DNA of 64,000 nt. Source: Alterileibacterium massiliense (GTDB taxonomy: Bacteria; Bacillota; Clostridia; Peptostreptococcales; Anaerovoracaceae). Positions within the stretch are counted from its first letter, which is position 1; each line of letters opens with the position of its first letter. The translations under genes were made by a program, and so were the position numbers. The stretch covers positions 193,765 through 257,764 of the forward strand of contig NZ_FNWE01000001.1 in the NCBI RefSeq assembly GCF_900104645.1, read 5' to 3'. Shown in pieces: positions 1 through 64,000 of the stretch. The notes under the pieces were generated by a model, which did no database searches, was not told where the DNA came from, and saw nothing but the letters and a program-made list of their open reading frames with translations.

Positions 1-1242
1 TTGATGCTCTTCGGGTGTTCTTAACTCAAATGATTTTTGATTTCTGAGGACAGCAAAAATAATTTGAACCATCTTTCGCATAATTGCACACATTACAACT
101 TTGTATGGTTTTTCAGCTATCTTCTTTTCAAAATAAGCTCGCATAACAGGATTTAAATACTCTCTGTTGCGATTTGGATACACATTAGATTTAGCCAGCA
201 TATGGAGAATTGAGCGAACATGAGGTGATCCTCTTTTAGAGATTTTATTGTTTTTCCTATTGTATGTTCCACTTTGGGTTACTCCTGGATCCAAGCCAAA
301 GAAGGCAACTAATTCTTTCGGTTTCGAGAAATTGGATATATCTCCAAGCTCTGATAAAACAACACATGCTGTATACTCTCCAACTCCTGGAATACTTTGT
401 AAAAGCACTATTTCTTTATGAAACTTTTCATCTAAAAGTGATAGCCTTTTGATTTCATTATCGATTGCTTTCAAAGCTTCCTGTAAACTAAAAATAACCC
501 TCACAGTTGTTTGAATAAGTACTGCTGAACTAAGGCTTACTATACAAACTTCAATAGATTTTTCAGCAGCTTTCAATAGTTTTTCATATTTTACTTCGGC
601 ATAGGAGCTGCTTTTATGTGAATTTTCTTTTATCAGTTGAATAATATCTTGCTTATTTTCAGGAGATAAGACTTCCTGTATAGTAGGATATTTTTCAAGC
701 AAAGACAAAGGTGTTTTCCCTTGCAAATCCGCAAATACTTTCTTGAAATCTGGAAAGGAAATATCTAAAAAAGCGATTAATCGGTTGATGTGTTCCACAA
801 TTTCATCCGTCAATTCTTTATGCTGTCTGCAAAGCTTTTTGATACTGTTAACGGTATCTGAATGTGTAATTGTTTCGTTGTAATTCTTAATACGATATAG
901 CAACGCTATATTATATGCATCTGTTCTATCTGATTTAATTTTTCGGATATTGATATTTTTCAATGCTCCACTTTGAATCGGATTAATTACAATGACTTCG
1001 TAATTATGCTTACGGAAAAAATTAGCTAAAATTTGATGATAGTGTGCAGTAGCTTCCATGATAATTACTGCTCTGTCCTCGTACTCATCTTCTACCTTTT
1101 CAAGTACATAGATGAGCGACTTCATACCATTAATATCATTAGAAATTTTAAGTCTTTTGATGATGTCATTATTAGGTGATAGAATACAGATATCACTGAA
1201 AGCTTTACTCACATCAATTCCTACAACAATTTTTTCTGACAT
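1..1242 (-). CDS. IS110-family transposase, copy A (3' end outside window)
   Basis: The RuvC-like DEDD transposase of the IS110 family starts at 1242 (ATG behind AGGAGG) and runs leftward off the window, lacking only the last dozen or so codons. The sequence is the mirror image of the complete copy at 8731-10008: the same VVGIDVSK start, the KSDRTDAY motif, and the C-terminal PGVGEYTA and SKRGSPHVR motifs of the Transposase_20 domain. The enzyme catalyses cut-and-paste or circular-intermediate transposition guided by a structured RNA from the element. It is intact as far as visible. Confidence 0.9.
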   Translation of the reverse strand, partial: MSEKIVVGIDVSKAFSDICILSPNNDIIKRLKISNDINGMKSLIYVLEKVEDEYEDRAVIIMEATAHYHQILANFFRKHNYEVIVINPIQSGALKNINIRKIKSDRTDAYNIALLYRIKNYNETITHSDTVNSIKKLCRQHKELTDEIVEHINRLIAFLDISFPDFKKVFADLQGKTPLSLLEKYPTIQEVLSPENKQDIIQLIKENSHKSSSYAEVKYEKLLKAAEKSIEVCIVSLSSAVLIQTTVRVIFSLQEALKAIDNEIKRLSLLDEKFHKEIVLLQSIPGVGEYTACVVLSELGDISNFSKPKELVAFFGLDPGVTQSGTYNRKNNKISKRGSPHVRSILHMLAKSNVYPNRNREYLNPVMRAYFEKKIAEKPYKVVMCAIMRKMVQIIFAVLRNQKSFELRTPEEHQ

Positions 1243-1319
1243 AATATACCTCCTATAATTTGGGATGCCCTGTTAATCCAAAACCACAACAGGCTCACGA
1301 GTTATACAGGTAATCAATG

Positions 1320-1473
1320 AATGAACCTAACCAACCGAAAAGATGAAAGGCAATGGAATGAGGGTGGAGTCTACCAAATGAGTAATTCCTAAGTTGGAAA
1401 CCCAGCAAGCACATAAAACAATCCCATTTCATCCCTAATATCTATAATTTTATCATAGATGATTAGGTTCATT
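1320..1473 (-). ncRNA. Candidate IS110 bridge RNA, copy A
   Basis: This is the mirror of 8500-8653. AATGAACCTAA pairs perfectly with TTAGGTTCATT across about 130 nt, closing a structured block between the IS end and the transposase start. IS110-group elements are known to carry their guide (bridge) RNA in this long non-coding end. The assignment rests on position and the closing stem; internal loops were not modelled. Confidence 0.45.
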
Positions 1474-1500
1474 TTTAAGAACTATGCTTAAAGCTGTTCT

Positions 1501-1610
1501 TATACTATTAGTATATGAGCAAGCATAGGAAAAGAGTACCCTTTTCCGTATTTTCGCTCTCCCGCCCTGCGGTGCGTCGGTTGAAAATTGCTTGTTGGGA
1601 AGTGTCCCAA
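1501..1610 (+). promoter_or_regulatory. Structured leader element in front of mobC (left copy)
   Basis: Three inverted repeats follow each other: TATACTA-T-TAGTATA (1501-1515), GGAAAAG/CTTTTCC (1528-1547) and TTGGGA-AGTG-TCCCAA (1595-1610). An ATG at 1515 opens a frame starting MSKHRKRVPFSV and reaching ACWEVSQT. That frame continues into MobC, but no Shine-Dalgarno sequence precedes it. The same arrangement, with identical spacing, lies in front of the polyprotein gene at 8330-8458 on the other strand. It could be a translated leader, a regulatory RNA or part of an origin of transfer. Confidence 0.5.
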
Positions 1611-1637
1611 ACCCCCGGAATGGAAAGGAGCGATTGC

Positions 1638-1967
1638 ATGAACGGACGCAAAAGAAAAGTACAAATCAAATTCTATGTAACAGAGGAAGAACGGGCATTG
1701 ATTGAGCAGAAAATGAAGCTCGTCCCCACCCGGAACATGGCGGCGTATCTTCGCAAGATTGCCATTGACGGGTATATCATTCAGACAGACCATAGCGACA
1801 TAAAAGCCATGACAGCGGAAATACAGAAAATCGGGGTCAACATCAATCAGATTGCAAAGCGTGTCAATGCGACAGGCAGCGTCTACCAAGAGGACATAGA
1901 GGAAATAAAGGGGGTGCTTGCAGAGATATGGCGGTTACAAAGATTAAGCCTATTAAAAGCACGTTGA
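1638..1967 (+). CDS. mobC: MobC-type relaxosome accessory protein
   Basis: This protein of about 109 residues belongs to the bacterial mobilisation protein MobC family. Such proteins help the relaxase open oriT. It has a basic N-terminus (MNGRKRKVQIKFYVTEEE), a ribbon-helix-helix-like segment and the family's NQIAKRVNATG motif near the C-terminus. The ATG at 1638 is chosen because AAAGGAG lies just upstream; a longer in-frame opening from 1515 belongs to the conserved leader element. The gene overlaps the start of the relaxase gene by 40 bp, so the two are translated as a unit. Confidence 0.85.
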   Translation: MNGRKRKVQIKFYVTEEERALIEQKMKLVPTRNMAAYLRKIAIDGYIIQTDHSDIKAMTAEIQKIGVNINQIAKRVNATGSVYQEDIEEIKGVLAEIWRLQRLSLLKAR

Positions 1968-3274
1968 GTAAAGCCCTTGACTATATCCAAAACCCGGATA
2001 AAACAGACGGGAAAATGCTTGTGTCCTCCTTTGGGTGCAGCTATGAAACGGCGGATATTGAGTTCGGATTTACGCTTGCACAAGCCATAGAGAAAGGGAA
2101 CAATCTCGCCCACCATTTGATACAGTCCTTTGAGCCGGGAGAAGTAGACTATGAGAAAGCCCACGAAATCGGAAAGCAGCTTGCCGACGCGGTAACAAAG
2201 GGACAGCACGAATACGTCTTAACTACCCACATAGACAAAGGGCATATCCATAACCATATCATTTTTTGTGCGGTAAATTTTGTTGACTACCATAAGTACA
2301 ATTCCAATAAACGCAGCTACTACGGCATACGGAACATGAGTGATAGGCTGTGCCGGGAAAACGGGCTGTCCGTCGTCGTTCCGGGTAAAGGCAGCAAGGG
2401 AAAGAGCTATGCGGAGTATCACGCAGAAAAGGTCGGTACAAGTTGGAAAGGCAAGCTGAAAATTACCGTTGATACGCTTATCACCCAAGTGGCAAGTTTT
2501 GAAGAATTGTTGCAGCGGTTACAGGCAGCGGGCTATGAGATAAAGCCGGGAAAATATATCTCCTGCCGCGCTCCCGGACAGGAACGCTTTACCCGCTTAA
2601 AAACTCTCGGTGTAGATTATACAGAAGAAGCAATCAAAGAACGGATTGCGGGCAAGCGCACAAAGGCGGCGAAAGCTCCCAAAGAGCAGCGCGGCGTATC
2701 GCTGCTTATCGACATTGAAAACAGTATCAAGGCAGCGCAGAGCCGGGGCTATGAACAGTGGGCGAAAATTCATAATCTGAAACTGGCTGCAAAAACTATG
2801 AATTTCTTGACAGAACATAAGATTGAGCAGTACGCAGATTTAGTCAGCCGGATTGAGGAAATAAATGCGGAAAATGAAAAGACAGCAGACGCATTAAAGA
2901 GCGTGGAGAAGCGTCTTGCAGATATGGCGGTGCTGATGAAGCACGTTGCCACCTACCAAAAAACAAAACCTGTCTATGAAGCATACCGCAGAGCAAAGGA
3001 TAAGGACGCATACCGGGCAAAGCAGGAAAGCAGTCTGATACTCCATGAAGCGGCAGTAAAGACACTGAAAGCGGCGGGCGTTACCAAACTCCCCAACCTT
3101 GCCGCCATGCAGGAAGAATACGGGAAACTACAAGCGCAAAAAGAAGCCCTTTACGCTGATTATGGCAAGCTGAAAAAACAGGTCAAGGAATACGACGTTA
3201 TTAAACAGAACATAGACAGCATTTTGCGGCAAGGCAAAGAGCCGGAACGGGAAAAAGGAAAGGAACGGGAATAA
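1928..3274 (+). CDS. MOBP-type relaxase of the ICE
   Basis: This relaxase/mobilisation nuclease of 448 residues nicks oriT and pilots the transferred strand. The N-terminal relaxase domain has the three-histidine metal site in HIDKGHIHNH (about residues 99-108), preceded by HHLIQSFEPGE. An N-terminal Tyr in ALDYIQNPDKT may act as the nucleophile. The C-terminal third is a long charged coiled coil. It overlaps mobC by 40 bp and is followed 2 bp later by a small unknown gene. It differs from the relaxase at 24156, which belongs to the nested element. Confidence 0.9.
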   Translation: MAVTKIKPIKSTLSKALDYIQNPDKTDGKMLVSSFGCSYETADIEFGFTLAQAIEKGNNLAHHLIQSFEPGEVDYEKAHEIGKQLADAVTKGQHEYVLTTHIDKGHIHNHIIFCAVNFVDYHKYNSNKRSYYGIRNMSDRLCRENGLSVVVPGKGSKGKSYAEYHAEKVGTSWKGKLKITVDTLITQVASFEELLQRLQAAGYEIKPGKYISCRAPGQERFTRLKTLGVDYTEEAIKERIAGKRTKAAKAPKEQRGVSLLIDIENSIKAAQSRGYEQWAKIHNLKLAAKTMNFLTEHKIEQYADLVSRIEEINAENEKTADALKSVEKRLADMAVLMKHVATYQKTKPVYEAYRRAKDKDAYRAKQESSLILHEAAVKTLKAAGVTKLPNLAAMQEEYGKLQAQKEALYADYGKLKKQVKEYDVIKQNIDSILRQGKEPEREKGKERE

Positions 3275-3276
3275 TT

Positions 3277-3534
3277 ATGAAAATGGTTGGTATTACACCA
3301 TGTTACAGAATAACATTAGAAAATGGCAGTTATGGCGTGGAAACTTATATTGACGCAGACAGTAAAATCCAAATTACTTTTGAGGACGGAAATACACTTA
3401 TCGGATATATAGAATGTGTGGAATATGGAACTTATTCCGATGAAAATGATACTCTGGTTATAAGGGTAGAGAATGGAGAGCTGTATATCCTATTGGGAAA
3501 CCGAATAAAGGATATAGAAGAACTGCACGAATAA
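3277..3534 (+). CDS. Small hypothetical protein downstream of relaxase
   Basis: I do not recognise this 85-residue acidic protein. It is rich in beta-strand-like segments (YRITLENGSYGVETYIDADSKI) and has no membrane segment or cysteine pair. It starts 2 bp after the relaxase stop and ends just before a rho-independent terminator, so it is the last gene of the mobC-relaxase operon. Its base composition is more AT-rich than the relaxase, which hints that it may have joined later. No function is proposed. Confidence 0.6.
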   Translation: MKMVGITPCYRITLENGSYGVETYIDADSKIQITFEDGNTLIGYIECVEYGTYSDENDTLVIRVENGELYILLGNRIKDIEELHE

Positions 3535-3546
3535 AGTAAAAGAAAA

Positions 3547-3587
3547 GGGCGCAGACAGCCAACAAAAGACTGTCCGCGCCCTGTTTT
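3547..3587 (+). terminator. Terminator of the mobC-relaxase operon
   Basis: GGGCGCAGACAG (3547-3558) pairs with CTGTCCGCGCCC (3570-3581) with one G-T wobble, and TGTTTT follows. It lies 12 bp after the stop of the small gene. Confidence 0.8.
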
Positions 3588-3610
3588 ATGTAGGTGCGTT
3601 TTTGGTATCT

Positions 3611-3722
3611 GTTACGCAATAGAACATCATTTTTAGGGGATAAGGTATAAAACCCTTGCCGCGTCATTTTTAAGCACTGAAAGCCCTGTAAATCAAGGCT
3701 TTTTTTGCCCCTATTGCGTAAC
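3611..3722. repeat. Inverted repeat GTTACGCAATAG at the convergent gene junction
   Basis: GTTACGCAATAG at 3611-3622 is repeated as CTATTGCGTAAC at 3711-3722, with 88 bp between. The right arm contains the stop codon of the Cys-rich VLP gene. The repeat encloses a small terminator-like hairpin at 3680-3706. Confidence 0.7.
3680..3706 (+). terminator. Hairpin with T-run between convergent genes
   Basis: AAAGCC (3680-3685) and GGCTTT (3697-3702) form a short stem followed by T residues on the plus strand. It is a second, weaker terminator candidate behind the relaxase operon. Confidence 0.4.
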
Positions 3723-4076
3723 AAGGGCGCGCCGTTTTCTCATGCGCTCCGCTGCCTGTCTGCGGGTAATCCGCTTTCGGCAGTCCGGGCAGTATTTGAC
3801 GCTGTTAGAGGTGGACGCAAAAGAAACTCCGCACTCGGTACAACGCTTTTTATCCTCGGTCTTGAAAAGCTCTGCATACAGCAGCTTATCAAGGGGAAGT
3901 ACGGCGGTCTGAAACCATTTGCATAGAAGCGAATAGGAAATAAGCTGCGGGCAGACACATTCCTCCCCGTCGTCCAGTAAAATACAGTGTCCGTTATCGC
4001 AGTTGCAGCACTCCTTTTTTACAAGGCTGTTGACTTTCCGGCTTTGGGGAGGCGTAAGCCGCTTTAGCCCGGTCAT
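3711..4076 (-). CDS. Cysteine-rich VLP-domain protein
   Basis: This protein of 121 residues belongs to the Cys_rich_VLP family, common in clostridial conjugative elements; its function is unknown. A first cysteine cluster, CCNCDNGHCILLDDGEECVCPQ, sits near residues 22-44. A second, zinc-ribbon-like cluster CTECGVSF...YCPDCRK lies near residues 78-102, followed by a strongly basic tail that could bind DNA. The start overlaps the stop of the TTRAP-like gene upstream, so the three genes running leftward from 8307 are translationally coupled. Confidence 0.8.
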   Translation of the reverse strand: MTGLKRLTPPQSRKVNSLVKKECCNCDNGHCILLDDGEECVCPQLISYSLLCKWFQTAVLPLDKLLYAELFKTEDKKRCTECGVSFASTSNSVKYCPDCRKRITRRQAAERMRKRRALVTQ

Positions 4077-4285
4077 ACTTCATCAGCGGCGAAAATGGCA
4101 AGCTCCGCATACTCATTTTCTGTCAGAGGTGCGATTTTCACAAGGGTACGTTTCGCAAGTTCCCGCATATCCTCGTCCATGAACGGCAGCGCGACGTTGA
4201 TGTTTTCCATAAGCCCGCGCTTGCCGCCCTCATTGTAAATGCTCAATAGGTTTGTTTCTTCAACGGTCAGTCTAATCATGCTCAT
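4073..4285 (-). CDS. TTRAP family protein (putative transposon-transfer assisting protein)
   Basis: This small acidic protein of 70 residues has the pattern of the TTRAP family (transposon-transfer assisting). It opens with MIRLTVEETNLLSIYN, continues with ENINVALPFMDEDMRELAKRTLVKI and ends TENEYAELA. It sits between the large polyprotein and the Cys-rich VLP gene and overlaps both by 4 bp, the usual ICE order. The molecular role is not established. The family call is from remembered pattern, not a search. Confidence 0.7.
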   Translation of the reverse strand: MSMIRLTVEETNLLSIYNEGGKRGLMENINVALPFMDEDMRELAKRTLVKIAPLTENEYAELAIFAADEV

Positions 4286-7200
4286 ACCTCCAATTCGTGA
4301 TTTTTTGATTTTGCCGCTTTTTTCTGTGCGGTCTTTTCTTTGTCTGCTCTAAGCTGCGCCCGGATAGAGGGCTTCTTTTCCGTTTTTGCTGCCTTGCCGC
4401 GTTCCTTGTCAGCCTTGACAGCTTCCGCAAGGTCAACAAGGGAAATGGTTTCTCCTGCCTTTACCTTTGCTTCCAGTTCTGCAACGGTCGGGGTGTTGTT
4501 TATCTGCCCGTCAATCATATTGTAGTTTTGCTCGGTGGTCTGCTCGGCAGCTTTCAGATAGTTTTCCGGCTGAACGGGAACAGCAAAAGCCCTTGTGCCG
4601 TTCCCCATAATCAGATATTTTCCGTCGTCGGACTGGTGGTGCAATCCATATCCGGCAGCTTCCATTTGCTCGCGGCTCATGGTGGTTACATAGAAAGTCC
4701 CCCTCGGTGTTTTGATTGTTTCGCCCGTTTCCAAGTCGTCGGGAATGAGGGCTTTTTCCTGCTCCTTGAAAAACTCCGGCACGTCCTTATAACCGAAGCT
4801 GTCTACATAGTGGGCGGTGTCCTGCCCGTTCTGATGAAGTACCACCACGTCGGAAACGGAAAGGCTGTGTCCCTTAAAATCTTTCGGGTGGTCGATATTG
4901 AAGCGGGTGTAAATATCTTCAAGGGAAGTCCCCGGCGTAAGTTCTGCGGAATAGACAAGCGCATAGTTTTTCGCGTCTACCCGGTGTCCTGTGGCAGTCA
5001 GACGGTCATAAGGTTCAAAACGCAAGTCCCTTGTTTCGTCCCAGCCTTTTATCTGATAAATGGAAAAGGTGTCTTTGTCCTGTGGGGCTTCCTGTTCCGG
5101 CTGCTCCTGTGTGGGTTGTTCCTGTGCAGCTACCTTTTGCGCCCGGATATGCGCCCGTTGTAACTCGGTAGGCTTTTCCCCGGTAAGGGGTGCAATCGCT
5201 TTCACATAATCAGCCGCATAGTAGGCGTTACTGGTAAGCTGCCGCTGCCATGCCCCTGCTTTTGGCGACCAACGGAAACCGTTACTTTTTAATGCTTCCC
5301 GCGTGGCTTCGTCCGGCTTATCCTCAAAGAAGATTTGCAGTCGGTTCGCTTCGGTGTTTGCTTCCACCTTGCCGCCGTCAAATTCCCAACCGACAAAACC
5401 GATTTCTTTTTGCTGTGAAAGGGATTTGATACGGTCTTTCACGCGCCGGATTTCTGCGCTGTTGTTGGATAACGCCCAAGTCGCAAAGGGCTTGTCCTCC
5501 AAATGCCAACTGCTCGCCATGTCTGCTTTCAGTTTTTCCAGTTCCTCCGGCGGTAAATGCGGGCAGCCGTCAAGGGTCTTATGCTTGCGGTAATAGGCGT
5601 TTACGGCTTTCATGGTTTCCTGTGATTTTTCAAGGCTTTCCAGTTTCTTTTCTAACTTCTGTACTGCCTGCGGGTCGTCTGCGCTGATACCGCCCATGCC
5701 GGTACTGCGGATTTTATCAAGAAGTCCTTGTATGTCCTGCCATTCCCGGTAATTGCTGTCGCGGGCTGCGTTCTGCTTTTCTTTCTTCCTTGTGGGGAAG
5801 TTAGAGCCGCCCGCAATCAGGATAGAGGGAACACGCGCGTCAATCTCATAGCCTTTGTTCATGTTCGCTGCCAGTTTCCGGGCGTAGGTGTCAAGCAGGC
5901 TGTCGATTTTCTCATGGTACATCGGGTCTACCCGTTGTTTCTGCCTTTCTGCAAGCTGTACGGCTTCATCTACATAATGCCTGTATTCAGCCGTCGCGCT
6001 GCCTTGCTTATAATCGGAAAAGCTGTTCATATCCTTTGCGCGTTTGGCGGCAGCTTCGTTGATAGTGTAATAAGGGGCGGGTGCAGCCTGTTCCGGCTGT
6101 GCTTCTTTTTCCTGTACCGGGGCTATTTCTTCGGGAAGCTCCGGCGCGGCTGCTTCTGCTTCGGGCTGTTTGGCGGCTTCCTGTGCGGGCTGTGCCTGTT
6201 CAGTGGTCTGTTCCTTATCCTGTGCCTTTTGGATTTCTGCAAAATGCCCGTCTATGGTATCAATCAGCTTTGCGGCTGTGCTGCGGATTGTTTCAAGAGA
6301 GCCTTTCAGTTCTGCAAGTTCTTTTCCGCTGCTCCACCCGGCGATATATCCAAAAGAATAGTCCGACGTATCAAGCCCGTAATGTTGGCAGACAGCATAG
6401 GCGACGCTTTCCGCCTGTACCTCGCGGGTGCGGCGGTCGGGGCGTTCCGGCATAGCAAGGGCAGTATCATGCAGCGTGGCGTGGGCGATTTCATGGATTG
6501 CGGTCTTGATGTTCTGCAATTCGTCCATACCCTCGTTGATAATGATACGCTTTTCCTCATAATTGCAGCGTCCTTTTACGCCGCCGCTTAGTGCTTCAAA
6601 TTCCATAGCAAACGGGGAAGTCTTTTCAAGGGCAGCGAAAAAGTCCTTGTATTGTTCCACGTTGCCCGTCAGCTCATAGGTAAGGGCAGGAAGCTCCTTT
6701 CCCTCGGTCTGTGAAATATCAAAGACAGATACCACACGAAAAGCGGGTATCTTGATTTCCTTTTCCTCGGTAACAGGTTTCCCGTCCTTGTAGAAAACAG
6801 GTTTTTGGGTGTCCGGGTCGATTTTTTCCACCTGTTTCTTAACGGTAAACGGGGACGGCGCAAGTATCTTGATAGCTTTTTCTCCGGGCTTTACATGGCG
6901 GTCAAATTCCTTTTCCCATTGTTTATAGCCTTTCACAAGATTGCCGCCCTGCATGGCGATAAGGATTGTATTGTTAAGGCTGTAATCATGGAATTTAGAC
7001 ATAGTACGCAGATAGTCGGCGTAACGGTCGCTTTCATAAAGCCCTAAAATTCCTTGTTCCAGTCGGTCGGTAATCTCTTTCATTTTATCGGCAGGCTTTT
7101 CAGAAGATAGGATAATCGGGAGAACCGGGGGCTGCTCTGTGGCGGCGGTCGGTATGACTGCGGAAGCGTCAAGGTCTGCCTGTTCCTTTTCCTGTACTGG

Positions 7201-8307
7201 CGGCTGCGGCGTTACCCGGTATTCCTCCGGCACGTCGCGCCCGTCGTACCATTCTGTAAAAGTGTTGCGGTTATTGTAGATATAGCCCTGCTCGGTAAAT
7301 CTGCCCCCATCATTGATAGCAGCGTCCCGCCCGTATTCCTCATACATGAAATATTTTTTTGCTTCTTCGGGCAGCTCCAACTCGTCCAGTTCTTCAATCA
7401 GATAATACCCGTAATCTTCCTCACTCTGTACGGACGGATAAAGCCAGTAACAATCAAGGTTTTGTGCAAGATTGATAATGTCCTGCAAGTCCCTTGTATG
7501 GTCGCCGTATTCCATAGCTGCAACAAATTTTTCCCGGTCGTCGTCAAACTGCATTTTCAAAAGTTCGCCCAAATAGTTCAGCTCGTCAAGGCTTTCAAGC
7601 TCGGTCAATTTTCCTGCCAGTCCCGCAATAGAGGACTGGTATTCTGTGATGTGCAGCTCCCCGTAGTTTTTGCCGTCTATCCCGATACGGTCAAAGACTT
7701 CTTTCAAATGCTCGGCAGTCGTGGGGAATGATACCCATTCGCCCGCAAGTCTGCCCTCGGTGTACTTTCCAAGATTAGAAAGATACCCGCTTAAAATCGT
7801 TTCTGCCATGCGTTCACTCCTTTCGTTTTCAATCATGCGGTGCATAAGTTCGTAGTCCTCCATGCTCATGCTCCCGTCAAATAGATAGGGGTCGGGTTCT
7901 TCGCCGTCCCGGTAGGCTTTTTCAGAGAATGGAAGCCCCGCAGCGTGGGCGGCGGCTCTTGCTTCCTCGATAAGCTCCGACGGCAGCCTGTCGTCGTGGA
8001 CTTCGATAAATTCCCCGATATTGCTATATCCGTTTTCGTAGTGGTGGCGCACCCCGGCGGTCAGTTCGTCAAGGCTCATATCCTCGCCAAGATAGCCGGA
8101 ATAATAGCCGTTTACCACAACGGCGGCAGGGTCAGCCTGTTTGATTTCTTCCATGCGGCTTCTGTCCTCCGGGTAGAGAATATCGCTCATTTCAAGGTGG
8201 AAATATTCGGCGTTCCAAGAACGTCCCGTTTTCCAAAACGCCACCCAAGCGATACCGTCCCTTAATTCTTCTTGATAGTCCTTTACGGTGTCCCGTAAAC
8301 TTGCCAT
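4282..8307 (-). CDS. Large polyvalent anti-restriction protein (ArdA-like, ArdC-like, metallopeptidase, YodL, DUF4316)
   Basis: A multi-domain protein of 1341 residues. In order: an ArdA-like region (DNA-mimic anti-restriction; YIYNNRNTFTEWYDG near residue 340); an ArdC-like single-strand DNA-binding domain from about 407; a zinc metallopeptidase motif HEIAHATLH near 604; an acidic linker rich in E, P and Q; coiled coil; a polyvalent-protein module (GFRWSPKAGAWQR, about 1010); a YodL-like domain (about 1075-1180); and DUF4316 at the C-terminus, ending in a lysine-rich tail. It probably enters the recipient with the DNA and shields it. The ATG at 8307 is chosen for AAAGGAGGT upstream. The domain names rest on recalled family patterns. 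Confidence 0.8.
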   Translation of the reverse strand: MASLRDTVKDYQEELRDGIAWVAFWKTGRSWNAEYFHLEMSDILYPEDRSRMEEIKQADPAAVVVNGYYSGYLGEDMSLDELTAGVRHHYENGYSNIGEFIEVHDDRLPSELIEEARAAAHAAGLPFSEKAYRDGEEPDPYLFDGSMSMEDYELMHRMIENERSERMAETILSGYLSNLGKYTEGRLAGEWVSFPTTAEHLKEVFDRIGIDGKNYGELHITEYQSSIAGLAGKLTELESLDELNYLGELLKMQFDDDREKFVAAMEYGDHTRDLQDIINLAQNLDCYWLYPSVQSEEDYGYYLIEELDELELPEEAKKYFMYEEYGRDAAINDGGRFTEQGYIYNNRNTFTEWYDGRDVPEEYRVTPQPPVQEKEQADLDASAVIPTAATEQPPVLPIILSSEKPADKMKEITDRLEQGILGLYESDRYADYLRTMSKFHDYSLNNTILIAMQGGNLVKGYKQWEKEFDRHVKPGEKAIKILAPSPFTVKKQVEKIDPDTQKPVFYKDGKPVTEEKEIKIPAFRVVSVFDISQTEGKELPALTYELTGNVEQYKDFFAALEKTSPFAMEFEALSGGVKGRCNYEEKRIIINEGMDELQNIKTAIHEIAHATLHDTALAMPERPDRRTREVQAESVAYAVCQHYGLDTSDYSFGYIAGWSSGKELAELKGSLETIRSTAAKLIDTIDGHFAEIQKAQDKEQTTEQAQPAQEAAKQPEAEAAAPELPEEIAPVQEKEAQPEQAAPAPYYTINEAAAKRAKDMNSFSDYKQGSATAEYRHYVDEAVQLAERQKQRVDPMYHEKIDSLLDTYARKLAANMNKGYEIDARVPSILIAGGSNFPTRKKEKQNAARDSNYREWQDIQGLLDKIRSTGMGGISADDPQAVQKLEKKLESLEKSQETMKAVNAYYRKHKTLDGCPHLPPEELEKLKADMASSWHLEDKPFATWALSNNSAEIRRVKDRIKSLSQQKEIGFVGWEFDGGKVEANTEANRLQIFFEDKPDEATREALKSNGFRWSPKAGAWQRQLTSNAYYAADYVKAIAPLTGEKPTELQRAHIRAQKVAAQEQPTQEQPEQEAPQDKDTFSIYQIKGWDETRDLRFEPYDRLTATGHRVDAKNYALVYSAELTPGTSLEDIYTRFNIDHPKDFKGHSLSVSDVVVLHQNGQDTAHYVDSFGYKDVPEFFKEQEKALIPDDLETGETIKTPRGTFYVTTMSREQMEAAGYGLHHQSDDGKYLIMGNGTRAFAVPVQPENYLKAAEQTTEQNYNMIDGQINNTPTVAELEAKVKAGETISLVDLAEAVKADKERGKAAKTEKKPSIRAQLRADKEKTAQKKAAKSKNHELEV

Positions 8308-8329
8308 GTGTAACCTCCTTTCTGCGGTT

Positions 8330-8458
8330 TCAGAGGGTAAAACCCTCCATAAAATAGAGGGTTTGGGAAACTTCCCAACAAGCAAAAATCCCCGCCGTTC
8401 TCGGTAGAGAAAGCAGGGATTTTACGGAAAAGGGTACTCTTTTCCTATGCTTGCTCAT
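8330..8458 (-). promoter_or_regulatory. Structured leader element / 42-codon ORF before the polyprotein gene (right copy)
   Basis: On the minus strand an ATG at 8458 opens a 42-residue frame beginning MSKHRKRVPFSV. After exactly 13 divergent residues it reaches ACWEVSQT, the same plan as the leader in front of mobC. The palindrome TTGGGAAACTTCCCAA (8363-8378) lies over the CWEVSQT codons. One difference from the left copy is a synonymous Val codon that also lengthens the hairpin. The frame ends 22 bp before the polyprotein start. No clear ribosome site precedes it, so translation is unproven. Confidence 0.5.
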
Positions 8459-8499
8459 ATACTAATAGTATAAGAACAGCTTTAAGCATAGTTCTTAAA

Positions 8500-8653
8500 A
8501 ATGAACCTAATCATCTATGATAAAATTATAGATATTAGGGATGAAATGGGATTGTTTTATGTGCTTGCTGGGTTTCCAACTTAGGAATTACTCATTTGGT
8601 AGACTCCACCCTCATTCCATTGCCTTTCATCTTTTCGGTTGGTTAGGTTCATT
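8500..8653 (+). ncRNA. Candidate IS110 bridge RNA, copy B
   Basis: AATGAACCTAA (8500-8510) pairs without mismatch with TTAGGTTCATT (8643-8653), enclosing 132 nt upstream of the transposase. IS110 elements express a guide RNA with donor and target loops from this region. Inner loops and the core dinucleotide were not resolved by eye. Confidence 0.45.
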
Positions 8654-8730
8654 CATTGATTACCTGTATAACTCGTGAGCCTGTTGTGGTTTTGGATTAA
8701 CAGGGCATCCCAAATTATAGGAGGTATATT

Positions 8731-10008
8731 ATGTCAGAAAAAATTGTTGTAGGAATTGATGTGAGTAAAGCTTTCAGTGATATCTGTATTCTATCACCTA
8801 ATAATGACATCATCAAAAGACTTAAAATTTCTAATGATATTAATGGTATGAAGTCGCTCATCTATGTACTTGAAAAGGTAGAAGATGAGTACGAGGACAG
8901 AGCAGTAATTATCATGGAAGCTACTGCACACTATCATCAAATTTTAGCTAATTTTTTCCGTAAGCATAATTACGAAGTCATTGTAATTAATCCGATTCAA
9001 AGTGGAGCATTGAAAAATATCAATATCCGAAAAATTAAATCAGATAGAACAGATGCATATAATATAGCGTTGCTATATCGTATTAAGAATTACAACGAAA
9101 CAATTACACATTCAGATACCGTTAACAGTATCAAAAAGCTTTGCAGACAGCATAAAGAATTGACGGATGAAATTGTGGAACACATCAACCGATTAATCGC
9201 TTTTTTAGATATTTCCTTTCCAGATTTCAAGAAAGTATTTGCGGATTTGCAAGGGAAAACACCTTTGTCTTTGCTTGAAAAATATCCTACTATACAGGAA
9301 GTCTTATCTCCTGAAAATAAGCAAGATATTATTCAACTGATAAAAGAAAATTCACATAAAAGCAGCTCCTATGCCGAAGTAAAATATGAAAAACTATTGA
9401 AAGCTGCTGAAAAATCTATTGAAGTTTGTATAGTAAGCCTTAGTTCAGCAGTACTTATTCAAACAACTGTGAGGGTTATTTTTAGTTTACAGGAAGCTTT
9501 GAAAGCAATCGATAATGAAATCAAAAGGCTATCACTTTTAGATGAAAAGTTTCATAAAGAAATAGTGCTTTTACAAAGTATTCCAGGAGTTGGAGAGTAT
9601 ACAGCATGTGTTGTTTTATCAGAGCTTGGAGATATATCCAATTTCTCGAAACCGAAAGAATTAGTTGCCTTCTTTGGCTTGGATCCAGGAGTAACCCAAA
9701 GTGGAACATACAATAGGAAAAACAATAAAATCTCTAAAAGAGGATCACCTCATGTTCGCTCAATTCTCCATATGCTGGCTAAATCTAATGTGTATCCAAA
9801 TCGCAACAGAGAGTATTTAAATCCTGTTATGCGAGCTTATTTTGAAAAGAAGATAGCTGAAAAACCATACAAAGTTGTAATGTGTGCAATTATGCGAAAG
9901 ATGGTTCAAATTATTTTTGCTGTCCTCAGAAATCAAAAATCATTTGAGTTAAGAACACCCGAAGAGCATCAAAAACTAATTCGAGAAAAGAGTAAGTTAG
10001 TCGCATAA
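8731..10008 (+). CDS. IS110-family transposase, copy B (complete)
   Basis: This protein of 425 residues has an N-terminal DEDD RuvC-like domain (VVGIDVSK, IMEATAHY, KSDRTDAYNIALL), a coiled-coil middle and a C-terminal Transposase_20 domain with SIPGVGEYTA, GLDPGVTQSG and SKRGSPHVRSIL. The serine of the last motif is the expected second catalytic residue of the family. The start ATG follows AGGAGG at the correct spacing. The gene is AT-rich, unlike the GC-rich transfer genes beside it, which marks it as a later arrival. It is full length with no disruption. Confidence 0.93.
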   Translation: MSEKIVVGIDVSKAFSDICILSPNNDIIKRLKISNDINGMKSLIYVLEKVEDEYEDRAVIIMEATAHYHQILANFFRKHNYEVIVINPIQSGALKNINIRKIKSDRTDAYNIALLYRIKNYNETITHSDTVNSIKKLCRQHKELTDEIVEHINRLIAFLDISFPDFKKVFADLQGKTPLSLLEKYPTIQEVLSPENKQDIIQLIKENSHKSSSYAEVKYEKLLKAAEKSIEVCIVSLSSAVLIQTTVRVIFSLQEALKAIDNEIKRLSLLDEKFHKEIVLLQSIPGVGEYTACVVLSELGDISNFSKPKELVAFFGLDPGVTQSGTYNRKNNKISKRGSPHVRSILHMLAKSNVYPNRNREYLNPVMRAYFEKKIAEKPYKVVMCAIMRKMVQIIFAVLRNQKSFELRTPEEHQKLIREKSKLVA

Positions 10009-10023
10009 ACTATTAAAAGTGTT

Positions 10024-10056
10024 GCCTCAAAAAATGAAAGTGTATGAGGCTTGTTT
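10024..10056 (+). terminator. Hairpin after the IS110 transposase
   Basis: GCCTCA (10024-10029) pairs with TGAGGC (10045-10050), and TTGTTTG follows. It could end the transposase transcript or be part of the IS right end. Confidence 0.35.
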
Positions 10057-10229
10057 GCTATGCACATTTTTAAGTTTTGTGACTTAAAAATTTTTAAAAA
10101 AATTTTTAAAATAACTATTGACTTCCTTAGTTGGTCTACAAAAGAATGAATTAGATAGCAAGCGTTAAGCAAGTTTTCAAATTTGTTATATAATTATAAC
10201 ATAAAAGTCAATGTATGTGTATAAATATC

Positions 10230-10275
10230 TTGACTTTTAAACATAAAAAGTGTTATAATATAACTAAGTTATATT
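10230..10275 (+). promoter_or_regulatory. Promoter and operator of the TetR-family gene
   Basis: TTGACT (10230-10235) and TATAAT (10254-10259) lie 18 bp apart. A 19-bp palindrome, AATATAACT-A-AGTTATATT (10257-10275), overlaps the -10 box. An almost identical palindrome recurs at 10957-10975, so this is very probably the regulator's own operator. Confidence 0.75.
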
Positions 10276-10295
10276 TGAAGAAAGGAGGGCAAATC

Positions 10296-10934
10296 ATGGC
10301 AAACGGAGATTATGAAGTAACTCATAATAGGATTCTTAATAGTGGTAAGAAAATTTTCAAAGAACAAGGATTTGAAAAGGCAAATTTAAGAGCTATTTGC
10401 AAAGAAGCAGGTGTTACTACTGGGGCGTTTTATGGTCATTTTGAGGATAAGGAAGCACTTTTTTCTGAGTTAGTTGAGCCGATTGTAAGCCAAATCCGAA
10501 AATACTATGCTATGTATGAGGATAAGAGTTTTGAGACATATAAAAAGGAAGTTCCACTTGGGAAAGAAACCATTTATAAAATTTTAGACTTTAAAGCACA
10601 TGGCGCTGTTAAGATGGTCTTGTATTTTTTTGAAAATAAAGATGCATTTGAGTTATTAGTGTTTGGTTCTTATGGAACAAAATACAGTAATTTTTTAGAT
10701 GAACTCGTGGAAATAGAAGATAAAAATCACATCAAAATATTAAGCATGATTTATGGTGAAGATGGTGTCGGTAGTGTAATAACCGATATGGGAATTCACT
10801 TAATTAACCATGCATATTATTATGCTTTATCTGAAGTTGCTGTTCATTCTAAAAGCAGAGAAGAAGTAGAATTAAATGCCAAACTAATTTCAAAATTCTT
10901 TAATGAAGGATGGGGCAAAATAAGAGGTTTGTAA
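10296..10934 (+). CDS. TetR-family transcriptional regulator
   Basis: This regulator has 212 residues. Its N-terminal helix-turn-helix (TGAFYGHFEDKEALFSELVE, about residues 40-60) is typical of TetR; the C-terminal ligand domain is not classifiable by eye. The ATG at 10296 follows AAAGGAGGG. A palindrome over its own promoter and a second copy before the transporter operon imply that it represses itself and the six downstream genes, released by a substrate of the pumps. It is AT-rich and sits just right of IS copy B. Confidence 0.85.
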   Translation: MANGDYEVTHNRILNSGKKIFKEQGFEKANLRAICKEAGVTTGAFYGHFEDKEALFSELVEPIVSQIRKYYAMYEDKSFETYKKEVPLGKETIYKILDFKAHGAVKMVLYFFENKDAFELLVFGSYGTKYSNFLDELVEIEDKNHIKILSMIYGEDGVGSVITDMGIHLINHAYYYALSEVAVHSKSREEVELNAKLISKFFNEGWGKIRGL

Positions 10935-10956
10935 AATGGAAAATTTTTTTGCATCA

Positions 10957-10975
10957 AATATAACTTAGTTATATT
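10957..10975. promoter_or_regulatory. Second TetR operator, before the transporter operon
   Basis: AATATAACT-T-AGTTATATT is a 19-bp perfect palindrome apart from the central base. It matches the operator at 10257-10275 except for that base and lies about 80 bp upstream of the first transporter gene. Confidence 0.7.
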
Positions 10976-11057
10976 AAAGATTTAATTTTATACAAATTGG
11001 CAACATGCTGCTTTATAAGCAGATAAAAAATATTATATGTATTCAAGGAGGAGAAAA

Positions 11058-11654
11058 ATGAATTTAAAAGGTATTGTAAAAATAGCAGTATTTTCTGTTA
11101 TTGGATTTGTTCTTACGATGGGATTAGGATTTTTGACAGGTTCTTTTGGAATGATTCCGAGTTTGTATTTATCATCGGCACTTGCAACAATTATTGCCGC
11201 ACCAGTTTTTGTAATAATGTGTAAACAAGTCGCACAAAGAGGAACAGCATTCTTATATTTCTTATTACTCGGCGTGTTCTATGCTCTTATGGGAATGTGG
11301 CCCGTAATAGTAGTTTGTGCAATTGCAGGAATATTAGCAGAGCTTGTGATTGGTAAAAAGGAAAATTACTCAGACAAAAATATGAGAGTTGGACTTGGTT
11401 TTGGTGCTGGTATGTTTATATATTCGCTTCATGCGATGTATTTCACATTCGTATTTGGAGTCGAAGGTCTTACAAAACAATTCCCTAAGATGTTTACAAC
11501 AGACTATGCAACATTTCTTTATAATTTTTACACCCCTAAAAACATTGCAATTTGCGTAGTGATCGCAATCGTTGCATCAATTATTGGTGCTAATTTTGGA
11601 ACATATATTTACAACAAATTCTTTAGCAACAGGAAGAAAAAAAGTGTTTTGTAA
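11058..11654 (+). CDS. MptD/Trep_Strep-family ECF transporter S component
   Basis: This integral membrane protein of 198 residues has about six hydrophobic helices and a charged C-terminus (NRKKKSVL). It resembles the Trep_Strep/MptD family of putative substrate-capture (S) subunits of energy-coupling-factor importers. The ligand is unknown. The next two genes encode a T component and a double ATPase, completing the ECF set. The start ATG at 11058 follows AAGGAGGAG. It is the first gene of the operon behind the second TetR palindrome. Confidence 0.8.
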   Translation: MNLKGIVKIAVFSVIGFVLTMGLGFLTGSFGMIPSLYLSSALATIIAAPVFVIMCKQVAQRGTAFLYFLLLGVFYALMGMWPVIVVCAIAGILAELVIGKKENYSDKNMRVGLGFGAGMFIYSLHAMYFTFVFGVEGLTKQFPKMFTTDYATFLYNFYTPKNIAICVVIAIVASIIGANFGTYIYNKFFSNRKKKSVL

Positions 11655-12357
11655 AGGTGAAAAAAACTATATAGAAGGGTACCAACTATTAGATAAAATC
11701 AACCCACTTACTATAGTTGGGTTGATTTTACTATTTTCAGTTATTCTAACTGTTGGAGAGCAATCACAATATTTATTTTCCCTTATTTTTGTCTTAGGAC
11801 TATTATTCTTATTTTCTATAAGAAAGACATTTAGAACGATATGTTCATTGCTTATAGTATGGGGGCTTATTTATTTGCTGAAACCCCACTTAGGAAATGT
11901 TTTGGTTGGTTCTATATATACAATGCTACTTATAGTGTTGAAATTTGCTCCACTTTTCATTTTGGGAAAAGTGCTGTCTTCGTATAGTTCTTCGCATCTA
12001 ATTGCTGCATTTAGAAAAATTGGTATTGATGGTGGAATAGGTATAGGAATCACAGTATTCTTTCGTTTTATTCCGGAAATTTCTATTAGGATGAAGGAAA
12101 TAAACAATGGCATGAAAATTAGAGGATTTAAAGCAAGTATTTTCAAACCAATTAAAACATTTGAATTATATTTTGTTCCTCTTATGTATAAGTGCATAGA
12201 TATAAGCGATACCTTAACTTGTTCAATCATATCAAAAGGCATTGAATATGATGGCAAAAAAACAAGTTTTCATGATGTAAAATTTACTTTTATCGATATT
12301 GTAATGTTAATGATTGGAATAATTTTGGTTTTGGTGAGTGTATGGAAAATATCTTAG
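11644..12357 (+). CDS. ECF transporter T component (EcfT-like)
   Basis: This membrane protein of about 237 residues couples S component and ATPase. Several hydrophobic helices are followed by the coupling motifs NNGMKIRGF and CSIISKGIEYDG, equivalents of the two A-R-G signatures of EcfT. The start is uncertain: I choose GTG at 11644, which overlaps the end of the S gene and is preceded by AGGAAG. An ATG at 11572 would add 24 residues lying inside the upstream gene. It overlaps the ATPase gene by 16 bp. Confidence 0.8.
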   Translation: MFCKGEKNYIEGYQLLDKINPLTIVGLILLFSVILTVGEQSQYLFSLIFVLGLLFLFSIRKTFRTICSLLIVWGLIYLLKPHLGNVLVGSIYTMLLIVLKFAPLFILGKVLSSYSSSHLIAAFRKIGIDGGIGIGITVFFRFIPEISIRMKEINNGMKIRGFKASIFKPIKTFELYFVPLMYKCIDISDTLTCSIISKGIEYDGKKTSFHDVKFTFIDIVMLMIGIILVLVSVWKIS

Positions 12358-13811
12358 GAGCAAATATACGCAAATTTTCATACGGCGAGGACTTAGTACT
12401 AAAAGACTTAAAACTGTCTGTAAAAAAAGGAGAGATAGTTGTATTAACAGGTCTTTCAGGATGTGGGAAAACAACATTTTTAAGACTTCTAAATGGACTC
12501 ATTCCATATTTTTACGAAGGAAATTTAGAAGGTAATATTGAGCTTTTGGGAAAAGAAATATCTTCGTATCAGAAAGGTGAACTTGCAAAATATATAGGAA
12601 ATGTATTTCAAAATCCCAAGGATCAGTTCTTTTGCGATGTGGTTGAAGATGAAGTTGCTTTGGTAGGAGAAAATCTTGGGTTAGATGAGAACTTATTAAA
12701 AGAAAAGGTAGATAAAGCATTAAATTTATTGGAGATAGGTCATCTAAGAAAAAAATCTATCTTTGAATTGTCTGGTGGAGAAAGACAAAAGGTGGCGATA
12801 GCAGGAACACTTATTTATGATACAGACATTATCTTTTTCGACGAACCTTCAAGTAGCCTTGATTATGACAGTATAAGGAAATTTGAAAACATACTTGTTA
12901 AGTTAAAAGCGATTGGCAAGACAATTGTAATAGCTGAACATAGATTGTATTACCTTAAAAATATTTTTGATCGTCTTGTCTATATGAAAGATGGAACGGT
13001 AGAAAATATTTTTAAAAAAGGTGAACTCGATAACCGGAAGTGTAAAGAACTGGAATTAAGAACATTAAATGAAAAAGAACTTGTGTCGGAAAAAGAGCCA
13101 TTAAAAACCAGAAGCTATATAAAAGTCGACAATGCAAATATTCACCAAGGGAAAAGAACTTTGATAAAAGATTTGACTTTTGACATTAAAGAAAAAGAAA
13201 TCATGGGAATTATCGGTTCTAATGGAATTGGGAAAACAACATTAGCAAATTCTTTGTGTGGGCTTTCCGAAAAAAGATTAGATGTGAATTATGGAAAGAA
13301 CAAGAAGGAACGATTGAAAAATTCTTATTTAGTTTTGCAAGATGTTGATGCTCAGATTTTTTTAGACACTGTGGAAAATGAGCTGATATTTTGTAAAGAA
13401 AAGAATACGGAAAGTGATTTGGAAGAAATACGAGATTACTTAAAGCAAACAAATTTGTGGCATAAGAAAGTAAGCCACCCACAAAAATTGTCTGGTGGTC
13501 AAAAACAAAGACTTGCGATTATTACTTCGTTTTTATCCAATCGAAAATTGATAGTTTTAGATGAACCGACCTCTGGACTTGATTACAGAAGTATGAGTAT
13601 TATATCTGATTTAATTACAGAAAAATCAGAGGAAGTTCCATTTATCATTATTACGCATGACTTGGAACTACTATTCAAAACTTGCCATTCTGTTTTAATG
13701 ATTGGCAGAGAAAATTATAAAAAAATATCTGTAAAAGGAAATGAACAAGTGATTATGGATTTTATGGATAATAAAAAATCTTTGATTAAGGAGGAGAATG
13801 ATGTTAAATAA
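12342..13811 (+). CDS. ECF transporter double ATPase (fused EcfA/EcfA')
   Basis: A protein of 489 residues with two ABC ATPase domains in one chain. Domain 1 has Walker A GLSGCGKTT, signature LSGGERQK and Walker B IIFFDEPSSSLD. Domain 2 has GSNGIGKTT, LSGGQKQR and LIVLDEPTSGLD. All catalytic residues are present in both. It powers the ECF importer formed with the two preceding genes and overlaps both neighbours, so the operon is tightly coupled. Confidence 0.9.
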   Translation: MENILGANIRKFSYGEDLVLKDLKLSVKKGEIVVLTGLSGCGKTTFLRLLNGLIPYFYEGNLEGNIELLGKEISSYQKGELAKYIGNVFQNPKDQFFCDVVEDEVALVGENLGLDENLLKEKVDKALNLLEIGHLRKKSIFELSGGERQKVAIAGTLIYDTDIIFFDEPSSSLDYDSIRKFENILVKLKAIGKTIVIAEHRLYYLKNIFDRLVYMKDGTVENIFKKGELDNRKCKELELRTLNEKELVSEKEPLKTRSYIKVDNANIHQGKRTLIKDLTFDIKEKEIMGIIGSNGIGKTTLANSLCGLSEKRLDVNYGKNKKERLKNSYLVLQDVDAQIFLDTVENELIFCKEKNTESDLEEIRDYLKQTNLWHKKVSHPQKLSGGQKQRLAIITSFLSNRKLIVLDEPTSGLDYRSMSIISDLITEKSEEVPFIIITHDLELLFKTCHSVLMIGRENYKKISVKGNEQVIMDFMDNKKSLIKEENDVK

Positions 13812-15591
13812 GGTTTTTGAGTATGCTGGTTCGCATAAGAAAACAATACATTTAGCGAGTTTTATTATGCTATTAAGTGTCATTATGGGAGTTGTGCCAT
13901 TTCTATTTGCTTATCAGATTATAAATCCTTTGATTTTAGGACAAAATTTGGAATTCAAAAGGTTAGTTATTTTGCTTGCCGGTATTTTGATATGTTTGGT
14001 TTTGCAAGCATTATTAGGTGGTTTGGGTCTTAATATGTCCCATAAGGCAGCATATAACACATTATTTGGACTTAGAACATCTCTACAAAAAAAGATGGAG
14101 AATCTTCCCTTAGGAGCTATTGAAGAAAAGGGAACAGGTGCTATTAAAAAGATGTTTGTAGATGATATTGGTAGTTTGGAAGTTCTTTTGGCACACTCAT
14201 TGCCTGAAGGAATTGCCAATTTAATTGTGCCTGTAATGGTATATATTGCAATGTTTTTCGTTGACTGGAGACTGGCACTTATGTCTTTGGCATCCATTCC
14301 ACTAAGCATTGTCGCTATGATGATTATGTATTCCGCAGGAATGAAAAAAATGGGACCATATTATATGGCGAGTGGAAAAATGAATAATACCATTATTGAA
14401 TATGTGAATGGTATGGAAGTAGTAAAAGTGTTTAACAAGCAAGCGGAATCATATCAAAGATTTTCTAAAGATGTTGGAGATTATAGAGATTATGCACTCG
14501 CTTGGTATAAGACTGCATGGCCATGGATGGCATTGTATAGTGCCTTGCTCCCATGCACGATTATATTAACATTGCCGCTTGGCGGTTACTTTGCTTACAT
14601 GGGCTATGTTAGTCTTTCTGATTTGATATTGGTTTTATGCCTATCTTTGAGTATTGGCTTACCACTCTTAAAGGCTTTGGGATTTTTACCAACGATGCCA
14701 CAGCTTAATTATAAAATATCTGCATTGGAAGATGCTTTAAATATAGAACCATTAAAACAAGGTGAAAACAAGTTTAAAGGTATAGATCAAACTATTTCCT
14801 ATGACAATGTTACATTTGGTTATCAACTAAGCAAGATGGGAGAGAATGGACAACCTGAAACATACATTAAAAATGTGATTCATAATGTGAGCTTTACAGC
14901 AAAAGTTGGAGAAAAGACAGCCATTGTTGGAGAATCAGGCTCAGGTAAAAGCACCTTAGCGAAACTCTTAATTCATTACTATGATGTTTTAGAAGGAAGC
15001 ATTAGTATTGGAGGACAAAATTTACAGGATATGAGTCTTAAGGCACTGAATAAAGAGATTTCTTATGTGTCTCAAGACCAATATTTATTTAATACTTCAC
15101 TCTTAGAAAATATTCGTATCGGAAATTTGTCAGCTACGGATGAAGAAGTGATAGAAGCTGCAAAGAAAGCTCAGTGTATGGAATTTTTAGATAAGCTCCC
15201 AAATGGTATTTACTCTTTGGCTGGCGAGGCAGGAAAGATGTTATCAGGTGGAGAGAGACAAAGAATATCCCTTGCAAGAGCTATCTTAAAAAATGCACCG
15301 ATTGTTGTACTTGATGAAGCTACTGCCTATGCAGATCCTGAAAATGAAGAAAAGATGGAAGCTGCGATTGCTGAACTTGTAAAAGGTAAAACATTGATTG
15401 TAATTGCTCATAAACTTCCGGCAATTGTAGATGCAGACCAAATATTGGTAATGAATCATGGCCGTTTAGTTGCAAATGGAAAACATAAGGACTTGTTAGA
15501 ATCATCAGCAGACTACCGTAAATTATGGGATGCGACAATATTTAGTAAGGAATGGAAAATTGATAGAAAGGCAGGTGAAATGAATGTTTAA
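13798..15591 (+). CDS. ABC exporter half-transporter 1
   Basis: A protein of 597 residues with an N-terminal six-helix exporter domain followed by a nucleotide-binding domain: Walker A VGESGSGKST, signature LSGGERQR, Walker B IVVLDEATA and H-loop IAHKL. It overlaps the next half-transporter by 8 bp, and the two probably form a heterodimer of the YbtP/YbtQ-like class. ATG at 13801 is an equally good start because AAGGAGGAG is better spaced from it. The substrate is unknown; a drug or siderophore-like compound is a guess from the company of a MATE pump. Confidence 0.88.
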   Translation: MMLNKVFEYAGSHKKTIHLASFIMLLSVIMGVVPFLFAYQIINPLILGQNLEFKRLVILLAGILICLVLQALLGGLGLNMSHKAAYNTLFGLRTSLQKKMENLPLGAIEEKGTGAIKKMFVDDIGSLEVLLAHSLPEGIANLIVPVMVYIAMFFVDWRLALMSLASIPLSIVAMMIMYSAGMKKMGPYYMASGKMNNTIIEYVNGMEVVKVFNKQAESYQRFSKDVGDYRDYALAWYKTAWPWMALYSALLPCTIILTLPLGGYFAYMGYVSLSDLILVLCLSLSIGLPLLKALGFLPTMPQLNYKISALEDALNIEPLKQGENKFKGIDQTISYDNVTFGYQLSKMGENGQPETYIKNVIHNVSFTAKVGEKTAIVGESGSGKSTLAKLLIHYYDVLEGSISIGGQNLQDMSLKALNKEISYVSQDQYLFNTSLLENIRIGNLSATDEEVIEAAKKAQCMEFLDKLPNGIYSLAGEAGKMLSGGERQRISLARAILKNAPIVVLDEATAYADPENEEKMEAAIAELVKGKTLIVIAHKLPAIVDADQILVMNHGRLVANGKHKDLLESSADYRKLWDATIFSKEWKIDRKAGEMNV

Positions 15592-17329
15592 GCTAATATC
15601 AAGAATTTTAAACTTGTCAGGAAAGTATAAAAATAGAATTAAAGGGGCATTTGTTTTTGCCTTTGTTGAATCCATATTAAGTAAAATGCCTATATTTATT
15701 GCATTTACCGTTTTGATAGGATTTTATGAAAAAACGAATACCTCCAAAACTTTTCTATATGTAGGAATAGGACTTGTTTTAGTGGTTTTATTACAAGCGG
15801 TGGTTCATTTCTTAAGCGATAAATTGCAAAGTGCAGCCGGCTTTCTGATTTTTGCAGACAAAAGGATGAAGCTTGGAAATCACCTTAGAAAACTTCCTAT
15901 GGGATATTTCACATCAGGAAATTTAGGAAAAATCAATTCTGTTTTAAGTTCAGATATGGCATTCATTGAGGAAGTATCCATGAGTACCATAGCTAATATG
16001 ATGAGTTATGTGCTTTCAACCGTTGTGCTTACTATATTCATGTTTGTTTTGGACTACAGAATTGGATTGATTGCGGTGTTTGTAATATTGGTTGCAACAC
16101 TGATTGCAAACGGCATGAATAAGATGTCTTTATCTGAAGCTGTTATCAGGCAAGAGCAAGGAGAGAAGCTAACAGATTCAGTTTTGTCATTTGCAGAAGG
16201 AATTAGTGTAATCAAAAGCTATAACCTTTTAGGCGACAATTCAAAGGCTCTTACAGATAGCTTTGCTTCATCAAGAGACACTTCTATAAAGTTTGAAAAG
16301 AAGATGACACCTTGGACAAGCGGATTGAACATCATTTATGGTATCGGAATTACATTTATTTTGGCACTTGCTTTGTATCTTCATTTACAAGGAATGTTGA
16401 AACTTCCTTATGTGTTAGGACTGATACTATTTGTATTTGACTTATTCAGTCCATTAAAAACTCTTTATGGAGAAGCAAGCAGGCTAACAGTTATGAATGC
16501 TGCTTTAGATCGTATTGAAGAAGTATTAAATGAAACGGAACTACAGGATACAGGTAAAAAACATATCTTAAAGGCTAAGTTTGGTGAGCCGGAAATTAGT
16601 TTTAATCATGTGAAATTTTCTTATGGAGAAAAAGAGGTTTTGCATGATATGAATTTTGAAATGAAAAAGAATACAATGACAGCTTTAGTTGGACAATCTG
16701 GTGGAGGAAAATCTACAGTAGCCAACCTTTTAGCGAGATTTTGGGATGTAGACTCCGGTGAAATTTTGATTAGAGGAGTGAATATAAAGGATGTTTCACT
16801 ATCTGAATTGATGTCGGAAATTAGTATGGTTTTCCAGAGAGTTTATTTATTCCAAGATACGATTTTTAATAATATTGCCATGGGGAAAGAAAATGCGACG
16901 AAAGAAGAAGTTATAGAAGCCGCAAAAAAAGCAAGATGTTATGACTTTATTATGGCACTTCCTGATGGATTTGACACAATGATTGGAGAAGGAGGAGCAA
17001 CTCTATCCGGTGGTGAAAAACAAAGAATTTCTATTGCTCGCTGCATATTAAAAGATGCTCCTATTGTAATTCTTGACGAGGCAACAGCAAGTGTTGATGT
17101 GGACAATGAAAGCTATATACAGGAAGCAATCAGTGAATTGGTAAAAAACAAGACATTGCTTGTGATTGCCCATAGATTAGGCACAATCAAAGAGGCTGAT
17201 AATATTATTGTAATAAAAGATGGGAATATTGCAGAACAAGGAAATCACAGTGATTTAATGACTTTAGATGGAATCTATAAAAATATGGTACAACTGCAAG
17301 AAAAAAATAAAGGACTAAAAATTATATAA
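15584..17329 (+). CDS. ABC exporter half-transporter 2
   Basis: A protein of 581 residues with a six-helix exporter domain and then an ATPase domain with VGQSGGGKST, LSGGEKQRISIAR, IVILDEATASVD and IAHRLGTI. It starts inside the end of half-transporter 1 behind AAGGCAGGTG, showing translational coupling. Together they should form a heterodimeric export pump. Both ATP sites look complete; I see no degenerate Walker B glutamate. Confidence 0.88.
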   Translation: MFKLISRILNLSGKYKNRIKGAFVFAFVESILSKMPIFIAFTVLIGFYEKTNTSKTFLYVGIGLVLVVLLQAVVHFLSDKLQSAAGFLIFADKRMKLGNHLRKLPMGYFTSGNLGKINSVLSSDMAFIEEVSMSTIANMMSYVLSTVVLTIFMFVLDYRIGLIAVFVILVATLIANGMNKMSLSEAVIRQEQGEKLTDSVLSFAEGISVIKSYNLLGDNSKALTDSFASSRDTSIKFEKKMTPWTSGLNIIYGIGITFILALALYLHLQGMLKLPYVLGLILFVFDLFSPLKTLYGEASRLTVMNAALDRIEEVLNETELQDTGKKHILKAKFGEPEISFNHVKFSYGEKEVLHDMNFEMKKNTMTALVGQSGGGKSTVANLLARFWDVDSGEILIRGVNIKDVSLSELMSEISMVFQRVYLFQDTIFNNIAMGKENATKEEVIEAAKKARCYDFIMALPDGFDTMIGEGGATLSGGEKQRISIARCILKDAPIVILDEATASVDVDNESYIQEAISELVKNKTLLVIAHRLGTIKEADNIIVIKDGNIAEQGNHSDLMTLDGIYKNMVQLQEKNKGLKII

Positions 17330-17355
17330 AAATTGGTCTAAGAGAGGAGAAGACG

Positions 17356-18708
17356 ATGAAACAAGATATGAAAGAACAATTATTAACAAAAAGACCAATA
17401 GACTTGTTATTTCAATTATCTATACCGGCTGTTATCGGAATGATTGTTATCGGCTTATATCCGTTAATGGATGGAATATTTGCTGGAAAAATCATAGGGC
17501 AAACAGCAATGACTGCCTGCGGCGTTGCAATGCCACTTACCTTTTTTAACAGCGGTGTTTCAACTTTACTTGGTGTAGGTTCTGCATCTGTACTTTCAAG
17601 AGCAATCGGTAAAGGAGATCAAAAAACTGTAGATAAAATAATGGGCAACCTAATCTATTGGGTGATTTTCTTCTCTGTAATTATTACAGTTGGAGGAATA
17701 CTTCTTGCTCCACATTTCTTGTCTATGGTTGGAGCAACAGGTGAAATCAAAGCCTATGGCATTAGATACCTTAGAGTGATCTTTATAGGCTCTTTGTTTG
17801 TAAACTTCACACAGTCCGCAAACATGGTTATGCGTGGTGAAGGACTGATGAAAAAAGCTATGACGATTATGGGACTTGGGGCATTACTGAATATTATTCT
17901 TGACCCTATCTTAATGACTGTTATGGGTGAATATGCGATTGAAGGTGCTGCCCTTGCAACCATCACAGCACAATTTGTTCAGGCAGTGGCAACACTACAT
18001 TATTTCTTGAAAAAGAGTAAAGTTGTTAAAATCCATAAGATAAAGTCTAATCCGGAGATAAAAAAAGAAATGTTTGGGGTAGGATCATCAGCTATGATGA
18101 TGCAGCTTTTATTTATGATACAACAAACTATGCTTTATAAAATGGCATTTAAGTATGGCGGAGATACCAATGGAATTTTGATGGCGGCATCACTTCGTGT
18201 ATATGCCTTTTCATTTATTCCTCTTTGGGGAATGAGTCAAGGCTTGCAACCTGTTGTTGGAACAAACTTTGGGGCAAAACAGTATGACAGAGTAAGAGAA
18301 GCTATGAAGGTCTTTTCTATTGGCGGTTTAGTTCTTGCAGGAATCTTTTGGGTTCCATCCCTATTGCTGTCAAGTCAGATACTTTCGCTATTTGGTGTAG
18401 AAGCAAACATCATTGCACAAGGGGTTGGAAATTTTAGATTGTTCTATTCCGTCTTTATCTTGTATGGAGTAATGGTTATGACTGTTACTTTCTTCCAATC
18501 AATCGGAAACGGAAAGAAAGCCGGAACTATTGTTATGCTTAGACAGTTATTCTTATTTGTTCCCGCAATGATCTTTTTGCCAATGGCATTTGGAGTAAAA
18601 GCAGTTTGGTTTACGCAGCCACTTGTTGATTTCATTATGATTGTTGTTGGAATCTTCATGATGCTTGGAGAACTAAATAAGATGAGCAAAGAAAAAGTAC
18701 AAGCATAA
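17356..18708 (+). CDS. MATE-family efflux transporter
   Basis: A protein of 450 residues with about twelve membrane helices in two MatE repeats. The first begins PIDLLFQLSIPAVIGMIVIGLYPLMDGIFAG; the second contains GMSQGLQPVVGTNFGA. It exports cationic compounds using a sodium or proton gradient. It is the last gene of the TetR-controlled cargo operon, 26 bp after the ABC exporter, with GAGAGGAG as ribosome site. Confidence 0.9.
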   Translation: MKQDMKEQLLTKRPIDLLFQLSIPAVIGMIVIGLYPLMDGIFAGKIIGQTAMTACGVAMPLTFFNSGVSTLLGVGSASVLSRAIGKGDQKTVDKIMGNLIYWVIFFSVIITVGGILLAPHFLSMVGATGEIKAYGIRYLRVIFIGSLFVNFTQSANMVMRGEGLMKKAMTIMGLGALLNIILDPILMTVMGEYAIEGAALATITAQFVQAVATLHYFLKKSKVVKIHKIKSNPEIKKEMFGVGSSAMMMQLLFMIQQTMLYKMAFKYGGDTNGILMAASLRVYAFSFIPLWGMSQGLQPVVGTNFGAKQYDRVREAMKVFSIGGLVLAGIFWVPSLLLSSQILSLFGVEANIIAQGVGNFRLFYSVFILYGVMVMTVTFFQSIGNGKKAGTIVMLRQLFLFVPAMIFLPMAFGVKAVWFTQPLVDFIMIVVGIFMMLGELNKMSKEKVQA

Positions 18709-18793
18709 AATTTCTTATTATGTGCGTGAATACCTGAAATAGTAGAAGGCTTAATTTATGAGGAATGGTTAGCTATAAAATGGAGGGATAGAA

Positions 18794-18895
18794 ATGGAAA
18801 AGTCTATATATTTATTTGAAAGAATAAACCACAATAAAAATAGTCCTTTTTCCTATAAGCTTTATAGCTGTTTGTCTTTCCATATGTTCGTCTAA
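18794..18895 (+). CDS. Possible 33-residue peptide
   Basis: A short frame beginning MEKSIYLFERINHNKN lies behind GGAGGGATAGAA in the gap after the MATE gene and before a terminator. No family is recognised. It may be a leader, a remnant or chance. The rest of 18709-19019 holds only the terminator at 18940. Confidence 0.25.
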   Translation: MEKSIYLFERINHNKNSPFSYKLYSCLSFHMFV

Positions 18896-18939
18896 ACAAT
18901 TAAATATAATTAAAGGAAGAACAAGTTTCTTTCGTTTTA

Positions 18940-18981
18940 GAGGACTTCTTATGCCAAGATGCAGGAGTCCTCCTTTTTTTG
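18940..18981 (+). terminator. Terminator between the MATE operon and the sigma-factor gene
   Basis: GAGGACT (18940-18946) pairs with AGTCCTC (18966-18972) and a run of T follows. Confidence 0.75.
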
Positions 18982-19019
18982 CCTGAAAACGCAGACAAAA
19001 AAAGAATGGAGGAAACATT

Positions 19020-19245
19020 ATGGCAAGAGAATATTACCTTTATGTCAGAGGAGAAAAGGTAAAAGTCAGTGAGCAGATATACAAAGTCTACTGGCGAGAA
19101 AGAGAACACGAGAAGTATTTAGAGCAGGTGGACAGAAAAAACCACTTGCTCTTTTTTTCATCATTGGATCATGACGGACACTTTGTAGATAACATCGCTG
19201 ATGAAAGCGTTGATGTAGAAAAGATTGTTGAAACACAGATGATGA
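19020..19245 (+). pseudogene. Sigma-70-like ICE protein, 5' part (split by insertion)
   Basis: This codes for the first 75 residues of a small ICE sigma-70-like protein (MAREYYLYVRGEKVKVSEQIYKVYW ... VDVEKIVETQMM). At 19242-19245 the gene is cut by the Tn4451-like element. Joining 19245 to 27665 restores a continuous frame of 136 residues. As it stands the frame runs four foreign residues further (NETR) to a stop at 19259. AAGAATGGAGGAAAC upstream gives a good ribosome site, so the truncated peptide could still be made. Confidence 0.85.
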
Positions 19246-19248
19246 ATG

Positions 19249-19261
19249 AAACCAGATAAGG
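19249..19261 (+). repeat. Left terminal inverted repeat of the Tn4451-like element
   Basis: AAACCAGATAAGG matches the right end in inverted orientation at 12 of 13 positions. Confidence 0.75.
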
Positions 19262-19332
19262 AGAAAACGTAAATTGTGTTAATGATAGCAGACATGATTA
19301 TGGAGTGAATATCTTATTTGGAGGAAAAACAA

Positions 19333-19707
19333 ATGGTACAATCAATCTTTGAGGAAATGGGCGGCAGATACGAACGGCAAGGCGAATACATTTTACCCTG
19401 CCTTACCATACCACCCGAAAAGGAACAGCCGATAGACTTATTCGGACGGCGGCACTTGGACTATCTGCGGGAGTACCGCAAAATTACATACACCAATCTT
19501 CTCACAAGCGGCAGGCTCAATGCTTACCTTGCCGACATTGACAGACAGGCACAGGAACGCTTTGAACGGCTCATAGAGGGCATGAAACAAGCACAGGGCA
19601 TAACAGAACAGTTAAAGGCAGAAAACGCCTTAAAATGGACTGGAAGAATGAATAACATAAGGGCTTGTGCGAGGGAGATTGTGGAAAAGGAAATTATTTT
19701 TGCATAA
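19333..19707 (+). CDS. tnpV: TnpV family transposon-encoded protein
   Basis: A protein of 124 residues resembling TnpV of Tn4451-type elements; its role in transposition is not defined. Family-like features are IFEEMGGRYERQGEYILPCL near the start, FGRRHLDYLREYRKITYTNLLTSGRLNAYL in the middle and a C-terminal arginine-rich helix (NNIRACAREIVEKEI). The ATG at 19333 is chosen for GGAGG nine bases upstream; a TTG at 19318 would put the ribosome site inside the gene. It lies next to the left end of the element, as expected for tnpV. Confidence 0.8.
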   Translation: MVQSIFEEMGGRYERQGEYILPCLTIPPEKEQPIDLFGRRHLDYLREYRKITYTNLLTSGRLNAYLADIDRQAQERFERLIEGMKQAQGITEQLKAENALKWTGRMNNIRACAREIVEKEIIFA

Positions 19708-19764
19708 ACAGATGATTAGTGGCAGGGTGAAATCCTGCCACTTTTTCTGCTTTAGTTTGTCAGC

Positions 19765-19793
19765 TTGACAAATAAAGGGTTAAGGAATATAAT
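19765..19793 (+). promoter_or_regulatory. tet(O) promoter
   Basis: TTGACA (19765-19770) and TATAAT (19788-19793) are separated by 17 bp, a near-ideal vegetative promoter. It lies about 280 bp upstream of tet(O), leaving a long leader. Confidence 0.85.
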
Positions 19794-19825
19794 TAGATTC
19801 AGTTTTATACAAGGAGTTAATAAAT

Positions 19826-20037
19826 ATGCGGCAAGGTATTCTTAAATAAACTGTCAATTTGATAGTGGGAACAAAAAGTAGCAGTCCCGTTTCACTTTTA
19901 ATATGGGGCTTGGTTTTTTGTACCCAGTTTAAGAATACTTTTATCATGTAATTTTATATGCCCGAAAACATATAAGTGTTTTGGGGCTATGGGAGTTATT
20001 TACCCAGTGATAGGAGTATTTATCACTGGGTATTTTT
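19826..20037 (+). promoter_or_regulatory. tet(O) leader: short peptide and attenuator
   Basis: A seven-residue peptide, MRQGILK (19826-19849), is preceded by AAGGAG. The leader then folds into several hairpins and ends in a terminator, ACCCAGTGATA/TATCACTGGGT (20002-20031) plus TATTTTTATG. This arrangement is typical of ribosomal-protection tet genes, where stalling or slow translation changes read-through into the resistance gene. Confidence 0.75.
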
Positions 20038-20073
20038 ATGCCCTTTTTTGGGTGTTGATAGGAGGAAAATCAC

Positions 20074-21993
20074 ATGAAAATAATTAACTTAGGCATTCTG
20101 GCTCACGTTGACGCAGGAAAGACAACCTTAACGGAGAGTTTATTGTATACCAGTGGTGCAATTGCAGAACTAGGGAGCGTAGATAAAGGCACAACAAGGA
20201 CAGATACAATGAATTTGGAGCGTCAAAGGGGAATCACTATCCAGACAGCAGTGGCATCTTTTCAGTGGGAGGATGTAAAAGTCAACATTATAGATACGCC
20301 AGGCCATATGGATTTTTTGGCGGAAGTATACCGTTCTTTATCCGTATTAGACGGAGCAGTATTATTAGTTTCTGCAAAGGATGGCATACAGGCACAGACC
20401 CGCATACTGTTTCATGCACTACAGACAATGAAGATTCCGACAATTTTTTTCATCAATAAAATTGACCAAGAGGGGATTGATTTGCCAATGGTATATCGGG
20501 AAATGAAAGCAAAGCTTTCTTCGGAAATTATAGTGAAGCAAAAGGTTGGGCAGCATCCCCATATAAATGTAACGGACAATGACGATATGGGACAGTGGGA
20601 TGCGGTAATTATGGGAAACGATGGACTATTAGAGAAATATATGTCAGGGAAACCGTTTAAAATGTCAGAACTGGAACAGGAAGAAAACAGGAGATTCCAA
20701 AACGGAACGTTATTTCCCGTTTATCACGGAAGCGCTAAAAACAATCTTGGGATTCGGCAGCTTATAGAAGTGATTGCCAGTAAGTTTTATTCATCAACGC
20801 CTGAAGGTCAATCTGAACTATGCGGGCAGGTTTTTAAGATTGAATATTCGGAGAAAAGGCGGCGTTTTGTTTATGTGCGTATATATAGCGGAACATTGCA
20901 TTTGAGGGATGTTATTAGAATATCTGAAAAAGAGAAAATAAAAATCACAGAGATGTGTGTTCCGACAAACGGGGAATTATGTTCATCCGATACAGCCTGC
21001 TCTGGTGATATTGTAATTTTACCAAATGATGTTTTGCAGCTAAACAGTATTTTGGGGAACGAAATGCTGTTGCCGCAGAGAGCATTTATTGAAAATCCTC
21101 TCCCTATGCTCCAAACAACGATTGCAGTAAAGAAATCTGAACAGCGGGAAATATTGCTTGGGGCACTTACAGAAATTTCAGATGGCGACCCTCTTTTAAA
21201 ATATTATGTGGATACTACAACGCATGAGATTATACTTTCTTTTTTGGGGAAAGTGCAGATGGAAGTCATTTGTGCCATCCTTGAGGAAAAATATCATGTG
21301 GAGGCAGAAATAAAAGAGCCTACTGTTATATATATGGAAAGACCGCTTAGAAAAGCAGAATATACCATCCACATAGAAGTCCCGCCAAACCCTTTCTGGG
21401 CTTCTGTCGGGTTGTCCATAGAGCCGCTCCCTATTGGAAGCGGAGTGCAGTATGAAAGCAGAGTTTCACTTGGATATTTAAACCAATCGTTCCAAAATGC
21501 GGTTATGGAGGGGGTCCTCTATGGCTGCGGGCAGGGGCTGTATGGATGGAAAGTGACAGACTGTAAAATCTGTTTTGAATATGGATTGTATTATAGTCCT
21601 GTAAGTACCCCCGCAGACTTTCGGCTGCTTTCCCCTATCGTATTGGAGCAGGCTTTAAAAAAAGCAGGGACAGAACTATTAGAGCCATATCTCCAATTTG
21701 AAATTTATGCACCGCAGGAATATCTCTCACGGGCGTATCATGATGCCCCAAGGTATTGTGCAGATATTGTAAGTACCCAGATAAAGAATGACGAGGTCAT
21801 TCTGAAAGGAGAAATCCCTGCCAGATGTATTCAAGAATACAGGAACGATTTAACTTATTTCACAAATGGGCAGGGAGTCTGCTTGACAGAGTTAAAAGGA
21901 TACCAGCCAGCTACTGGTAAACTTATTTGCCAACCCCGCCGCCCGAATAGCCGTATAGATAAGGTTCGGCATATGTTCCACAAGTTAGCCTAA
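20074..21993 (+). CDS. tet(O): Tet(O)-type tetracycline resistance ribosomal protection protein
   Basis: A 639-residue EF-G-like GTPase that dislodges tetracycline from the ribosome. GTPase motifs are AHVDAGKTT (G1), RGITIQTA (G2), DTPGHMDF (G3) and NKIDQ (G4). The length and nearly the whole sequence match remembered Tet(O), including the ending [17 protein letters not shown]. Scattered substitutions could mean a variant or a mosaic with Tet(32) or Tet(W), which I cannot test here. The ribosome site is GATAGGAGG. It is preceded by the characteristic attenuator leader. Confidence 0.95.
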
Positions 21994-22044
21994 CAGCTTG
22001 CGAAAGTCGTATAAAATGAGATTTGAAAGGATTAGAAGCTAATT

Positions 22045-22229
22045 ATGATGAAATGCGAATAGATATTGTGCCCTGTTTGTGGGAGCAAAACCCGTAATAA
22101 AATTAGGAAAGACACTGTTTTGAAGAAGTTTTGAAGAATTATCCCCTTTATTGTCCAAAATGCAGACAAGAAAGATTGATTAAAGTTGACAACTTGAAGA
22201 TAACTGTCATCAAAGAGCCAGACGCTTAA
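22045..22229 (+). pseudogene. Cysteine-rich KTR-domain protein, broken
   Basis: A gene of the small zinc-ribbon Cys-rich KTR family, usually found directly behind tet ribosomal-protection genes. The frame reads MMKCE, then TAG where the family has Trp, then ILCPVCGSKTRNKIRKDT. An 11-bp tandem duplication of GTTTTGAAGAA follows, shifting the frame. The remainder (CPKCRQERLIKVDNLKITVIKEPDA) is intact in the shifted frame. Two separate lesions indicate that the gene is dead. Confidence 0.75.
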
Positions 22230-22235
22230 GACGCA

Positions 22236-22282
22236 GAGTCGATGAAATTGTGGAACAATTCACGAATCATCGGCTCTTTTTG
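22236..22282 (+). terminator. Terminator behind tet(O) and the KTR remnant
   Basis: GAGTCGATGA pairs with TCATCGGCTC, an inner stem AATTGT/ACAATT stacks inside it, and TTTTTG follows. Confidence 0.8.
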
Positions 22283-22737
22283 TTTCGTATTTGAAAGAAC
22301 AAACTCACCAAATAAAAAAACGATATTCGGGTGGGTTATTTTGTTATACCCTAAATTACCCTCTGAATTTGTTTTTAAATTTGGAGGGTTTTTATGTTCC
22401 TTTTTTCGGGCGGTTGTCCATCTGCTTATATAAAGCAAAGTTTATCTATACATAGCATATCAGGGACTGGCAGGAAGCCAGTTAAAAAAATCCCTGCCAG
22501 TGCAACGGTACTTCTCACCATGAAGGTAGAAGTACAATCTCCATACAACAGAATTAGTATTTCCCATAACCGTAGAGGTCACAGAGCCTTTGCGGTTTTT
22601 CTTTTGTCGTTTTTTATCGGAATACGCCGCAGGGCTGTTACTTGTTTTGGGTGTCGTTCCCCGCCTCTCCATCTGGATTTTTACATTTCATCGCAGGCTA
22701 AAGCCTGCTCAATTCAGATTGATTGGAGGAAAAAAGA
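22283..22737. other. Intergenic stretch before the sigma-like gene
   Basis: About 450 bp without a convincing gene. It contains an inverted repeat CTGGCAGG/CCTGCCAG (22467-22500) and other short GC-rich hairpins, probably the leader of the next gene. Overlapping frames on both strands look random. Confidence 0.5.
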
Positions 22738-23163
22738 ATGGCATATAACAACGGACGTGAGGACAGGAAGTGGCGTATCTGGAAAGAAGCCGAGGAAAAA
22801 GTGTTGCGGGAACATGGAGTTGATGAAACTACCATTGAACAAATCCGTATAGACGACAGGGCAGACTTTAATTCCAACAGGCGGTTTTACCATTGGACAA
22901 GCGATTTCGGGGAATACCTTGAGGGAATGGCAGACAAAGAGCAATCATCCGAGATAAAGACCGTTACGGATTTATTAGATGAAATCGAGGATGAAAATCT
23001 GTATCAGGCATTGCTTACGGTGGACAGGCGTACTCTGCAAATCGTTCTGCTGAAAATGCAGGGCTATTCCACAAAAGAGATTGCCCCGCTTGTGCATTTA
23101 ACGACGGGTGCTATCTATGCACGGTTAGACCATCTCAGAAAAAAGTTGCAGAAGATTTTATAG
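22738..23163 (+). CDS. Sigma-70-like helix-turn-helix protein of the nested element
   Basis: A protein of 141 residues. The acidic N-terminal half is not recognised. The C-terminus has a sigma region-4-type HTH: DRRTLQIVLLKMQGYSTKEIAPLVHLTTGAIYARLDHLRKKL. It probably controls transcription of the element's mobilisation and recombinase genes. The ATG at 22738 follows TTGGAGGAAAAAAGA; the TTG there could also be read as a start. It is comparable in role to the split sigma gene of the ICE but not closely similar. Confidence 0.7.
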   Translation: MAYNNGREDRKWRIWKEAEEKVLREHGVDETTIEQIRIDDRADFNSNRRFYHWTSDFGEYLEGMADKEQSSEIKTVTDLLDEIEDENLYQALLTVDRRTLQIVLLKMQGYSTKEIAPLVHLTTGAIYARLDHLRKKLQKIL

Positions 23164-23809
23164 GCATCTAATACAGCACGCTTTCTTATGGGCTATTGGG
23201 TGGGGGATAAAATTCTCCCGCCCAATTTTAGAATAAGTGAATAAAATCCCTGTCCATAGGGAATACTAAAAAGTTTGTGCAAAATCTTGACAGCCATATT
23301 GCCGCTATGGTATTCTAAAATACAAATGGGGAAATTGGAAGATTGAAAATTAAATAAGTACATAGATATAAAATTGAAATGTTGGTCAATCGACAAGGCT
23401 GACATGGGTTTTGAATTTCAAAGCCGCTACATAACATTGCGAATCAGATTGAGAGGGAATCCTCTTGTCGTTCGTGGTGTGGTGCAGCGGCTTTTTCATT
23501 TATCCAAAAGTCAAAGGTAATCAAATCCAGAACGGAGGTGGAAGCACATAGGATTTTCTTTTCGGAGGGTAAGGGCAGGTATAAAGAATGTCGCTGCACA
23601 GAAAAGTTGCCCTGCGGAGATGTCCGCAGGGATAGCGAGCATCGGATTGTGTCAGCCACAATCCCAATCCACAGCCTAAAGGCGTGTGGACTAACTTAGG
23701 GGACAGGTCTACGCTCCGCTTCGGTCGGCGCTAAGCGGACGTCCACTGGACGTCCAGCGCCCCTAGCTACCCCGATAAAAGAAAAAATAAGACTGGAGGA
23801 TTAAGAAAA
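23164..23809. other. Probable origin-of-transfer region upstream of the second MobC gene
   Basis: A 646-bp gene-free stretch directly before MobC and relaxase, rich in short repeats: GGACGTCC occurs twice around 23737-23758, and GCGCTAAGC and CCGCTTCGG arms lie nearby. Its place before mobC is where oriT normally lies. The nick site could not be identified by eye. Confidence 0.4.
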
Positions 23810-24154
23810 ATGAGTAGAGAAAAATCAGAAAAAGTATGCATTACTTTTAGATTGAGCGAAGAAGAACATGAAAAATTAAAGCAGTATTCATCCGCCTGCG
23901 GTCTGTCCGCAGCAGAATTTATGCGTCAGTTATGCAGGGGAAATGCCCCACAGCCAATGCCGCAAACCGAGTTTTGGGAACTGCTAGGCAAGCTCTATGA
24001 AGTGCATGATGCTTTCAGAAAATGCGTCCCTTTCTATCCTGCCGCCGCTGAAATCTGTAAGGAGATTGAGCAGTTAGTGATGGATTTGCAGCAGAGATTT
24101 ACTATGCCACAACCGTTTGATATGGAAAAATATGCAGGGAAAGGGGTAGTCTGA
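23810..24154 (+). CDS. MobC-like relaxosome protein of the nested element
   Basis: A protein of 114 residues with an N-terminal ribbon-helix-helix-like part (KVCITFRLSEEEHEKLKQYS) and SAAEFMRQLCRG, typical of plasmid MobC proteins. It would assist the relaxase encoded 2 bp downstream. GACTGGAGG lies upstream of the ATG. It differs from the ICE MobC at 1638 and is not a duplicate of it. Confidence 0.75.
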   Translation: MSREKSEKVCITFRLSEEEHEKLKQYSSACGLSAAEFMRQLCRGNAPQPMPQTEFWELLGKLYEVHDAFRKCVPFYPAAAEICKEIEQLVMDLQQRFTMPQPFDMEKYAGKGVV

Positions 24155-24155
24155 T

Positions 24156-25520
24156 ATGGCGGCAACGAGCCTCTGGCACATCGAAGGACGGTTGAAAGAC
24201 CTGATTTCTTATGTGGAAAATCCAGAAAAGACCGTGCCGAATAAGGAGATGCAGGACTTCTTTGACGTGTTCTCCTATGTGAAAAATCCAGAGAAAACGG
24301 ACAATGGAGAGTTTGTTTCCGCCATCAACTGTTTAAAAGAAACAGCGTTACAGCAGATGATTCTGACGAAAAAGCAGTACCAGAAGACAGGCGGGTATAT
24401 CGCTTGGCACGGCTACCAGAGCTTCAAGCCAGACGAGGTAACGCCCGAACAATGCCACGAAATCGGCTTGAAACTGGCAAGGGAGATGTGGGGCGACAAG
24501 TACCAGATAATCGTTGCCACCCACCTTGACAGGGGGCATCTCCACAACCACTTCTGCTTCAACTCCGTTTCCTATCTGGATGGGAGCAAATATAATTACT
24601 CAAAATCGGAGCAGAAACGGCTAAGGGAAACGTCAGACCGCTTGTGCAGAGAGTACGGATTATCGGTGATTGAGAACCCGAAGAAAGCCCCTTCAAGACC
24701 GCTGTATCTGGATGAAAAGAGCGGCAAGCCGACACGCTACAACGTCTATCTGGAAGATTTGGCGGAGGCAATCAGCGGCAGTCGGGATATTCCGCACATG
24801 ATGAGATACCTTACCGACAAAGGCTACGAGGTTGATTTTTCGGGCGGGCATTGGAAGATGAAGCTGCCGCAGTATAAGCATTTTACAAGATTAGATACGC
24901 TTGATGAACGCTTAACGCCCGATTTTATCCGCTCACATTTAGGCACAAGGGCAAGGTACGGGAACTATAAAGCGAGGATTTCCTACTCTCCCCATATGCC
25001 AGAGGAATATAAAAAGGCTTGGAAACCGCACCAGAAAACCACGGGAATCTTAGCGTTGTATTATTACTGGTGCTATCAGTTGGGGATATTCCCGAAAGGC
25101 ACGGACTACAAGCCGACAAGCCCGCTGATGAAAGAGGAGCTTCGGAAACTGGACGAGATTACCGCACAGGTACGCTATATGTCAGAGCATGACATCTCCA
25201 CCCTCTCCGATTTGCACGCCGACAGGGAGAAAAACCAGACGGAAATGGACATGCTTACCGACTATCGGCGGCACTTGCAGAATAAGATACGGCGTGCTTC
25301 ACCCGCCGAGAAAGAAACGCTCCGAGAAGAAAAAAACGGAGTGACGGAGCAGATAACAGAACTGCGAAAGCGGCTGAAATATGCGGATGGAATTGAAAAA
25401 CGCTCTGCCCACATTGATGATTGTTTAAACCAAATCCACGATACGGCTGAAAAACAGCGTTCAAACCAGAACGGGAGGGCAGGCAAAACAGACCGCAGGA
25501 GGGAGGAATCATTGCGATGA
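24156..25520 (+). CDS. Relaxase of the Tn4451-like element (TnpZ-like)
   Basis: A 454-residue relaxase with metal-binding histidines in ATHLDRGHLHNHFCF (about residues 119-133). Tyrosines in the N-terminal repeats ISYVENPEKT and FSYVKNPEKT are nucleophile candidates. The C-terminal part is charged and helical. In Tn4451 the equivalent TnpZ allows mobilisation by a co-resident conjugative element; here the surrounding ICE could supply it. It starts 2 bp after mobC and overlaps the TnpW-like gene by 4 bp. Confidence 0.88.
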   Translation: MAATSLWHIEGRLKDLISYVENPEKTVPNKEMQDFFDVFSYVKNPEKTDNGEFVSAINCLKETALQQMILTKKQYQKTGGYIAWHGYQSFKPDEVTPEQCHEIGLKLAREMWGDKYQIIVATHLDRGHLHNHFCFNSVSYLDGSKYNYSKSEQKRLRETSDRLCREYGLSVIENPKKAPSRPLYLDEKSGKPTRYNVYLEDLAEAISGSRDIPHMMRYLTDKGYEVDFSGGHWKMKLPQYKHFTRLDTLDERLTPDFIRSHLGTRARYGNYKARISYSPHMPEEYKKAWKPHQKTTGILALYYYWCYQLGIFPKGTDYKPTSPLMKEELRKLDEITAQVRYMSEHDISTLSDLHADREKNQTEMDMLTDYRRHLQNKIRRASPAEKETLREEKNGVTEQITELRKRLKYADGIEKRSAHIDDCLNQIHDTAEKQRSNQNGRAGKTDRRREESLR

Positions 25521-25819
25521 GCAGAAAGTCCGAAGAAGAAATACAGGCAATCATGGAGGAATACAGGGACGCCCCTATGGTAAATCCCGATAAAGTATAT
25601 CCCCCTCTGCCGCCCGTCCAAAACGTCACTCCCCTTGTCCGTGTTCCAGAGCAGATGAGCTTTACCGAGAAAATCGGCGGCACGGAATACACCGTCGACG
25701 CCCATTTCCGAAAGGACGGGCGGGATTTGCTTTCCAAGCTTACGGATATTTTTATGCGTGGCATGCAGGGATATGAATGTTATAATGACGGGGATTGGAG
25801 TGGCGATGACGGAGCATAG
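25517..25819 (+). CDS. tnpW: TnpW-like transposon-encoded protein
   Basis: A 100-residue protein with the TnpW core MSFTEKIGGTEYTVDAHF and DLLSKLTDI. The N-terminal 45 residues are proline-rich and unlike the short classical form. The function is unknown. It overlaps the relaxase gene and precedes the serine recombinase, keeping the usual order at the right end of such elements. Confidence 0.7.
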   Translation: MSRKSEEEIQAIMEEYRDAPMVNPDKVYPPLPPVQNVTPLVRVPEQMSFTEKIGGTEYTVDAHFRKDGRDLLSKLTDIFMRGMQGYECYNDGDWSGDDGA

Positions 25820-25861
25820 CAGACCGCAGAAGAATTACCGCTTTAAAGCGTTGAAGTTTGA

Positions 25862-27586
<1,725 letters not shown>

Positions 27587-27598
27587 ATAAAGGCGAAA

Positions 27599-27622
27599 GC
27601 AGGAGTAAATCTGTACTCCTGC
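27599..27622 (+). terminator. Hairpin behind the nested recombinase
   Basis: GCAGGAGTA pairs with TACTCCTGC, with TATTTTTATCC further on. It lies just inside the right end of the element. Confidence 0.5.
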
Positions 27623-27642
27623 CGATACATATCTATTTTTAT

Positions 27643-27655
27643 CCCTATCTGGTTT
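27643..27655 (-). repeat. Right terminal inverted repeat of the Tn4451-like element
   Basis: On the minus strand it reads AAACCAGATAGGG, matching the left end at 19249-19261 with one difference. Confidence 0.75.
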
Positions 27656-27660
27656 AACTC

Positions 27661-27849
27661 ATGATTGAAACAGTCAGAAATGCTATATCAAGGCTCAATG
27701 CTGAAGAAAGGGATATTATTGAACGCTTGTATTTCAATGATGAAACGGTTCGTTCAGTGGCAAAGATCAAAAGTATTACACATCCGGCTTTAATCAAAAG
27801 AAGAAACAAAATACTTGAAAAGTTAAAAAAATTCATCGAAGAACTGTAG
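27661..27849 (+). pseudogene. Sigma-70-like ICE protein, 3' part (split by insertion)
   Basis: The C-terminal 62 residues hold the region-4 HTH (NAEERDIIERLYFNDETVRSVAKIKSITHPALIKRRNKILEKL). Together with 19020-19245 it forms a 136-residue protein. The ATG at 27661 is created by the junction core and has no ribosome site, so expression of this half is doubtful. It directly adjoins the right end of the Tn4451-like element. Confidence 0.85.
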
Positions 27850-27868
27850 AACTTCGGTAACCAAAGGG

Positions 27869-27906
27869 GTCAAATTTTCCTTATGTAAAGTGAAGGGGAA
27901 TTTGAC
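27869..27906 (+). terminator. Hairpin after the sigma-factor gene
   Basis: GTCAAATTTTCC pairs with GGGGAATTTGAC (with G-T wobbles), followed by TTCCTTTACTTTATT. The remaining 27907-28333 holds no gene I can support. Confidence 0.45.
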
Positions 27907-28333
27907 TTCCTTTACTTTATTCAATAAGAGAGAAGCCTGCTTATGGCAAATAGGAAAATGTAAAGAAAATAATCCCTTTCAAATATTGATCTTTGACAAC
28001 TGAATAGACCAAGGTAGGACTTTATCTACTTGTGGAGAATTATGACTTACGCCATGATCTTTCTGCTGAAAGCAATTTCGGTTCTATGAATACTGGGTTA
28101 GCCAAGGATACAAGAAAGTGAGCGATAAATAAGAATACATAAAAAACAGAGGTGGCAATCTGTTCGGTGATACAAGTAGTGATAATGATACTTCAATAGT
28201 TTAAGCCGGCTCGTCTTAATAAGGGGCGGAGGTGAGATTCCTATGTTGCTGCCAAGCACCTACCAATGTCATAAAACTTAGTAAGATAAATAATAGTTAA
28301 TTAAGGAAAATTTAAAGCGGAGGAGGTGTGTTA

Positions 28334-28498
28334 GTGGATAATGACTGGAATGGATTGGCTGATTTAATTGCGAATCTGATTACAAAGTACGCTGGAGTTT
28401 TAGATTTAGATAATCTTCCAAATCCAACTCCAGTAAAAAATATAGAAGATAAAAATAAATTTGACATAGCAAAAACACAGATTGAGAAAAAACGATAA
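28334..28498 (+). CDS. Small ICE protein of 54 residues
   Basis: GTG start behind GGAGGAGGTG. The protein begins MDNDWNGLADLIANLITKYAGVLDLDNLP and ends in a basic helix (DIAKTQIEKKR). It lies 86 bp upstream of the ICE recombinase. I recognise the style as common next to ICE recombinases but know no function; a recombination directionality factor is one possibility, given its size and place. There is no homology evidence for that. Confidence 0.5.
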   Translation: MDNDWNGLADLIANLITKYAGVLDLDNLPNPTPVKNIEDKNKFDIAKTQIEKKR

Positions 28499-28584
28499 AA
28501 GTGCTATAATATACTTGATATATAAGTCCAAACCACAATTGGTAAAAATATAAAGATATAGAAAAGGATATTGAGGTTAATGCT

Positions 28585-30261
28585 ATGTCAAAAGAAAAAA
28601 TAAAAGTATACCTCTATACAAGAGTATCTACATCAATACAGATAGACGGTTATTCTTTAGAGGCACAAAAATCAAGAATGAAGGCTTTTGCTCTCTATAA
28701 TGATTATGAGATTGTTGGTGAATACGAAGATGCGGGTAAGTCTGGAAAATCTATAGAAGGTAGAGTTCAGTTTACTCGTATGATGGAAGATATAAAATCT
28801 GGAAAGGATGGGGTGTCTTTCGTTCTTGTATTTAAATTATCGAGATTTGCAAGAAATGCTGCTGATGTACTTTCGACTTTGCAAATAATGCAGGATTATG
28901 GAGTTAATCTTATCTGCGTTGAAGATGGCATTGATTCATCCAAAGATGCTGGGAAACTAATGATTTCTGTTTTATCAGCAGTGGCTGAAATAGAAAGAGA
29001 AAACATTCGTGTCCAAACAATGGAAGGTCGTATTCAAAAGGCAAGAGAGGGTAAATGGAATGGTGGCTTTGCTCCGTATGGCTATAAACTTGAAGACGGC
29101 AAGCTGTTTATAAATGAGGAAGAGGCAGTTGCCATAAGAACGATTTTCGACCAGTATGTAAATACTACGATAGGAGCCAATGGGATATCTAAATACTTAG
29201 AGAATCATGGAATTAGAAAAATCCCAAGACAGAACGGAAAGAATCCTTTGTTTGATGCAGGTCTTATAAGAAAGATATTAAAGAATCCTGTATATAATGG
29301 GAAAATAGCATTTGGAAGAAGAACTTTAGAAAAAGTTCATGGTACAAGGAATGAATACAGACAAGTAGAGCAGGACGATTATTTAGTAGCAGAAGGCATT
29401 CATGAAGCAATAATCCCAGATGAATTGTGGCAGGCTGCACAAGTTAAGCTGAAAGCACAAGCTAAAAAGTATGAACATGTAAATAAGGGCAAGAACATGA
29501 GGACACACTTATTATCAGGAATAGTAAAGTGTCCGATATGTGGTGCTGGAATGTTTGGAAACAAATCCATAAAATATAAAAAAGATGGGACGAAGTATAA
29601 AGACTTCTATTACTATGGTTGTAAGCATAGACTTATGAATAGAGGACATAAATGCACCTATAACAAACAAATTAGAGAAGAATTGTTAGATGATGCTGTC
29701 GCTGAGGTAATAATCAAGTTAGTTAGCAATCCTAAATTTGCATCTATGATGAAGGAAAAAATCAACATGAAGGTTGATACATCAGCGATTGAAAATGAGA
29801 TAGATAATTATCAAAAAGAGCTAAGGAAAAGTCATTCCACAAAATTTAAGCTCATTGAGGAAATAGATAATTTAGATGTTGATGATAAGCACTACAAACG
29901 AAGAAAACAGGATTTAGATGATAGACTTTATCGTATGTACGATAAAATTGAAGAATTAGAATCATTGTTAATTGATGCAAAAGCAAAGAAACAAACTATT
30001 GAAGCTGAAAAACTTACTGGCGATAATATATATAAGGTTTTGATTTATTTTGACAAACTTTATAAAGTCATGAACGATGTTGAACGCAGGCAGCTAATAG
30101 AAGCACTCATCTCTGAAATTCAAATTTATGAAGAGAAGCAGGCAAATGGGCAATGGCTAAAATCCATTACTTTTAAGCTACCTATCATTGATGAGGATCT
30201 AAATATAAGTTTGGACAATGATGAGCATGTTGAGAGTGTCTGTTTGCTGTCAAGAAAATAA
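28585..30261 (+). CDS. ICE integrase, large serine recombinase
   Basis: A 558-residue recombinase. The resolvase domain has nucleophile Ser15 in YTRVSTSIQIDGYSLEAQ and motif FKLSRFARNAADV. The recombinase domain (GGFAPYGYKLEDG), zinc ribbon (CPICGAGMFGNK...C) and coiled coil (about 400-470) follow. The C-terminus reads DEHVESVCLLSRK, which resembles the last residues of RlmD/RumA. The gene is AT-rich with AAAGG-type spacing and starts near the right end of the ICE. It should catalyse integration and excision of the whole ICE. The sequence after the stop is flank. Confidence 0.9.
   Translation: MSKEKIKVYLYTRVSTSIQIDGYSLEAQKSRMKAFALYNDYEIVGEYEDAGKSGKSIEGRVQFTRMMEDIKSGKDGVSFVLVFKLSRFARNAADVLSTLQIMQDYGVNLICVEDGIDSSKDAGKLMISVLSAVAEIERENIRVQTMEGRIQKAREGKWNGGFAPYGYKLEDGKLFINEEEAVAIRTIFDQYVNTTIGANGISKYLENHGIRKIPRQNGKNPLFDAGLIRKILKNPVYNGKIAFGRRTLEKVHGTRNEYRQVEQDDYLVAEGIHEAIIPDELWQAAQVKLKAQAKKYEHVNKGKNMRTHLLSGIVKCPICGAGMFGNKSIKYKKDGTKYKDFYYYGCKHRLMNRGHKCTYNKQIREELLDDAVAEVIIKLVSNPKFASMMKEKINMKVDTSAIENEIDNYQKELRKSHSTKFKLIEEIDNLDVDDKHYKRRKQDLDDRLYRMYDKIEELESLLIDAKAKKQTIEAEKLTGDNIYKVLIYFDKLYKVMNDVERRQLIEALISEIQIYEEKQANGQWLKSITFKLPIIDEDLNISLDNDEHVESVCLLSRK
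30226..30261 (+). other. Proposed ICE right attachment site (attR) in an rlmD/rumA-like tail
   Basis: The last 11 codons of the integrase read HVESVCLLSRK-stop, like the C-terminus of the 23S rRNA m5U methyltransferase RlmD/RumA. Several ICEs are known to insert at the 3' end of that gene, leaving this sequence at the junction. The left junction lies outside the window, so the core cannot be delimited. Confidence 0.5.
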
Positions 30262-30542
30262 GATAATGGGTTATAAGACTGTTGAAATCAATGGAATTTA
30301 GAATTTAAAAGAAGCCTTAAAAGCCAATTTTATATTTGGAAAACAACTTGTAGGATAAGTTCAAGAATAGATTATTGCAGGGTGTGAGGATACTATGGTT
30401 ATTTTAGGTGGAGTTAACGGGGTGGATAATATAGAGCTACTTATCATATAATAAAAATATATAATAATTAAGTTGAATTAAGGGTTCAATATGAATAAAA
30501 AATGCATATGATATTACCTAAAAAATAATTACAAATCCAGCG

Positions 30543-31339
30543 AGCAGGAATCTATGCACGAGTCAGCATTGCGGATAGAGACCAGTTAAATACTTGGTTG
30601 CTCAAATATCTGCTTTAACTAGACTCTTATTATTCCAATTGGAAACTTGTAGATATTGATATTGCATCAGGCATGGCTAAATCAAGCAGAAAAGAATTCT
30701 TAAGAATGCTTGAATATATAAAGAAAGAAGACATTATTATAATCGTTACAAAGAGCGTTAGCCTATATGGTTGAGACACAGCAATTGCCTTAGAAGGATT
30801 AAAATTAATTAAGCAATCCATTGCAATAATCATCTTTGAACAAGAAAACTTAGATAGACAAGAAGATGATACAGATATGATATATACATTATGGAATCTT
30901 TAGTGCAATCAGAAAATAAACAGCGAAGTGAAAATATAAAATGGGTTCTAAAAAAAGAGCGACACAAGGCACATCAAAACTTTATAATCGAAAATACTGT
31001 AGCTATGATCATGATGAAAATGGAGACTTGATTATAAAATTCCAACAATCAAAAATAGTCAAGAAAATATTTAATTGGTACTTAAATGGGATAAGCTTCA
31101 TAGGCATTGTCAAAGAACTTGAAAAAGAGAATAAAATCCACAACAGGGAAAACAAATGGCCTAAGAGAAGTATTGAGAGCATGTTATAAAATGTAAAGCA
31201 TACAGGTTCTGTAAAACTAATAGATTCAGTAAATAAAGATAATTATTATCTTCAAAAAGACAATCATGAATCAATTATTACTGATGAAGTATTTAATAAA
31301 GTTCAAGAAGAAAAACCAAGTAGAAGTAATCTTGATTAA
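30543..31339 (+). pseudogene. Decayed serine recombinase
   Basis: One reading frame shows AGIYARVSIADRDQLN, then a stop, then NWKLVDIDIASGMAKSSRKEFLRMLEYIKKEDIIIIVTK, another stop where the family has RFGRD, and more fragments. A recombinase domain follows from 30941 (MGSKKRATQGTSKLYNRKYC...), itself broken near 31187. At least four in-frame stops separate recognisable pieces. It is the remnant of an older integrated element next to the ICE junction. Confidence 0.8.
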
Positions 31340-31435
31340 GAGAATAATAGAAAGAGTAGAAAATATAGTTCAAAAAATACAGTTAAGAATAATTAATAAT
31401 CGAGAATGTAAAATTGCAGAAATAAATGAGGTAAA

Positions 31436-32212
31436 ATGGTGAAAAGAAAACAATATAATGATTTTTATTTTATTAATGACGGTAGAATTCATACATTAGC
31501 TGAAGTTCAAGAGCGATATGAAAAAAATAATGGAGATATATCTTTTTTTCAAGGTCGTATGAGATGCCCAGAATGTAAAGAAGCTATACTATCTTTTACA
31601 CATAAAACATCAAGGTGCCGTGAATATTTATCAAAAGAACCTAGTTCAAGTCATTTAGATAACTGTTCCTATAATTATGATTATGCTAGTAAAAAACAAA
31701 TAATTGAGTATGTAGAAACAATTAGTGAAGATCAAATTCAAGATAGGCTCGAATCAGCATTAAATATGCTGATGAATAGAGATTCATCAGTAGATATAAG
31801 CATAAAAAGTCAAACACAAGGAGATAATCCACTTATTATAAAAAGTTTTAACGGGGGAAATTCAATAAAACGAACAATCCCAAGAAAGAGTCTTAGTATG
31901 TGGTTAGATAAAGAATATGAAGATAAAGTTTTTATATTCTATGGAAAAGTTAAATTAAAGGTTGAGCCAGTGAAACAAGCAGAGCAAGAGGGGCGAGTCG
32001 AGCCATTTGAAGAATTTTTTAAATTATTAATTTATACCAAAAGAAGAGATGGGACATGGGGATATAAAACAAAAGTATTTCGTGGAAGAATTGAAGATAA
32101 AATAGATGAGAATAAAGAATATGATATAGCAATTTTAGGGTATCTCGACTTTTCTTATGGGAGAACACCAGAAATAAAGATGGTAAAATACAATTCGTTA
32201 CTATACAGATAA
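31436..32212 (+). CDS. Hypothetical protein with a CPEC zinc-ribbon-like start
   Basis: A 258-residue protein not recognised. The N-terminus has RMRCPECKEAILSF followed by a Cys and a His-x-x-x-Cys (HLDNCSY) that may bind zinc; the rest is alpha/beta and rich in lysine. The stop at 32210 may come from a frameshift: the +1 frame continues QFVTIQINSQIKINNSAYNNDEKEEYLAIL, then a TGA, then further to 32412. The gene may therefore be a truncated or decaying version of a longer protein. It is isolated between pseudogenes. Confidence 0.5.
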   Translation: MVKRKQYNDFYFINDGRIHTLAEVQERYEKNNGDISFFQGRMRCPECKEAILSFTHKTSRCREYLSKEPSSSHLDNCSYNYDYASKKQIIEYVETISEDQIQDRLESALNMLMNRDSSVDISIKSQTQGDNPLIIKSFNGGNSIKRTIPRKSLSMWLDKEYEDKVFIFYGKVKLKVEPVKQAEQEGRVEPFEEFFKLLIYTKRRDGTWGYKTKVFRGRIEDKIDENKEYDIAILGYLDFSYGRTPEIKMVKYNSLLYR

Positions 32213-32530
32213 ATAGCCAAATCAAAATAAATAATAGTGCGTACAATAATGATGAAAAAGAAGAATATTTAGCTATTTTATGAAATAATAACAAGATAGA
32301 ATATAACCTAAATATCACATGTGGAAGCCATAGCGTTAATACAAAAGATATAAATTTAGAAATCCTGCATTTTAAGCAGTTTTATAAGCATTTTATTTTT
32401 GAAAAAGATTAAGAGGGATACATCAAAAATACTCAATAAAATCATATGATTGTAAGAGTAGTTTTGCAACTGGTATGAGGAAACATAAAGATAAAAGTAG
32501 TAATATAAACTCATTTTGTACTTTCTACAA

Positions 32531-32558
32531 GAGTAGCTTAATAAGCTACTCTTTTTTT
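32531..32558 (+). terminator. Terminator before the first AbiE operon
   Basis: GAGTAGCTTA (32531-32540) and TAAGCTACTC (32542-32551) form a perfect stem followed by a run of T. Confidence 0.75.
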
Positions 32559-32674
32559 ATTAAAGGGAGTAAGGACTCGCTACATCCTTTTCAAAATACA
32601 AAACTCTAATAGCCAACTTTACATATTCGCTTTTATAGCATATAATAAAAGCGTAAATGAGAGGGGGGCGGACT

Positions 32675-33262
32675 ATGAATACACTTAAAGAATATATACA
32701 AGAAAAATTAGTAATCACAAACAAAGAAGCAGAAGAACTTGGAAATACCAGGCATAATTTATCAGAATTAACAAAGAGTGGACAATTAGAAAGATTAAGA
32801 CCAGGACTATATCAATTAAAAGGAAAAGTTATAGACGATTTTGTTTTAATATCATCAAATAGTAATCGAATTATATTTTCCCATCAAACAGCCCTATACC
32901 TCCACAACCTATCAGATAGAACTCCAAATGTATTTCATATATCTGTACCTCAAGGCTATAATGCCAGCCATATCAAAAAAAGATATGAAGATTTACAAGT
33001 TCACTATGTAAAAAAAGATCTATACGAATTCGGAAAGACAGAAATAAAATCACCGCAAGGCAATTTTATACCAGTTTACGACATTGATCGAACAATTTGC
33101 GACATTATAATCAACAGAGAAAAAATAGATAAACAAATTTTCACAGAAGCCTTAAAAAGATACTTTAAATCATCAAATAAAAATCTAAGACGACTCATAA
33201 AATACAGTAGACTATTTAAAATAGAAGATGAAATTAGGAAATATATGGAGGTATTATCGTGA
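32675..33262 (+). CDS. abiEi: AbiEi-type antitoxin, first AbiE locus
   Basis: A 195-residue antitoxin and repressor of the type IV AbiE system. The N-terminal winged-helix segment (ITNKEAEELGNTRHNLSELTKSGQLERLRPGLYQL) is followed by the AbiEi core (SHQTALYLHNLSDRTPNVFHISVPQGYN). The ATG at 32675 is chosen for GAGGGGGGCGG upstream. The stop overlaps the toxin's GTG start, the usual coupling. A homologous antitoxin lies at 48581. Confidence 0.85.
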   Translation: MNTLKEYIQEKLVITNKEAEELGNTRHNLSELTKSGQLERLRPGLYQLKGKVIDDFVLISSNSNRIIFSHQTALYLHNLSDRTPNVFHISVPQGYNASHIKKRYEDLQVHYVKKDLYEFGKTEIKSPQGNFIPVYDIDRTICDIIINREKIDKQIFTEALKRYFKSSNKNLRRLIKYSRLFKIEDEIRKYMEVLS

Positions 33263-34101
33263 TTAATATCGAGAGTATAAAGGGCAAGATAAGAAGCATG
33301 GCAGAGAAGAAAAATTTAAAATCCCAAGAAGTTCTTTAAATATATTTTTTCAAAAGATTTTTAGAAAGGCTATCTAAATCAAAGTACAAAAATAATTTTG
33401 TAATAAAAGGTGGATTCCTTATATCATCATTAATCGGAATTGAAAATAGAACAACTATTGACATGGACACAACCATAAAAGGCATAGCCCTAAAAGAAGA
33501 AAAAATAAAAGAAATTGTAGAAGAAATAATAAATATCAATGTAGATGATGGAATAAAATTTGAAATAAAAGACATCAGTTATATTAGGGAAGATGATGAG
33601 TACGAGAACTTTAGAATTTCACTAATAGCAAATGTTGGGAAAACTAAAAATCCAATGAAACTAGACCTAACAACAGGAGATGCAATAACACCAAGGGAAA
33701 TAGAATACACATATCCCTGTATCTTTAGCAAAGAAAATATAAAAATAATGGCATATCCATTAGAAACAATTTTAGCTGAAAAATACGAAACAATAATCAG
33801 AAGAAATATAACAACGACAAGAATGAGAGACTTTTACGACCTGTATACCCTCTACAAACTAAAAAAAGATGAGATAAACTATGAAATTTTAAAAGAAGCA
33901 ATAGAGAGAACCTCAAATAAAAGGGGAAGTCAGGAGATAATGAAAGACTATGAGGAAATAATCGAGGACATAAAAGAAGATTTATACCTAAGATCCTTAT
34001 GGGAAGTATATCTCAGTGAAAATAAGTATATTGGAGATTTGACTTTTGATAAGGTGGTTGATGTAGTGACGATTATTTCAAATAGGGTTAGTGAGATGTA
34101 A
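33259..34101 (+). pseudogene. abiEii: AbiEii-type nucleotidyltransferase toxin, interrupted by one stop codon
   Basis: The toxin frame opens at GTG 33259, overlapping abiEi, and reads INIESIKGKIRSMAEKKNL ... EVL. A TAA stop at 33337-33339 follows, then IYFFKRFLERLSKSKYKNNFVIKGGFLISSLIG and the rest of the protein to 34101. The position corresponds to a Gln in similar toxins, so a single CAA-to-TAA change explains it. The nucleotidyltransferase motif (KGGFLISS...TTIDMDTTIKG) and the motif ETILAEKYETI are otherwise intact. Restart at an internal ATG (33463) would lose the active-site region. Confidence 0.8.
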
Positions 34102-34150
34102 TATTCCAGGGTACTGTTTGGAAATTATAGACAAGAAAATATTAAGTATT

Positions 34151-34178
34151 AGAAGTAGAATTAATCTACTTCTTTTTT
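34151..34178 (+). terminator. Terminator behind the first AbiE locus
   Basis: AGAAGTAGA pairs with TCTACTTCT (34165-34173), followed by TTTTT. Confidence 0.75.
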
Positions 34179-34272
34179 AACAGACAAATGTTATTTCAAG
34201 GATAACGTTTTTATATTAAACGAAAATTTAATGGTATAATATAATAAATAGTAGTTTTTGACGTAGAGCATA

Positions 34273-34484
34273 TTGAGAATTTTTAGTTATAATCTATTAA
34301 AAAAACGGATAGATTTAGACATGATAAGTCATGAATTGATGGGAAAGGCAAAAGTTAGTAAAAGTAAGTTTTATAAAATGAAGAACGGGAAAATATAAAT
34401 GCAGATGTTTTTCTTAGAATTTGTGATTTTTTTGATTGGGGTATGCTAGATATATTAGAGTGCATAAATAAAGATTATATATAA
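34273..34484 (+). pseudogene. Small XRE-type regulator, frameshifted
   Basis: A TTG-opened frame reads SYNLLKKRIDLDMISHELMGKAKVSKSKFYKMKNGK, a Cro/CI-like HTH. Near 34393 it shifts frame and continues NADVFLRICDFFDWGMLDILECINKDYI. Joined, it would be about 70 residues. It lies upstream of the Hachiman operon and may once have regulated it. Confidence 0.5.
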
Positions 34485-34592
34485 TATACGAGTTAGTAAT
34501 TAGAAGTAAGTTTTCATATATTAAATTAATTATTTTAGTGATTAAATTTCTTAAGTTGAGATATAACAAAAATAAAATTAAAGGAGAAAAAA

Positions 34593-35489
34593 TTGAGTCA
34601 TAATCATTCAACAAATATAGAAGTAAATAATTATTTACATATTTATTATATTAGTTTTGATTTACTTGATAGTGGATATGGACAAGTAAAAGATAAGTTC
34701 TATGATGAACTTTTTGATGATATTCCTGCTTTTGCGTTTGGTACTGATGTGATGAACGAGAAAAAAGATAAAATTGGTTTAGTACCTACTGTAAGAGAAG
34801 CAATGAAAAAACTATATACAATAAAAGAAATTCAAGAAGCCAGTAGAGAATATTTAAATTCTAATTCAACAGAAGACAAATATATCAAGAGAGGAGAATT
34901 TGGAGAGTTACTTCTATATCATCTTTTACACGAATACTTTAGAGCCGATGCATTAATATCTAAAATATATTTTAAAGATAGTGTGGGTAGTGTTGCCCAT
35001 GGATTTGATGCGGTTCATGTAGATGTTAAAGAAAAAATTATATGGTTAGGAGAATCTAAACTATATAAAAATCCTAAAACAGCAATTGATGAACTTGCAA
35101 AAGATGTAGTGAATCATTTTAATGTTAATTTTCTAGACAGCGAATTTCAAATAATTACAAATCGAATACACGATTCTAAAGCAGCTTGTGATGATTTTAT
35201 TTTAGAATTATTAGATCCTAATACTAAAATTCTCAGAAAATTAGCCAATATTAATGTATGTTTGTTTGCTGCGTTTGAAAGTGATAGCTTAGCAAATTTT
35301 AATAAAGATAGTTTTGAGGAAACTTTAAATAAAGAAGTTGACAAGCTATATAATAGGATGAATAATTTGTTAAAATTACATCCATGGTCAGATTCTCTCA
35401 ATGTTTATTTGTTACTGTTTCCTTTAGATAACAAGAGAGAATTTGTATCTTCTTTGCATCAAAAATTAAAAGGAGGACAACAAATTTGA
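34593..35489 (+). CDS. hamA: Hachiman anti-phage protein HamA (DUF1837 nuclease)
   Basis: A 298-residue protein with the HamA/DUF1837 fold. The PD-(D/E)xK nuclease residues are visible: HGFDAVHVD near residue 136 and WLGESKLYK near residue 150. KRGEFGELLLYHLLHEYF upstream carries the conserved Glu helix. In Hachiman, HamB holds HamA inactive until damaged or phage DNA is sensed, and HamA then degrades DNA. It starts with TTG behind AAAGGAG and overlaps hamB by 4 bp. No lesion is seen. Confidence 0.85.
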   Translation: MSHNHSTNIEVNNYLHIYYISFDLLDSGYGQVKDKFYDELFDDIPAFAFGTDVMNEKKDKIGLVPTVREAMKKLYTIKEIQEASREYLNSNSTEDKYIKRGEFGELLLYHLLHEYFRADALISKIYFKDSVGSVAHGFDAVHVDVKEKIIWLGESKLYKNPKTAIDELAKDVVNHFNVNFLDSEFQIITNRIHDSKAACDDFILELLDPNTKILRKLANINVCLFAAFESDSLANFNKDSFEETLNKEVDKLYNRMNNLLKLHPWSDSLNVYLLLFPLDNKREFVSSLHQKLKGGQQI

Positions 35490-37621
35490 ATGAAGTTATG
35501 GAATTTAATATTAAATATTTGAAAAATTTTGAATATAATTGGAAATGTACTAAGTATTATTCTTCTGTTATAGATACAACTGAAGCTAGAAAAATTTTAA
35601 TAAATATACTAGAAAATTGGGATAAAGTAAATAATGAGGCTAAATTAATTTGGTTGGACTTGGTTGAAAGAGCAGGTTTTTATCCTTATTATATTGACAA
35701 AATTAAAAATATTGAAAATTATAATCAGTCTTTGCAATCTAGTATTAGAAGTAATTTTTTTAAATCTGAATATTTAACTGGTGTATACTTTCATGAGAAA
35801 CAAAAGGAAATTGAAATAGCAATTAATTTAAAGAAAAATGTTGCGGTTAGTGCACCTACGAGCTTTGGAAAAAGCCTACTTATTGAAGAGTTTGTTGCCA
35901 GAAAACAGTATAGAAATATTTTGATAATTCAACCAACACTTGCATTAATTGATGAAACACGAAAAAATATGTGTAAATATTTAGATTATTATAATATTGT
36001 TATTAACACCAAACAAAAAGCTACAGATAGAAATATTTTTATTTTGACAGCAGAGAGAGTACTTGAATATGAGGCTATGCCTAAAATTGATTTTTTTATT
36101 GTTGATGAATTCTATAAGGTTAGTAATTTGAGAAATGATGATAGAGTGGATGCTTTAAATATTTCTATAATGAAGATAATGAATGATAAACCTCAATCTT
36201 TGTTTTTAACACCTTCTGTTAACTCGCTTTCAGATAAATTTATAAAAATTTATGATGTGGAATTTTTCAAGACAGATTATTCATTGGTGAATACTAATAT
36301 TATAGAAGTTCGAAAGAACAATAAACCATTTAAAAACAAAGAAAAGAAACAAGAGCTATTTAAATTGCGTAAGGGCCTAAAAGAGCCAAGTATAGTGTAC
36401 GTAAAATCACCTAATGAAGCATATAAGTTAGCAAATGAGTACATAGACTACTTTAAAAATGTTGATGTTGTGAATAGAAATTTACCAATATTTGAATGGA
36501 TGGATGAAAATATATCTGAAAAATGGGATCTTAAAAAACTCATGAAGTATGGGATTGGAGCTCATAATGGGGCTTTACCAAGGCATATTGTTTCTTCTGA
36601 AATTGAAATGTTCAATGAAGGGATTCTACAAATTTTGTTTGCCACTGTATCATTAATAGAGGGAGTAAATACGGTTGCGAAAAACATATTAATATTCAGT
36701 AATAATAAAGGCATTAAAGTTATAGATTTTTTTGATTTTGCAAATATCAAAGGAAGGGCGGGAAGAATGGGAAAGTATTATACAGGAAATGTTTATTTAT
36801 TTAATGAACAACTTTCACCTGAAGATTTTTCCATAGATGTTCCTTTTATTGATCAAAAAGATATTTCAAATGAGATTTTATTTAATATCCCTGATGATTA
36901 TGTTGAAGATAGAGATAGAAGGAACAGTTTAGTGTCAGGAATACCAGAAGAATTACAAACTATAATAAGAAAAAATTTAATTTCTGTTGAAGGGCAGAAG
37001 AAATTATATAATTATATTAAATCGAATGTTAATAATTTATCGTATTTAAAGTGGAGTAAAATTCCTTCATTTGAAGATTTGTGGAAGACACTAAACTTGG
37101 CTTATAAATTTTTAGAAAATAATGATAATGAAAAGTTTGCAAAATTACAAGCTCTAATGTCATTAGATATTGTTAATATGCCTTTAAAAGAAGTAATTTA
37201 TAAAAAAGAAGCCTATATAAGCACAGCAGATCCAAATAAAAATTTTCATGAAAAAGCTATCGATGATGTTTTAAAGTTTGTTAGAAATGATGCAAATTAT
37301 AAAATTCCAAAGCTACTGTCAGTTGTAGAGTCTATTCAGAGATATGTTTTTGAAAATATCCATAATGGTACATCTGGAGATTATAGTATATTTAGTTCAT
37401 TATTAGAGAATGGCGAGATAAGTGAAAATTTTAGATTTTTAGTTGATTATGGTGTACCATTATCAGCTGTGAAAAAAATAGAAGTTGAATTTAACAAGTG
37501 TAACAAAGAAAACCATGATAACATATTTATATTACAATGGTTGAAACAAAATATTAATATATTTAATAGTATATTACTGGAATATGAGTATAATTTACTG
37601 AAAAAATCTTTAAATTTTTGA
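35486..37621 (+). CDS. hamB: Hachiman anti-phage helicase HamB
   Basis: A 711-residue superfamily 2 helicase. Walker A SAPTSFGKS is near residue 123, the DExx box VDEFYK near 206, motif IV/V GIGAHNGALPRH and LFATVSLIEGVN near 355-390, and motif VI KGRAGRMG near 423. The C-terminal 250 residues have no known fold by eye. DEFY replaces the usual DEAH/DECH, a family variation rather than a lesion. TTG start behind AAAAGGAGG, overlapping hamA; the two form a complete Hachiman operon. Confidence 0.87.
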   Translation: MNEVMEFNIKYLKNFEYNWKCTKYYSSVIDTTEARKILINILENWDKVNNEAKLIWLDLVERAGFYPYYIDKIKNIENYNQSLQSSIRSNFFKSEYLTGVYFHEKQKEIEIAINLKKNVAVSAPTSFGKSLLIEEFVARKQYRNILIIQPTLALIDETRKNMCKYLDYYNIVINTKQKATDRNIFILTAERVLEYEAMPKIDFFIVDEFYKVSNLRNDDRVDALNISIMKIMNDKPQSLFLTPSVNSLSDKFIKIYDVEFFKTDYSLVNTNIIEVRKNNKPFKNKEKKQELFKLRKGLKEPSIVYVKSPNEAYKLANEYIDYFKNVDVVNRNLPIFEWMDENISEKWDLKKLMKYGIGAHNGALPRHIVSSEIEMFNEGILQILFATVSLIEGVNTVAKNILIFSNNKGIKVIDFFDFANIKGRAGRMGKYYTGNVYLFNEQLSPEDFSIDVPFIDQKDISNEILFNIPDDYVEDRDRRNSLVSGIPEELQTIIRKNLISVEGQKKLYNYIKSNVNNLSYLKWSKIPSFEDLWKTLNLAYKFLENNDNEKFAKLQALMSLDIVNMPLKEVIYKKEAYISTADPNKNFHEKAIDDVLKFVRNDANYKIPKLLSVVESIQRYVFENIHNGTSGDYSIFSSLLENGEISENFRFLVDYGVPLSAVKKIEVEFNKCNKENHDNIFILQWLKQNINIFNSILLEYEYNLLKKSLNF

Positions 37622-37699
37622 ATATTATGTAGAAGATGGATAGTTTTAAAGGGGTCTGTGAGTCTGTAAATAATTTTGTGTATCAATGTTTGACCATTC

Positions 37700-38096
37700 C
37701 TATAGAAATGAAGCTTTTCTTAATTTTACACAGTTTCGATGTATTTTTGTAATGGCCATACTAATCACCAGAACTTTCTTTTGCTTTATTAAGAAGCAGG
37801 GAATGGATCTGCCATATTCTCTTGATAATTTTTCTATCTGCCTATTCATAGATTCAATTTCATTTTTGTAAATAACACCAGTTGTATTAGTAGCTTTTGC
37901 AATCTGGTTTATGTTATTTGTTGCATTTGAAAGTAGCCATTGTAGGTTTCTAAATGGTTCTAAATCTACGACATAAATCTCTTTTTCCAATACACATTTT
38001 CTAAGAAAGTGGGACATTGTTTTACAATTTGCAAGCTTCATTTTCTTCTTTAGTTAATTTAATTTCTATTCTTTCATTTCTAAATCTATTTGCCAT
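37700..38096 (-). pseudogene. MobC-like gene, broken
   Basis: On the minus strand, ATG 38096 behind AAAGGAG opens MANRFRNERIEIKLTKEENEA. A frameshift or small deletion leads into MKLANCKTMSHFLRKCVLEKEIYVVDL and NNINQIAKATNTTGVIYKNEIE, both hallmarks of MobC. The C-terminal end after REYGRSI is foreign-looking, and no relaxase follows. It is a remnant of a former mobilisable element. Confidence 0.7.
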
Positions 38097-38132
38097 TTTA
38101 TTCTCCTTTATAAAATATATTTCGGGGTCTTA

Positions 38133-38151
38133 GGGTTTCCCCTAACAGGGG
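38133..38151. repeat. Inverted repeat upstream of the MobC remnant
   Basis: CCCCT-AAC-AGGGG with an overlapping GGG-TTT-CCC. It lies just before the mobC remnant, where an origin of transfer would be, and is perhaps its relic. Confidence 0.4.
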
Positions 38152-38220
38152 TTTTATATACGCTGTAAAGGGAGCCTAGATGCCTTGAATAACCCTTTTG
38201 TGAGCAAGCTTGCCATACAT

Positions 38221-38555
38221 CTAGCAAATGGAGATGTGAGGATTTCTATGGTGTAAATCATTAATCCACTTGAGCTCCATCTCAGTATGAGAATTAGGAT
38301 GTGGGCTTAAAGGTTTATGAGACTTGTCTCTAAGAGAGTACCTATCCCCGTTAAATCGCTTATTCCAACGCATCAGAGATACCTTTGATATATATGATAC
38401 CTTCGACAGACAAAATTGATAGAGCAACCACTACTATATAGCTTTACAGAGTAATACCTAGTGTCAATAGTGTGGGGCAAATATATCTCAGAATGTGTTA
38501 TACTGTTCATAGCGATTGAATGTCCTTTCGTTAGATGATTTTGTGGTAAAACCAT
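38221..38555 (-). pseudogene. Transposase remnant (helix-turn-helix N-terminal part)
   Basis: Two minus-strand frames, joined by a frameshift near 38410, read TRYYSVKLYSSGCSINFVCRRYHI and then SKVSLMRWNKRFNGDRYSLRDKSHKPLSPHPNSHTEMELKWINDLHHRNPHISIC. This matches the N-terminal HTH part of DDE-type transposases of the rve group. The catalytic domain is absent. Confidence 0.65.
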
Positions 38556-38658
38556 TCTAACGGACTCAATCGCTTTTTTCTATCCCTAATGTCTCACATC
38601 TATTGTATAGTTACAGAAAGTTTATTAATTAGAGAAAATCTAGTATATCTATACTGCG

Positions 38659-39149
38659 ATGAAAAAATATAATTATATTAATGGAGAAAAGTTTAATATG
38701 AGAAACATAGAAAAAATTGAGATGGCAAAGAGAAAGAATATTATTCTTCCACCCGAACTAGCAAGTGATAAAAATATAGTTGGAGTATATAAAATATTTG
38801 CTGTAAAAGATGAAATTAGTACATGCTTATATATTGGGAAATCCACGAATATATCGTATAGACTACTCGGTTCGGGAGGTGGTCATATTTATATGTACTT
38901 AAATAATAATTTTTCAAAGTTAGTTCCATTCATAATAGATAAATATATTAATCAGGGATACATAATACAAATAGAAATAATGCCAGTTGAATATAACGAC
39001 GAGTTTTTTCAAGAGCAGCACATAGGTTAGCATTAGTAGAAATTAGAGAAATCGTTAAATATCAAAATTTGGGACAATGCCTTGAACAAATACCGGAAGG
39101 TGTTGGTATGAATGAAGTAAAATTTTGGCAGGAAAATTATAAAATGTAA
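38659..39149 (+). pseudogene. GIY-YIG-like nuclease gene, frameshifted
   Basis: The first frame (38659-39030) gives 123 residues with IVGVYKIFAVKD...CLYIGKSTNISYRLLG, a GIY-YIG domain signature. Near 39015 the frame shifts, and AAHRLALVEIREIVKYQNLGQCLEQIPEGVGMNEVKFWQENYKM follows to 39149. The nuclease core is intact, so a shortened product of 123 residues could still be made. Its biological role is unknown. Confidence 0.55.
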
Positions 39150-39343
39150 AATTAAATTAAAAAATCAATTTTATGAACTTGCATCCAAATATTAGTAGTT
39201 ATTTAAAGATAGATATTGTATTATTTTAATAACTGAAATTAGATTAAGCGTGCAAATTATTAAGAATTTGTTGAATATGGAAGCGTGTATTGTTTGGAAA
39301 AAGTATAAAATTTAAAGCAAAATAGTATAAGGGGTTAAAAATA

Positions 39344-39850
39344 ATGGATTTTGCTATATATGAATTTCCATTTGGATTATTAAAAATTGGATATAAACGA
39401 GATTCTTTAGTCTTATTAAAAAAGATTGATGAAACAAGCGATTATGGGAAAAAGACGGAATTTACCGACTTGGTTTATAAAGAGGTTATGGAATATCTGA
39501 GTGGAAAGAGAAAAGCATTTGATTTCGCTTTTGAGCTAGATGGAACAGACTTTCAAAATAAAGTATGGGAAGAACTAACGCATATCCCTTATGGAGAAAC
39601 ACGCACATATAAAGAAATAGCAATAGCTATTGGAAATCCAAAGGCAAGCCGAGCAGTAGGGATGGCAAACAATAAAAATCCAATTTCAATTGTTGTACCT
39701 TGCCACAGAGTCATTGGATTTGATGGTAAATTGGTAGGATATGCTGGAGGATTAGACATGAAAAAAGCCTTAATAGATTTGGAACTGAGAAACATTACAG
39801 AGAAACAGTGCAAAGAACCAGTACAGAGAAATGATACAGAAAAATATTAA
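39344..39850 (+). CDS. ogt: Methylated-DNA-protein-cysteine methyltransferase
   Basis: A 168-residue suicide DNA repair protein that removes O6-alkylguanine. The active-site motif is VPCHRVIG near residue 120, preceded by the DNA-binding helix (TYKEIAIAIGNPKASRAVGMANNKNP). The N-terminal part is short, as in Ogt. Promoter and ribosome site (GGGGTTAAA) are unremarkable. It is a single gene on the AT-rich flank, probably core chromosome. Confidence 0.9.
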   Translation: MDFAIYEFPFGLLKIGYKRDSLVLLKKIDETSDYGKKTEFTDLVYKEVMEYLSGKRKAFDFAFELDGTDFQNKVWEELTHIPYGETRTYKEIAIAIGNPKASRAVGMANNKNPISIVVPCHRVIGFDGKLVGYAGGLDMKKALIDLELRNITEKQCKEPVQRNDTEKY

Positions 39851-40143
39851 AGGTCATTCAAATAGTTAATATATAAATGAAGGTAATTTTTCTGCTAGGG
39901 TTGTTATTACTCAAAACAGTTGATAATAGCTTACAACACATTATCATTCCGATAATTTCTTTATATTATTCCAAACACATTGCCATTATTCCGATAAACG
40001 GCTATTATGAAGAAATAATATTTCAGCGATGGCAGATATGTTTGTAAGATATATAAATCAGAAACTAGATTTATATTTATCTATTCTTGATTAGTAAATA
40101 AAGAATTTTATTAATTTGAGTTTATAAAAGAGGGTTACTCATA

Positions 40144-40365
40144 ATGATAATATTAAAGATTTTTCTTATAATCGTAGGTCTTGTATCCACTATATTTGGA
40201 TATTTGATTTATTTTAAGAAAAAGTACGATCTAATAAATGGTTTTGAAGAAGCTTATAAAGCAGGTAGAAAAACAAAATCATATGCAAAGAGAGTTGGAT
40301 TGGTAGAATTGATAGTTGGAATTATACTAACTATATTTGGTATCTCTACGATTATTATCAAATAA
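40144..40365 (+). CDS. Small membrane protein, DUF3784-like
   Basis: A 73-residue protein with two hydrophobic helices (residues 3-23 and 52-72) and a loop KKKYDLINGFEEAYKAGRKTKSYAKRVG that fits DUF3784. The function is unknown. It lies 32 bp before an SdpI-like gene and is likely co-transcribed with it. Confidence 0.6.
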   Translation: MIILKIFLIIVGLVSTIFGYLIYFKKKYDLINGFEEAYKAGRKTKSYAKRVGLVELIVGIILTIFGISTIIIK

Positions 40366-40397
40366 CAGTTTCGAAGTATTTAGAGGAGTTCAAAAAC

Positions 40398-40769
40398 ATG
40401 GGATTTTGGATTTTTATGTTTATAATTACCTTGTTGATACCAGCAGCCTTATTATTAACATGGTATATATGTCCAAGACTCAAAAGAATTAATAATTTAA
40501 GCGGATATAGGTCAAAAATGTCTATGCAAAATCAAGAAACATGGGATTTCGCTCAAAAATATTGCTCAAAAATATCGCTTTATATGTTTTTTCCTTCGTT
40601 GATATTAGGCATTGTAATCATGCTTGCAATAAGCAGTAAGTCAATTGGCTGGATAGGTTGTACAGGGCTTGGTATTATAATAATTCAAATGATGAGTTTT
40701 GTTGTAATTATGATCTTTACTGAAAAGGCTTTAAAGAAGACTTTTAATGAAAGCGAACAAAAAGATTAA
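40398..40769 (+). CDS. SdpI-family membrane protein
   Basis: A 123-residue protein with three to four membrane helices and the SdpI/YhfL motif GYRSKMSMQNQETWDFAQKYCSK. SdpI of Bacillus protects against the toxin SDP; family members often act as immunity or signalling proteins. No toxin gene is visible beside it. Confidence 0.7.
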   Translation: MGFWIFMFIITLLIPAALLLTWYICPRLKRINNLSGYRSKMSMQNQETWDFAQKYCSKISLYMFFPSLILGIVIMLAISSKSIGWIGCTGLGIIIIQMMSFVVIMIFTEKALKKTFNESEQKD

Positions 40770-41055
40770 TATAAAATTGTGATGCTCCTAGGATTAAGTC
40801 CCTAGAATTAAGAAAAATAATTTAAATTTAAGATGAAATATATGTATAAGGCTCTGCAGAAATGCTGGGTCTTTTTTATTTTGCACCTCTTTAATGAAAG
40901 TTTTGCAATGGTATGATATATTGTAAAAAATATAAAAGTGAGATTTTATTAAAATGTAAAAGAATTTTGACAGACAGAAAAGATAGATGTAAATATACTT
41001 TGATAGCAACAATATGACTTTTCGATTAGCATGAAAATGTCAAGGAGATGAAGAG

Positions 41056-41643
41056 ATGGAACTTGGAAAACAAATAAAAACATATCGTCAGAATGCTAAG
41101 TTGTCCCAAGAGGAATTAGCCAATCGCATATATGTTTCAAGACAAACAATATCAAATTGGGAAAATGATAAAAGCTATCCAGATATGAATAGCTTGGTAT
41201 TGCTTAGTGAAATCTTTAAAACCTCTATTGACAATCTAATCAGAGGAGATATTGATATTATGAAAGAGGTAATTAATAAAGAAGAAATTGCAAAATTTAA
41301 TCATTATGGAAGAATTTACTCGATAATGTTAATTGCGACTGTTGTATCTGCGGTTCCGCTTTTTATGTGGCTTGGCACATGGGGGTTCATTCCATGGGGA
41401 ATTATTTTTGTAATCGCCTTGTATTATGCTTTTAAGGTTGAAAAAATAAAAAAAGATAATGATGTTCAAACATATAAGGAAATTGTTGCATTTTCTGAAG
41501 GAAAACTATTAGATGATATTCAAAAACAGCGAGAAATAGTTAAACGACCATATCAAAAAATTTTTTATTTAATAGGTGCTGCGATAATAACAGTTATCGT
41601 TTGTACATTAATTGGAATTTTGATTAATTTGTTTATGAATTAA
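41056..41643 (+). CDS. XRE-family regulator with membrane helices
   Basis: A 195-residue protein with an N-terminal Cro/CI-type HTH (LSQEELANRIYVSRQTISNWENDKSYPDMNSLVLLSEIF) and three hydrophobic helices in the C-terminal part (about 92-110, 112-128, 170-192). This membrane-tethered XRE type often regulates adjacent small membrane or transport genes. AAGGAGATGAAGAG is the ribosome site. It may govern the DUF3784/SdpI pair upstream. Confidence 0.8.
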   Translation: MELGKQIKTYRQNAKLSQEELANRIYVSRQTISNWENDKSYPDMNSLVLLSEIFKTSIDNLIRGDIDIMKEVINKEEIAKFNHYGRIYSIMLIATVVSAVPLFMWLGTWGFIPWGIIFVIALYYAFKVEKIKKDNDVQTYKEIVAFSEGKLLDDIQKQREIVKRPYQKIFYLIGAAIITVIVCTLIGILINLFMN

Positions 41644-41898
41644 TTATCGGACAAGCCATAATTTCAACCCTATATTCAAAATTAAAATTCAATAAAATAA
41701 TTCATTAACTCTGGATATATTATGGGCAAAAGAGTGGATTGATATATTATATTGGCTATTGAAATTAATATTGTTAATTTATACCCCTCGAATTTTATAT
41801 TTTATATAAAACTTTATAATTTTTTAAAAGTTTGCATTAATTAAATTACAAGAAATCGATATAATTATTTGATAAATTAAAAATGAAAGGGAAGTAAT

Positions 41899-43383
41899 TT
41901 GTCTTTGATTAAACTTGAAAACCTCACATTTTCATATTATGGGTGTGCAAAACCAGTATTTGATAATGTATCTTTTTCATTTGACACGAACTGGAGAACA
42001 GGATTAGTAGGTAGAAATGGGATTGGCAAGACCACTCTTTTAAAGCTACTTCAAAATAAGGAAGTCTATCAAGGAAAAATTATCAAAAATGTCGAATTTG
42101 TGTCCTTTCCTCCAAATATCAGCGGTGACTCAAAGACAGCCATAGAATTATTTCAAGCACTTACTTATGATGAAGAATGGAAATTGTTTAGAGAGATTAA
42201 TTTGCTAAATTTAGATAAGAATATTATTTATAGAAAATTTAGCACGCTCTCTAAAGGAGAACAAACAAAAATCCTTTTAGCTATTTTATTTACAAAAGAA
42301 GATGGTTTTTTACTCATAGATGAGCCGACAAACCATTTAGATATGGAGGGAAGAAAACTTGTAAGTGAATATCTGAAAAGCAAAAAAGGATTTTTGCTCA
42401 TTTCTCATGATAGAGATTTTTTAGATGGGTGTGTCAATCATATAATTTCGATTAATAGAAGCACTATTGATGTACAGTCCGGTAATTTCACATCTTGGTA
42501 TGAAAATAAAATGATGAAAGAACAGTTTGAAATTAGCAAAAATGAGAGGTTAAGAAAGGATATAAAAAGATTAAAAGAATCTGAAAGGCAAAGTCATACT
42601 TGGTCTGACAAAATTGAAAATACGAAAAATGGCATAAAAGTATCCGGTGTAAAACCTGACAAGGGACATATTGGACATAAGTCAGCTAAAATGATGCAGA
42701 AGTCAAAGAATTTGAAGAATAGATTAGATAAAGCAATAGAGGAGAAGAAAAATTTATTAAAAGATGTTGAATCAAAGGAAGGTTTATCATTATATTCACT
42801 ACGGCATCATAAGGAAAATTTATTAACAGTTAACAATTTATCATCGTATTATGGAGATAAACAAGTATTAAACAATATAAGTTTTGAAATAAAACAGGGC
42901 GATATAGTAGCTATATATGGAAGTAATGGCAGCGGGAAATCAACCTTAATTAAGAGTATATTAGGGTTTAATCAAGAATATTCTAAGTATACAGGGGAGA
43001 TAAAATTAGCAAATAATTTAAAAATATCATATATTCCTCAAGATATAGGTGATTTAAAAGGGAACTTAAATGAGCATATTTATGGGCAAAATATTGATGA
43101 AACTTTGTGCAAAACAATTTTAAGAAAATTAAATTTTTCGAGAGACTTATTTGATATGGATATGAGGGGCTATAGTTATGGGCAGAAAAAGAAAGTGTTA
43201 ATTGCTATTAGTTTATCAAAACCAGCTCACTTGTTTGTATGGGATGAGCCACTTAATTACATTGATATAATATCTAGAATACAGATTAAAGAAATTATAA
43301 AAGAAGCAAAGCCAACGCTAATATTTGTAGAACACGATAGGCGATTTGTAGAAGATATTTCAAATAAAATAATACAATTATGA
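41899..43383 (+). CDS. ABC-F ribosome protection protein (Lsa/CplR-like)
   Basis: A 494-residue soluble protein with two ABC domains and no membrane part. Domain 1 has GRNGIGKTT, STLSKGEQTK and LLIDEPTNHLDMEG; domain 2 has GSNGSGKST, GYSYGQKKK and LFVWDEPLNYID. A lysine-rich interdomain linker (about 200-300) would reach the peptidyl-transferase centre. The N-terminus (MSLIKLENLTFSYYG) resembles Lsa/CplR-type proteins giving lincosamide, streptogramin A and pleuromutilin resistance; the spectrum cannot be deduced. TTG start behind AAAGGGAAG. Confidence 0.85.
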   Translation: MSLIKLENLTFSYYGCAKPVFDNVSFSFDTNWRTGLVGRNGIGKTTLLKLLQNKEVYQGKIIKNVEFVSFPPNISGDSKTAIELFQALTYDEEWKLFREINLLNLDKNIIYRKFSTLSKGEQTKILLAILFTKEDGFLLIDEPTNHLDMEGRKLVSEYLKSKKGFLLISHDRDFLDGCVNHIISINRSTIDVQSGNFTSWYENKMMKEQFEISKNERLRKDIKRLKESERQSHTWSDKIENTKNGIKVSGVKPDKGHIGHKSAKMMQKSKNLKNRLDKAIEEKKNLLKDVESKEGLSLYSLRHHKENLLTVNNLSSYYGDKQVLNNISFEIKQGDIVAIYGSNGSGKSTLIKSILGFNQEYSKYTGEIKLANNLKISYIPQDIGDLKGNLNEHIYGQNIDETLCKTILRKLNFSRDLFDMDMRGYSYGQKKKVLIAISLSKPAHLFVWDEPLNYIDIISRIQIKEIIKEAKPTLIFVEHDRRFVEDISNKIIQL

Positions 43384-43479
43384 AATTATAAAAACACTTT
43401 ATAGTTTAAAAGACATGAAATTTTACATAACAAAGTGCAATAATAAGCCTAAAGTGTATACAGGGAGGTGTGTTAAGCA

Positions 43480-44304
43480 GTGGATAGAAATAAGTTATAT
43501 GAAATAATTGATGAATACTGGAGAGATTTTAATGATAAGAAATATTTGAAAGGAATATGCCATCCTTCAATACCTATTATTTGGTTTGGAAATATTGATA
43601 AATATTTTAATTCAAAGATAAGGACAATTACAGTTGGATTAAATCCATCAAATAATGAATTTATGGATAATAATATTAAAAAACTGTCATTTAGAATTGA
43701 GAATGCAAATATTTTTTTAAATAAAAACTATTTAAATAATAAAGAAAAAGATATGTTGATTGATTCTTATAATAATTATTTTAATAATAATCCGTATACA
43801 AAATGGTTCAGCTGGAATGATAAAAAAATAATGCGTTTTATAAATTGTAAAGGAGGATATGATGTTGGATACAATGCGAATTATGATAAGCTAAATCATA
43901 TTAATACAGCAATACATGTTGATTGTTGTAGTGCAATTGCAACAGATCCAACAATAAGCGGACTGAAAAGAAAATATAATAAAACTTATAAAATACTCCC
44001 CAATATGGATTTGTTTGTAAGATTTATTAATTTTTTAAAACCAGATGTAATACTTTTTTCAAGCAACTATAATATATTTAAACAATTTATGCAAAAATAT
44101 TGTAAAAATGATAGATTAAAACCATTTTATGGAGATTCAGATAATTATCCTAAGAAAAAGGGGAAATTAAATGCATTTATAGTAAAAGATAAATTGCTTA
44201 TTCATGGTAGAAACATGGGAACACTTTTTTCACCAATTAAAGATGAAGATAAAATAAAATTTTTTAATAATATTTTTAAGGAGGATAAGTTAGATAAAAA
44301 TTAA
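43480..44304 (+). CDS. Uracil-DNA-glycosylase-superfamily-like protein
   Basis: A 274-residue protein. TVGLNPSNNEF near residue 50 and HVDCCSAIATDPTISGL in the middle fit the UDG-like superfamily fold (GxNPS motif); the C-terminal IHGRNMGTLF would be the second motif. The substrate is uncertain. GTG start behind GGGAGGTG. It is isolated from its neighbours. Confidence 0.55.
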   Translation: MDRNKLYEIIDEYWRDFNDKKYLKGICHPSIPIIWFGNIDKYFNSKIRTITVGLNPSNNEFMDNNIKKLSFRIENANIFLNKNYLNNKEKDMLIDSYNNYFNNNPYTKWFSWNDKKIMRFINCKGGYDVGYNANYDKLNHINTAIHVDCCSAIATDPTISGLKRKYNKTYKILPNMDLFVRFINFLKPDVILFSSNYNIFKQFMQKYCKNDRLKPFYGDSDNYPKKKGKLNAFIVKDKLLIHGRNMGTLFSPIKDEDKIKFFNNIFKEDKLDKN

Positions 44305-44374
44305 ACTAGATAATTGGGTAACATATGTGTTACAAGACTATAAGAAACAATTATAATTTTTGCTACACTCTTTA

Positions 44375-44432
44375 TTTACAATATTTTGTTAAGTGATATA
44401 ATATCGTTAGGTAGTTATAAACCTAACGATAT
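44375..44432 (+). promoter_or_regulatory. Promoter and inverted repeat before the iron-type ABC operon
   Basis: TTTACA (44375-44380) and TATAAT (44397-44402) are 16 bp apart. ATATCGTTAGGT (44401-44412) is the exact complement of ACCTAACGATAT (44421-44432), and TTTTTATA follows. The TTAGGT-N8-ACCTAA core resembles a DtxR-type metal-regulator box; the same sequence could also work as an attenuator. Confidence 0.55.
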
Positions 44433-44458
44433 TTTTATATAATAGGAAGGAATAGAAG

Positions 44459-45565
44459 ATGAGGAAAAAGATTTTAGGGCTTTTTGCTTTGATGATGATT
44501 TTCATAATGGCATTTAGCATGACTGGCTGTGGTGTAGATAAGGATAAAACATCGAAAAATGAAAACTCTGTCGAAAGAGAAGAATGGACATTCAAGGATC
44601 AGGCAGATAATGAAGTTACAGTTAAAGTTCCTGTTAAATCAATGGTAGTTCTTCAACACCACTCAATTGATATTTTGGCACAGCTTGGAGCACAGGATAA
44701 AATTATTGGAGTAGAATCAAAGTGGGAAGCTGACCTTGGATCATATATTAAGGAAGCATTTCCTGAAATAGAATCATTACCTACACCTGGAGATTTAAAA
44801 TCTTGTAATGTTGAAGAGATTGCAAAATTAAAGCCAGATGTTGTTATTGTAGCTTCTCAGGCAAATCCGGATTCAGTTAATAAAATAAAAGAGCTAGGAA
44901 TACCTGTAGTAGTGGTTTCACTAAGAGATGAGGGAAAGCAAAAAGAGGCTCAGAATCCTAAACTAAAAGATGCAGATAAGGCATATACTAATGGTTGTAA
45001 ATGGGCGATAGAAACTCTTGGAAAGCTCACTGGAAAAGATGAAAAAGCGAAAGATCTTTGGCAATTTTGCTTAGAGAGCAGAAAAATCGTTGAGAAGTCA
45101 CTTGAAGATGTGTCTGAAAAAGATAGAAAAACCGTATTTATTGCAAATGAAAATAACCAGACATATGGAAATGATAAATATGTAGGATGTATGCTTGAAA
45201 GAGCTGGTGGTGTAAACATCGCGGCAAAGGATATACAAGGTTATAAACCCTACACATTTGAGCAACTTGCAAATTGGAATCCTGATGTAATAATTGTTCA
45301 GGATAGATATAAAGAAGTTTATGACTCTATAAAAAAAGATAGCAACTATAAGTCATTCAAGGCAGTTAAAAATGGTAATGTCATACTTGCACCTTATTGG
45401 ACAAAACCATGGGGTAATCCTGATGCTGATTCCATAGCACTTGGTGAACTCTGGCTTGCACATAAGCTCTATCCTGATAAGGTTGACAGCAAGATTGTAA
45501 ATAAAAGAGCAAAGAAATTCTACAAGGAATTTTATGGAATTGAATTTAAGGATAAGGTAAAGTAA
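44459..45565 (+). CDS. Iron/haem-type ABC importer substrate-binding lipoprotein
   Basis: A 368-residue lipoprotein with signal peptide and lipobox SMTGC (Cys23). It is followed by the two-lobed periplasmic-binding fold of the FecB/BtuF group: KSMVVLQHHSIDILAQLGAQDKIIGVES, LKPDVVIVASQ and WNPDVIIVQD. It should capture a ferric complex, haem or corrinoid outside the membrane. It is the first gene of a three-gene operon with a FecCD permease and an ATPase. AGGAAGGAATAG precedes the ATG. Confidence 0.85.
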   Translation: MRKKILGLFALMMIFIMAFSMTGCGVDKDKTSKNENSVEREEWTFKDQADNEVTVKVPVKSMVVLQHHSIDILAQLGAQDKIIGVESKWEADLGSYIKEAFPEIESLPTPGDLKSCNVEEIAKLKPDVVIVASQANPDSVNKIKELGIPVVVVSLRDEGKQKEAQNPKLKDADKAYTNGCKWAIETLGKLTGKDEKAKDLWQFCLESRKIVEKSLEDVSEKDRKTVFIANENNQTYGNDKYVGCMLERAGGVNIAAKDIQGYKPYTFEQLANWNPDVIIVQDRYKEVYDSIKKDSNYKSFKAVKNGNVILAPYWTKPWGNPDADSIALGELWLAHKLYPDKVDSKIVNKRAKKFYKEFYGIEFKDKVK

Positions 45566-45580
45566 TTCTTGGAGGTTATT

Positions 45581-46588
45581 ATGCCGAAGGTAAAAAATAT
45601 AAGTAAATCTTTATTTTTCATTTTCTTGCCTTTCATAATAATATTAATTTCACTATGCGTAGGAGCATATCATGTATCAATAAAAGATATATTTAAAATA
45701 TTTATGTCGAAATTTACGCATAGTAATTATGGGATAGAGGAAATAGCAACCAGCATTATATTGGACACAAGATTGCCTAGAATAATCGGAGCTGTTATGG
45801 CGGGTGCAGGATTGGCTGTTTCGGGAGCTGTATTTCAGTGCATTTTTAAAAATCCCCTAGCAGATCCATACACGCTTGGAGTTTCAAATGGAGCAGGATT
45901 CGGTGCAGCAATAGCTATAATAATGTCTGTGCCTGCCTTATCAGTCCAAATGATTTCAATGGCTTTTGGAATTTTTGCTGTTGTTTTAACATTTTTATTA
46001 TCAATAAAAAATAATAAATCCACAGCAACGCTTATACTATCGGGAATGTTAGTAAGTGCACTATTTTCATCGCTGGTTTCTCTAATAAAATTTGTTGCAG
46101 ATCCTTTTGAAAAATTGCCACAGATTATTTATTGGCTGATGGGGACAATGGTAGGAATTAATTATAGCAAGATTATTTCTATCTTACCTGCTTATCTAAT
46201 AGCCATGTTTATTATATTTCTATATAGGTGGAGAATAAATGTTCTTAGCATGGGAGATGTTCAGGCAAAATCATTCGGTATAGATGTAAAAAAAGATAGA
46301 ATGGTCGTTATCATTACAAGCACTTTAATTACATCATTGGTTGTAAGTATATCGGGAATTATTGGATGGGTAGGCATTGTAATTCCACATCTTGCGAGGA
46401 TTCTAGTGGGACCGGATTTTAGGAAGCTAATGCCTGTATCAATTTCATTAGGTATTTCATACCTCCTTATTATCGATGACATCTGTAGAAGTTTGACATC
46501 AATGGAAATTCCGATTGGCGTGGTAACAGGGATTATAGGAATACCGGTATTTGTATACTTTATATACACCAGAAAGGTTAGTTGGTAA
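45581..46588 (+). CDS. FecCD-family ABC importer permease
   Basis: A permease of about 335 residues with around ten membrane helices. FecCD signatures are [43 protein letters not shown] and [17 protein letters not shown]. The start at ATG 45581 follows GGAGGTTATT; the TTG at 45569 is part of that ribosome site. It overlaps the ATPase gene by one base and would work as a homodimer in the membrane. Confidence 0.9.
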
Positions 46589-47361
46589 TGGAACTGAAAC
46601 TCAATTCAATTAGCTTTGGATATAGTGAGGATAAAAAGGTAATAAAGGATATATCATTTGATTTTTCAGATTCAGAGGTGCTTTGCATACTAGGAGCAAA
46701 TGGAACAGGTAAAAGTACCTTGCTAAAATGTATAATTGGCGAAGAAAAAGCAAATGGAGAAATACTTATAGATAATAAAAACATATCGAATTATAATACA
46801 AGGCAATTGGCACAAAAATTTGCTTATATACCTCAAAATATTGAGTCCATATTTTCATTTAGAGTAATTGATGTAGTGCTTATGGGTAGAACTGCATATA
46901 TAGATTATTTTGGAGTACCTGATAATTCCGATATTAGTTTTGCTATGGAAAAAATGAATTTTCTTGGCATCAGTTATTTAAAAGAAAAGCTGTTTAATGA
47001 AATATCTGGAGGTGAAAGACAGCTGGTAATGATTGCAGCAGCTATGACACAGGATCCTGAATTAATGATATTTGATGAGCCGACAGCACATTTGGATTTT
47101 GGCAATTCATATAAATTCTTAGATTTAATAAAAAAATTACAAAAAAAAGGAATTGGTGTTATAATGACTACGCATTTTCCTGAACACGCTTTATTTTTAA
47201 AAAGTGATACTCTTATACTTAAGGACGGACTTGTGATGGGAGAGGGAAAAGCAGATGAGATTATTACAGAAAAAAATATGACCGAGTTATATGGAATTGA
47301 AGTAAATATAAGAGAGATAGAGAATAGGACCGTCTGCATACCTGGCAAAATGAATTTCTAA
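46588..47361 (+). CDS. ABC importer ATPase (FecE/FepC type)
   Basis: A 257-residue ATPase with Walker A GANGTGKST, Q-loop YIPQNIES, signature ISGGERQLVMIAAAM and Walker B LMIFDEPTAHLDFG. It belongs with the FecCD permease. ATG 46588 overlaps the permease stop; TTG 46582 is an alternative. It completes the iron-type importer. Confidence 0.88.
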   Translation: MELKLNSISFGYSEDKKVIKDISFDFSDSEVLCILGANGTGKSTLLKCIIGEEKANGEILIDNKNISNYNTRQLAQKFAYIPQNIESIFSFRVIDVVLMGRTAYIDYFGVPDNSDISFAMEKMNFLGISYLKEKLFNEISGGERQLVMIAAAMTQDPELMIFDEPTAHLDFGNSYKFLDLIKKLQKKGIGVIMTTHFPEHALFLKSDTLILKDGLVMGEGKADEIITEKNMTELYGIEVNIREIENRTVCIPGKMNF

Positions 47362-47392
47362 AAGCTTATGAAAAAATTAGAGGCGAAGATTT

Positions 47393-47794
47393 ATGCAAGT
47401 ACCACCATATATGATAGAAACTAAATATTATATAAAAGAAATTGAAGAGACAGATAGGTATACTGCATATGGCAATTTTTTAGACAGGTTTAGAGGCTGT
47501 GATGGTGAAGGAGAAGGAAGAAAGCTTCAAGAATATATTATTAAAGATAAACCAATTGATTCTAATAAATATCCTATCGATACAGCAAAGTTAGCAGCCA
47601 CCGTTGAAGTTCTTGCAAAGGAGAGAAATATGAAAATTCCATCATGGGTTTATGACAATGATTGCTACTTAGAAGAAGCATATTATGCAGGAGCTAAAAT
47701 TCCTGAATATAAAAAGCTTCTAAAAGATACAGCAATTCCGGAATTTAAAAAGCGAAAACTTTACCTCGGAGATAACTGCATGAGCAGAGCGTAA
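47393..47794 (+). CDS. Hypothetical protein like the C-terminal domain of some XRE regulators
   Basis: A 133-residue protein without the HTH itself. The C-terminal half (KIPSWVYDNDCYLEEAYYAGAKIPEYKKLLKDTAIPEFKKRKLYLGDNCMSRA) resembles the tail found behind HTH domains in some XRE-family regulators of mobile elements. The N-terminal half is not recognised. It follows the iron transporter operon by 31 bp but is probably independent in function. Confidence 0.45.
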   Translation: MQVPPYMIETKYYIKEIEETDRYTAYGNFLDRFRGCDGEGEGRKLQEYIIKDKPIDSNKYPIDTAKLAATVEVLAKERNMKIPSWVYDNDCYLEEAYYAGAKIPEYKKLLKDTAIPEFKKRKLYLGDNCMSRA

Positions 47795-47824
47795 ATTGCA
47801 TAGCATAGATTAATGATGATAAAG

Positions 47825-47847
47825 AAAGACGGGAAACCGTCTTTTTT
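47825..47847 (+). terminator. Terminator with GAAA tetraloop
   Basis: AAAGACGG-GAAA-CCGTCTTT followed by T residues. Confidence 0.85.
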
Positions 47848-47935
47848 AACGCGTCAAATATTGGGTAATATATAAAAATGTGTTAAATATAAATTAAGAA
47901 TATTGAAGAAATTTAAAAGATGAATAAATAAAAAA

Positions 47936-48004
47936 AGAAAAAACCCAAACATTGAGTTCGTGTGCCAAGCTCCAATTGCCTGGGGCGATCCCTCAATCAT
48001 TTGG
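47936..48004 (-). ncRNA. Structured element with minus-strand terminator, possible small RNA
   Basis: CCAAACATTGAG (47945-47956) pairs with CTCAATCATTTGG (47992-48004) with one bulge, enclosing about 35 GC-richer bases. On the minus strand the closing stem runs into GTTTTTTC, like a rho-independent end. The GC-rich block stands out in a very AT-rich gap with no minus-strand gene nearby. It is only a candidate. Confidence 0.3.
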
Positions 48005-48174
48005 ATTTACACCATAATATAGTAAATTAAAAATATAATCAATAAAAATAATATGATAGTAGAATAGAATAAAATCCATATAAAATAACAAATTAAATCT
48101 AGATAATAATTTCATAAAAATTGAGTCAGGAATAAGAGCAAGAAAATGGCATTTAATTCAAAAAATAAATATAT

Positions 48175-48202
48175 TTGACTTTTGAATTTAATATTATATA
48201 AT
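48175..48202 (+). promoter_or_regulatory. Promoter of the repeat RNA
   Basis: TTGACT (48175-48180) and TATAAT (48197-48202) are 16 bp apart; the expected start lies a few bases before the first repeat. Confidence 0.7.
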
Positions 48203-48215
48203 CAATTGTACAAAA

Positions 48216-48314
48216 GCGGAGGACCCTGCCGTAGTGGGAATAAAAAAAGCGGAGGACCCTGCCGTAGTGGGAATGAAAAAAGTGGTGAACCCTACCATAG
48301 TGGGAACGAAAAAA
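48216..48314 (+). repeat. Three tandem 33-bp repeats
   Basis: Units start at 48216, 48249 and 48282. The first two agree except at one base near the end. The third differs at several positions but keeps ACCCT, CATAGTGGGAA and the A-rich end. There are no spacers, so it is not a CRISPR array. Confidence 0.9.
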
Positions 48315-48317
48315 GTT

Positions 48318-48348
48318 AGAGGAGAGATGATAATCCCTCCTCTTTTTT
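48318..48348 (+). terminator. Terminator of the repeat RNA
   Basis: AGAGGAG (48318-48324) pairs with CTCCTCT (48337-48343), followed by TTTTT. Confidence 0.8.
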
Positions 48349-48580
48349 GATATAATTTTAATGATTTAGGTTTTGTAGCAATTTAGATTGCCTTTTATAA
48401 TTTTTTTAAAAATGCAATGAAGAATATGTCAGGTAAGAAGGAAAAGAAACATCAGTTAAGGGGAGATGTAATATGTGGTCGGATTGGTCTTAGGATTGAA
48501 ACGGCTTTTTCTTTTGCCCAAATAATTGACTTTTGTTCTTATAAAAAGTATTATATAAGAATAAAAAGGCGGTTATATAA

Positions 48581-49180
48581 ATGACAAAACGAGAATTATT
48601 ATTAAATACAATTAAAGATAATAAAGGCATTATCACTACTAAAGAAGCATTGGAACTTGGTATTCATAAAGATATATTGAAAGAATTAACGCATAGACAT
48701 GAAATTATAAAAATAGCAGGAGGACTGTATGGACTTCCAAATGAAGAAATAGATGAATATATTTATTTTTCGCATAGAGTTCCAAAAGGGATTTTTTCTC
48801 ACGAGACTGCAGCCTATCTTCAGGGATTATCTACAAGAATGCCACTTATTTATGTTATGACAGTGCCTGCTGGAGATAATGTAAGTAGAATAAAAGCAAT
48901 GAGAGATGACATTATTTTTAAGTATAGCAAAAAAGAATATTATGATATAGGTAAAGAAAAAATAATCAATCCTTTTGGGAGAGAAATTTTTTCCTATGAT
49001 AAAGAAAGAACATTGTTAGATTTAATTAAGGACAAGAATAGAATTGACACAGGTATATTTAGTGAAGCTATAAAATTATATTTTGGAGGGGTAGATAAAG
49101 ATTTATTAAAACTCTCAAAATATGCTATTTGTATGAATATGGAAGAACAATTGAAAACATATACGGAGGTATTGCTATGA
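48581..49180 (+). CDS. abiEi: AbiEi-type antitoxin, second AbiE locus
   Basis: A 199-residue antitoxin of the AbiE system, clearly related to the one at 32675. It has a winged helix (ITTKEALELGIHKDILKELTHRHEIIKIAGGLYGL) and core SHETAAYLQGLSTRMPLIYVMTVPAGDN. It starts behind AAAAAGGCGG and overlaps the toxin start by 4 bp. No lesion is seen. Confidence 0.85.
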   Translation: MTKRELLLNTIKDNKGIITTKEALELGIHKDILKELTHRHEIIKIAGGLYGLPNEEIDEYIYFSHRVPKGIFSHETAAYLQGLSTRMPLIYVMTVPAGDNVSRIKAMRDDIIFKYSKKEYYDIGKEKIINPFGREIFSYDKERTLLDLIKDKNRIDTGIFSEAIKLYFGGVDKDLLKLSKYAICMNMEEQLKTYTEVLL

Positions 49181-50011
49181 AAACATCAGAGCAAATGAAG
49201 GGAGCAATTAGAAATATATCTAAAAAAACAGGAGCAAACCCAAATTCTTTGCTTCAGATGTGCTTGTTTGAAGGAATACTAGAAAAAATATCTAAATCTA
49301 AATATAGTGAAAATTTTATCTTAAAAGGTTGTCTGTTGATTTCTTCACTCATAGGAGTGGATATGCGTAGCACAATGGATATGGATAATACGATTAAAGG
49401 AATTCCAGTAAGCGAAGAAACTATAACCAAAATAATTAAAGAAATATTAGAAATTGAAATAGATGCTGATATTGAATACAAGTTAATTAAGTTATCTCCA
49501 ATCAGACAGAAAGATGTTTATGAAGGTTTCTGTGCCGGCATTTCCTGCAACTTTGGAAAAATCAATGCAAGTTTAAATATAGATATAACGACCGGAGATA
49601 TTATTACACCAAAGGAGATGAAATATTTATATTCAAAGATTTTAGAAGAAGGGACAATACCTATTATGACATATAATATTGAAACAATTATTGCCGAAAA
49701 ATTTGAAACAATATCAAGCAGAAATATTACAACAACAAGAGCAAGAGATTTTTATGATTTATATATGTTATATTCTATTTATAAAGATAAGATTGATGGT
49801 AAATCATTGAGAGAAGCCATAGAAAAAAAGTAAAAATAGAGGCTCATCAAAATCAGTTAATAAATATAGAGAGGTAACAGAATTACTCAAAGCCAGTGGA
49901 ACGACAAAAAGTTTATGGGAAAAATATATAAAAAGCAATCCATATGCAAAAGACATTAACTTTTTTGATACCTTAGCTGTATATGAAACCATAGGTAGCA
50001 TATTAGAATAA
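49177..50011 (+). pseudogene. abiEii: AbiEii-type toxin, frameshifted near the C-terminus
   Basis: The frame opens at ATG 49177 and runs 218 residues to 49833 with intact nucleotidyltransferase core (ENFILKGCLLISSLIG...STMDMDNTIKG) and IETIIAEKFETI. At a run of seven A near 49826 it goes out of frame. The next frame then reads KNRGSSKSVNKYREVTELLKASGTTKSLWEKYIK to 50011, the expected C-terminal helix bundle. One extra A explains it. The shorter protein keeps the active site but lacks the last 60 or so residues. A sequencing error in the A-run is possible. Confidence 0.75.
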
Positions 50012-50059
50012 AAAAGTATTTACAATTAAAATTATCACTGCTAAACAAAGGAACATATC

Positions 50060-50857
50060 ATGGGTCAAATTATCGAGTTTCCTGACATAAAAAAATTAAA
50101 GGAAAGTATCAAAGAGTTAAAGAAAACGCTTGGAGATTATGTGCTTGAGCGTGATAACCTTATATTAGTAGTTTGTGAGAATATAAATGCAGAGTACAAA
50201 CTTGAATTTGGTAGCCTTGAGTACAGCTTATATGAATCATATTGCAAATATCTCAGGTTACGCAGAAAAAAAGAAATGATTCAGGCAAAAAAGAATCGTC
50301 AAGAAAAAATAATATTGAGTGATATTGAATTGCAGCTCGATAGAGAATTTGTGGAATATAAGAAAAAGCTTGAGGAGAAGATTTCGGAAATCAACCGAGC
50401 TTTAGAACATTCAAAGATGGAAGCTCTTTCAGATGAAGATGAAGATGAGATTAAAAAATTATACAGGAAGATAGTTAAGGAACTGCACCCAGATCTTAAT
50501 CAAAAAATGACCGATGGAGAAAGAGAGCTTTTTTATCACGCAGCCCAGGCATATGAAAATGGAGATCTTAATACCATAAGAATGATATTTCAAATAGTTG
50601 ATAATGGCGACATGGAGGAAGATTTTCCATCATCTATAGAAGAATTACGAAAAGAGGAAGAGAGATTAAAGACTCTTGTTGAACAGATTCAAGAAGAAAT
50701 CGACCATATAAAAACAGTTCCACCTTATATATTAAAAAAATATGTTGAAGACGAAAAAGAAAAGTTAGAGAAAATACAAGAATTAAAGCAGGAGCTCATA
50801 AGCTTTCAGGATGCAATAAGGACAGAGGAAGAATATATAAATGACTTACTACAATGA
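50060..50857 (+). CDS. J-domain-like protein with coiled coils
   Basis: A 265-residue protein. A central segment EDEIKKLYRKIVKELHPDLNQKMTDGERELFYHAAQAYENGD (about residues 131-172) fits a J-domain with the HPD motif, which stimulates DnaK-type chaperones. Long charged coiled coils flank it on both sides (about 10-125 and 190-260). It overlaps the next gene by 17 bp. A HIRAN-domain gene follows, so the group may handle DNA or protein damage. Confidence 0.65.
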   Translation: MGQIIEFPDIKKLKESIKELKKTLGDYVLERDNLILVVCENINAEYKLEFGSLEYSLYESYCKYLRLRRKKEMIQAKKNRQEKIILSDIELQLDREFVEYKKKLEEKISEINRALEHSKMEALSDEDEDEIKKLYRKIVKELHPDLNQKMTDGERELFYHAAQAYENGDLNTIRMIFQIVDNGDMEEDFPSSIEELRKEEERLKTLVEQIQEEIDHIKTVPPYILKKYVEDEKEKLEKIQELKQELISFQDAIRTEEEYINDLLQ

Positions 50858-51383
50858 ATGGATTCGGGATAATATCTTTGTGATTGATATTCATGATATG
50901 AAAATTGGTAAATACAAGGGTGATAACTGTTTTATCATAGGGCATCATATTAGGGAGCAATACATAATAGATAATTCAGTAAAAAATCTTCTAAATGGCG
51001 GATTCAATTATTTTAATATTTTTGGCGAGCAGTCAAATTTATGGGCTAAAGCTATTGATATGCAGGCGATTGATCAAAATGTTGTAACGATTGAGAAAAG
51101 CAAAGTAGATAGAAATGCGATGCCGTATAATCTTGCAATGTACGCAACATTGGAACCTGAATCTAGGAACTTTGTTTTTTCTGATGATGAATATTTTACG
51201 GAGTATCTTATTGAAGATATGAATGATATATTCTCAGGAGAAACTCCTTTTACGCCTTATGATTGGCAAAAATTTAAGTGCGGGTTTGAATTTACATATA
51301 ATGGGAAAGATGCAATAGTTAGTATCTCTGACGATATTGTGGTTGGATTTCTTGGAGAAGAAAAGACATTCAAAACGATTTAA
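50841..51383 (+). CDS. Hypothetical protein, possibly ended early by a stop codon
   Basis: A 180-residue protein not recognised. It has mixed alpha/beta pattern with GKYKGDNCFIIGHHIREQYIIDN near the start. After the TAA at 51381-51383 the same frame continues GFNDKIFEGKSLVEIWEGLFSK to 51455, which looks like genuine protein. A premature stop or a read-through is therefore possible. It sits between the J-domain and HIRAN genes, overlapping the former. Confidence 0.5.
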   Translation: MTYYNEWIRDNIFVIDIHDMKIGKYKGDNCFIIGHHIREQYIIDNSVKNLLNGGFNYFNIFGEQSNLWAKAIDMQAIDQNVVTIEKSKVDRNAMPYNLAMYATLEPESRNFVFSDDEYFTEYLIEDMNDIFSGETPFTPYDWQKFKCGFEFTYNGKDAIVSISDDIVVGFLGEEKTFKTI

Positions 51384-51503
51384 AAGGGATTTAATGACAA
51401 GATCTTCGAAGGGAAAAGCCTAGTTGAAATTTGGGAAGGATTGTTTTCCAAATGAAGGAATCTATGTAAAAGTTATTAAATTGGATATTACTGAGGGGAA
51501 AAT

Positions 51504-51905
51504 ATGAATGATTTAGTAAATAAAGATCAGGGGAATCTTATTCAATATCTTATTGGAAAAGAATCGGGACTCACTATTCCTAAACCTTTCGAGCGTGATA
51601 TTTACCTTTTCGATACTTTTGTAGCAGGGACAACGCATATTGAAGATATTGAAATAATAGAGCCGTCGATAAATAAAGACGATAAGCTCGTATTTTACAG
51701 AGAAGCGGATAATCCTCATGACCCTCAAGCTATTTTAATTGAGACTGTTAAGGGAGAAAAAATCGGATATGTGCCAAGGCAGGATAATATAATTTTTTCA
51801 AGGTTAATGGATGCAGGTAAATCTATTTTTGGAAAAGTTATAGATAAAGAAAAACGAGGGAAATGGGTGAAGATAAAGATTAAAATATATTTACATGAGA
51901 GCTAG
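51504..51905 (+). CDS. HIRAN-domain protein
   Basis: A 133-residue protein. FDTFVAGTTHIEDIEIIEPSI, FYREADNPHDPQAILIE and KIGYVPRQDNIIFSRLMDAGKSIFGKV form a complete HIRAN domain, a module that recognises DNA 3' ends or damage when fused to helicases. Here it stands alone. AGGGGAAAAT precedes the ATG. It is the last gene of the J-domain group. Confidence 0.75.
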   Translation: MNDLVNKDQGNLIQYLIGKESGLTIPKPFERDIYLFDTFVAGTTHIEDIEIIEPSINKDDKLVFYREADNPHDPQAILIETVKGEKIGYVPRQDNIIFSRLMDAGKSIFGKVIDKEKRGKWVKIKIKIYLHES

Positions 51906-52003
51906 TATAAAATAAGCTTCCAATTATTTCTAAAAATAAAATAATAAAATCATCATAAAAAATATAAATATATAAAGAAAAAAGAGAAATAAAATTTAAA
52001 AGC

Positions 52004-52017
52004 GTTGTCATAACAAC
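52004..52017. promoter_or_regulatory. Crp/Fnr-type palindrome upstream of the DUF438 gene
   Basis: GTTGTCATAACAAC is exactly the reverse complement of the site at 54230-54243 in front of the Crp/Fnr regulator and hcp. Neither the promoter elements nor the rest of the 283-bp gap (51906-52188) is clear. Confidence 0.7.
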
Positions 52018-52188
52018 AGAACTATCTGCGGTGTGCATATATAATTACCACATAAAACAAGTATTAAACAAGAAAAAACAAGCATCAAATAAGCTCCAAA
52101 CAAGTATCAAATAAAATTATAAAGCATGAAATTAGGATAATAATAGTATTAAATTTGTATGCAGTTAATGCGGGTAAGGAGGAAAATA

Positions 52189-53370
52189 ATGAATAAAGAT
52201 ATAAAGAAAGATATAGTTTTTGATTCAGACAGCCGAAAGGAGGAATTGAAGAAATACCTGAAAAGGTTAGGAAATGGAGAAAATATTGAAGATGTGCGAT
52301 CTGACTTTGTTAAAGAATTTAGCAGTGTAAATGCCACAGAAATCATGGAAGCAGAGCAAGAACTTTTGAAAGAGGGGATGCCACTAGATGAGGTTAAAAG
52401 GCTTTGCGATGTTCATTCTGCACTTTTTCATCATGGCGAAAATAATCAAAATGAAGAAGAAAAAGACTATACTGACAAAAATGAAAAGGCAGAAAGGCTG
52501 AAGCAGATTAAGGGACATCCATTATATACATTTTCCAAGGAAAATCTTGCACTAAAGGAGATTATAAAAGAATATAAAAATGAAAGAGATCAAAAATTAT
52601 TTACAAAGCTTAGAGAGGTATCTACCCATTATGCCAAAAAGGGAGATTTGCTCTATCCTAATCTCAAGGTAAGATATGGAATTTCAGGACCTTCCGATGT
52701 CATGTGGACGGTTGATGATGAAATTAGAGATGAGTTTGGTAAGCTTGCTAAAGAGGAGGCTACTGGAGAAGCTTGGAATAAACGGTTTGAATCGAATATA
52801 GCTAGAATTGAAGAGATGATTTATAAGGAGGAAAACATATTATTTCCAATTTGTGCAGTCAATTTTAGCGAGGACGAATGGTACTCCATATACCATGACT
52901 CCAAGGATTACGATATTTGCTTTGGTATAGAAAATGAAATATGGCAGGATGCTGAGAAAAAGATGTCTGAAAAAGAAGAGATTAAAGCTGGTGAGGTAGT
53001 ACTACCTGGTGGACATATGAGCATACCTCAGCTAAGAGCCCTGCTAAACACTATTCCACTTGAGATTACCTTCATAGATGATAAGAATATAAATAGATTT
53101 TTTAATGAGGGACCCAAGGGATTTAAGCGTCCTAGCATGGCAATAGATAGAGATGTTTTTTCATGCCACCCTCCTAAGATTGAGCCTATGGTGAGAAAAA
53201 TTATAGATGATTTTAGAAGCGGAGAAAAAGATACAGTTGAGATATGGATGGAAAAAGCCAGCAGAACTGTCCTCGTTAAATACATGGCTGTACGAGATTT
53301 TGAAGATAATTACTTAGGCACAATGGAAATAGTTCAAGATATGGAATTTGCAAAAGAGCATTTTAATTAA
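52189..53370 (+). CDS. DUF438 protein with hemerythrin and PAS-like domains
   Basis: A 393-residue protein. The N-terminal DUF438 domain (about 10-85, ending LCDVHSALFHHGE) precedes a hemerythrin HHE-type region (GHPLYTFSKENLALKEII...STHYAKKGDLLYPNL...EENILFP), with di-iron ligands among these His and Glu. The C-terminal PAS-like domain includes ALLNTIPLEITFIDDKNINRFFNE and FSCHPP. Such proteins are linked to nitric-oxide or oxygen response. The ATG at 52189 follows AAGGAGG. It shares its upstream palindrome with hcp. Confidence 0.8.
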   Translation: MNKDIKKDIVFDSDSRKEELKKYLKRLGNGENIEDVRSDFVKEFSSVNATEIMEAEQELLKEGMPLDEVKRLCDVHSALFHHGENNQNEEEKDYTDKNEKAERLKQIKGHPLYTFSKENLALKEIIKEYKNERDQKLFTKLREVSTHYAKKGDLLYPNLKVRYGISGPSDVMWTVDDEIRDEFGKLAKEEATGEAWNKRFESNIARIEEMIYKEENILFPICAVNFSEDEWYSIYHDSKDYDICFGIENEIWQDAEKKMSEKEEIKAGEVVLPGGHMSIPQLRALLNTIPLEITFIDDKNINRFFNEGPKGFKRPSMAIDRDVFSCHPPKIEPMVRKIIDDFRSGEKDTVEIWMEKASRTVLVKYMAVRDFEDNYLGTMEIVQDMEFAKEHFN

Positions 53371-53538
53371 AAATCCATATAAAAATTTAATATAAGGAAT
53401 AAAGATATTATTATAAATAAAAAAGATAAAGAATAAAAAGATAAAAACAAAATTAAACAATCAATAAAATTATTAAAATCATACAAGTAATACAAGTTTT
53501 CTGCCTATAAAATAGTGAGTATTTTTCTATCAATGATT

Positions 53539-54213
53539 CTATCTTTGATTAAAATATTCACTATTTAATTTAAAAAAATTCTTTTTATAATCAATTATGC
53601 CGGATTTTTTTAATTTGCTTAATTCAGCAGATAGTGCACTTCTATTTACGCCAAGATAATCTGAAAGCTCCTGACGATTAAATGGAATATAAAACTCCAG
53701 CTCATCATTTACTATAGCTTGCTCAGTCAGATACGAAATAATTCTGTCCTTTAAACGCCATGAGCCTATATGAAGCATACGGCTTGATAGATTTAGACTT
53801 TTTTGAGCAAATATTTTAAGAAGATTATTAAGAAGCCTTCTGTGGTAGGTGCAATTTTCATCACATAGATTTATCAATTTATTAAAATTTATAAATAGGA
53901 TTTCAGAATTTTCGGAAGCGACTGCGTCGCAGATTAATTTTTTATGAGGAATAGCGGCATAGTTTTCTGCAAACATTTCGCCCTTTTCAATGTGACCAAG
54001 TATTTGACTATATCCATGATAAAAATTGATAACTATATTTACACTTCCTGATTCTACAATACATATATCAGATACCTCATCACCTGCATATAATATAATC
54101 TCTCCTTTTTTAAATTTTCTTTCCTTAGCATTTAAGCATTCCAAGATATATTTTATATCATCTTCCTCTATGCCTTGAAATAAAGGGGATTTGGAAATGA
54201 TAAAAAAATTCAT
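53539..54213 (-). CDS. Crp/Fnr-family regulator (HcpR-like)
   Basis: A 224-residue regulator. The cyclic-nucleotide-binding-like domain (KKGEIILYAGDEVSDICIVESGSVNIVI) fills the first 120 residues. A winged HTH (FNRQELSDYLGVNRSALSAELSKLKKSGIIDYKKN) closes it. It is divergent from hcp with the palindrome GTTGTTATGACAAC between them. It is likely an HcpR-type activator of nitrosative-stress genes, possibly with bound haem or Fe-S, which cannot be seen. Confidence 0.82.
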   Translation of the reverse strand: MNFFIISKSPLFQGIEEDDIKYILECLNAKERKFKKGEIILYAGDEVSDICIVESGSVNIVINFYHGYSQILGHIEKGEMFAENYAAIPHKKLICDAVASENSEILFINFNKLINLCDENCTYHRRLLNNLLKIFAQKSLNLSSRMLHIGSWRLKDRIISYLTEQAIVNDELEFYIPFNRQELSDYLGVNRSALSAELSKLKKSGIIDYKKNFFKLNSEYFNQR

Positions 54214-54229
54214 AAAACTCTCCTTAATC

Positions 54230-54243
54230 GTTGTTATGACAAC
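54230..54243. promoter_or_regulatory. Crp/Fnr-type palindrome between regulator and hcp
   Basis: GTTGTTATGACAAC has perfect 5-bp arms. It lies 17 bp upstream of the regulator start and 68 bp upstream of hcp, with a TATAAT-like box near 54264-54271 on the hcp side. Identical (inverted) at 52004-52017. Confidence 0.75.
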
Positions 54244-54311
54244 ATAATTCCTATTTTTATTATATTATAATCAAATCACACAGTAAATAGAAAAAGAAAG
54301 GTGGGTTGATT

Positions 54312-55955
54312 ATGTGTAATAATGATATGTTTTGTTTTCAATGTCAGGAAACAGCAAAAGGCAAGGGATGTACAAAAGCTGGCGTTTGTGGTAAGAGCCC
54401 AGAAGTTGCAGGAATGCAAGATTTACTAATTTATGTAACAAAAGGTCTTTCGTGTGTTACGACAAGGTTAAGAAAAGAGGGAAAGTCTATTGATAAGGAC
54501 ATTAACCATCTAATTACAAATAATTTATTCGTAACAATTACAAATGCAAATTTCGACAAGGAATCAATAGTTGGATATATTGAAAAAACAATAAATATTA
54601 AAGAAGAAATGATTTCCAAGTTAGATAATAAAGATAAATTACCTAAGGCAGCTTATCTAAGCGGAGATAGGAGTATGTTTGATTTATTTGCGAAATCAGA
54701 TGCAGTAGGAGTATGTTCTACTCAAGATGAAGATGTGAGAAGTCTTCGTGAAATGATTACATATGGATTAAAAGGACTTGCTGCATATATTAAACATTCA
54801 AATGTACTAATGAAGGATAATGAGGAAATTGATGAATTTATTCAATCAGCTTTGGGGAAAATATTAGATGATTCTCTTGGTATAGAGGAGCTCCTGAAAT
54901 TGACACTTGAAACAGGAGAATATGGAGTCAAAGGAATGGCACTTCTTGATTCTGCAAATTGTGGAACATATGGAAATCCTGAAATAACAGAAGTCAATAT
55001 AGGAGTAGGGGAAAATCCCGGGATACTTGTATCTGGACACGATCTTAGAGATATTGAAATGTTGCTTAAACAGACTGAAGGAACAGGGATTGATATTTAT
55101 ACACATTCAGAGATGCTCCCTGCACATTATTATCCTAGATTAAAAAAGTATAAACATCTTATAGGCAACTACGGTAATGCGTGGTGGAAACAGAGAGAAG
55201 AGTTTGAAAAATTTAATGGTCCTATTCTTATGACTACAAATTGTATAGTTCCTCCATTAGATAGTTACAAAGAAAGGATGTGGACTACAGGAACTGCTGG
55301 TTATGCAGGGTGTAAGCATATAGATGGAGAATATGGTAGTGAGAAAGATTTTTCAAAGATTATAGAACAAGCAAAAAAATGTAAACCTCCAGTTGAGATT
55401 GAGGAGGGTAGTTTAATAGGAGGATTTGCACATGAACAAGTATTTGCTTTGGCTGATAAGATTGTAGATGCTGTAAAATCTGGAAAAATCCGCAAATTTA
55501 TCGTTATGGGCGGTTGTGATGGTAGAATGAAATCAAGGAATTACTATACAGAATTTGCTAAAAAGCTTCCAAACGATGTTGTTATACTAACCGCTGGTTG
55601 TGCAAAGTATAAATATAATAAGCTAAATCTTGGTAGCATTGATGGAATACCTAGAGTTTTAGATGCGGGACAATGTAACGATTCATATTCACTTGCTCTT
55701 ATAGCACTTAAACTAAAAGAAATATTTAACTTAAATGATATTAATGATTTACCAATTGAGTTTAATATTGCGTGGTATGAACAAAAAGCGGTAATTGTCC
55801 TTCTAGCACTTTTATATCTAGGAATAAAAAATATTCATCTAGGACCTACACTTCCAGCTTTTCTATCTCCTAACATAACAAATATTTTGGTTAATAAGTT
55901 TGGAATAGCCGGAATTAGTACGCCTGAGCAAGATATAGAAATATTATTAAGCTAA
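54312..55955 (+). CDS. hcp: Hybrid-cluster protein / hydroxylamine reductase
   Basis: A 547-residue protein that reduces nitric oxide or hydroxylamine in anaerobes. The N-terminal 4Fe cluster ligands are in [15 protein letters not shown] and CGK. Hybrid-cluster ligands appear in [33 protein letters not shown] and [10 protein letters not shown]. Full length for the class lacking an N-terminal extension. The ATG at 54312 is chosen for GAAAGGTGGG spacing; TTG 54306 is an alternative. Divergent from the Crp/Fnr regulator that presumably controls it. Confidence 0.93.
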
Positions 55956-55996
55956 AATATGATATAAATAATTCGCAAAATTTAACAATCACAAGA

Positions 55997-56025
55997 ATGA
56001 GAGCGTCTTTGGAGCTCTCATTTTT
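55997..56025 (+). terminator. Terminator of hcp
   Basis: ATGAGAGC pairs with GCTCTCAT, followed by TTTTG. Confidence 0.75.
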
Positions 56026-56221
56026 GTTATAATAGATTGATAGTTTTTATTATGAATAGTAAAATGTATTTCGTAAATGAATTTTAAATAAATTATTGAA
56101 AAAATGTAAGATAATTATATATTAATTATAAAAAATATCGGGAAATAATAAAAAATCAAAATAAGTAAAAATGATATAAAGAAATTGTAATATAATATTT
56201 GTGAGATTAATAGGAGTTAAG

Positions 56222-56611
56222 ATGAGCGATAGATCAGAAAGAGCAGTTTTATTAAAACAAGGTAAATCCAACTGTGCACAGGCTGTAGCACTTGCTTTTA
56301 GCGATATAACTCACATGAGTGAAGAAGATATTTTCAAAATTACTCAGGCATTTGGAGGAGGGCTTGGCGGAATGGACGGTCACTGCGGAGCAATATCCGG
56401 AGCTGCTGTCATAATTGGGCTTTTATATGATGATAAAAAAACTGCTATGATGAAAATTAGAAATATTTCAGAGGCTTTCAAAGATAGAAATGAGACCTTG
56501 ATATGTAGGGAATTAAAGGGAATAGATACGGGAGAGGCAAAAAGGTCTTGCGATGACTGCGTTAGAGATGCCGTAGAATTTCTTGAAAAAGAGCTAAGGG
56601 ATCTTTGCTAA
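56222..56611 (+). CDS. C_GCAxxG_C_C family protein (possible redox protein)
   Basis: A 129-residue protein with the cysteine signature of this family: SNCAQAVALAF, then GGLGGMDGHCGAISGAAVIIGL, and SCDDCVRDAVEFLE. The spaced cysteines suggest a redox or metal role, not shown experimentally to my knowledge. The ATG at 56222 follows AGGAG. It is a single gene flanked by AT-rich gaps (55956-56221 holds the hcp terminator and nothing else recognisable). Confidence 0.8.
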   Translation: MSDRSERAVLLKQGKSNCAQAVALAFSDITHMSEEDIFKITQAFGGGLGGMDGHCGAISGAAVIIGLLYDDKKTAMMKIRNISEAFKDRNETLICRELKGIDTGEAKRSCDDCVRDAVEFLEKELRDLC

Positions 56612-56717
56612 AAACTTTTTATCAAGCCTAAGTTGCTACAAATTAAGAGATATTGAGAGATTATGAATATAAATTAAAGAGATTATGAATAAAAACTAAG
56701 GCGATACGGGTGATATT

Positions 56718-57269
56718 ATGTATGTTTTAGAACTTGAGCAATCTGGAAATCTTACTGAAATAGGAGTCTTTGATACAATTGAAGATGGAAGGAAATTTGT
56801 ATCTAAGATAGATGGATATGAGATTTCTATAGAAGATGGCTTTACTTATGAATACATTAATAGAGATAAATTGCCCAAATATATGGAAATTTCTTTTAAG
56901 GGGAATTTAGTTCCATTTTCAAAATTCATGTTTGAAAATAATGAGAGAATTTCAATTATATGGAAAGAAATTCCAAATCTATCTAGTGCTGGAGAGGGTC
57001 TTGTGCCCGGCTCTATCAGGGTTGATGCTTATATGATTGAAAATAATGAAGCTGAAAATTATATTAAAGATCGTGAGCAAAAATATGAGGAAGCCAAGGC
57101 ATATCTTGAAGAAAGAGGATATTCTATTGAAAGAGCATATCAGGGTTCTGAGGACGGCGAAGCTATTATATATAAGGCGAGAGAAGAAGATGATTGGCAT
57201 TTTCTCACGCATATGGACCCAAGCTTCCTAGAATTAAATGTAAAAGAATTGATTGATGAGATTATTTAG
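56718..57269 (+). CDS. Hypothetical protein, acidic
   Basis: A 183-residue soluble acidic protein not recognised. It contains DTIEDGRKFVSKIDGYEISIEDGFTYEYINRDKLP in the N-terminal half and a helical C-terminus with EAKAYLEERGYSIERAY. It has no signal peptide and stands alone behind GATACGGGTGATATT. No function is proposed. Confidence 0.55.
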   Translation: MYVLELEQSGNLTEIGVFDTIEDGRKFVSKIDGYEISIEDGFTYEYINRDKLPKYMEISFKGNLVPFSKFMFENNERISIIWKEIPNLSSAGEGLVPGSIRVDAYMIENNEAENYIKDREQKYEEAKAYLEERGYSIERAYQGSEDGEAIIYKAREEDDWHFLTHMDPSFLELNVKELIDEII

Positions 57270-57318
57270 ATGTTTTAAAGGGAGAAATATAGAATTATAA
57301 TAATATGAAATATTATTG

Positions 57319-57342
57319 ACCCTATAAAGGGGTTATTTTTTT
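57319..57342 (+). terminator. Weak terminator candidate
   Basis: A short ACCC/GGGT stem is followed by TATTTTTTT. Confidence 0.4.
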
Positions 57343-57492
57343 AGCAAAATTTTGGCAAAATATCAATTTATCCAACATAAAGAAGTCGAAGAAAATGAAA
57401 TTAAAATTAAACATAAGTATCAAGATTATTAGAAGATTTACAAACAAGAAATTATGAAAAAATAATGGTTGGTATAGCGGATAAAATAATTG

Positions 57493-57523
57493 TTGACAAA
57501 AAACTATTGGGGGGGGGTACAAT
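57493..57523 (+). promoter_or_regulatory. Promoter with a nine-G run in the spacer (possible phase switch)
   Basis: TTGACA (57493-57498) and TACAAT (57518-57523) enclose a spacer of 19 bp containing nine consecutive G (57509-57517). Two fewer G would give the optimal 17 bp. Slippage at such tracts is a known phase-variation mechanism. It lies about 50 bp upstream of the lipoprotein gene. Confidence 0.7.
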
Positions 57524-57571
57524 AAAACTGTGAATTTTTAGTGTATTTTTAACAAAATTATGGAGGAGAAA

Positions 57572-57919
57572 ATGAGCAGAAATAAAAAAAGAGTATTAGG
57601 TATTCCAATTGCGTTAATACTAATATTTTTTACTATAACGCTTTACGGATGTGGGGATGAATTTTATATTGAAGGAAAGTGGAGGAGCGTAGGAGATGAG
57701 GGTTTTGGACAAGCTCAGCCTGGAGCAATAGTAGTTTTTGATGGAAAAAATTGCAATCTATTAAGCCCTAACGATACATATTCATTATCAGATGATAATG
57801 GTGAATACAAATTATATGTTACGGGGTTACTTGGCGGAAATGTAACTTTTAACATTACTTTAGAAGACAATGATCATATTATACTTAATGATAAAACCGA
57901 ATTGGAAAGAATCGAATAA
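57572..57919 (+). CDS. Small lipoprotein
   Basis: A 115-residue protein with signal peptide and lipobox TLYGC (Cys in residues 25-30). The mature part has a beta-rich pattern: EGKWRSVGDEGFGQ, GAIVVFDGKNC and LEDNDHIILNDKTELERI. It may bind a ligand at the cell surface; unnamed. ATG 57572 follows GGAGGAG; ATG 57560 would lie inside the ribosome site. It is the first gene after the poly-G promoter and precedes the lipase-VWA gene group. Confidence 0.65.
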   Translation: MSRNKKRVLGIPIALILIFFTITLYGCGDEFYIEGKWRSVGDEGFGQAQPGAIVVFDGKNCNLLSPNDTYSLSDDNGEYKLYVTGLLGGNVTFNITLEDNDHIILNDKTELERIE

Positions 57920-57987
57920 TAAACGAATTACATTTATTCAATTGTCTATTCAATTATATACTTTAATGATAAAAAGGGGGAAATCGT

Positions 57988-58458
57988 ATGACTTTCGTAA
58001 TATTAGTTGGCATTATAATTGCTCTTTATATCTATATTAATTATATAAAAGTTAAGAATGACGAGGAGCTGGGGAAAATTATAAAAAGAGAAAAGAATTT
58101 TATTGATGAGAGAGAAATTTTTTCAAGCAAAACTCTCGAATGGGAAGAAATCAAAAAATCACTTGATGAGCTTGATCTATCAGAGATAAAACGCTTGAAA
58201 GTAACCAAATATGATAATTATTATAAATATAGTCAAGATTATGTAAAATACGGATGGATTGCAATATTTGAATATATTGGTAAATCGGATAATATATCAA
58301 GGTATCAATTGTATATTTCATCTTATCGCAATGGAGGAGTTGAGCATTATATAAACATGCTTTTTACAGCCATTGAAAAAATGTTAATAGAATTAGATCC
58401 GGATATAGAGGTTAGAAAAGAGGTAATTAAACGGAAAACAAAGAGATCGTTCTTTTAA
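57988..58458 (+). CDS. Membrane-anchored hypothetical protein
   Basis: A 156-residue protein with an N-terminal membrane helix (TFVILVGIIIALYIYI) and a charged soluble part with EEIKKSLDELDLSEIKRLKVTKYD and ISSYRNGGVEHYINMLF. Not recognised. AAAAAGGGGGAAATC precedes the ATG. It lies between the lipoprotein and the lipase-VWA gene, likely in one operon; a weak internal promoter before it (TTGTCT...TATACT) is possible. Confidence 0.5.
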   Translation: MTFVILVGIIIALYIYINYIKVKNDEELGKIIKREKNFIDEREIFSSKTLEWEEIKKSLDELDLSEIKRLKVTKYDNYYKYSQDYVKYGWIAIFEYIGKSDNISRYQLYISSYRNGGVEHYINMLFTAIEKMLIELDPDIEVRKEVIKRKTKRSFF

Positions 58459-58493
58459 TAAATATTAAAAAAATATAAGAAAGGAATATAGGT

Positions 58494-58679
58494 ATGTATT
58501 TTTTAGCATTTTTAATAATATTAGGCATTGTATTGGGGCCAACATTACTTGAATATATCGGTGATAAAATTCATGATTCTTATAAAGACAGTAAGCAACA
58601 TAAGTTAGCCGATGAAAAGAATGAAAAATACGAACAAGAAGGTGGAACAAAGTTATCTGATAGATATAATAAAAAATAG
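58494..58679 (+). CDS. Small membrane protein of 61 residues
   Basis: One N-terminal hydrophobic helix (LAFLIILGIVLGPTLLEYI) and a charged cytoplasmic or external tail. Behind AAAGGAATATAGGT. It starts 35 bp after the previous gene and ends 12 bp before the lipase-VWA gene. No family recognised. Confidence 0.5.
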   Translation: MYFLAFLIILGIVLGPTLLEYIGDKIHDSYKDSKQHKLADEKNEKYEQEGGTKLSDRYNKK

Positions 58680-58691
58680 GAATTTAATCTA

Positions 58692-61181
58692 ATGTATAAA
58701 TCTTATATGAAAAACAATAATGATGAATCTCGCAAATTATTTTTGTGTGCCATAGGCTTTTTGTTAATAATAGCGATTTATTCGGTGCAACTGTTTTTGC
58801 ATACAAGTAATGTAATCACAGAATTGGCTTCTATGGATATACCACATTTGTCAGTTTTATTGTTGATATTTTGTTTTTATAACACTCTTCCAATTATTCT
58901 TTCACTGATTGGATTAAATATAATAAAAAACTGTATAGTTAAGGACATTGAAAAAAAGTCCAGCATTAAAATCATTTCTATTATGATGATAGTTGTAGAA
59001 ATAATTTTAATTTTTGCATATATTGCTAAAGAATTTCATTTTATTAAAGCTGACATAAATAACGCGATTGAGGTTATTGTGAAGTACAATGTCTTTACAC
59101 CCATTTTAGTTATTTTTATATTGATTTCAATAATCTTCCTTTGCTCCAAAAATGTGAATAAGATTGGTTTTGTCATTTCAATAATAAGTGCTACATTTTT
59201 GTTTGCGTCATTTTTTGGAATAGAAAATATAAATGCTTCTTCAGATAATCTTAGCTTAAATGGTGAGATTTTCTCGAAAAAATCATATCAATACGACAAC
59301 AGAATAGCTGATGTTACAGCTTATCTATGCGAAAAAGCGGGATCAAGAAATGATTCATCTATTAAAGATGCTTATGATAAGTTTGGGCTAAAAGACATTA
59401 AAACATATAATTATGATTGGGATGAATTAAATGAGCTGGATATTCTGAGTCAGAATGCTTATTCATTTGGACATAAGAGCATAAAAGTCGATGGAGAAAA
59501 AACAGAAGAATTGCTTGTAGTTACGGCACGAGGGTCGGTAAAGCTGAGAGAATATATTAAAGATTATATAAAAGGCGATGAAATAGATTTTTTAGATCAG
59601 AAAGTTTATGAAAACACATATGATTTTTATTCTGATATTTGCAAGAATTTAGAGGACTATATTATTGATAATAAGTTAAATGAAGAAGACAGTGTTAAAA
59701 TTCTTGTTACAGGATATAGCCTTGGGGGAGCGGCAGCAAATCTAGTAGCAGCAGATCTTAAATACAATGCTTATCAACTTGGTTTAAATATTTCGACGGA
59801 TGATATATATGCTTACACATTTGGTGCAATTAAAACCTTGACAACGGATGATAATGTTTCTTTGGGATATGAATATATTCACAATATATATAATATAAAT
59901 GATTCATTTGGACCAAATGGTAATCTGAGCTATTTTAATGCCAGTTCGCCCAATTCAAAATTTGGACATACTGATCTTTATGATCTTGGAGAAGAAAAGC
60001 ATAAAGAGGATGGATTATCTACAGCAAATCATAATATTGCAAATTATAGAAATGATATAACCAATGGAAAAGTAAAATGCCTACTGAAAAAAGAAAATAA
60101 AAAATATAATAAAGATGTCTCATTAGCACTTGATGTTTCAGGCAGTATGGAAGGAGAGCCTTTAGAGGAGCTAATAAAGGCATCTAATAAATTTTGTGAA
60201 AAAATTTCAAATAGTCATGTGCCTTTAGGAGCATGCACATTTTCTTTTCATGCAACAATAGCTTCTTCAAGTTCTACTGAATATAGTAAGATTAAAAAGT
60301 CTCTATCGGAACTAAATGCTGATGGCGGTACTAATATTGAAGAAGCGTTAACAATGGCGGCTTCAAACAATAGTGCAATGACAAAGAAACATATAATAGT
60401 TCTTATGAGTGATGGTAAACCGACAATAGGTTTGTCTGAAGAGGAGCTTATTGAATATGCCAATGACCTCAGAGAAAAAGGTTATCTTATATATACGCTT
60501 GGCTTTCTAAGCGAATTAGAAAATAAAGAAAGTGCAGCTGATGTTTTGCGTGGCATTGCAAATGAAGGATGTTATTTCGAAGTAAGAAATGCCAATGACT
60601 TAAAATACTTTTTCGAAGATATAGCTGCTCAGGTTAATGGCGAAAAGTATTTTTACATTAAGATAGAATGTCCTGTAGATGTAAGTGTATCTCATGATGG
60701 TTCTAAGCTTTCTTCTGTTGATAATCAAAGAGAACAGCATACTAAATTTGGGTCACTAACTTTTGAAGGAGAGGGACCATCAAATACAAAGGTTCTAAGA
60801 TTAAAAGAAGGGTCGGATTATGACATTAAAATAGAGGGAACTGGCAATGGAAGTATGACTTATTCGATAGGCTTCATGGATGATGATGGTGAATATTCTG
60901 ATATTAGAAGCTTTGAGAATATCGAAATAAATAATTCAACACAGGTTAATACTAAAGCCAAGGTTGGTAGTGAAACAAAAATGTATGTGGATAATGATGG
61001 AGATGGAAAAGCCGAGAAAGTCTATGTAGCTACAGAGAATAATAAGGCTAAATTGGTTAACAACTCAAGGGTATGCTGGCTGATTTTTATAGCATATATG
61101 TTATTACTCATTATTCCGACTTCTATTTGGGTAAGAAGATCTGTAAAGCAAGTAAGGAATTTTTATAAGGAAAGAGTTTGA
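58692..61181 (+). CDS. Membrane protein with class 3 lipase-like and von Willebrand A domains
   Basis: A protein of 829 residues in an unusual order. Five membrane helices lie within residues 13-185. A lipase class 3-like alpha/beta-hydrolase domain follows, with nucleophile motif GYSLGGAAA near 341. A von Willebrand factor A domain has the MIDAS motif DVSGSMEG near 481 and LMSDGKPTIG. A C-terminal beta-rich stretch with VDNDGDGKAEKVYV precedes a last helix (WLIFIAYMLLLIIPTSIWV) and basic tail. The extracellular part could bind and act on lipid or matrix. It is the last gene behind the poly-G promoter. Confidence 0.7.
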   Translation: MYKSYMKNNNDESRKLFLCAIGFLLIIAIYSVQLFLHTSNVITELASMDIPHLSVLLLIFCFYNTLPIILSLIGLNIIKNCIVKDIEKKSSIKIISIMMIVVEIILIFAYIAKEFHFIKADINNAIEVIVKYNVFTPILVIFILISIIFLCSKNVNKIGFVISIISATFLFASFFGIENINASSDNLSLNGEIFSKKSYQYDNRIADVTAYLCEKAGSRNDSSIKDAYDKFGLKDIKTYNYDWDELNELDILSQNAYSFGHKSIKVDGEKTEELLVVTARGSVKLREYIKDYIKGDEIDFLDQKVYENTYDFYSDICKNLEDYIIDNKLNEEDSVKILVTGYSLGGAAANLVAADLKYNAYQLGLNISTDDIYAYTFGAIKTLTTDDNVSLGYEYIHNIYNINDSFGPNGNLSYFNASSPNSKFGHTDLYDLGEEKHKEDGLSTANHNIANYRNDITNGKVKCLLKKENKKYNKDVSLALDVSGSMEGEPLEELIKASNKFCEKISNSHVPLGACTFSFHATIASSSSTEYSKIKKSLSELNADGGTNIEEALTMAASNNSAMTKKHIIVLMSDGKPTIGLSEEELIEYANDLREKGYLIYTLGFLSELENKESAADVLRGIANEGCYFEVRNANDLKYFFEDIAAQVNGEKYFYIKIECPVDVSVSHDGSKLSSVDNQREQHTKFGSLTFEGEGPSNTKVLRLKEGSDYDIKIEGTGNGSMTYSIGFMDDDGEYSDIRSFENIEINNSTQVNTKAKVGSETKMYVDNDGDGKAEKVYVATENNKAKLVNNSRVCWLIFIAYMLLLIIPTSIWVRRSVKQVRNFYKERV

Positions 61182-61241
61182 TTAATGGTTTTATACATTT
61201 ATGCAAGAACAATTTGTCTCCTGACCCGATAACCCTAATAA

Positions 61242-61385
61242 CATCAATATTTTTTAGTTCACTACGCATATGCAGGAACTGGTGAAATTGATGAAACTTT
61301 AAATAAATTTTCTATGGATGAAGAAAATTTAGATAGTGCATTACAATGTATAGAAGCACTATGTAAAGATAAAAAAATGCCATAA
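61242..61385 (+). pseudogene. C-terminal gene fragment
   Basis: A frame without start reads HYAYAGTGEIDETLNKFSMDEENLDSALQCIEALCKDKKMP and ends at 61385, followed by a terminator. It looks like the end of a real gene whose front was lost. Family unknown. The rest of 61186-61591 shows nothing else. Confidence 0.35.
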
Positions 61386-61412
61386 TTGATGTAACAATTA
61401 TGGCAATTTTAT
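61378..61412 (+). terminator. Terminator behind the gene fragment
   Basis: TGCCATAATTG pairs perfectly with CAATTATGGCA, followed by ATTTTATT. Confidence 0.8.
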
Positions 61413-61591
61413 TAAGCTAACATACAAGATAAAATTATAAATAATATATTTCCAATATTATAAAAGCAAAGAACCTAACATAGCTTGTTGATAGTTTTCA
61501 ATATGAATAGTACAATATGAAAGCAAATGATTATACTTATAATCGAAAAAGATGATATTCTTTAACAAGAATGTTTTGAAGGGAGTATTTT

Positions 61592-62827
61592 TTGAATAAG
61601 AGGATTTTAGTTATATCCTTAGCCTATGTTGGGGTGCTGACTGGAGCAGGACTTGCCTCTGGGCAGGAGCTTATGCAATATTTTATAGGTTTTGGAAAAA
61701 TAGGCATAATAGGCATCGGCATTGTCGGTATTTTGCACGCAATATTTGGAAAGATAATTTTAACACTGGGTTCATATTACAGGTCCAAGGAGCACAGCGG
61801 GCTTTTGAATGAGATAGCACATCCGATTGTTGCAAGGTTACTAGATTATTCACTTGTATTTACCTGCTTTGTAATTGGCTTTGTGATGATAGCGGGAGCG
61901 GGGGCAAATCTAAATCAAGAGTTTGGAATACCGAGCTTTGTTGGAGCGTTGATATGTTCACTTATGATAATTTTTCTCTCCATGCTTGATTTTAAAAAAG
62001 TCACGAAGATTATAGGCTTTTTCACGCCTCTTATTTTTCTTTTTATCATAATAGCCTTTGTTTATGCTTTTATAATGAAAAGTCACGATTTTTCAGCAGT
62101 TGAAATGCTTGCAAAAAATCAACCGACAAATACGCCTAGCATTTGGATAGCAATCCCCAATTATTTTTCTATCTGTTTTATTACGGGAACATCTATGGCA
62201 ATTGTGATGGGCGGAGATATTATGAATCCAAAGATTGCATCAAAGAGCGGTCTTATCGGTGGTGCTCTCACTGGCTTGCTCGGTCTTATGATAGGTCTTA
62301 CCATATATATGGAGATCGCGGAAGTTTCGGGGACTAATATTCCAACTCAGATAATTATTAGAGAGATAAGTCCGTGGCTTGGCTTAATTATGTCGCTTGT
62401 TATATATGGCATGATTTTCAATACCGGAATAAGCGTATATTATTCCATGGCAAAAAGGTTTTCTGGAGAAAGCAAGAGACGATTTAAAATCTATATTATC
62501 CTGCTCGTATCGGTAGGATTTGCTCTAAGCTTTTTCGGATTTAGGGAGCTCGTCGGTATAATGTATCCGGTACTTGGGTATATAGGTCTTCTTCTTCTGG
62601 CGACTATGATTGTCGCTTGGATTAAAGACAAGGGTAATATAAAAGAGGAGATAAAACTTAGAAGCAGATTGTTAAAGCTTATGATTAAAAAATTTGACGA
62701 TAATAAGATATTTACAAAAAAAGATCAAAAAACAATAAATAATTTAATTGAGAAATCGAATATAGAAAATAAAGAATTGAAGAAAGAAATGGGACAATTA
62801 GCAAAAAATAAAATTGAAGATAAATAA
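61592..62827 (+). CDS. YkvI-family membrane transporter-like protein
   Basis: A 411-residue membrane protein with about ten helices, related to YkvI and the amino-acid/polyamine/choline transporter fold. The start has GVLTGAGLASGQELMQYF, typical of these proteins, and the sixth region SICFITGTSMAIVMGGD. The substrate is unknown. A charged tail of about 60 residues (KLMIKKFDDNKIFTKKDQKT) follows the last helix. TTG start behind GAAGGGAG. A strong terminator stands behind it. Confidence 0.8.
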   Translation: MNKRILVISLAYVGVLTGAGLASGQELMQYFIGFGKIGIIGIGIVGILHAIFGKIILTLGSYYRSKEHSGLLNEIAHPIVARLLDYSLVFTCFVIGFVMIAGAGANLNQEFGIPSFVGALICSLMIIFLSMLDFKKVTKIIGFFTPLIFLFIIIAFVYAFIMKSHDFSAVEMLAKNQPTNTPSIWIAIPNYFSICFITGTSMAIVMGGDIMNPKIASKSGLIGGALTGLLGLMIGLTIYMEIAEVSGTNIPTQIIIREISPWLGLIMSLVIYGMIFNTGISVYYSMAKRFSGESKRRFKIYIILLVSVGFALSFFGFRELVGIMYPVLGYIGLLLLATMIVAWIKDKGNIKEEIKLRSRLLKLMIKKFDDNKIFTKKDQKTINNLIEKSNIENKELKKEMGQLAKNKIEDK

Positions 62828-62859
62828 AATGCAAATAGCAAAAAATAAATTAAAAAATG

Positions 62860-62903
62860 AAAGAAGCGGAAATTTTAAATATAAATTTTCCGCTTCTTTT
62901 TTT
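62860..62903. terminator. Bidirectional terminator
   Basis: AAAGAAGCGGAAATTT pairs with AAATTTTCCGCTTCTTT (one bulge), with T and A runs on both sides. It serves the YkvI gene and, in reverse, the dehydrogenase gene. Confidence 0.8.
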
Positions 62904-62988
62904 AAGTTAATATTACATCATTGCATTACTTAATTATACTTTGCATTCTTTACTTGATTATATTTTATAAAAATTATCTGAATTAGAT

Positions 62989-63942
62989 TTATTTATATTT
63001 ATAAAAACCTTCTCCTGCGTTAATACCTGTCTTTCCCTCGTCGATATATTTTTTTAACATTATCGCAATTTTTCCTGCTAAGGTGTCTGGATTCTTAGCA
63101 TCCGGCTTCATCATAGTGATATTGTAAGCAGTTGTAAGTCCTACAATATCTAAGATACGGAATGGTCCTACTGGAGCACCTGTTCCAAGCATCCATGTCT
63201 TGTCAATTGTTTCAGGGTCAGCAACATCAAGAGCATATAGCATTTCAGCAGATGATAGGAAAGGTATTAGCATAGAATTTAAGATATATCCAGCTTGCTC
63301 CTTTTTAAGTAATAATGGGATCATTCCAATACCCTTTGCAAAATCAACTACCATATCATAATATTTTTTGTCAGTTCCTGCGTGACCCATTATCTCCGCA
63401 GTATTATGCCTCCATACATTATTTGCAAAATGTAGAGCGAGATACCTTTTCGGAGCACCTGTATATTCGGCAAATTGGCTAGGAAGTAAACTGGAAGAAT
63501 TTGTACATAGAATTGTATTTTTAGGAAGAATAGGAGCTAGCTTTTTATAAAATTCTATCTTTTGGATAGGGTCTTCCGCCAGTGCTTCTATGACAATGTC
63601 AGCATCGCTAACAGCCTTAGAGAGGTCAAGCTCAAAGACCATATTTTCATAGGCATTTTTCGCTCTAACTTTTAGAGCCTCGATATTATCTAATGTAATT
63701 TCTGAAGAATCATCAAAAAATCCTCTTATAAAATCGGAAGAATCTTTACCAATCAAATTCTTGCTATCCTCTAAATCATTTTGATATAGATTATATAACC
63801 TTTCAAATTTAGGCTTAGACCTTCCAATTGAAGCCTCGCTTCTTAGCCAGACCTTGACATTATATCCCTTAAAAGCCGATTGAAATGCGATTTGAGAGCC
63901 TAAAACTCCACCTCCTATTACAACTACATTTTTTATATCCAT
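62989..63942 (-). CDS. 3-hydroxyacyl-CoA dehydrogenase family protein
   Basis: A 317-residue NAD-dependent enzyme oxidising 3-hydroxyacyl-CoA. The Rossmann start is VVIGGGVLGSQIAFQSAFKGYNV; SKAVSDADIVIEALAEDP and LCTNSSSLLPSQFAEYTG follow. The catalytic His lies in YLALHFANNVW; the C-terminal helical domain begins near KKEQAGYILNSML. The length matches the single-domain bacterial enzymes, so it could serve butyrate or fatty acid metabolism. AGGAAAGGAG precedes the start. Complete; only about 58 bp of flank follow to the window end, showing nothing else. Confidence 0.85.
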   Translation of the reverse strand: MDIKNVVVIGGGVLGSQIAFQSAFKGYNVKVWLRSEASIGRSKPKFERLYNLYQNDLEDSKNLIGKDSSDFIRGFFDDSSEITLDNIEALKVRAKNAYENMVFELDLSKAVSDADIVIEALAEDPIQKIEFYKKLAPILPKNTILCTNSSSLLPSQFAEYTGAPKRYLALHFANNVWRHNTAEIMGHAGTDKKYYDMVVDFAKGIGMIPLLLKKEQAGYILNSMLIPFLSSAEMLYALDVADPETIDKTWMLGTGAPVGPFRILDIVGLTTAYNITMMKPDAKNPDTLAGKIAIMLKKYIDEGKTGINAGEGFYKYK

Positions 63943-64000
63943 ATTTCTCCTTTCCTTTCATTTAATTATAAAAAGCAGTAAAGAGATTTAACGAACCTTA

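Follow-up and report, generated by a model that had tools for sequence, protein, structure and literature searches.

Within the 64-kb stretch of DNA analysed here (the window), positions 48175-48348 very probably span an entire transcription unit encoding an antitoxin RNA of the ToxI type, in a genome from which the ToxN toxin gene has been lost. Transcription of this RNA most likely continues, and a cognate ToxN entering the cell could be neutralised by it; whether the window copy is such a shield or a relic that has not decayed is about an even question. Dozens of other gut bacteria carry arrays of the same family beside ToxN, and arrays left without their toxin are frequent.

The preliminary description of this DNA had proposed a promoter, three 33-bp repeats and a terminator at this position, and this layout is borne out by repeat detection, promoter match and a hairpin with a T-run. 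The unit opens with a plus-strand sigma-70-type promoter (48175..48202; TTGACT at 48175-48180, TATAAT at 48197-48202, spacer 16), which agrees with 11 of 12 consensus positions and is the top promoter-like site of the region; relatives have a -10 box in the corresponding position. It is followed by a tandem array located by TRF at 48212-48315 (period 33, 3.2 copies, score 159), which is the top array in the window (runner-up 92) and is single-copy in the source genome. The array divides into three plus-strand, 33-nt ToxI-type pseudoknot units: unit 1 (48212..48244), recognised by TRF, the family alignment and, below its cut-off, the Rfam ToxI model; unit 2 (48245..48277), recognised by TRF and identical to unit 1 at 32/33 positions; and unit 3 (48278..48310), to which the Rfam model aligns, again below its cut-off. 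Unit 3 is identical to unit 2 at 27/33 positions and to unit 1 at 26/33, so that, as first described, the third repeat is diverged (six differences from unit 2) and yet keeps the period of 33. A hairpin scan placed the intrinsic terminator, the end of an RNA of about 140 nt, at 48318..48348 on the plus strand, as an 11-bp hairpin (48318-48343) followed by T6; the scanner called this hairpin on the minus strand, and it is readable as a terminator on both strands.

When relatives were sought with a first pattern allowing ≤2 mismatches, 297 genomes of the same family yielded one more single unit (L004), while a covariance model built on four units and run on 394 genomes of the order detected arrays of three units in Mogibacterium timidum (L019/L062) and in two termite-gut Clostridiales (L020, L021). 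A degenerate pattern derived from those arrays was then used in a single scan of 85,000 species genomes, which returned 83 loci. Four of these (L029, L038, L053 and L099) were excluded as single chance matches, leaving 79 real loci, mostly of two to three units with a period of 33-35 nt, preceded by a -10 box and closed by a terminator. These come mainly from Lachnospiraceae, Oscillospiraceae and other Clostridia, with a minority labelled Spirochaetia, Synergistales, Fusobacterium, Anaerolineaceae or Coriobacteriales. Neither the exact nor the degenerate patterns matched IMG/VR, and searches of IMG/VR, phages and plasmids turned up no mobile ToxIN carrying exactly the window's unit. A blastn search of the region against phages and plasmids gave A/T-rich chance matches only, a match to Fusobacterium phage phiBB proving unrelated on inspection. 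At L034 (reverse strand, 4390-6310) the second unit is separated from an intact ToxN by some 2 kb of unrelated sequence; by eye this interruption resembles an insertion with an intron-like end.

Alignment of the units gave the consensus AAA-GYGGW-G.A-CCC-U-RCCR-loop-AGU-GGG-A, in which each unit forms an H-type pseudoknot of two interleaved stems, GGW/RCC (stem 1) and CCC/GGG (stem 2), with compensatory changes in both. In stem 2 the middle pair changes from C-G to U-A in eight distinct units from several lineages, and the last pair from C-G to A-U once (L093); in stem 1 a G-C pair becomes A-U twice (L061, L096). The search pattern had left the stem-2 middle pair free while fixing other positions, and the covariation at that pair was therefore not built in. 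Across 43 distinct units, double-sided changes occupied 14 cells, as against 4.1 ± 1.4 in shuffles, none of 500 of which reached as high, and most of the covariation signal was gone when the partner columns were slid by one to three. The window's own unit 3 carries a paired change, GCGG/CCGU to GUGG/CCAU, that preserves stem 1. Over the same 43 units stem 2 is paired in 100% of cases and stem 1 in 76.7%, the lower figure reflecting a short GG/CC core with non-canonical ends, namely an outer pair that is C.A in most units and an inner position that alternates between U-A and A.G. A simple hairpin, suggested by the minimum-energy fold that pairs unit 1 with unit 2, was rejected because covariation favours the pseudoknot within each unit.

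The covariance check against type III families that had been proposed for these repeats came out divided: the ToxI model of Rfam (RF02519) aligns in register and over its full length (unit 3, 28.3 bits, E 0.004, model 1-34; unit 1, 15.2 bits), and these scores stay below its gathering cut-off of 50. In an Rfam search of larger stretches, relatives' repeats next to ToxN were not listed either, and the model thus seems too narrow for this branch. At about 35 loci an intact ToxN (PF13958) lies right after the terminator, its frame of some 160-200 aa starting about 50-60 nt past the last unit, and a genome from the same family as the source organism (G024) has this same layout of array and ToxN. 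Five adjacent toxins that were tested scored 147-181 bits against the Pfam ToxN_toxin profile (PF13958), and their closest solved structure is 4ATO, the ToxN of B. thuringiensis, followed by the ToxN of E. coli and P. atrosepticum and by AbiQ; no toxin adjoining the array family rose above the NCBIfam cut-off for TenpIN. Since ToxN directly follows the array in relatives, the repeats can be read as the antitoxin of ToxIN systems, and the objection that relatives might never carry a ToxN-like gene falls away. The preliminary description had left the choice between ToxI, CptI and TenpI layouts; with ToxN next to the relatives' arrays ToxI is supported and the other two are not favoured. The preliminary reading is largely correct, and the window RNA can be placed more narrowly with ToxI instead of being called type III-like.

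In the window the toxin itself is missing. The absence of a toxin frame after the terminator, already remarked from the letters, holds up in a six-frame profile search with stops read through, which found no ToxN-like frame or remnant anywhere in the 64 kb. The orphan status extends to the genome: neither PF13958 nor a profile of 22 cognate toxins found a ToxN in the 1.45-Mb, two-contig assembly (G000), whereas the latter profile detects ToxN in 4 of 61 genomes searched, two of them from the same family. As ToxN is absent from both window and genome, we do not assign a complete type III toxin-antitoxin system. A cognate toxin could have been missed in the unassembled tenth or so of the genome, which is 89.5% complete by estimate, or could be too diverged for the profiles, ToxN homologues sharing at times less than 30% identity. 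We consider this improbable, given that the assembly is in only two contigs, that the A3 profile picks up toxins and fragments down to about 23-38 bits elsewhere, and that intact loci nearly always have the toxin directly after the terminator, where the window has none.

Arrays that lack a toxin recur across the family. Downstream sequence allowed 69 loci to be sorted: the toxin is intact at 35, broken or truncated at 13 and, by profile, absent from 21, among them the window; this sorting was done by hand from profile outputs, and assembly errors may account for some of the broken toxins. Apart from the source genome, 23 genomes whose arrays are toxin-less or relics were searched for ToxN; 20 gave no match anywhere, while three toxin-bearing controls did match. 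Truncated toxins were seen at nine loci (L033, L039, L049, L054, L065, L070, L072, L087 and L096) and C-terminal toxin remnants at three (L025, L031 and L055). One conserved chromosomal site, before a gene that is DUF1015-like by eye, carries the toxin in L100 and has lost it in L025, L031, L047 and L055. Read to the stop codon, the toxin tails of L025 and L031 are both SHGNIVRS, and that of L055, HCLEYSNNCADKQ, matches YCLEYSHNCADKQ of L100. The two species represented by L025 and L031 are identical in the unit (36/36) and the terminator (38/38) and nearly so in the promoter (71/75), as compared with 118/171 identical fourfold sites in the next gene (31% differ) and 59% in the spacer. If both inherited one deletion, which their common tail suggests, selection would have preserved the antitoxin in the absence of the toxin; if the two losses were separate and recent, the identity would carry no such meaning. 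Toxin-less loci have fewer units on average than toxin-bearing ones (2.19 vs 2.71, p 0.02), and the integrity of the extra units does not differ significantly between the two groups.

Some of these loci have arrays of mixed composition. In L052 (JAOABT010000304.1, first ~210 bases of the reverse strand) a single window-class ToxI unit comes first and is followed by three units, each about 36 nt long, that belong to another ToxI class (GGTGTTTCGCCACCGAAAGTGCGACTGG), with a divergent ToxN (120 bits) after them. L056 combines two window-class units with one of that other class and has no toxin. The toxin-less L084 (reverse strand, 7397-7620) has three units and then two copies of another repeat of about 36 nt; it adjoins phage-type genes (holin-like by eye) and is possibly a prophage anti-ToxN locus.

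The window's array shares with known ToxIN systems (the ToxI of Pectobacterium atrosepticum and Bacillus thuringiensis, and AntiQ/AbiQ of Lactococcus) a promoter, tandem pseudoknots of 33-36 nt, A-rich linkers and a terminator, and differs from them in having no toxin gene, in its CCC/GGG stem 2 and in scoring below the Rfam ToxI cut-off. In such systems the units that ToxN cuts from the ToxI precursor bind the enzyme and block it, and antitoxins supplied from another replicon are functional (PMC5086642, PMC5772629); the repeats number 2.9 of 34 nt in ToxI-Bt and 2.8 of 35 nt in AntiQ (PMC5086642). A plasmid ToxIN of Lactococcus (L130) and a Clostridioides phage array (L128) have GCGGTGA..ACCAT..AGTG in common with the window's family, and their stem 2 differs but still pairs (UCUC/GAGA and GCUC/GAGC, respectively). 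CptIN (Eubacterium rectale) and TenpIN have the same type III layout with pseudoknot repeats, CptI being a 45-nt pseudoknot whose L1 is a single base and whose L2 is long and A-rich (PMC4627078); unlike in those systems, the toxins beside the window's array family are ToxN. A parallel to toxin-less ToxI repeats is found in phage PhiTE, which escapes ToxIN by producing ToxI-like repeats, its pseudo-ToxI suppressing a ToxN encoded elsewhere (PMC3475682). That element is phage-borne, came about through expansion or recombination and serves to overcome abortive infection, whereas the window's array is chromosomal, has its own promoter and terminator and resembles the remainder of a ToxIN locus. 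Type II orphan, or anti-addiction, antitoxins are likewise kept without a toxin and have been suggested to prevent the post-segregational killing that invading elements cause; they are proteins, while the window's array would act as RNA.

In an intact ToxIN system the cuts made by ToxN fall in the linkers, and the freed pseudoknots then trap the enzyme. The window's RNA of about 140 nt would consist of three 33-nt H-type pseudoknots with A-rich linkers between them and, with no resident ToxN, would lie idle until a cognate ToxN arrived on a plasmid, phage or other mobile element, which the array RNA could then bind and inhibit in trans. We infer each of these steps (transcription, cleavage and inhibition), and likewise shielding as the reason for the array's intactness. 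That an orphan array can act as a shield follows from the function of antitoxins from another replicon and from the escape of PhiTE, and ToxN genes, present on 163 plasmid records (many of them mobilizable) and also in phages, make an invading ToxN a real possibility. More broadly, we tentatively suggest, at somewhat less than an even chance, that solitary ToxI arrays are recurrent, selected stand-alone RNA antitoxins in Clostridia, providing chromosomal immunity against mobile-element ToxN, sometimes with more than one unit specificity per array (L052, L056 and perhaps L084).

The array may instead be a pure relic, a former ToxIN locus that has lost its toxin and whose antitoxin, at present useless, has so far escaped decay, and this too we hold plausible without rating it as high as even. 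The toxin must be lost first, as loss of the antitoxin first is lethal, and the truncated toxins and C-terminal remnants at other loci look like stages of such a process; the slightly lower unit number of toxin-less arrays is also what slow decay would give. Against this stand the window's array itself, in which all three units are intact at 19/19 fixed positions and promoter and terminator are intact, yet no toxin remnant is left; the L025/L031 pair, identical in unit and terminator despite its fourfold divergence after an apparently shared deletion; and the lack of a significant difference in the integrity of extra units with and without a toxin.

Two readings do without an antitoxin of ToxN. 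The next gene, as had been stated, is AbiEi-like (48581..49180, plus strand; PF13338 18.1 bits against a cut-off of 25), and an AbiEii-like nucleotidyltransferase gene comes after it (49174..50007, plus strand; PF08843 98 bits); both are neighbours, outside the RNA unit. Because this pair lies downstream in the same direction, and an orphan unit at L075 also precedes an AbiEii-type gene, the array might be an RNA leader or attenuator of AbiEi/AbiEii or an RNA antitoxin adopted by them. This is very unlikely: the full terminator and 232 bp separate the array from AbiEi, which has a promoter-like site of its own (48526-48554); the family's usual next gene is ToxN, and the neighbours of orphan arrays are unrelated (for example DUF1015-like, HicB-like or GroEL-like genes); and, while AbiEi is open, the window's AbiEii is frameshifted at about 49833, its C-terminal part continuing in another frame to about 50007. 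Joint conservation of array and AbiE was not found, an AbiEii-type neighbour occurring at one other locus only (L075). To the idea that the repeats are coding we give almost no credence. A 45-aa frame with an 11-residue repeat is open at 48182-48319, and 33 is divisible by 3, but periods of 34 and 35 occur in relatives, whose arrays often mix different periods, and the sequence changes leave the stems intact.

Catalogues of type III systems have taken the toxin as their starting point, which leaves toxin-less antitoxins invisible; the survey described in PMC5086642 starts from ToxN homologues and for that reason could not detect them. In the open-access literature searched, nothing listed describes a type III antitoxin without its toxin, though such a report may exist. 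By searching from the RNA, we find that a large share of the assessable arrays of this ToxI class (about 34/69) lack an intact toxin. If even part of them is under selection, as L025/L031 suggest, bacteria keep RNA antidotes to a toxin they no longer own, and the anti-addiction hypothesis would then be directly testable with an element of about 140 bp in a standard rescue assay.

Several further features were noted in passing. At L075 (Ruminococcus sp. zg-924, reverse strand, 729-2130) a single orphan unit and terminator are followed by a small gene and then by the AbiEii-type gene (PF08843 42.7 bits); apart from the window, no further instance of AbiE behind an orphan unit was seen. A second AbiEi-like/AbiEii-like pair, its second gene apparently incomplete, is visible by eye at 32657-34098 of the window. 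Positions 1-30300 appear by eye to be a mobile-element region, with relaxase-like genes, two serine-recombinase-like genes, one transposase in two copies (1-1242, minus strand; 8731-10005, plus strand) and, also by eye, a Tet ribosomal-protection-type GTPase gene (20074-21990). At 28182-28246 an Rfam pemK RNA (RF02913, 50.7 bits) lies ahead of a short frame and, beyond this, a recombinase-like gene; no PemK gene is apparent by eye.

Follow-up and report, generated by a model that had tools for sequence, protein, structure and literature searches.

The best-documented cases of homopolymer-slippage phase variation come from Neisseria, Campylobacter, Helicobacter and Treponema, and discussion of gut bacteria usually centres on DNA inversion. 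The closest described systems carry the tract inside the promoter itself: in Neisseria porA, fetA and opc, homopolymers lie between the -10 and -35 elements (PMC2791445), and in Treponema tp0126 the spacer is poly-G and transcription is reported to be optimal at 17 nt (PMC7864442). In Neisseria meningitidis porA, and likewise fetA, the homopolymer sits in the promoter spacer of a surface-protein gene, where each one-base change shifts the spacing (PMC2791445, PMC7864442). The promoter described here shares this layout, although it comes from a low-GC bacterium of another phylum, precedes a multi-gene lipase-VWA operon instead of the gene for an outer-membrane porin, and is read from one assembled sequence. 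Treponema pallidum tp0126 likewise has poly-G between -35 and -10 (PMC7864442), whereas its gene and taxon are unrelated to ours, and a spacer of 17 bp would here need G7 while the assembled allele is G9. Among Gram-positive gut commensals, sortase-dependent surface structures of Bifidobacterium breve are reported to be governed by a replication-slippage ON/OFF switch (PMC9187656). The mechanism is already known, and the promoter at 57493-57523 as read here would add a further case of it; in the literature searched, we found no survey of homopolymer-slippage promoters in gut Firmicutes.

Promoter anatomy and downstream operon

The features of the locus, numbered within the window (the whole 64-kb stretch of DNA that was analysed), are as follows.

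57317..57335, + strand: terminator-like hairpin (7 pairs) with a T-run (TTTTTTT tail), closing the upstream gene
57493..57498, + strand: -35 element TTGACA, 6/6 match to consensus
57499..57517, + strand: spacer of 19 bp, AAAAACTATT-G9, of which 10 bp are non-tract
57509..57517, + strand: poly-G tract of nine G adjoining the -10 element; proposed slippage site
57518..57523, + strand: -10 element TACAAT, 5/6 match to consensus
57572..57919, + strand: first gene, 115-aa lipoprotein (signal peptide, lipobox LYGC, ribosome-binding site GGAGGAG just upstream)
57988..58458, + strand: 156-aa protein with one N-terminal membrane segment or anchor, without Pfam match
58494..58679, + strand: 61-aa protein with one N-terminal membrane segment, without Pfam match
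58692..61181, + strand: 829-aa membrane protein with Lipase_3 and VWA domains (profile matches, motifs, hydropathy)
61378..61405, + strand: bidirectional terminator-like hairpin after the operon

The preliminary description had placed TTGACA and TACAAT around a 19-bp spacer with nine G, and this is exact: the whole promoter (57493-57523) reads TTGACA-AAAAACTATT-GGGGGGGGG-TACAAT and matches the consensus at 11/12 positions, a score with a chance of ~0.2% per AT-rich position. The G9 tract lies entirely within the spacer, whose final nine bases are all G, and by simple arithmetic G7, G8, G9 and G10 give spacers of 17, 18, 19 and 20 bp. A standard promoter scan misses this promoter because it allows only spacers of 16-18. 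The same scan returns a second, poorer promoter-like match at 57437-57466 (TTTACA-18-AATAAT), which could drive transcription independent of the tract, though such matches are at chance level; promoter-like matches are generally no commoner in this AT-rich region of the window than in shuffles.

The hairpin at 57317-57335 parts the upstream gene from the lipoprotein/membrane/lipase-VWA operon, whose genes all run in the same direction up to the terminator at 61378-61405. The start of the lipoprotein is best set at ATG 57572, with GGAGGAG upstream, ~48 bp downstream of the -10 element. In the 829-aa protein, both domains are above the Pfam cut-off, with Lipase_3 at residues 276-383 (E 4e-10; GYSLG, a GxSxG motif) and VWA at residues 475-642 (E 5e-16; DVSGS, a DxSxS motif), and fungal triacylglycerol lipases are distantly similar in sequence (E 3e-6). 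The protein has 4-5 N-terminal membrane segments and one C-terminal segment. Judged from hydropathy only, five N-terminal spans would put the lipase and VWA domains outside, as the Lys/Arg-rich N-terminus and C-terminal tail imply by the positive-inside rule. The lipoprotein signal and membrane segments of the operon products predict an envelope location, and a surface role of the lipase-VWA protein is suggested. The operon is as first described, a lipoprotein, two membrane proteins and a membrane lipase-VWA fusion.

Relatives of the 829-aa protein were not found in viral contigs, and those in the family are partial, within differently built proteins. The stretches read around these family relatives hold no run of at least 8 G, and so offer no orthologous promoter whose tract length could be set beside that of G9. 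The relatives searched included no same-genus genome, and no second allele of the G9 locus was found among them.

Long G-runs in the window and genome

Runs of G or C in the 64-kb window number 120 at length 4, 17 at length 5, one at length 6, none at lengths 7-8 and one at length 9, so that the nine-G tract is the sole run of at least 7 G. The counts drop about seven-fold per added base, by which ~0.007 runs of 9 are expected; a shuffle estimate for this run is inflated, as the tract itself is part of the shuffled sequence. Examined by pattern searches and by reading the sequence around the tracts, the genome assembly (1.45 Mb, two contigs, 89% complete) has 6 G/C runs of exactly seven and 15 of at least 8 (six of 8, six of 9 and three of 10), a clear excess of long over seven-base runs that is the reverse of random decay. 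For each of the 15 runs we scored the best -35/-10 pair that keeps the tract inside a spacer of 15-20 bp. A score of at least 11/12 occurs at 0.1% of random and 0.2% of AT-rich positions, and 4/15 tracts score 11 or 12 of 12 where ~0.03 are expected (binomial p about 1e-8 to 1e-7). By these counts the G9 promoter is not a product of chance. When inspected by eye, none of the six seven-G runs is clearly placed in a promoter.

The four top-scoring tract promoters are the site at 57493-57523 and those at C1:204597, C1:206408 and C1:457853. The preliminary description understated this point, as the sequence places the promoter in a set with at least three more members in the genome. These and further tracts of the source genome are listed by contig position.

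C1:204597: tandem-pair promoter, G10, spacer 19
C1:206408: tandem-pair promoter, G9, spacer 18
C1:457853: tract promoter, G9, spacer 19
C1:106102, C1:24948, C1:291865: weaker candidate promoters, scoring 10, 9 and 9 of 12 (a box score of 9/12 is common by chance)
C1:35155: coding tract G8, signal peptide and secreted protein in different frames
C1:109003: coding tract G10, signal peptide and secreted protein in different frames
C2:100975: coding tract G8, frame open
C1:288962: coding tract G8, frame open
C1:381693 (L161:2155-3193): G9 in a type I restriction specificity (Methylase_S) gene, frame stops just past the tract

The promoters at C1:204597 and C1:206408 (L159) are near-identical poly-G promoters of tandem paralogous surface-protein genes. 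Three coding tracts (C1:35155, C1:109003 and C2:100975) lie inside or just past the signal peptides of secreted anchored proteins, and three tracts break reading frames (C1:35155, C1:109003 and C1:381693). At C1:381693, another tract length would extend the frame into a further Methylase_S domain, making this tract a candidate phase-variable methylome switch; phase-variable type I restriction specificity genes are a known system, and the present G9 inside Methylase_S resembles them, but it is a separate locus from the 57493-57523 promoter and would act on translation, not transcription. The tracts at C1:419778 and C1:425428 had no convincing promoter placement on the forward strand. The G9 at C1:419778 lies between divergent genes, and on the opposite strand TTGATT-18-TAAAAT faces a small membrane-protein gene, possibly as a C-tract promoter.

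Most tract-associated genes in the source genome encode secreted proteins. Many of these have a C-terminus like that of sortase substrates, with a TGD-type motif followed by a hydrophobic stretch and a basic tail, and some carry Rib, G5, Cna_B or Listeria-Bacteroides repeat domains. Across all loci collected here and counted regardless of relatedness, the first gene encodes a hydrophobic N-terminus after 71/99 (72%) G-tract promoters and after 8/37 (22%) ordinary consensus promoters at the same loci (p 1.5e-7, uncorrected for relatedness).

Tract lengths and spacers in related promoters

Over the 40 bp that follow the tract, the promoters at C1:204597 and C1:206408 are nearly identical, but one has G10 and the other G9. 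Eight further related pairs in other genomes also differ by one G, namely those within L108 (9/8), L045 (9/8), L106 (10/9) and L083 (10/11), and those between L062/L090 (9/10), L073/L108 (10/9), L180/L188 (8/9) and L104/L109 (10/11); tract lengths are equal in the L082 pair and in L182/L192. Closely related promoters usually differ in tract length by one, which is evolutionary rather than within-culture evidence.

A 17-bp spacer is rare among perfect-hexamer G-tract promoters (7/101; loci L036-L115 and L155-L197), partly owing to the search requirement of 8-9 or more G. That requirement does not account for the dip among promoters with G9 only, where spacers of 16, 17 and 18 bp were found 13, 4 and 13 times. 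Ordinary perfect promoters at the same loci peak at 17 (11/20). Assembled majority alleles may possibly sit off the spacer optimum.

In the family, 297 genomes were surveyed with the pattern TTGANA-N3-11-G8-N0-6-TANAAT, and its reversal served as control. This gave 28 sites in 18/297 genomes versus 0 for the control, and the source genome was the richest, with 4 sites. One genus of the family (g91) repeatedly has TTGACAAAAATGTAT-G9-TATAAT or a close variant of it, in which the tract adjoins the -10 element as it does in the window. With a stricter pattern across the phylum (398 genomes), there were 5 sites and 0 for the control.

Proposed switch and alternative explanations

We consider it highly probable, from the sequence comparisons above, that the G9 promoter is a slipped-strand, spacer-length switch for transcriptional phase variation of a surface operon, and that the locus is one of a contingency set of G-tracts in the genome, most of which would control cell-surface proteins. 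Slipped-strand mispairing during replication would add or remove single Gs in the tract; each gain or loss would shift the -35/-10 spacing by one base, stepwise; and the spacing would set the strength of a housekeeping-sigma promoter for the lipoprotein/membrane/lipase-VWA operon. In porA and tp0126 the spacing sets transcription, with 17 nt reported as the optimum; by that rule G7 would be strongest here, G8 moderate, G9 weak and G10 weaker. By this analogy the assembled G9 allele (19 bp) is probably weak or OFF, and G7-G8 alleles should be strong or ON. Against this reading, a poly-G length taken from one assembly may be a sequencing error. Transcriptional slippage was considered and is unlikely from position, with the tract upstream of the expected start. 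The original proposal of a candidate phase-variable promoter is supported by the recurrence of the design in the genome and family with a reversed control of 0, by near-identical promoters one G apart, by sibling tracts that leave surface genes either in frame or frameshifted, and by two published precedents with the same anatomy (PMC2791445, PMC7864442).

The promoter could instead be a fixed, non-switching one, weak at 19 bp, in which the G-run sets a constant low level. A single allele of the locus is known, and the genome encodes MutL, whose mismatch-repair role may hold slippage down; both points would suit a tract of constant length. Such tuning does not explain the genome-wide excess of long G-runs, several of which break reading frames, or why near-identical promoters in the source genome and elsewhere stand exactly one G apart, and we regard a fixed tract as unlikely. 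A G-tract that serves chiefly as a regulator binding site or through DNA shape, with regulation rather than slippage as its main function, is very unlikely. This explanation draws on tracts outside the spacer that act via regulators in other species (PMC2791445; opc is discussed in PMC7864442), for which the distal tract of nadA with NadR is the comparison case (PMC2791445). Yet among the promoters collected here the distance from tract to -10 ranges from 0 to 6 bp with the tract still inside the spacer, and tracts occur within coding regions too, so a length-based effect fits better than a positioned operator.

A chance G-run or an assembly artefact beside a chance promoter match is the least probable explanation, and we give it hardly any weight. 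In its favour, promoter-like matches in this AT-rich region are in general no more frequent than in shuffles. Against it stand the 28 versus 0 sites across the family, the near-perfect boxes at 4/15 tracts and the recurrence of the design in numerous separate assemblies. For the slipped-strand switch, the sequences show the anatomy, its non-random character, its recurrence in genome and family and the length differences between near-identical promoters, and from these slippage as the cause, the ON and OFF lengths and the surface role of the lipase-VWA protein are inferred.

Occurrence in other lineages

A further scan, with each species represented by a single genome, gave at least 119 stretches, 80 of which were kept. 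The scan had no built-in control, and some matches, above all those in GC-rich genomes, will have arisen by chance. Among the matches listed, most are in metagenome-assembled genomes of gut Clostridia and Bacilli, and Saccharibacteria, Candidatus Ancillula, Streptobacillus and Helicobacter are also represented. The survey suggests that surface-protein promoters under slippage control have a scattered distribution among gut Clostridia and Bacilli and in further lineages. A broader proposal has two parts: that promoters with a poly-G spacer are a widespread kind of phase switch, for the most part undescribed, in uncultured gut Clostridia and Bacilli as well as elsewhere, and that the source organism's at least four such promoters, with its coding tracts and restriction-specificity tract, are a repertoire diversifying the surface and possibly the methylome. 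Taken jointly, we hold this tentatively, at somewhat less than even chances. The sequence by itself is enough to recognise G-tract promoters, and metagenome reads that already exist could directly reveal their state.

One genome of Candidatus Ancillula sp. JAIRWY01 has promoters with G9-G13 spacers on five contigs (L039, L061, L076, L084 and L112), which suggests another multi-locus repertoire in an unrelated lineage. In Streptobacillus notomytis (L083), two nearby paralogous secreted-protein genes have spacer promoters with G10 and G11.
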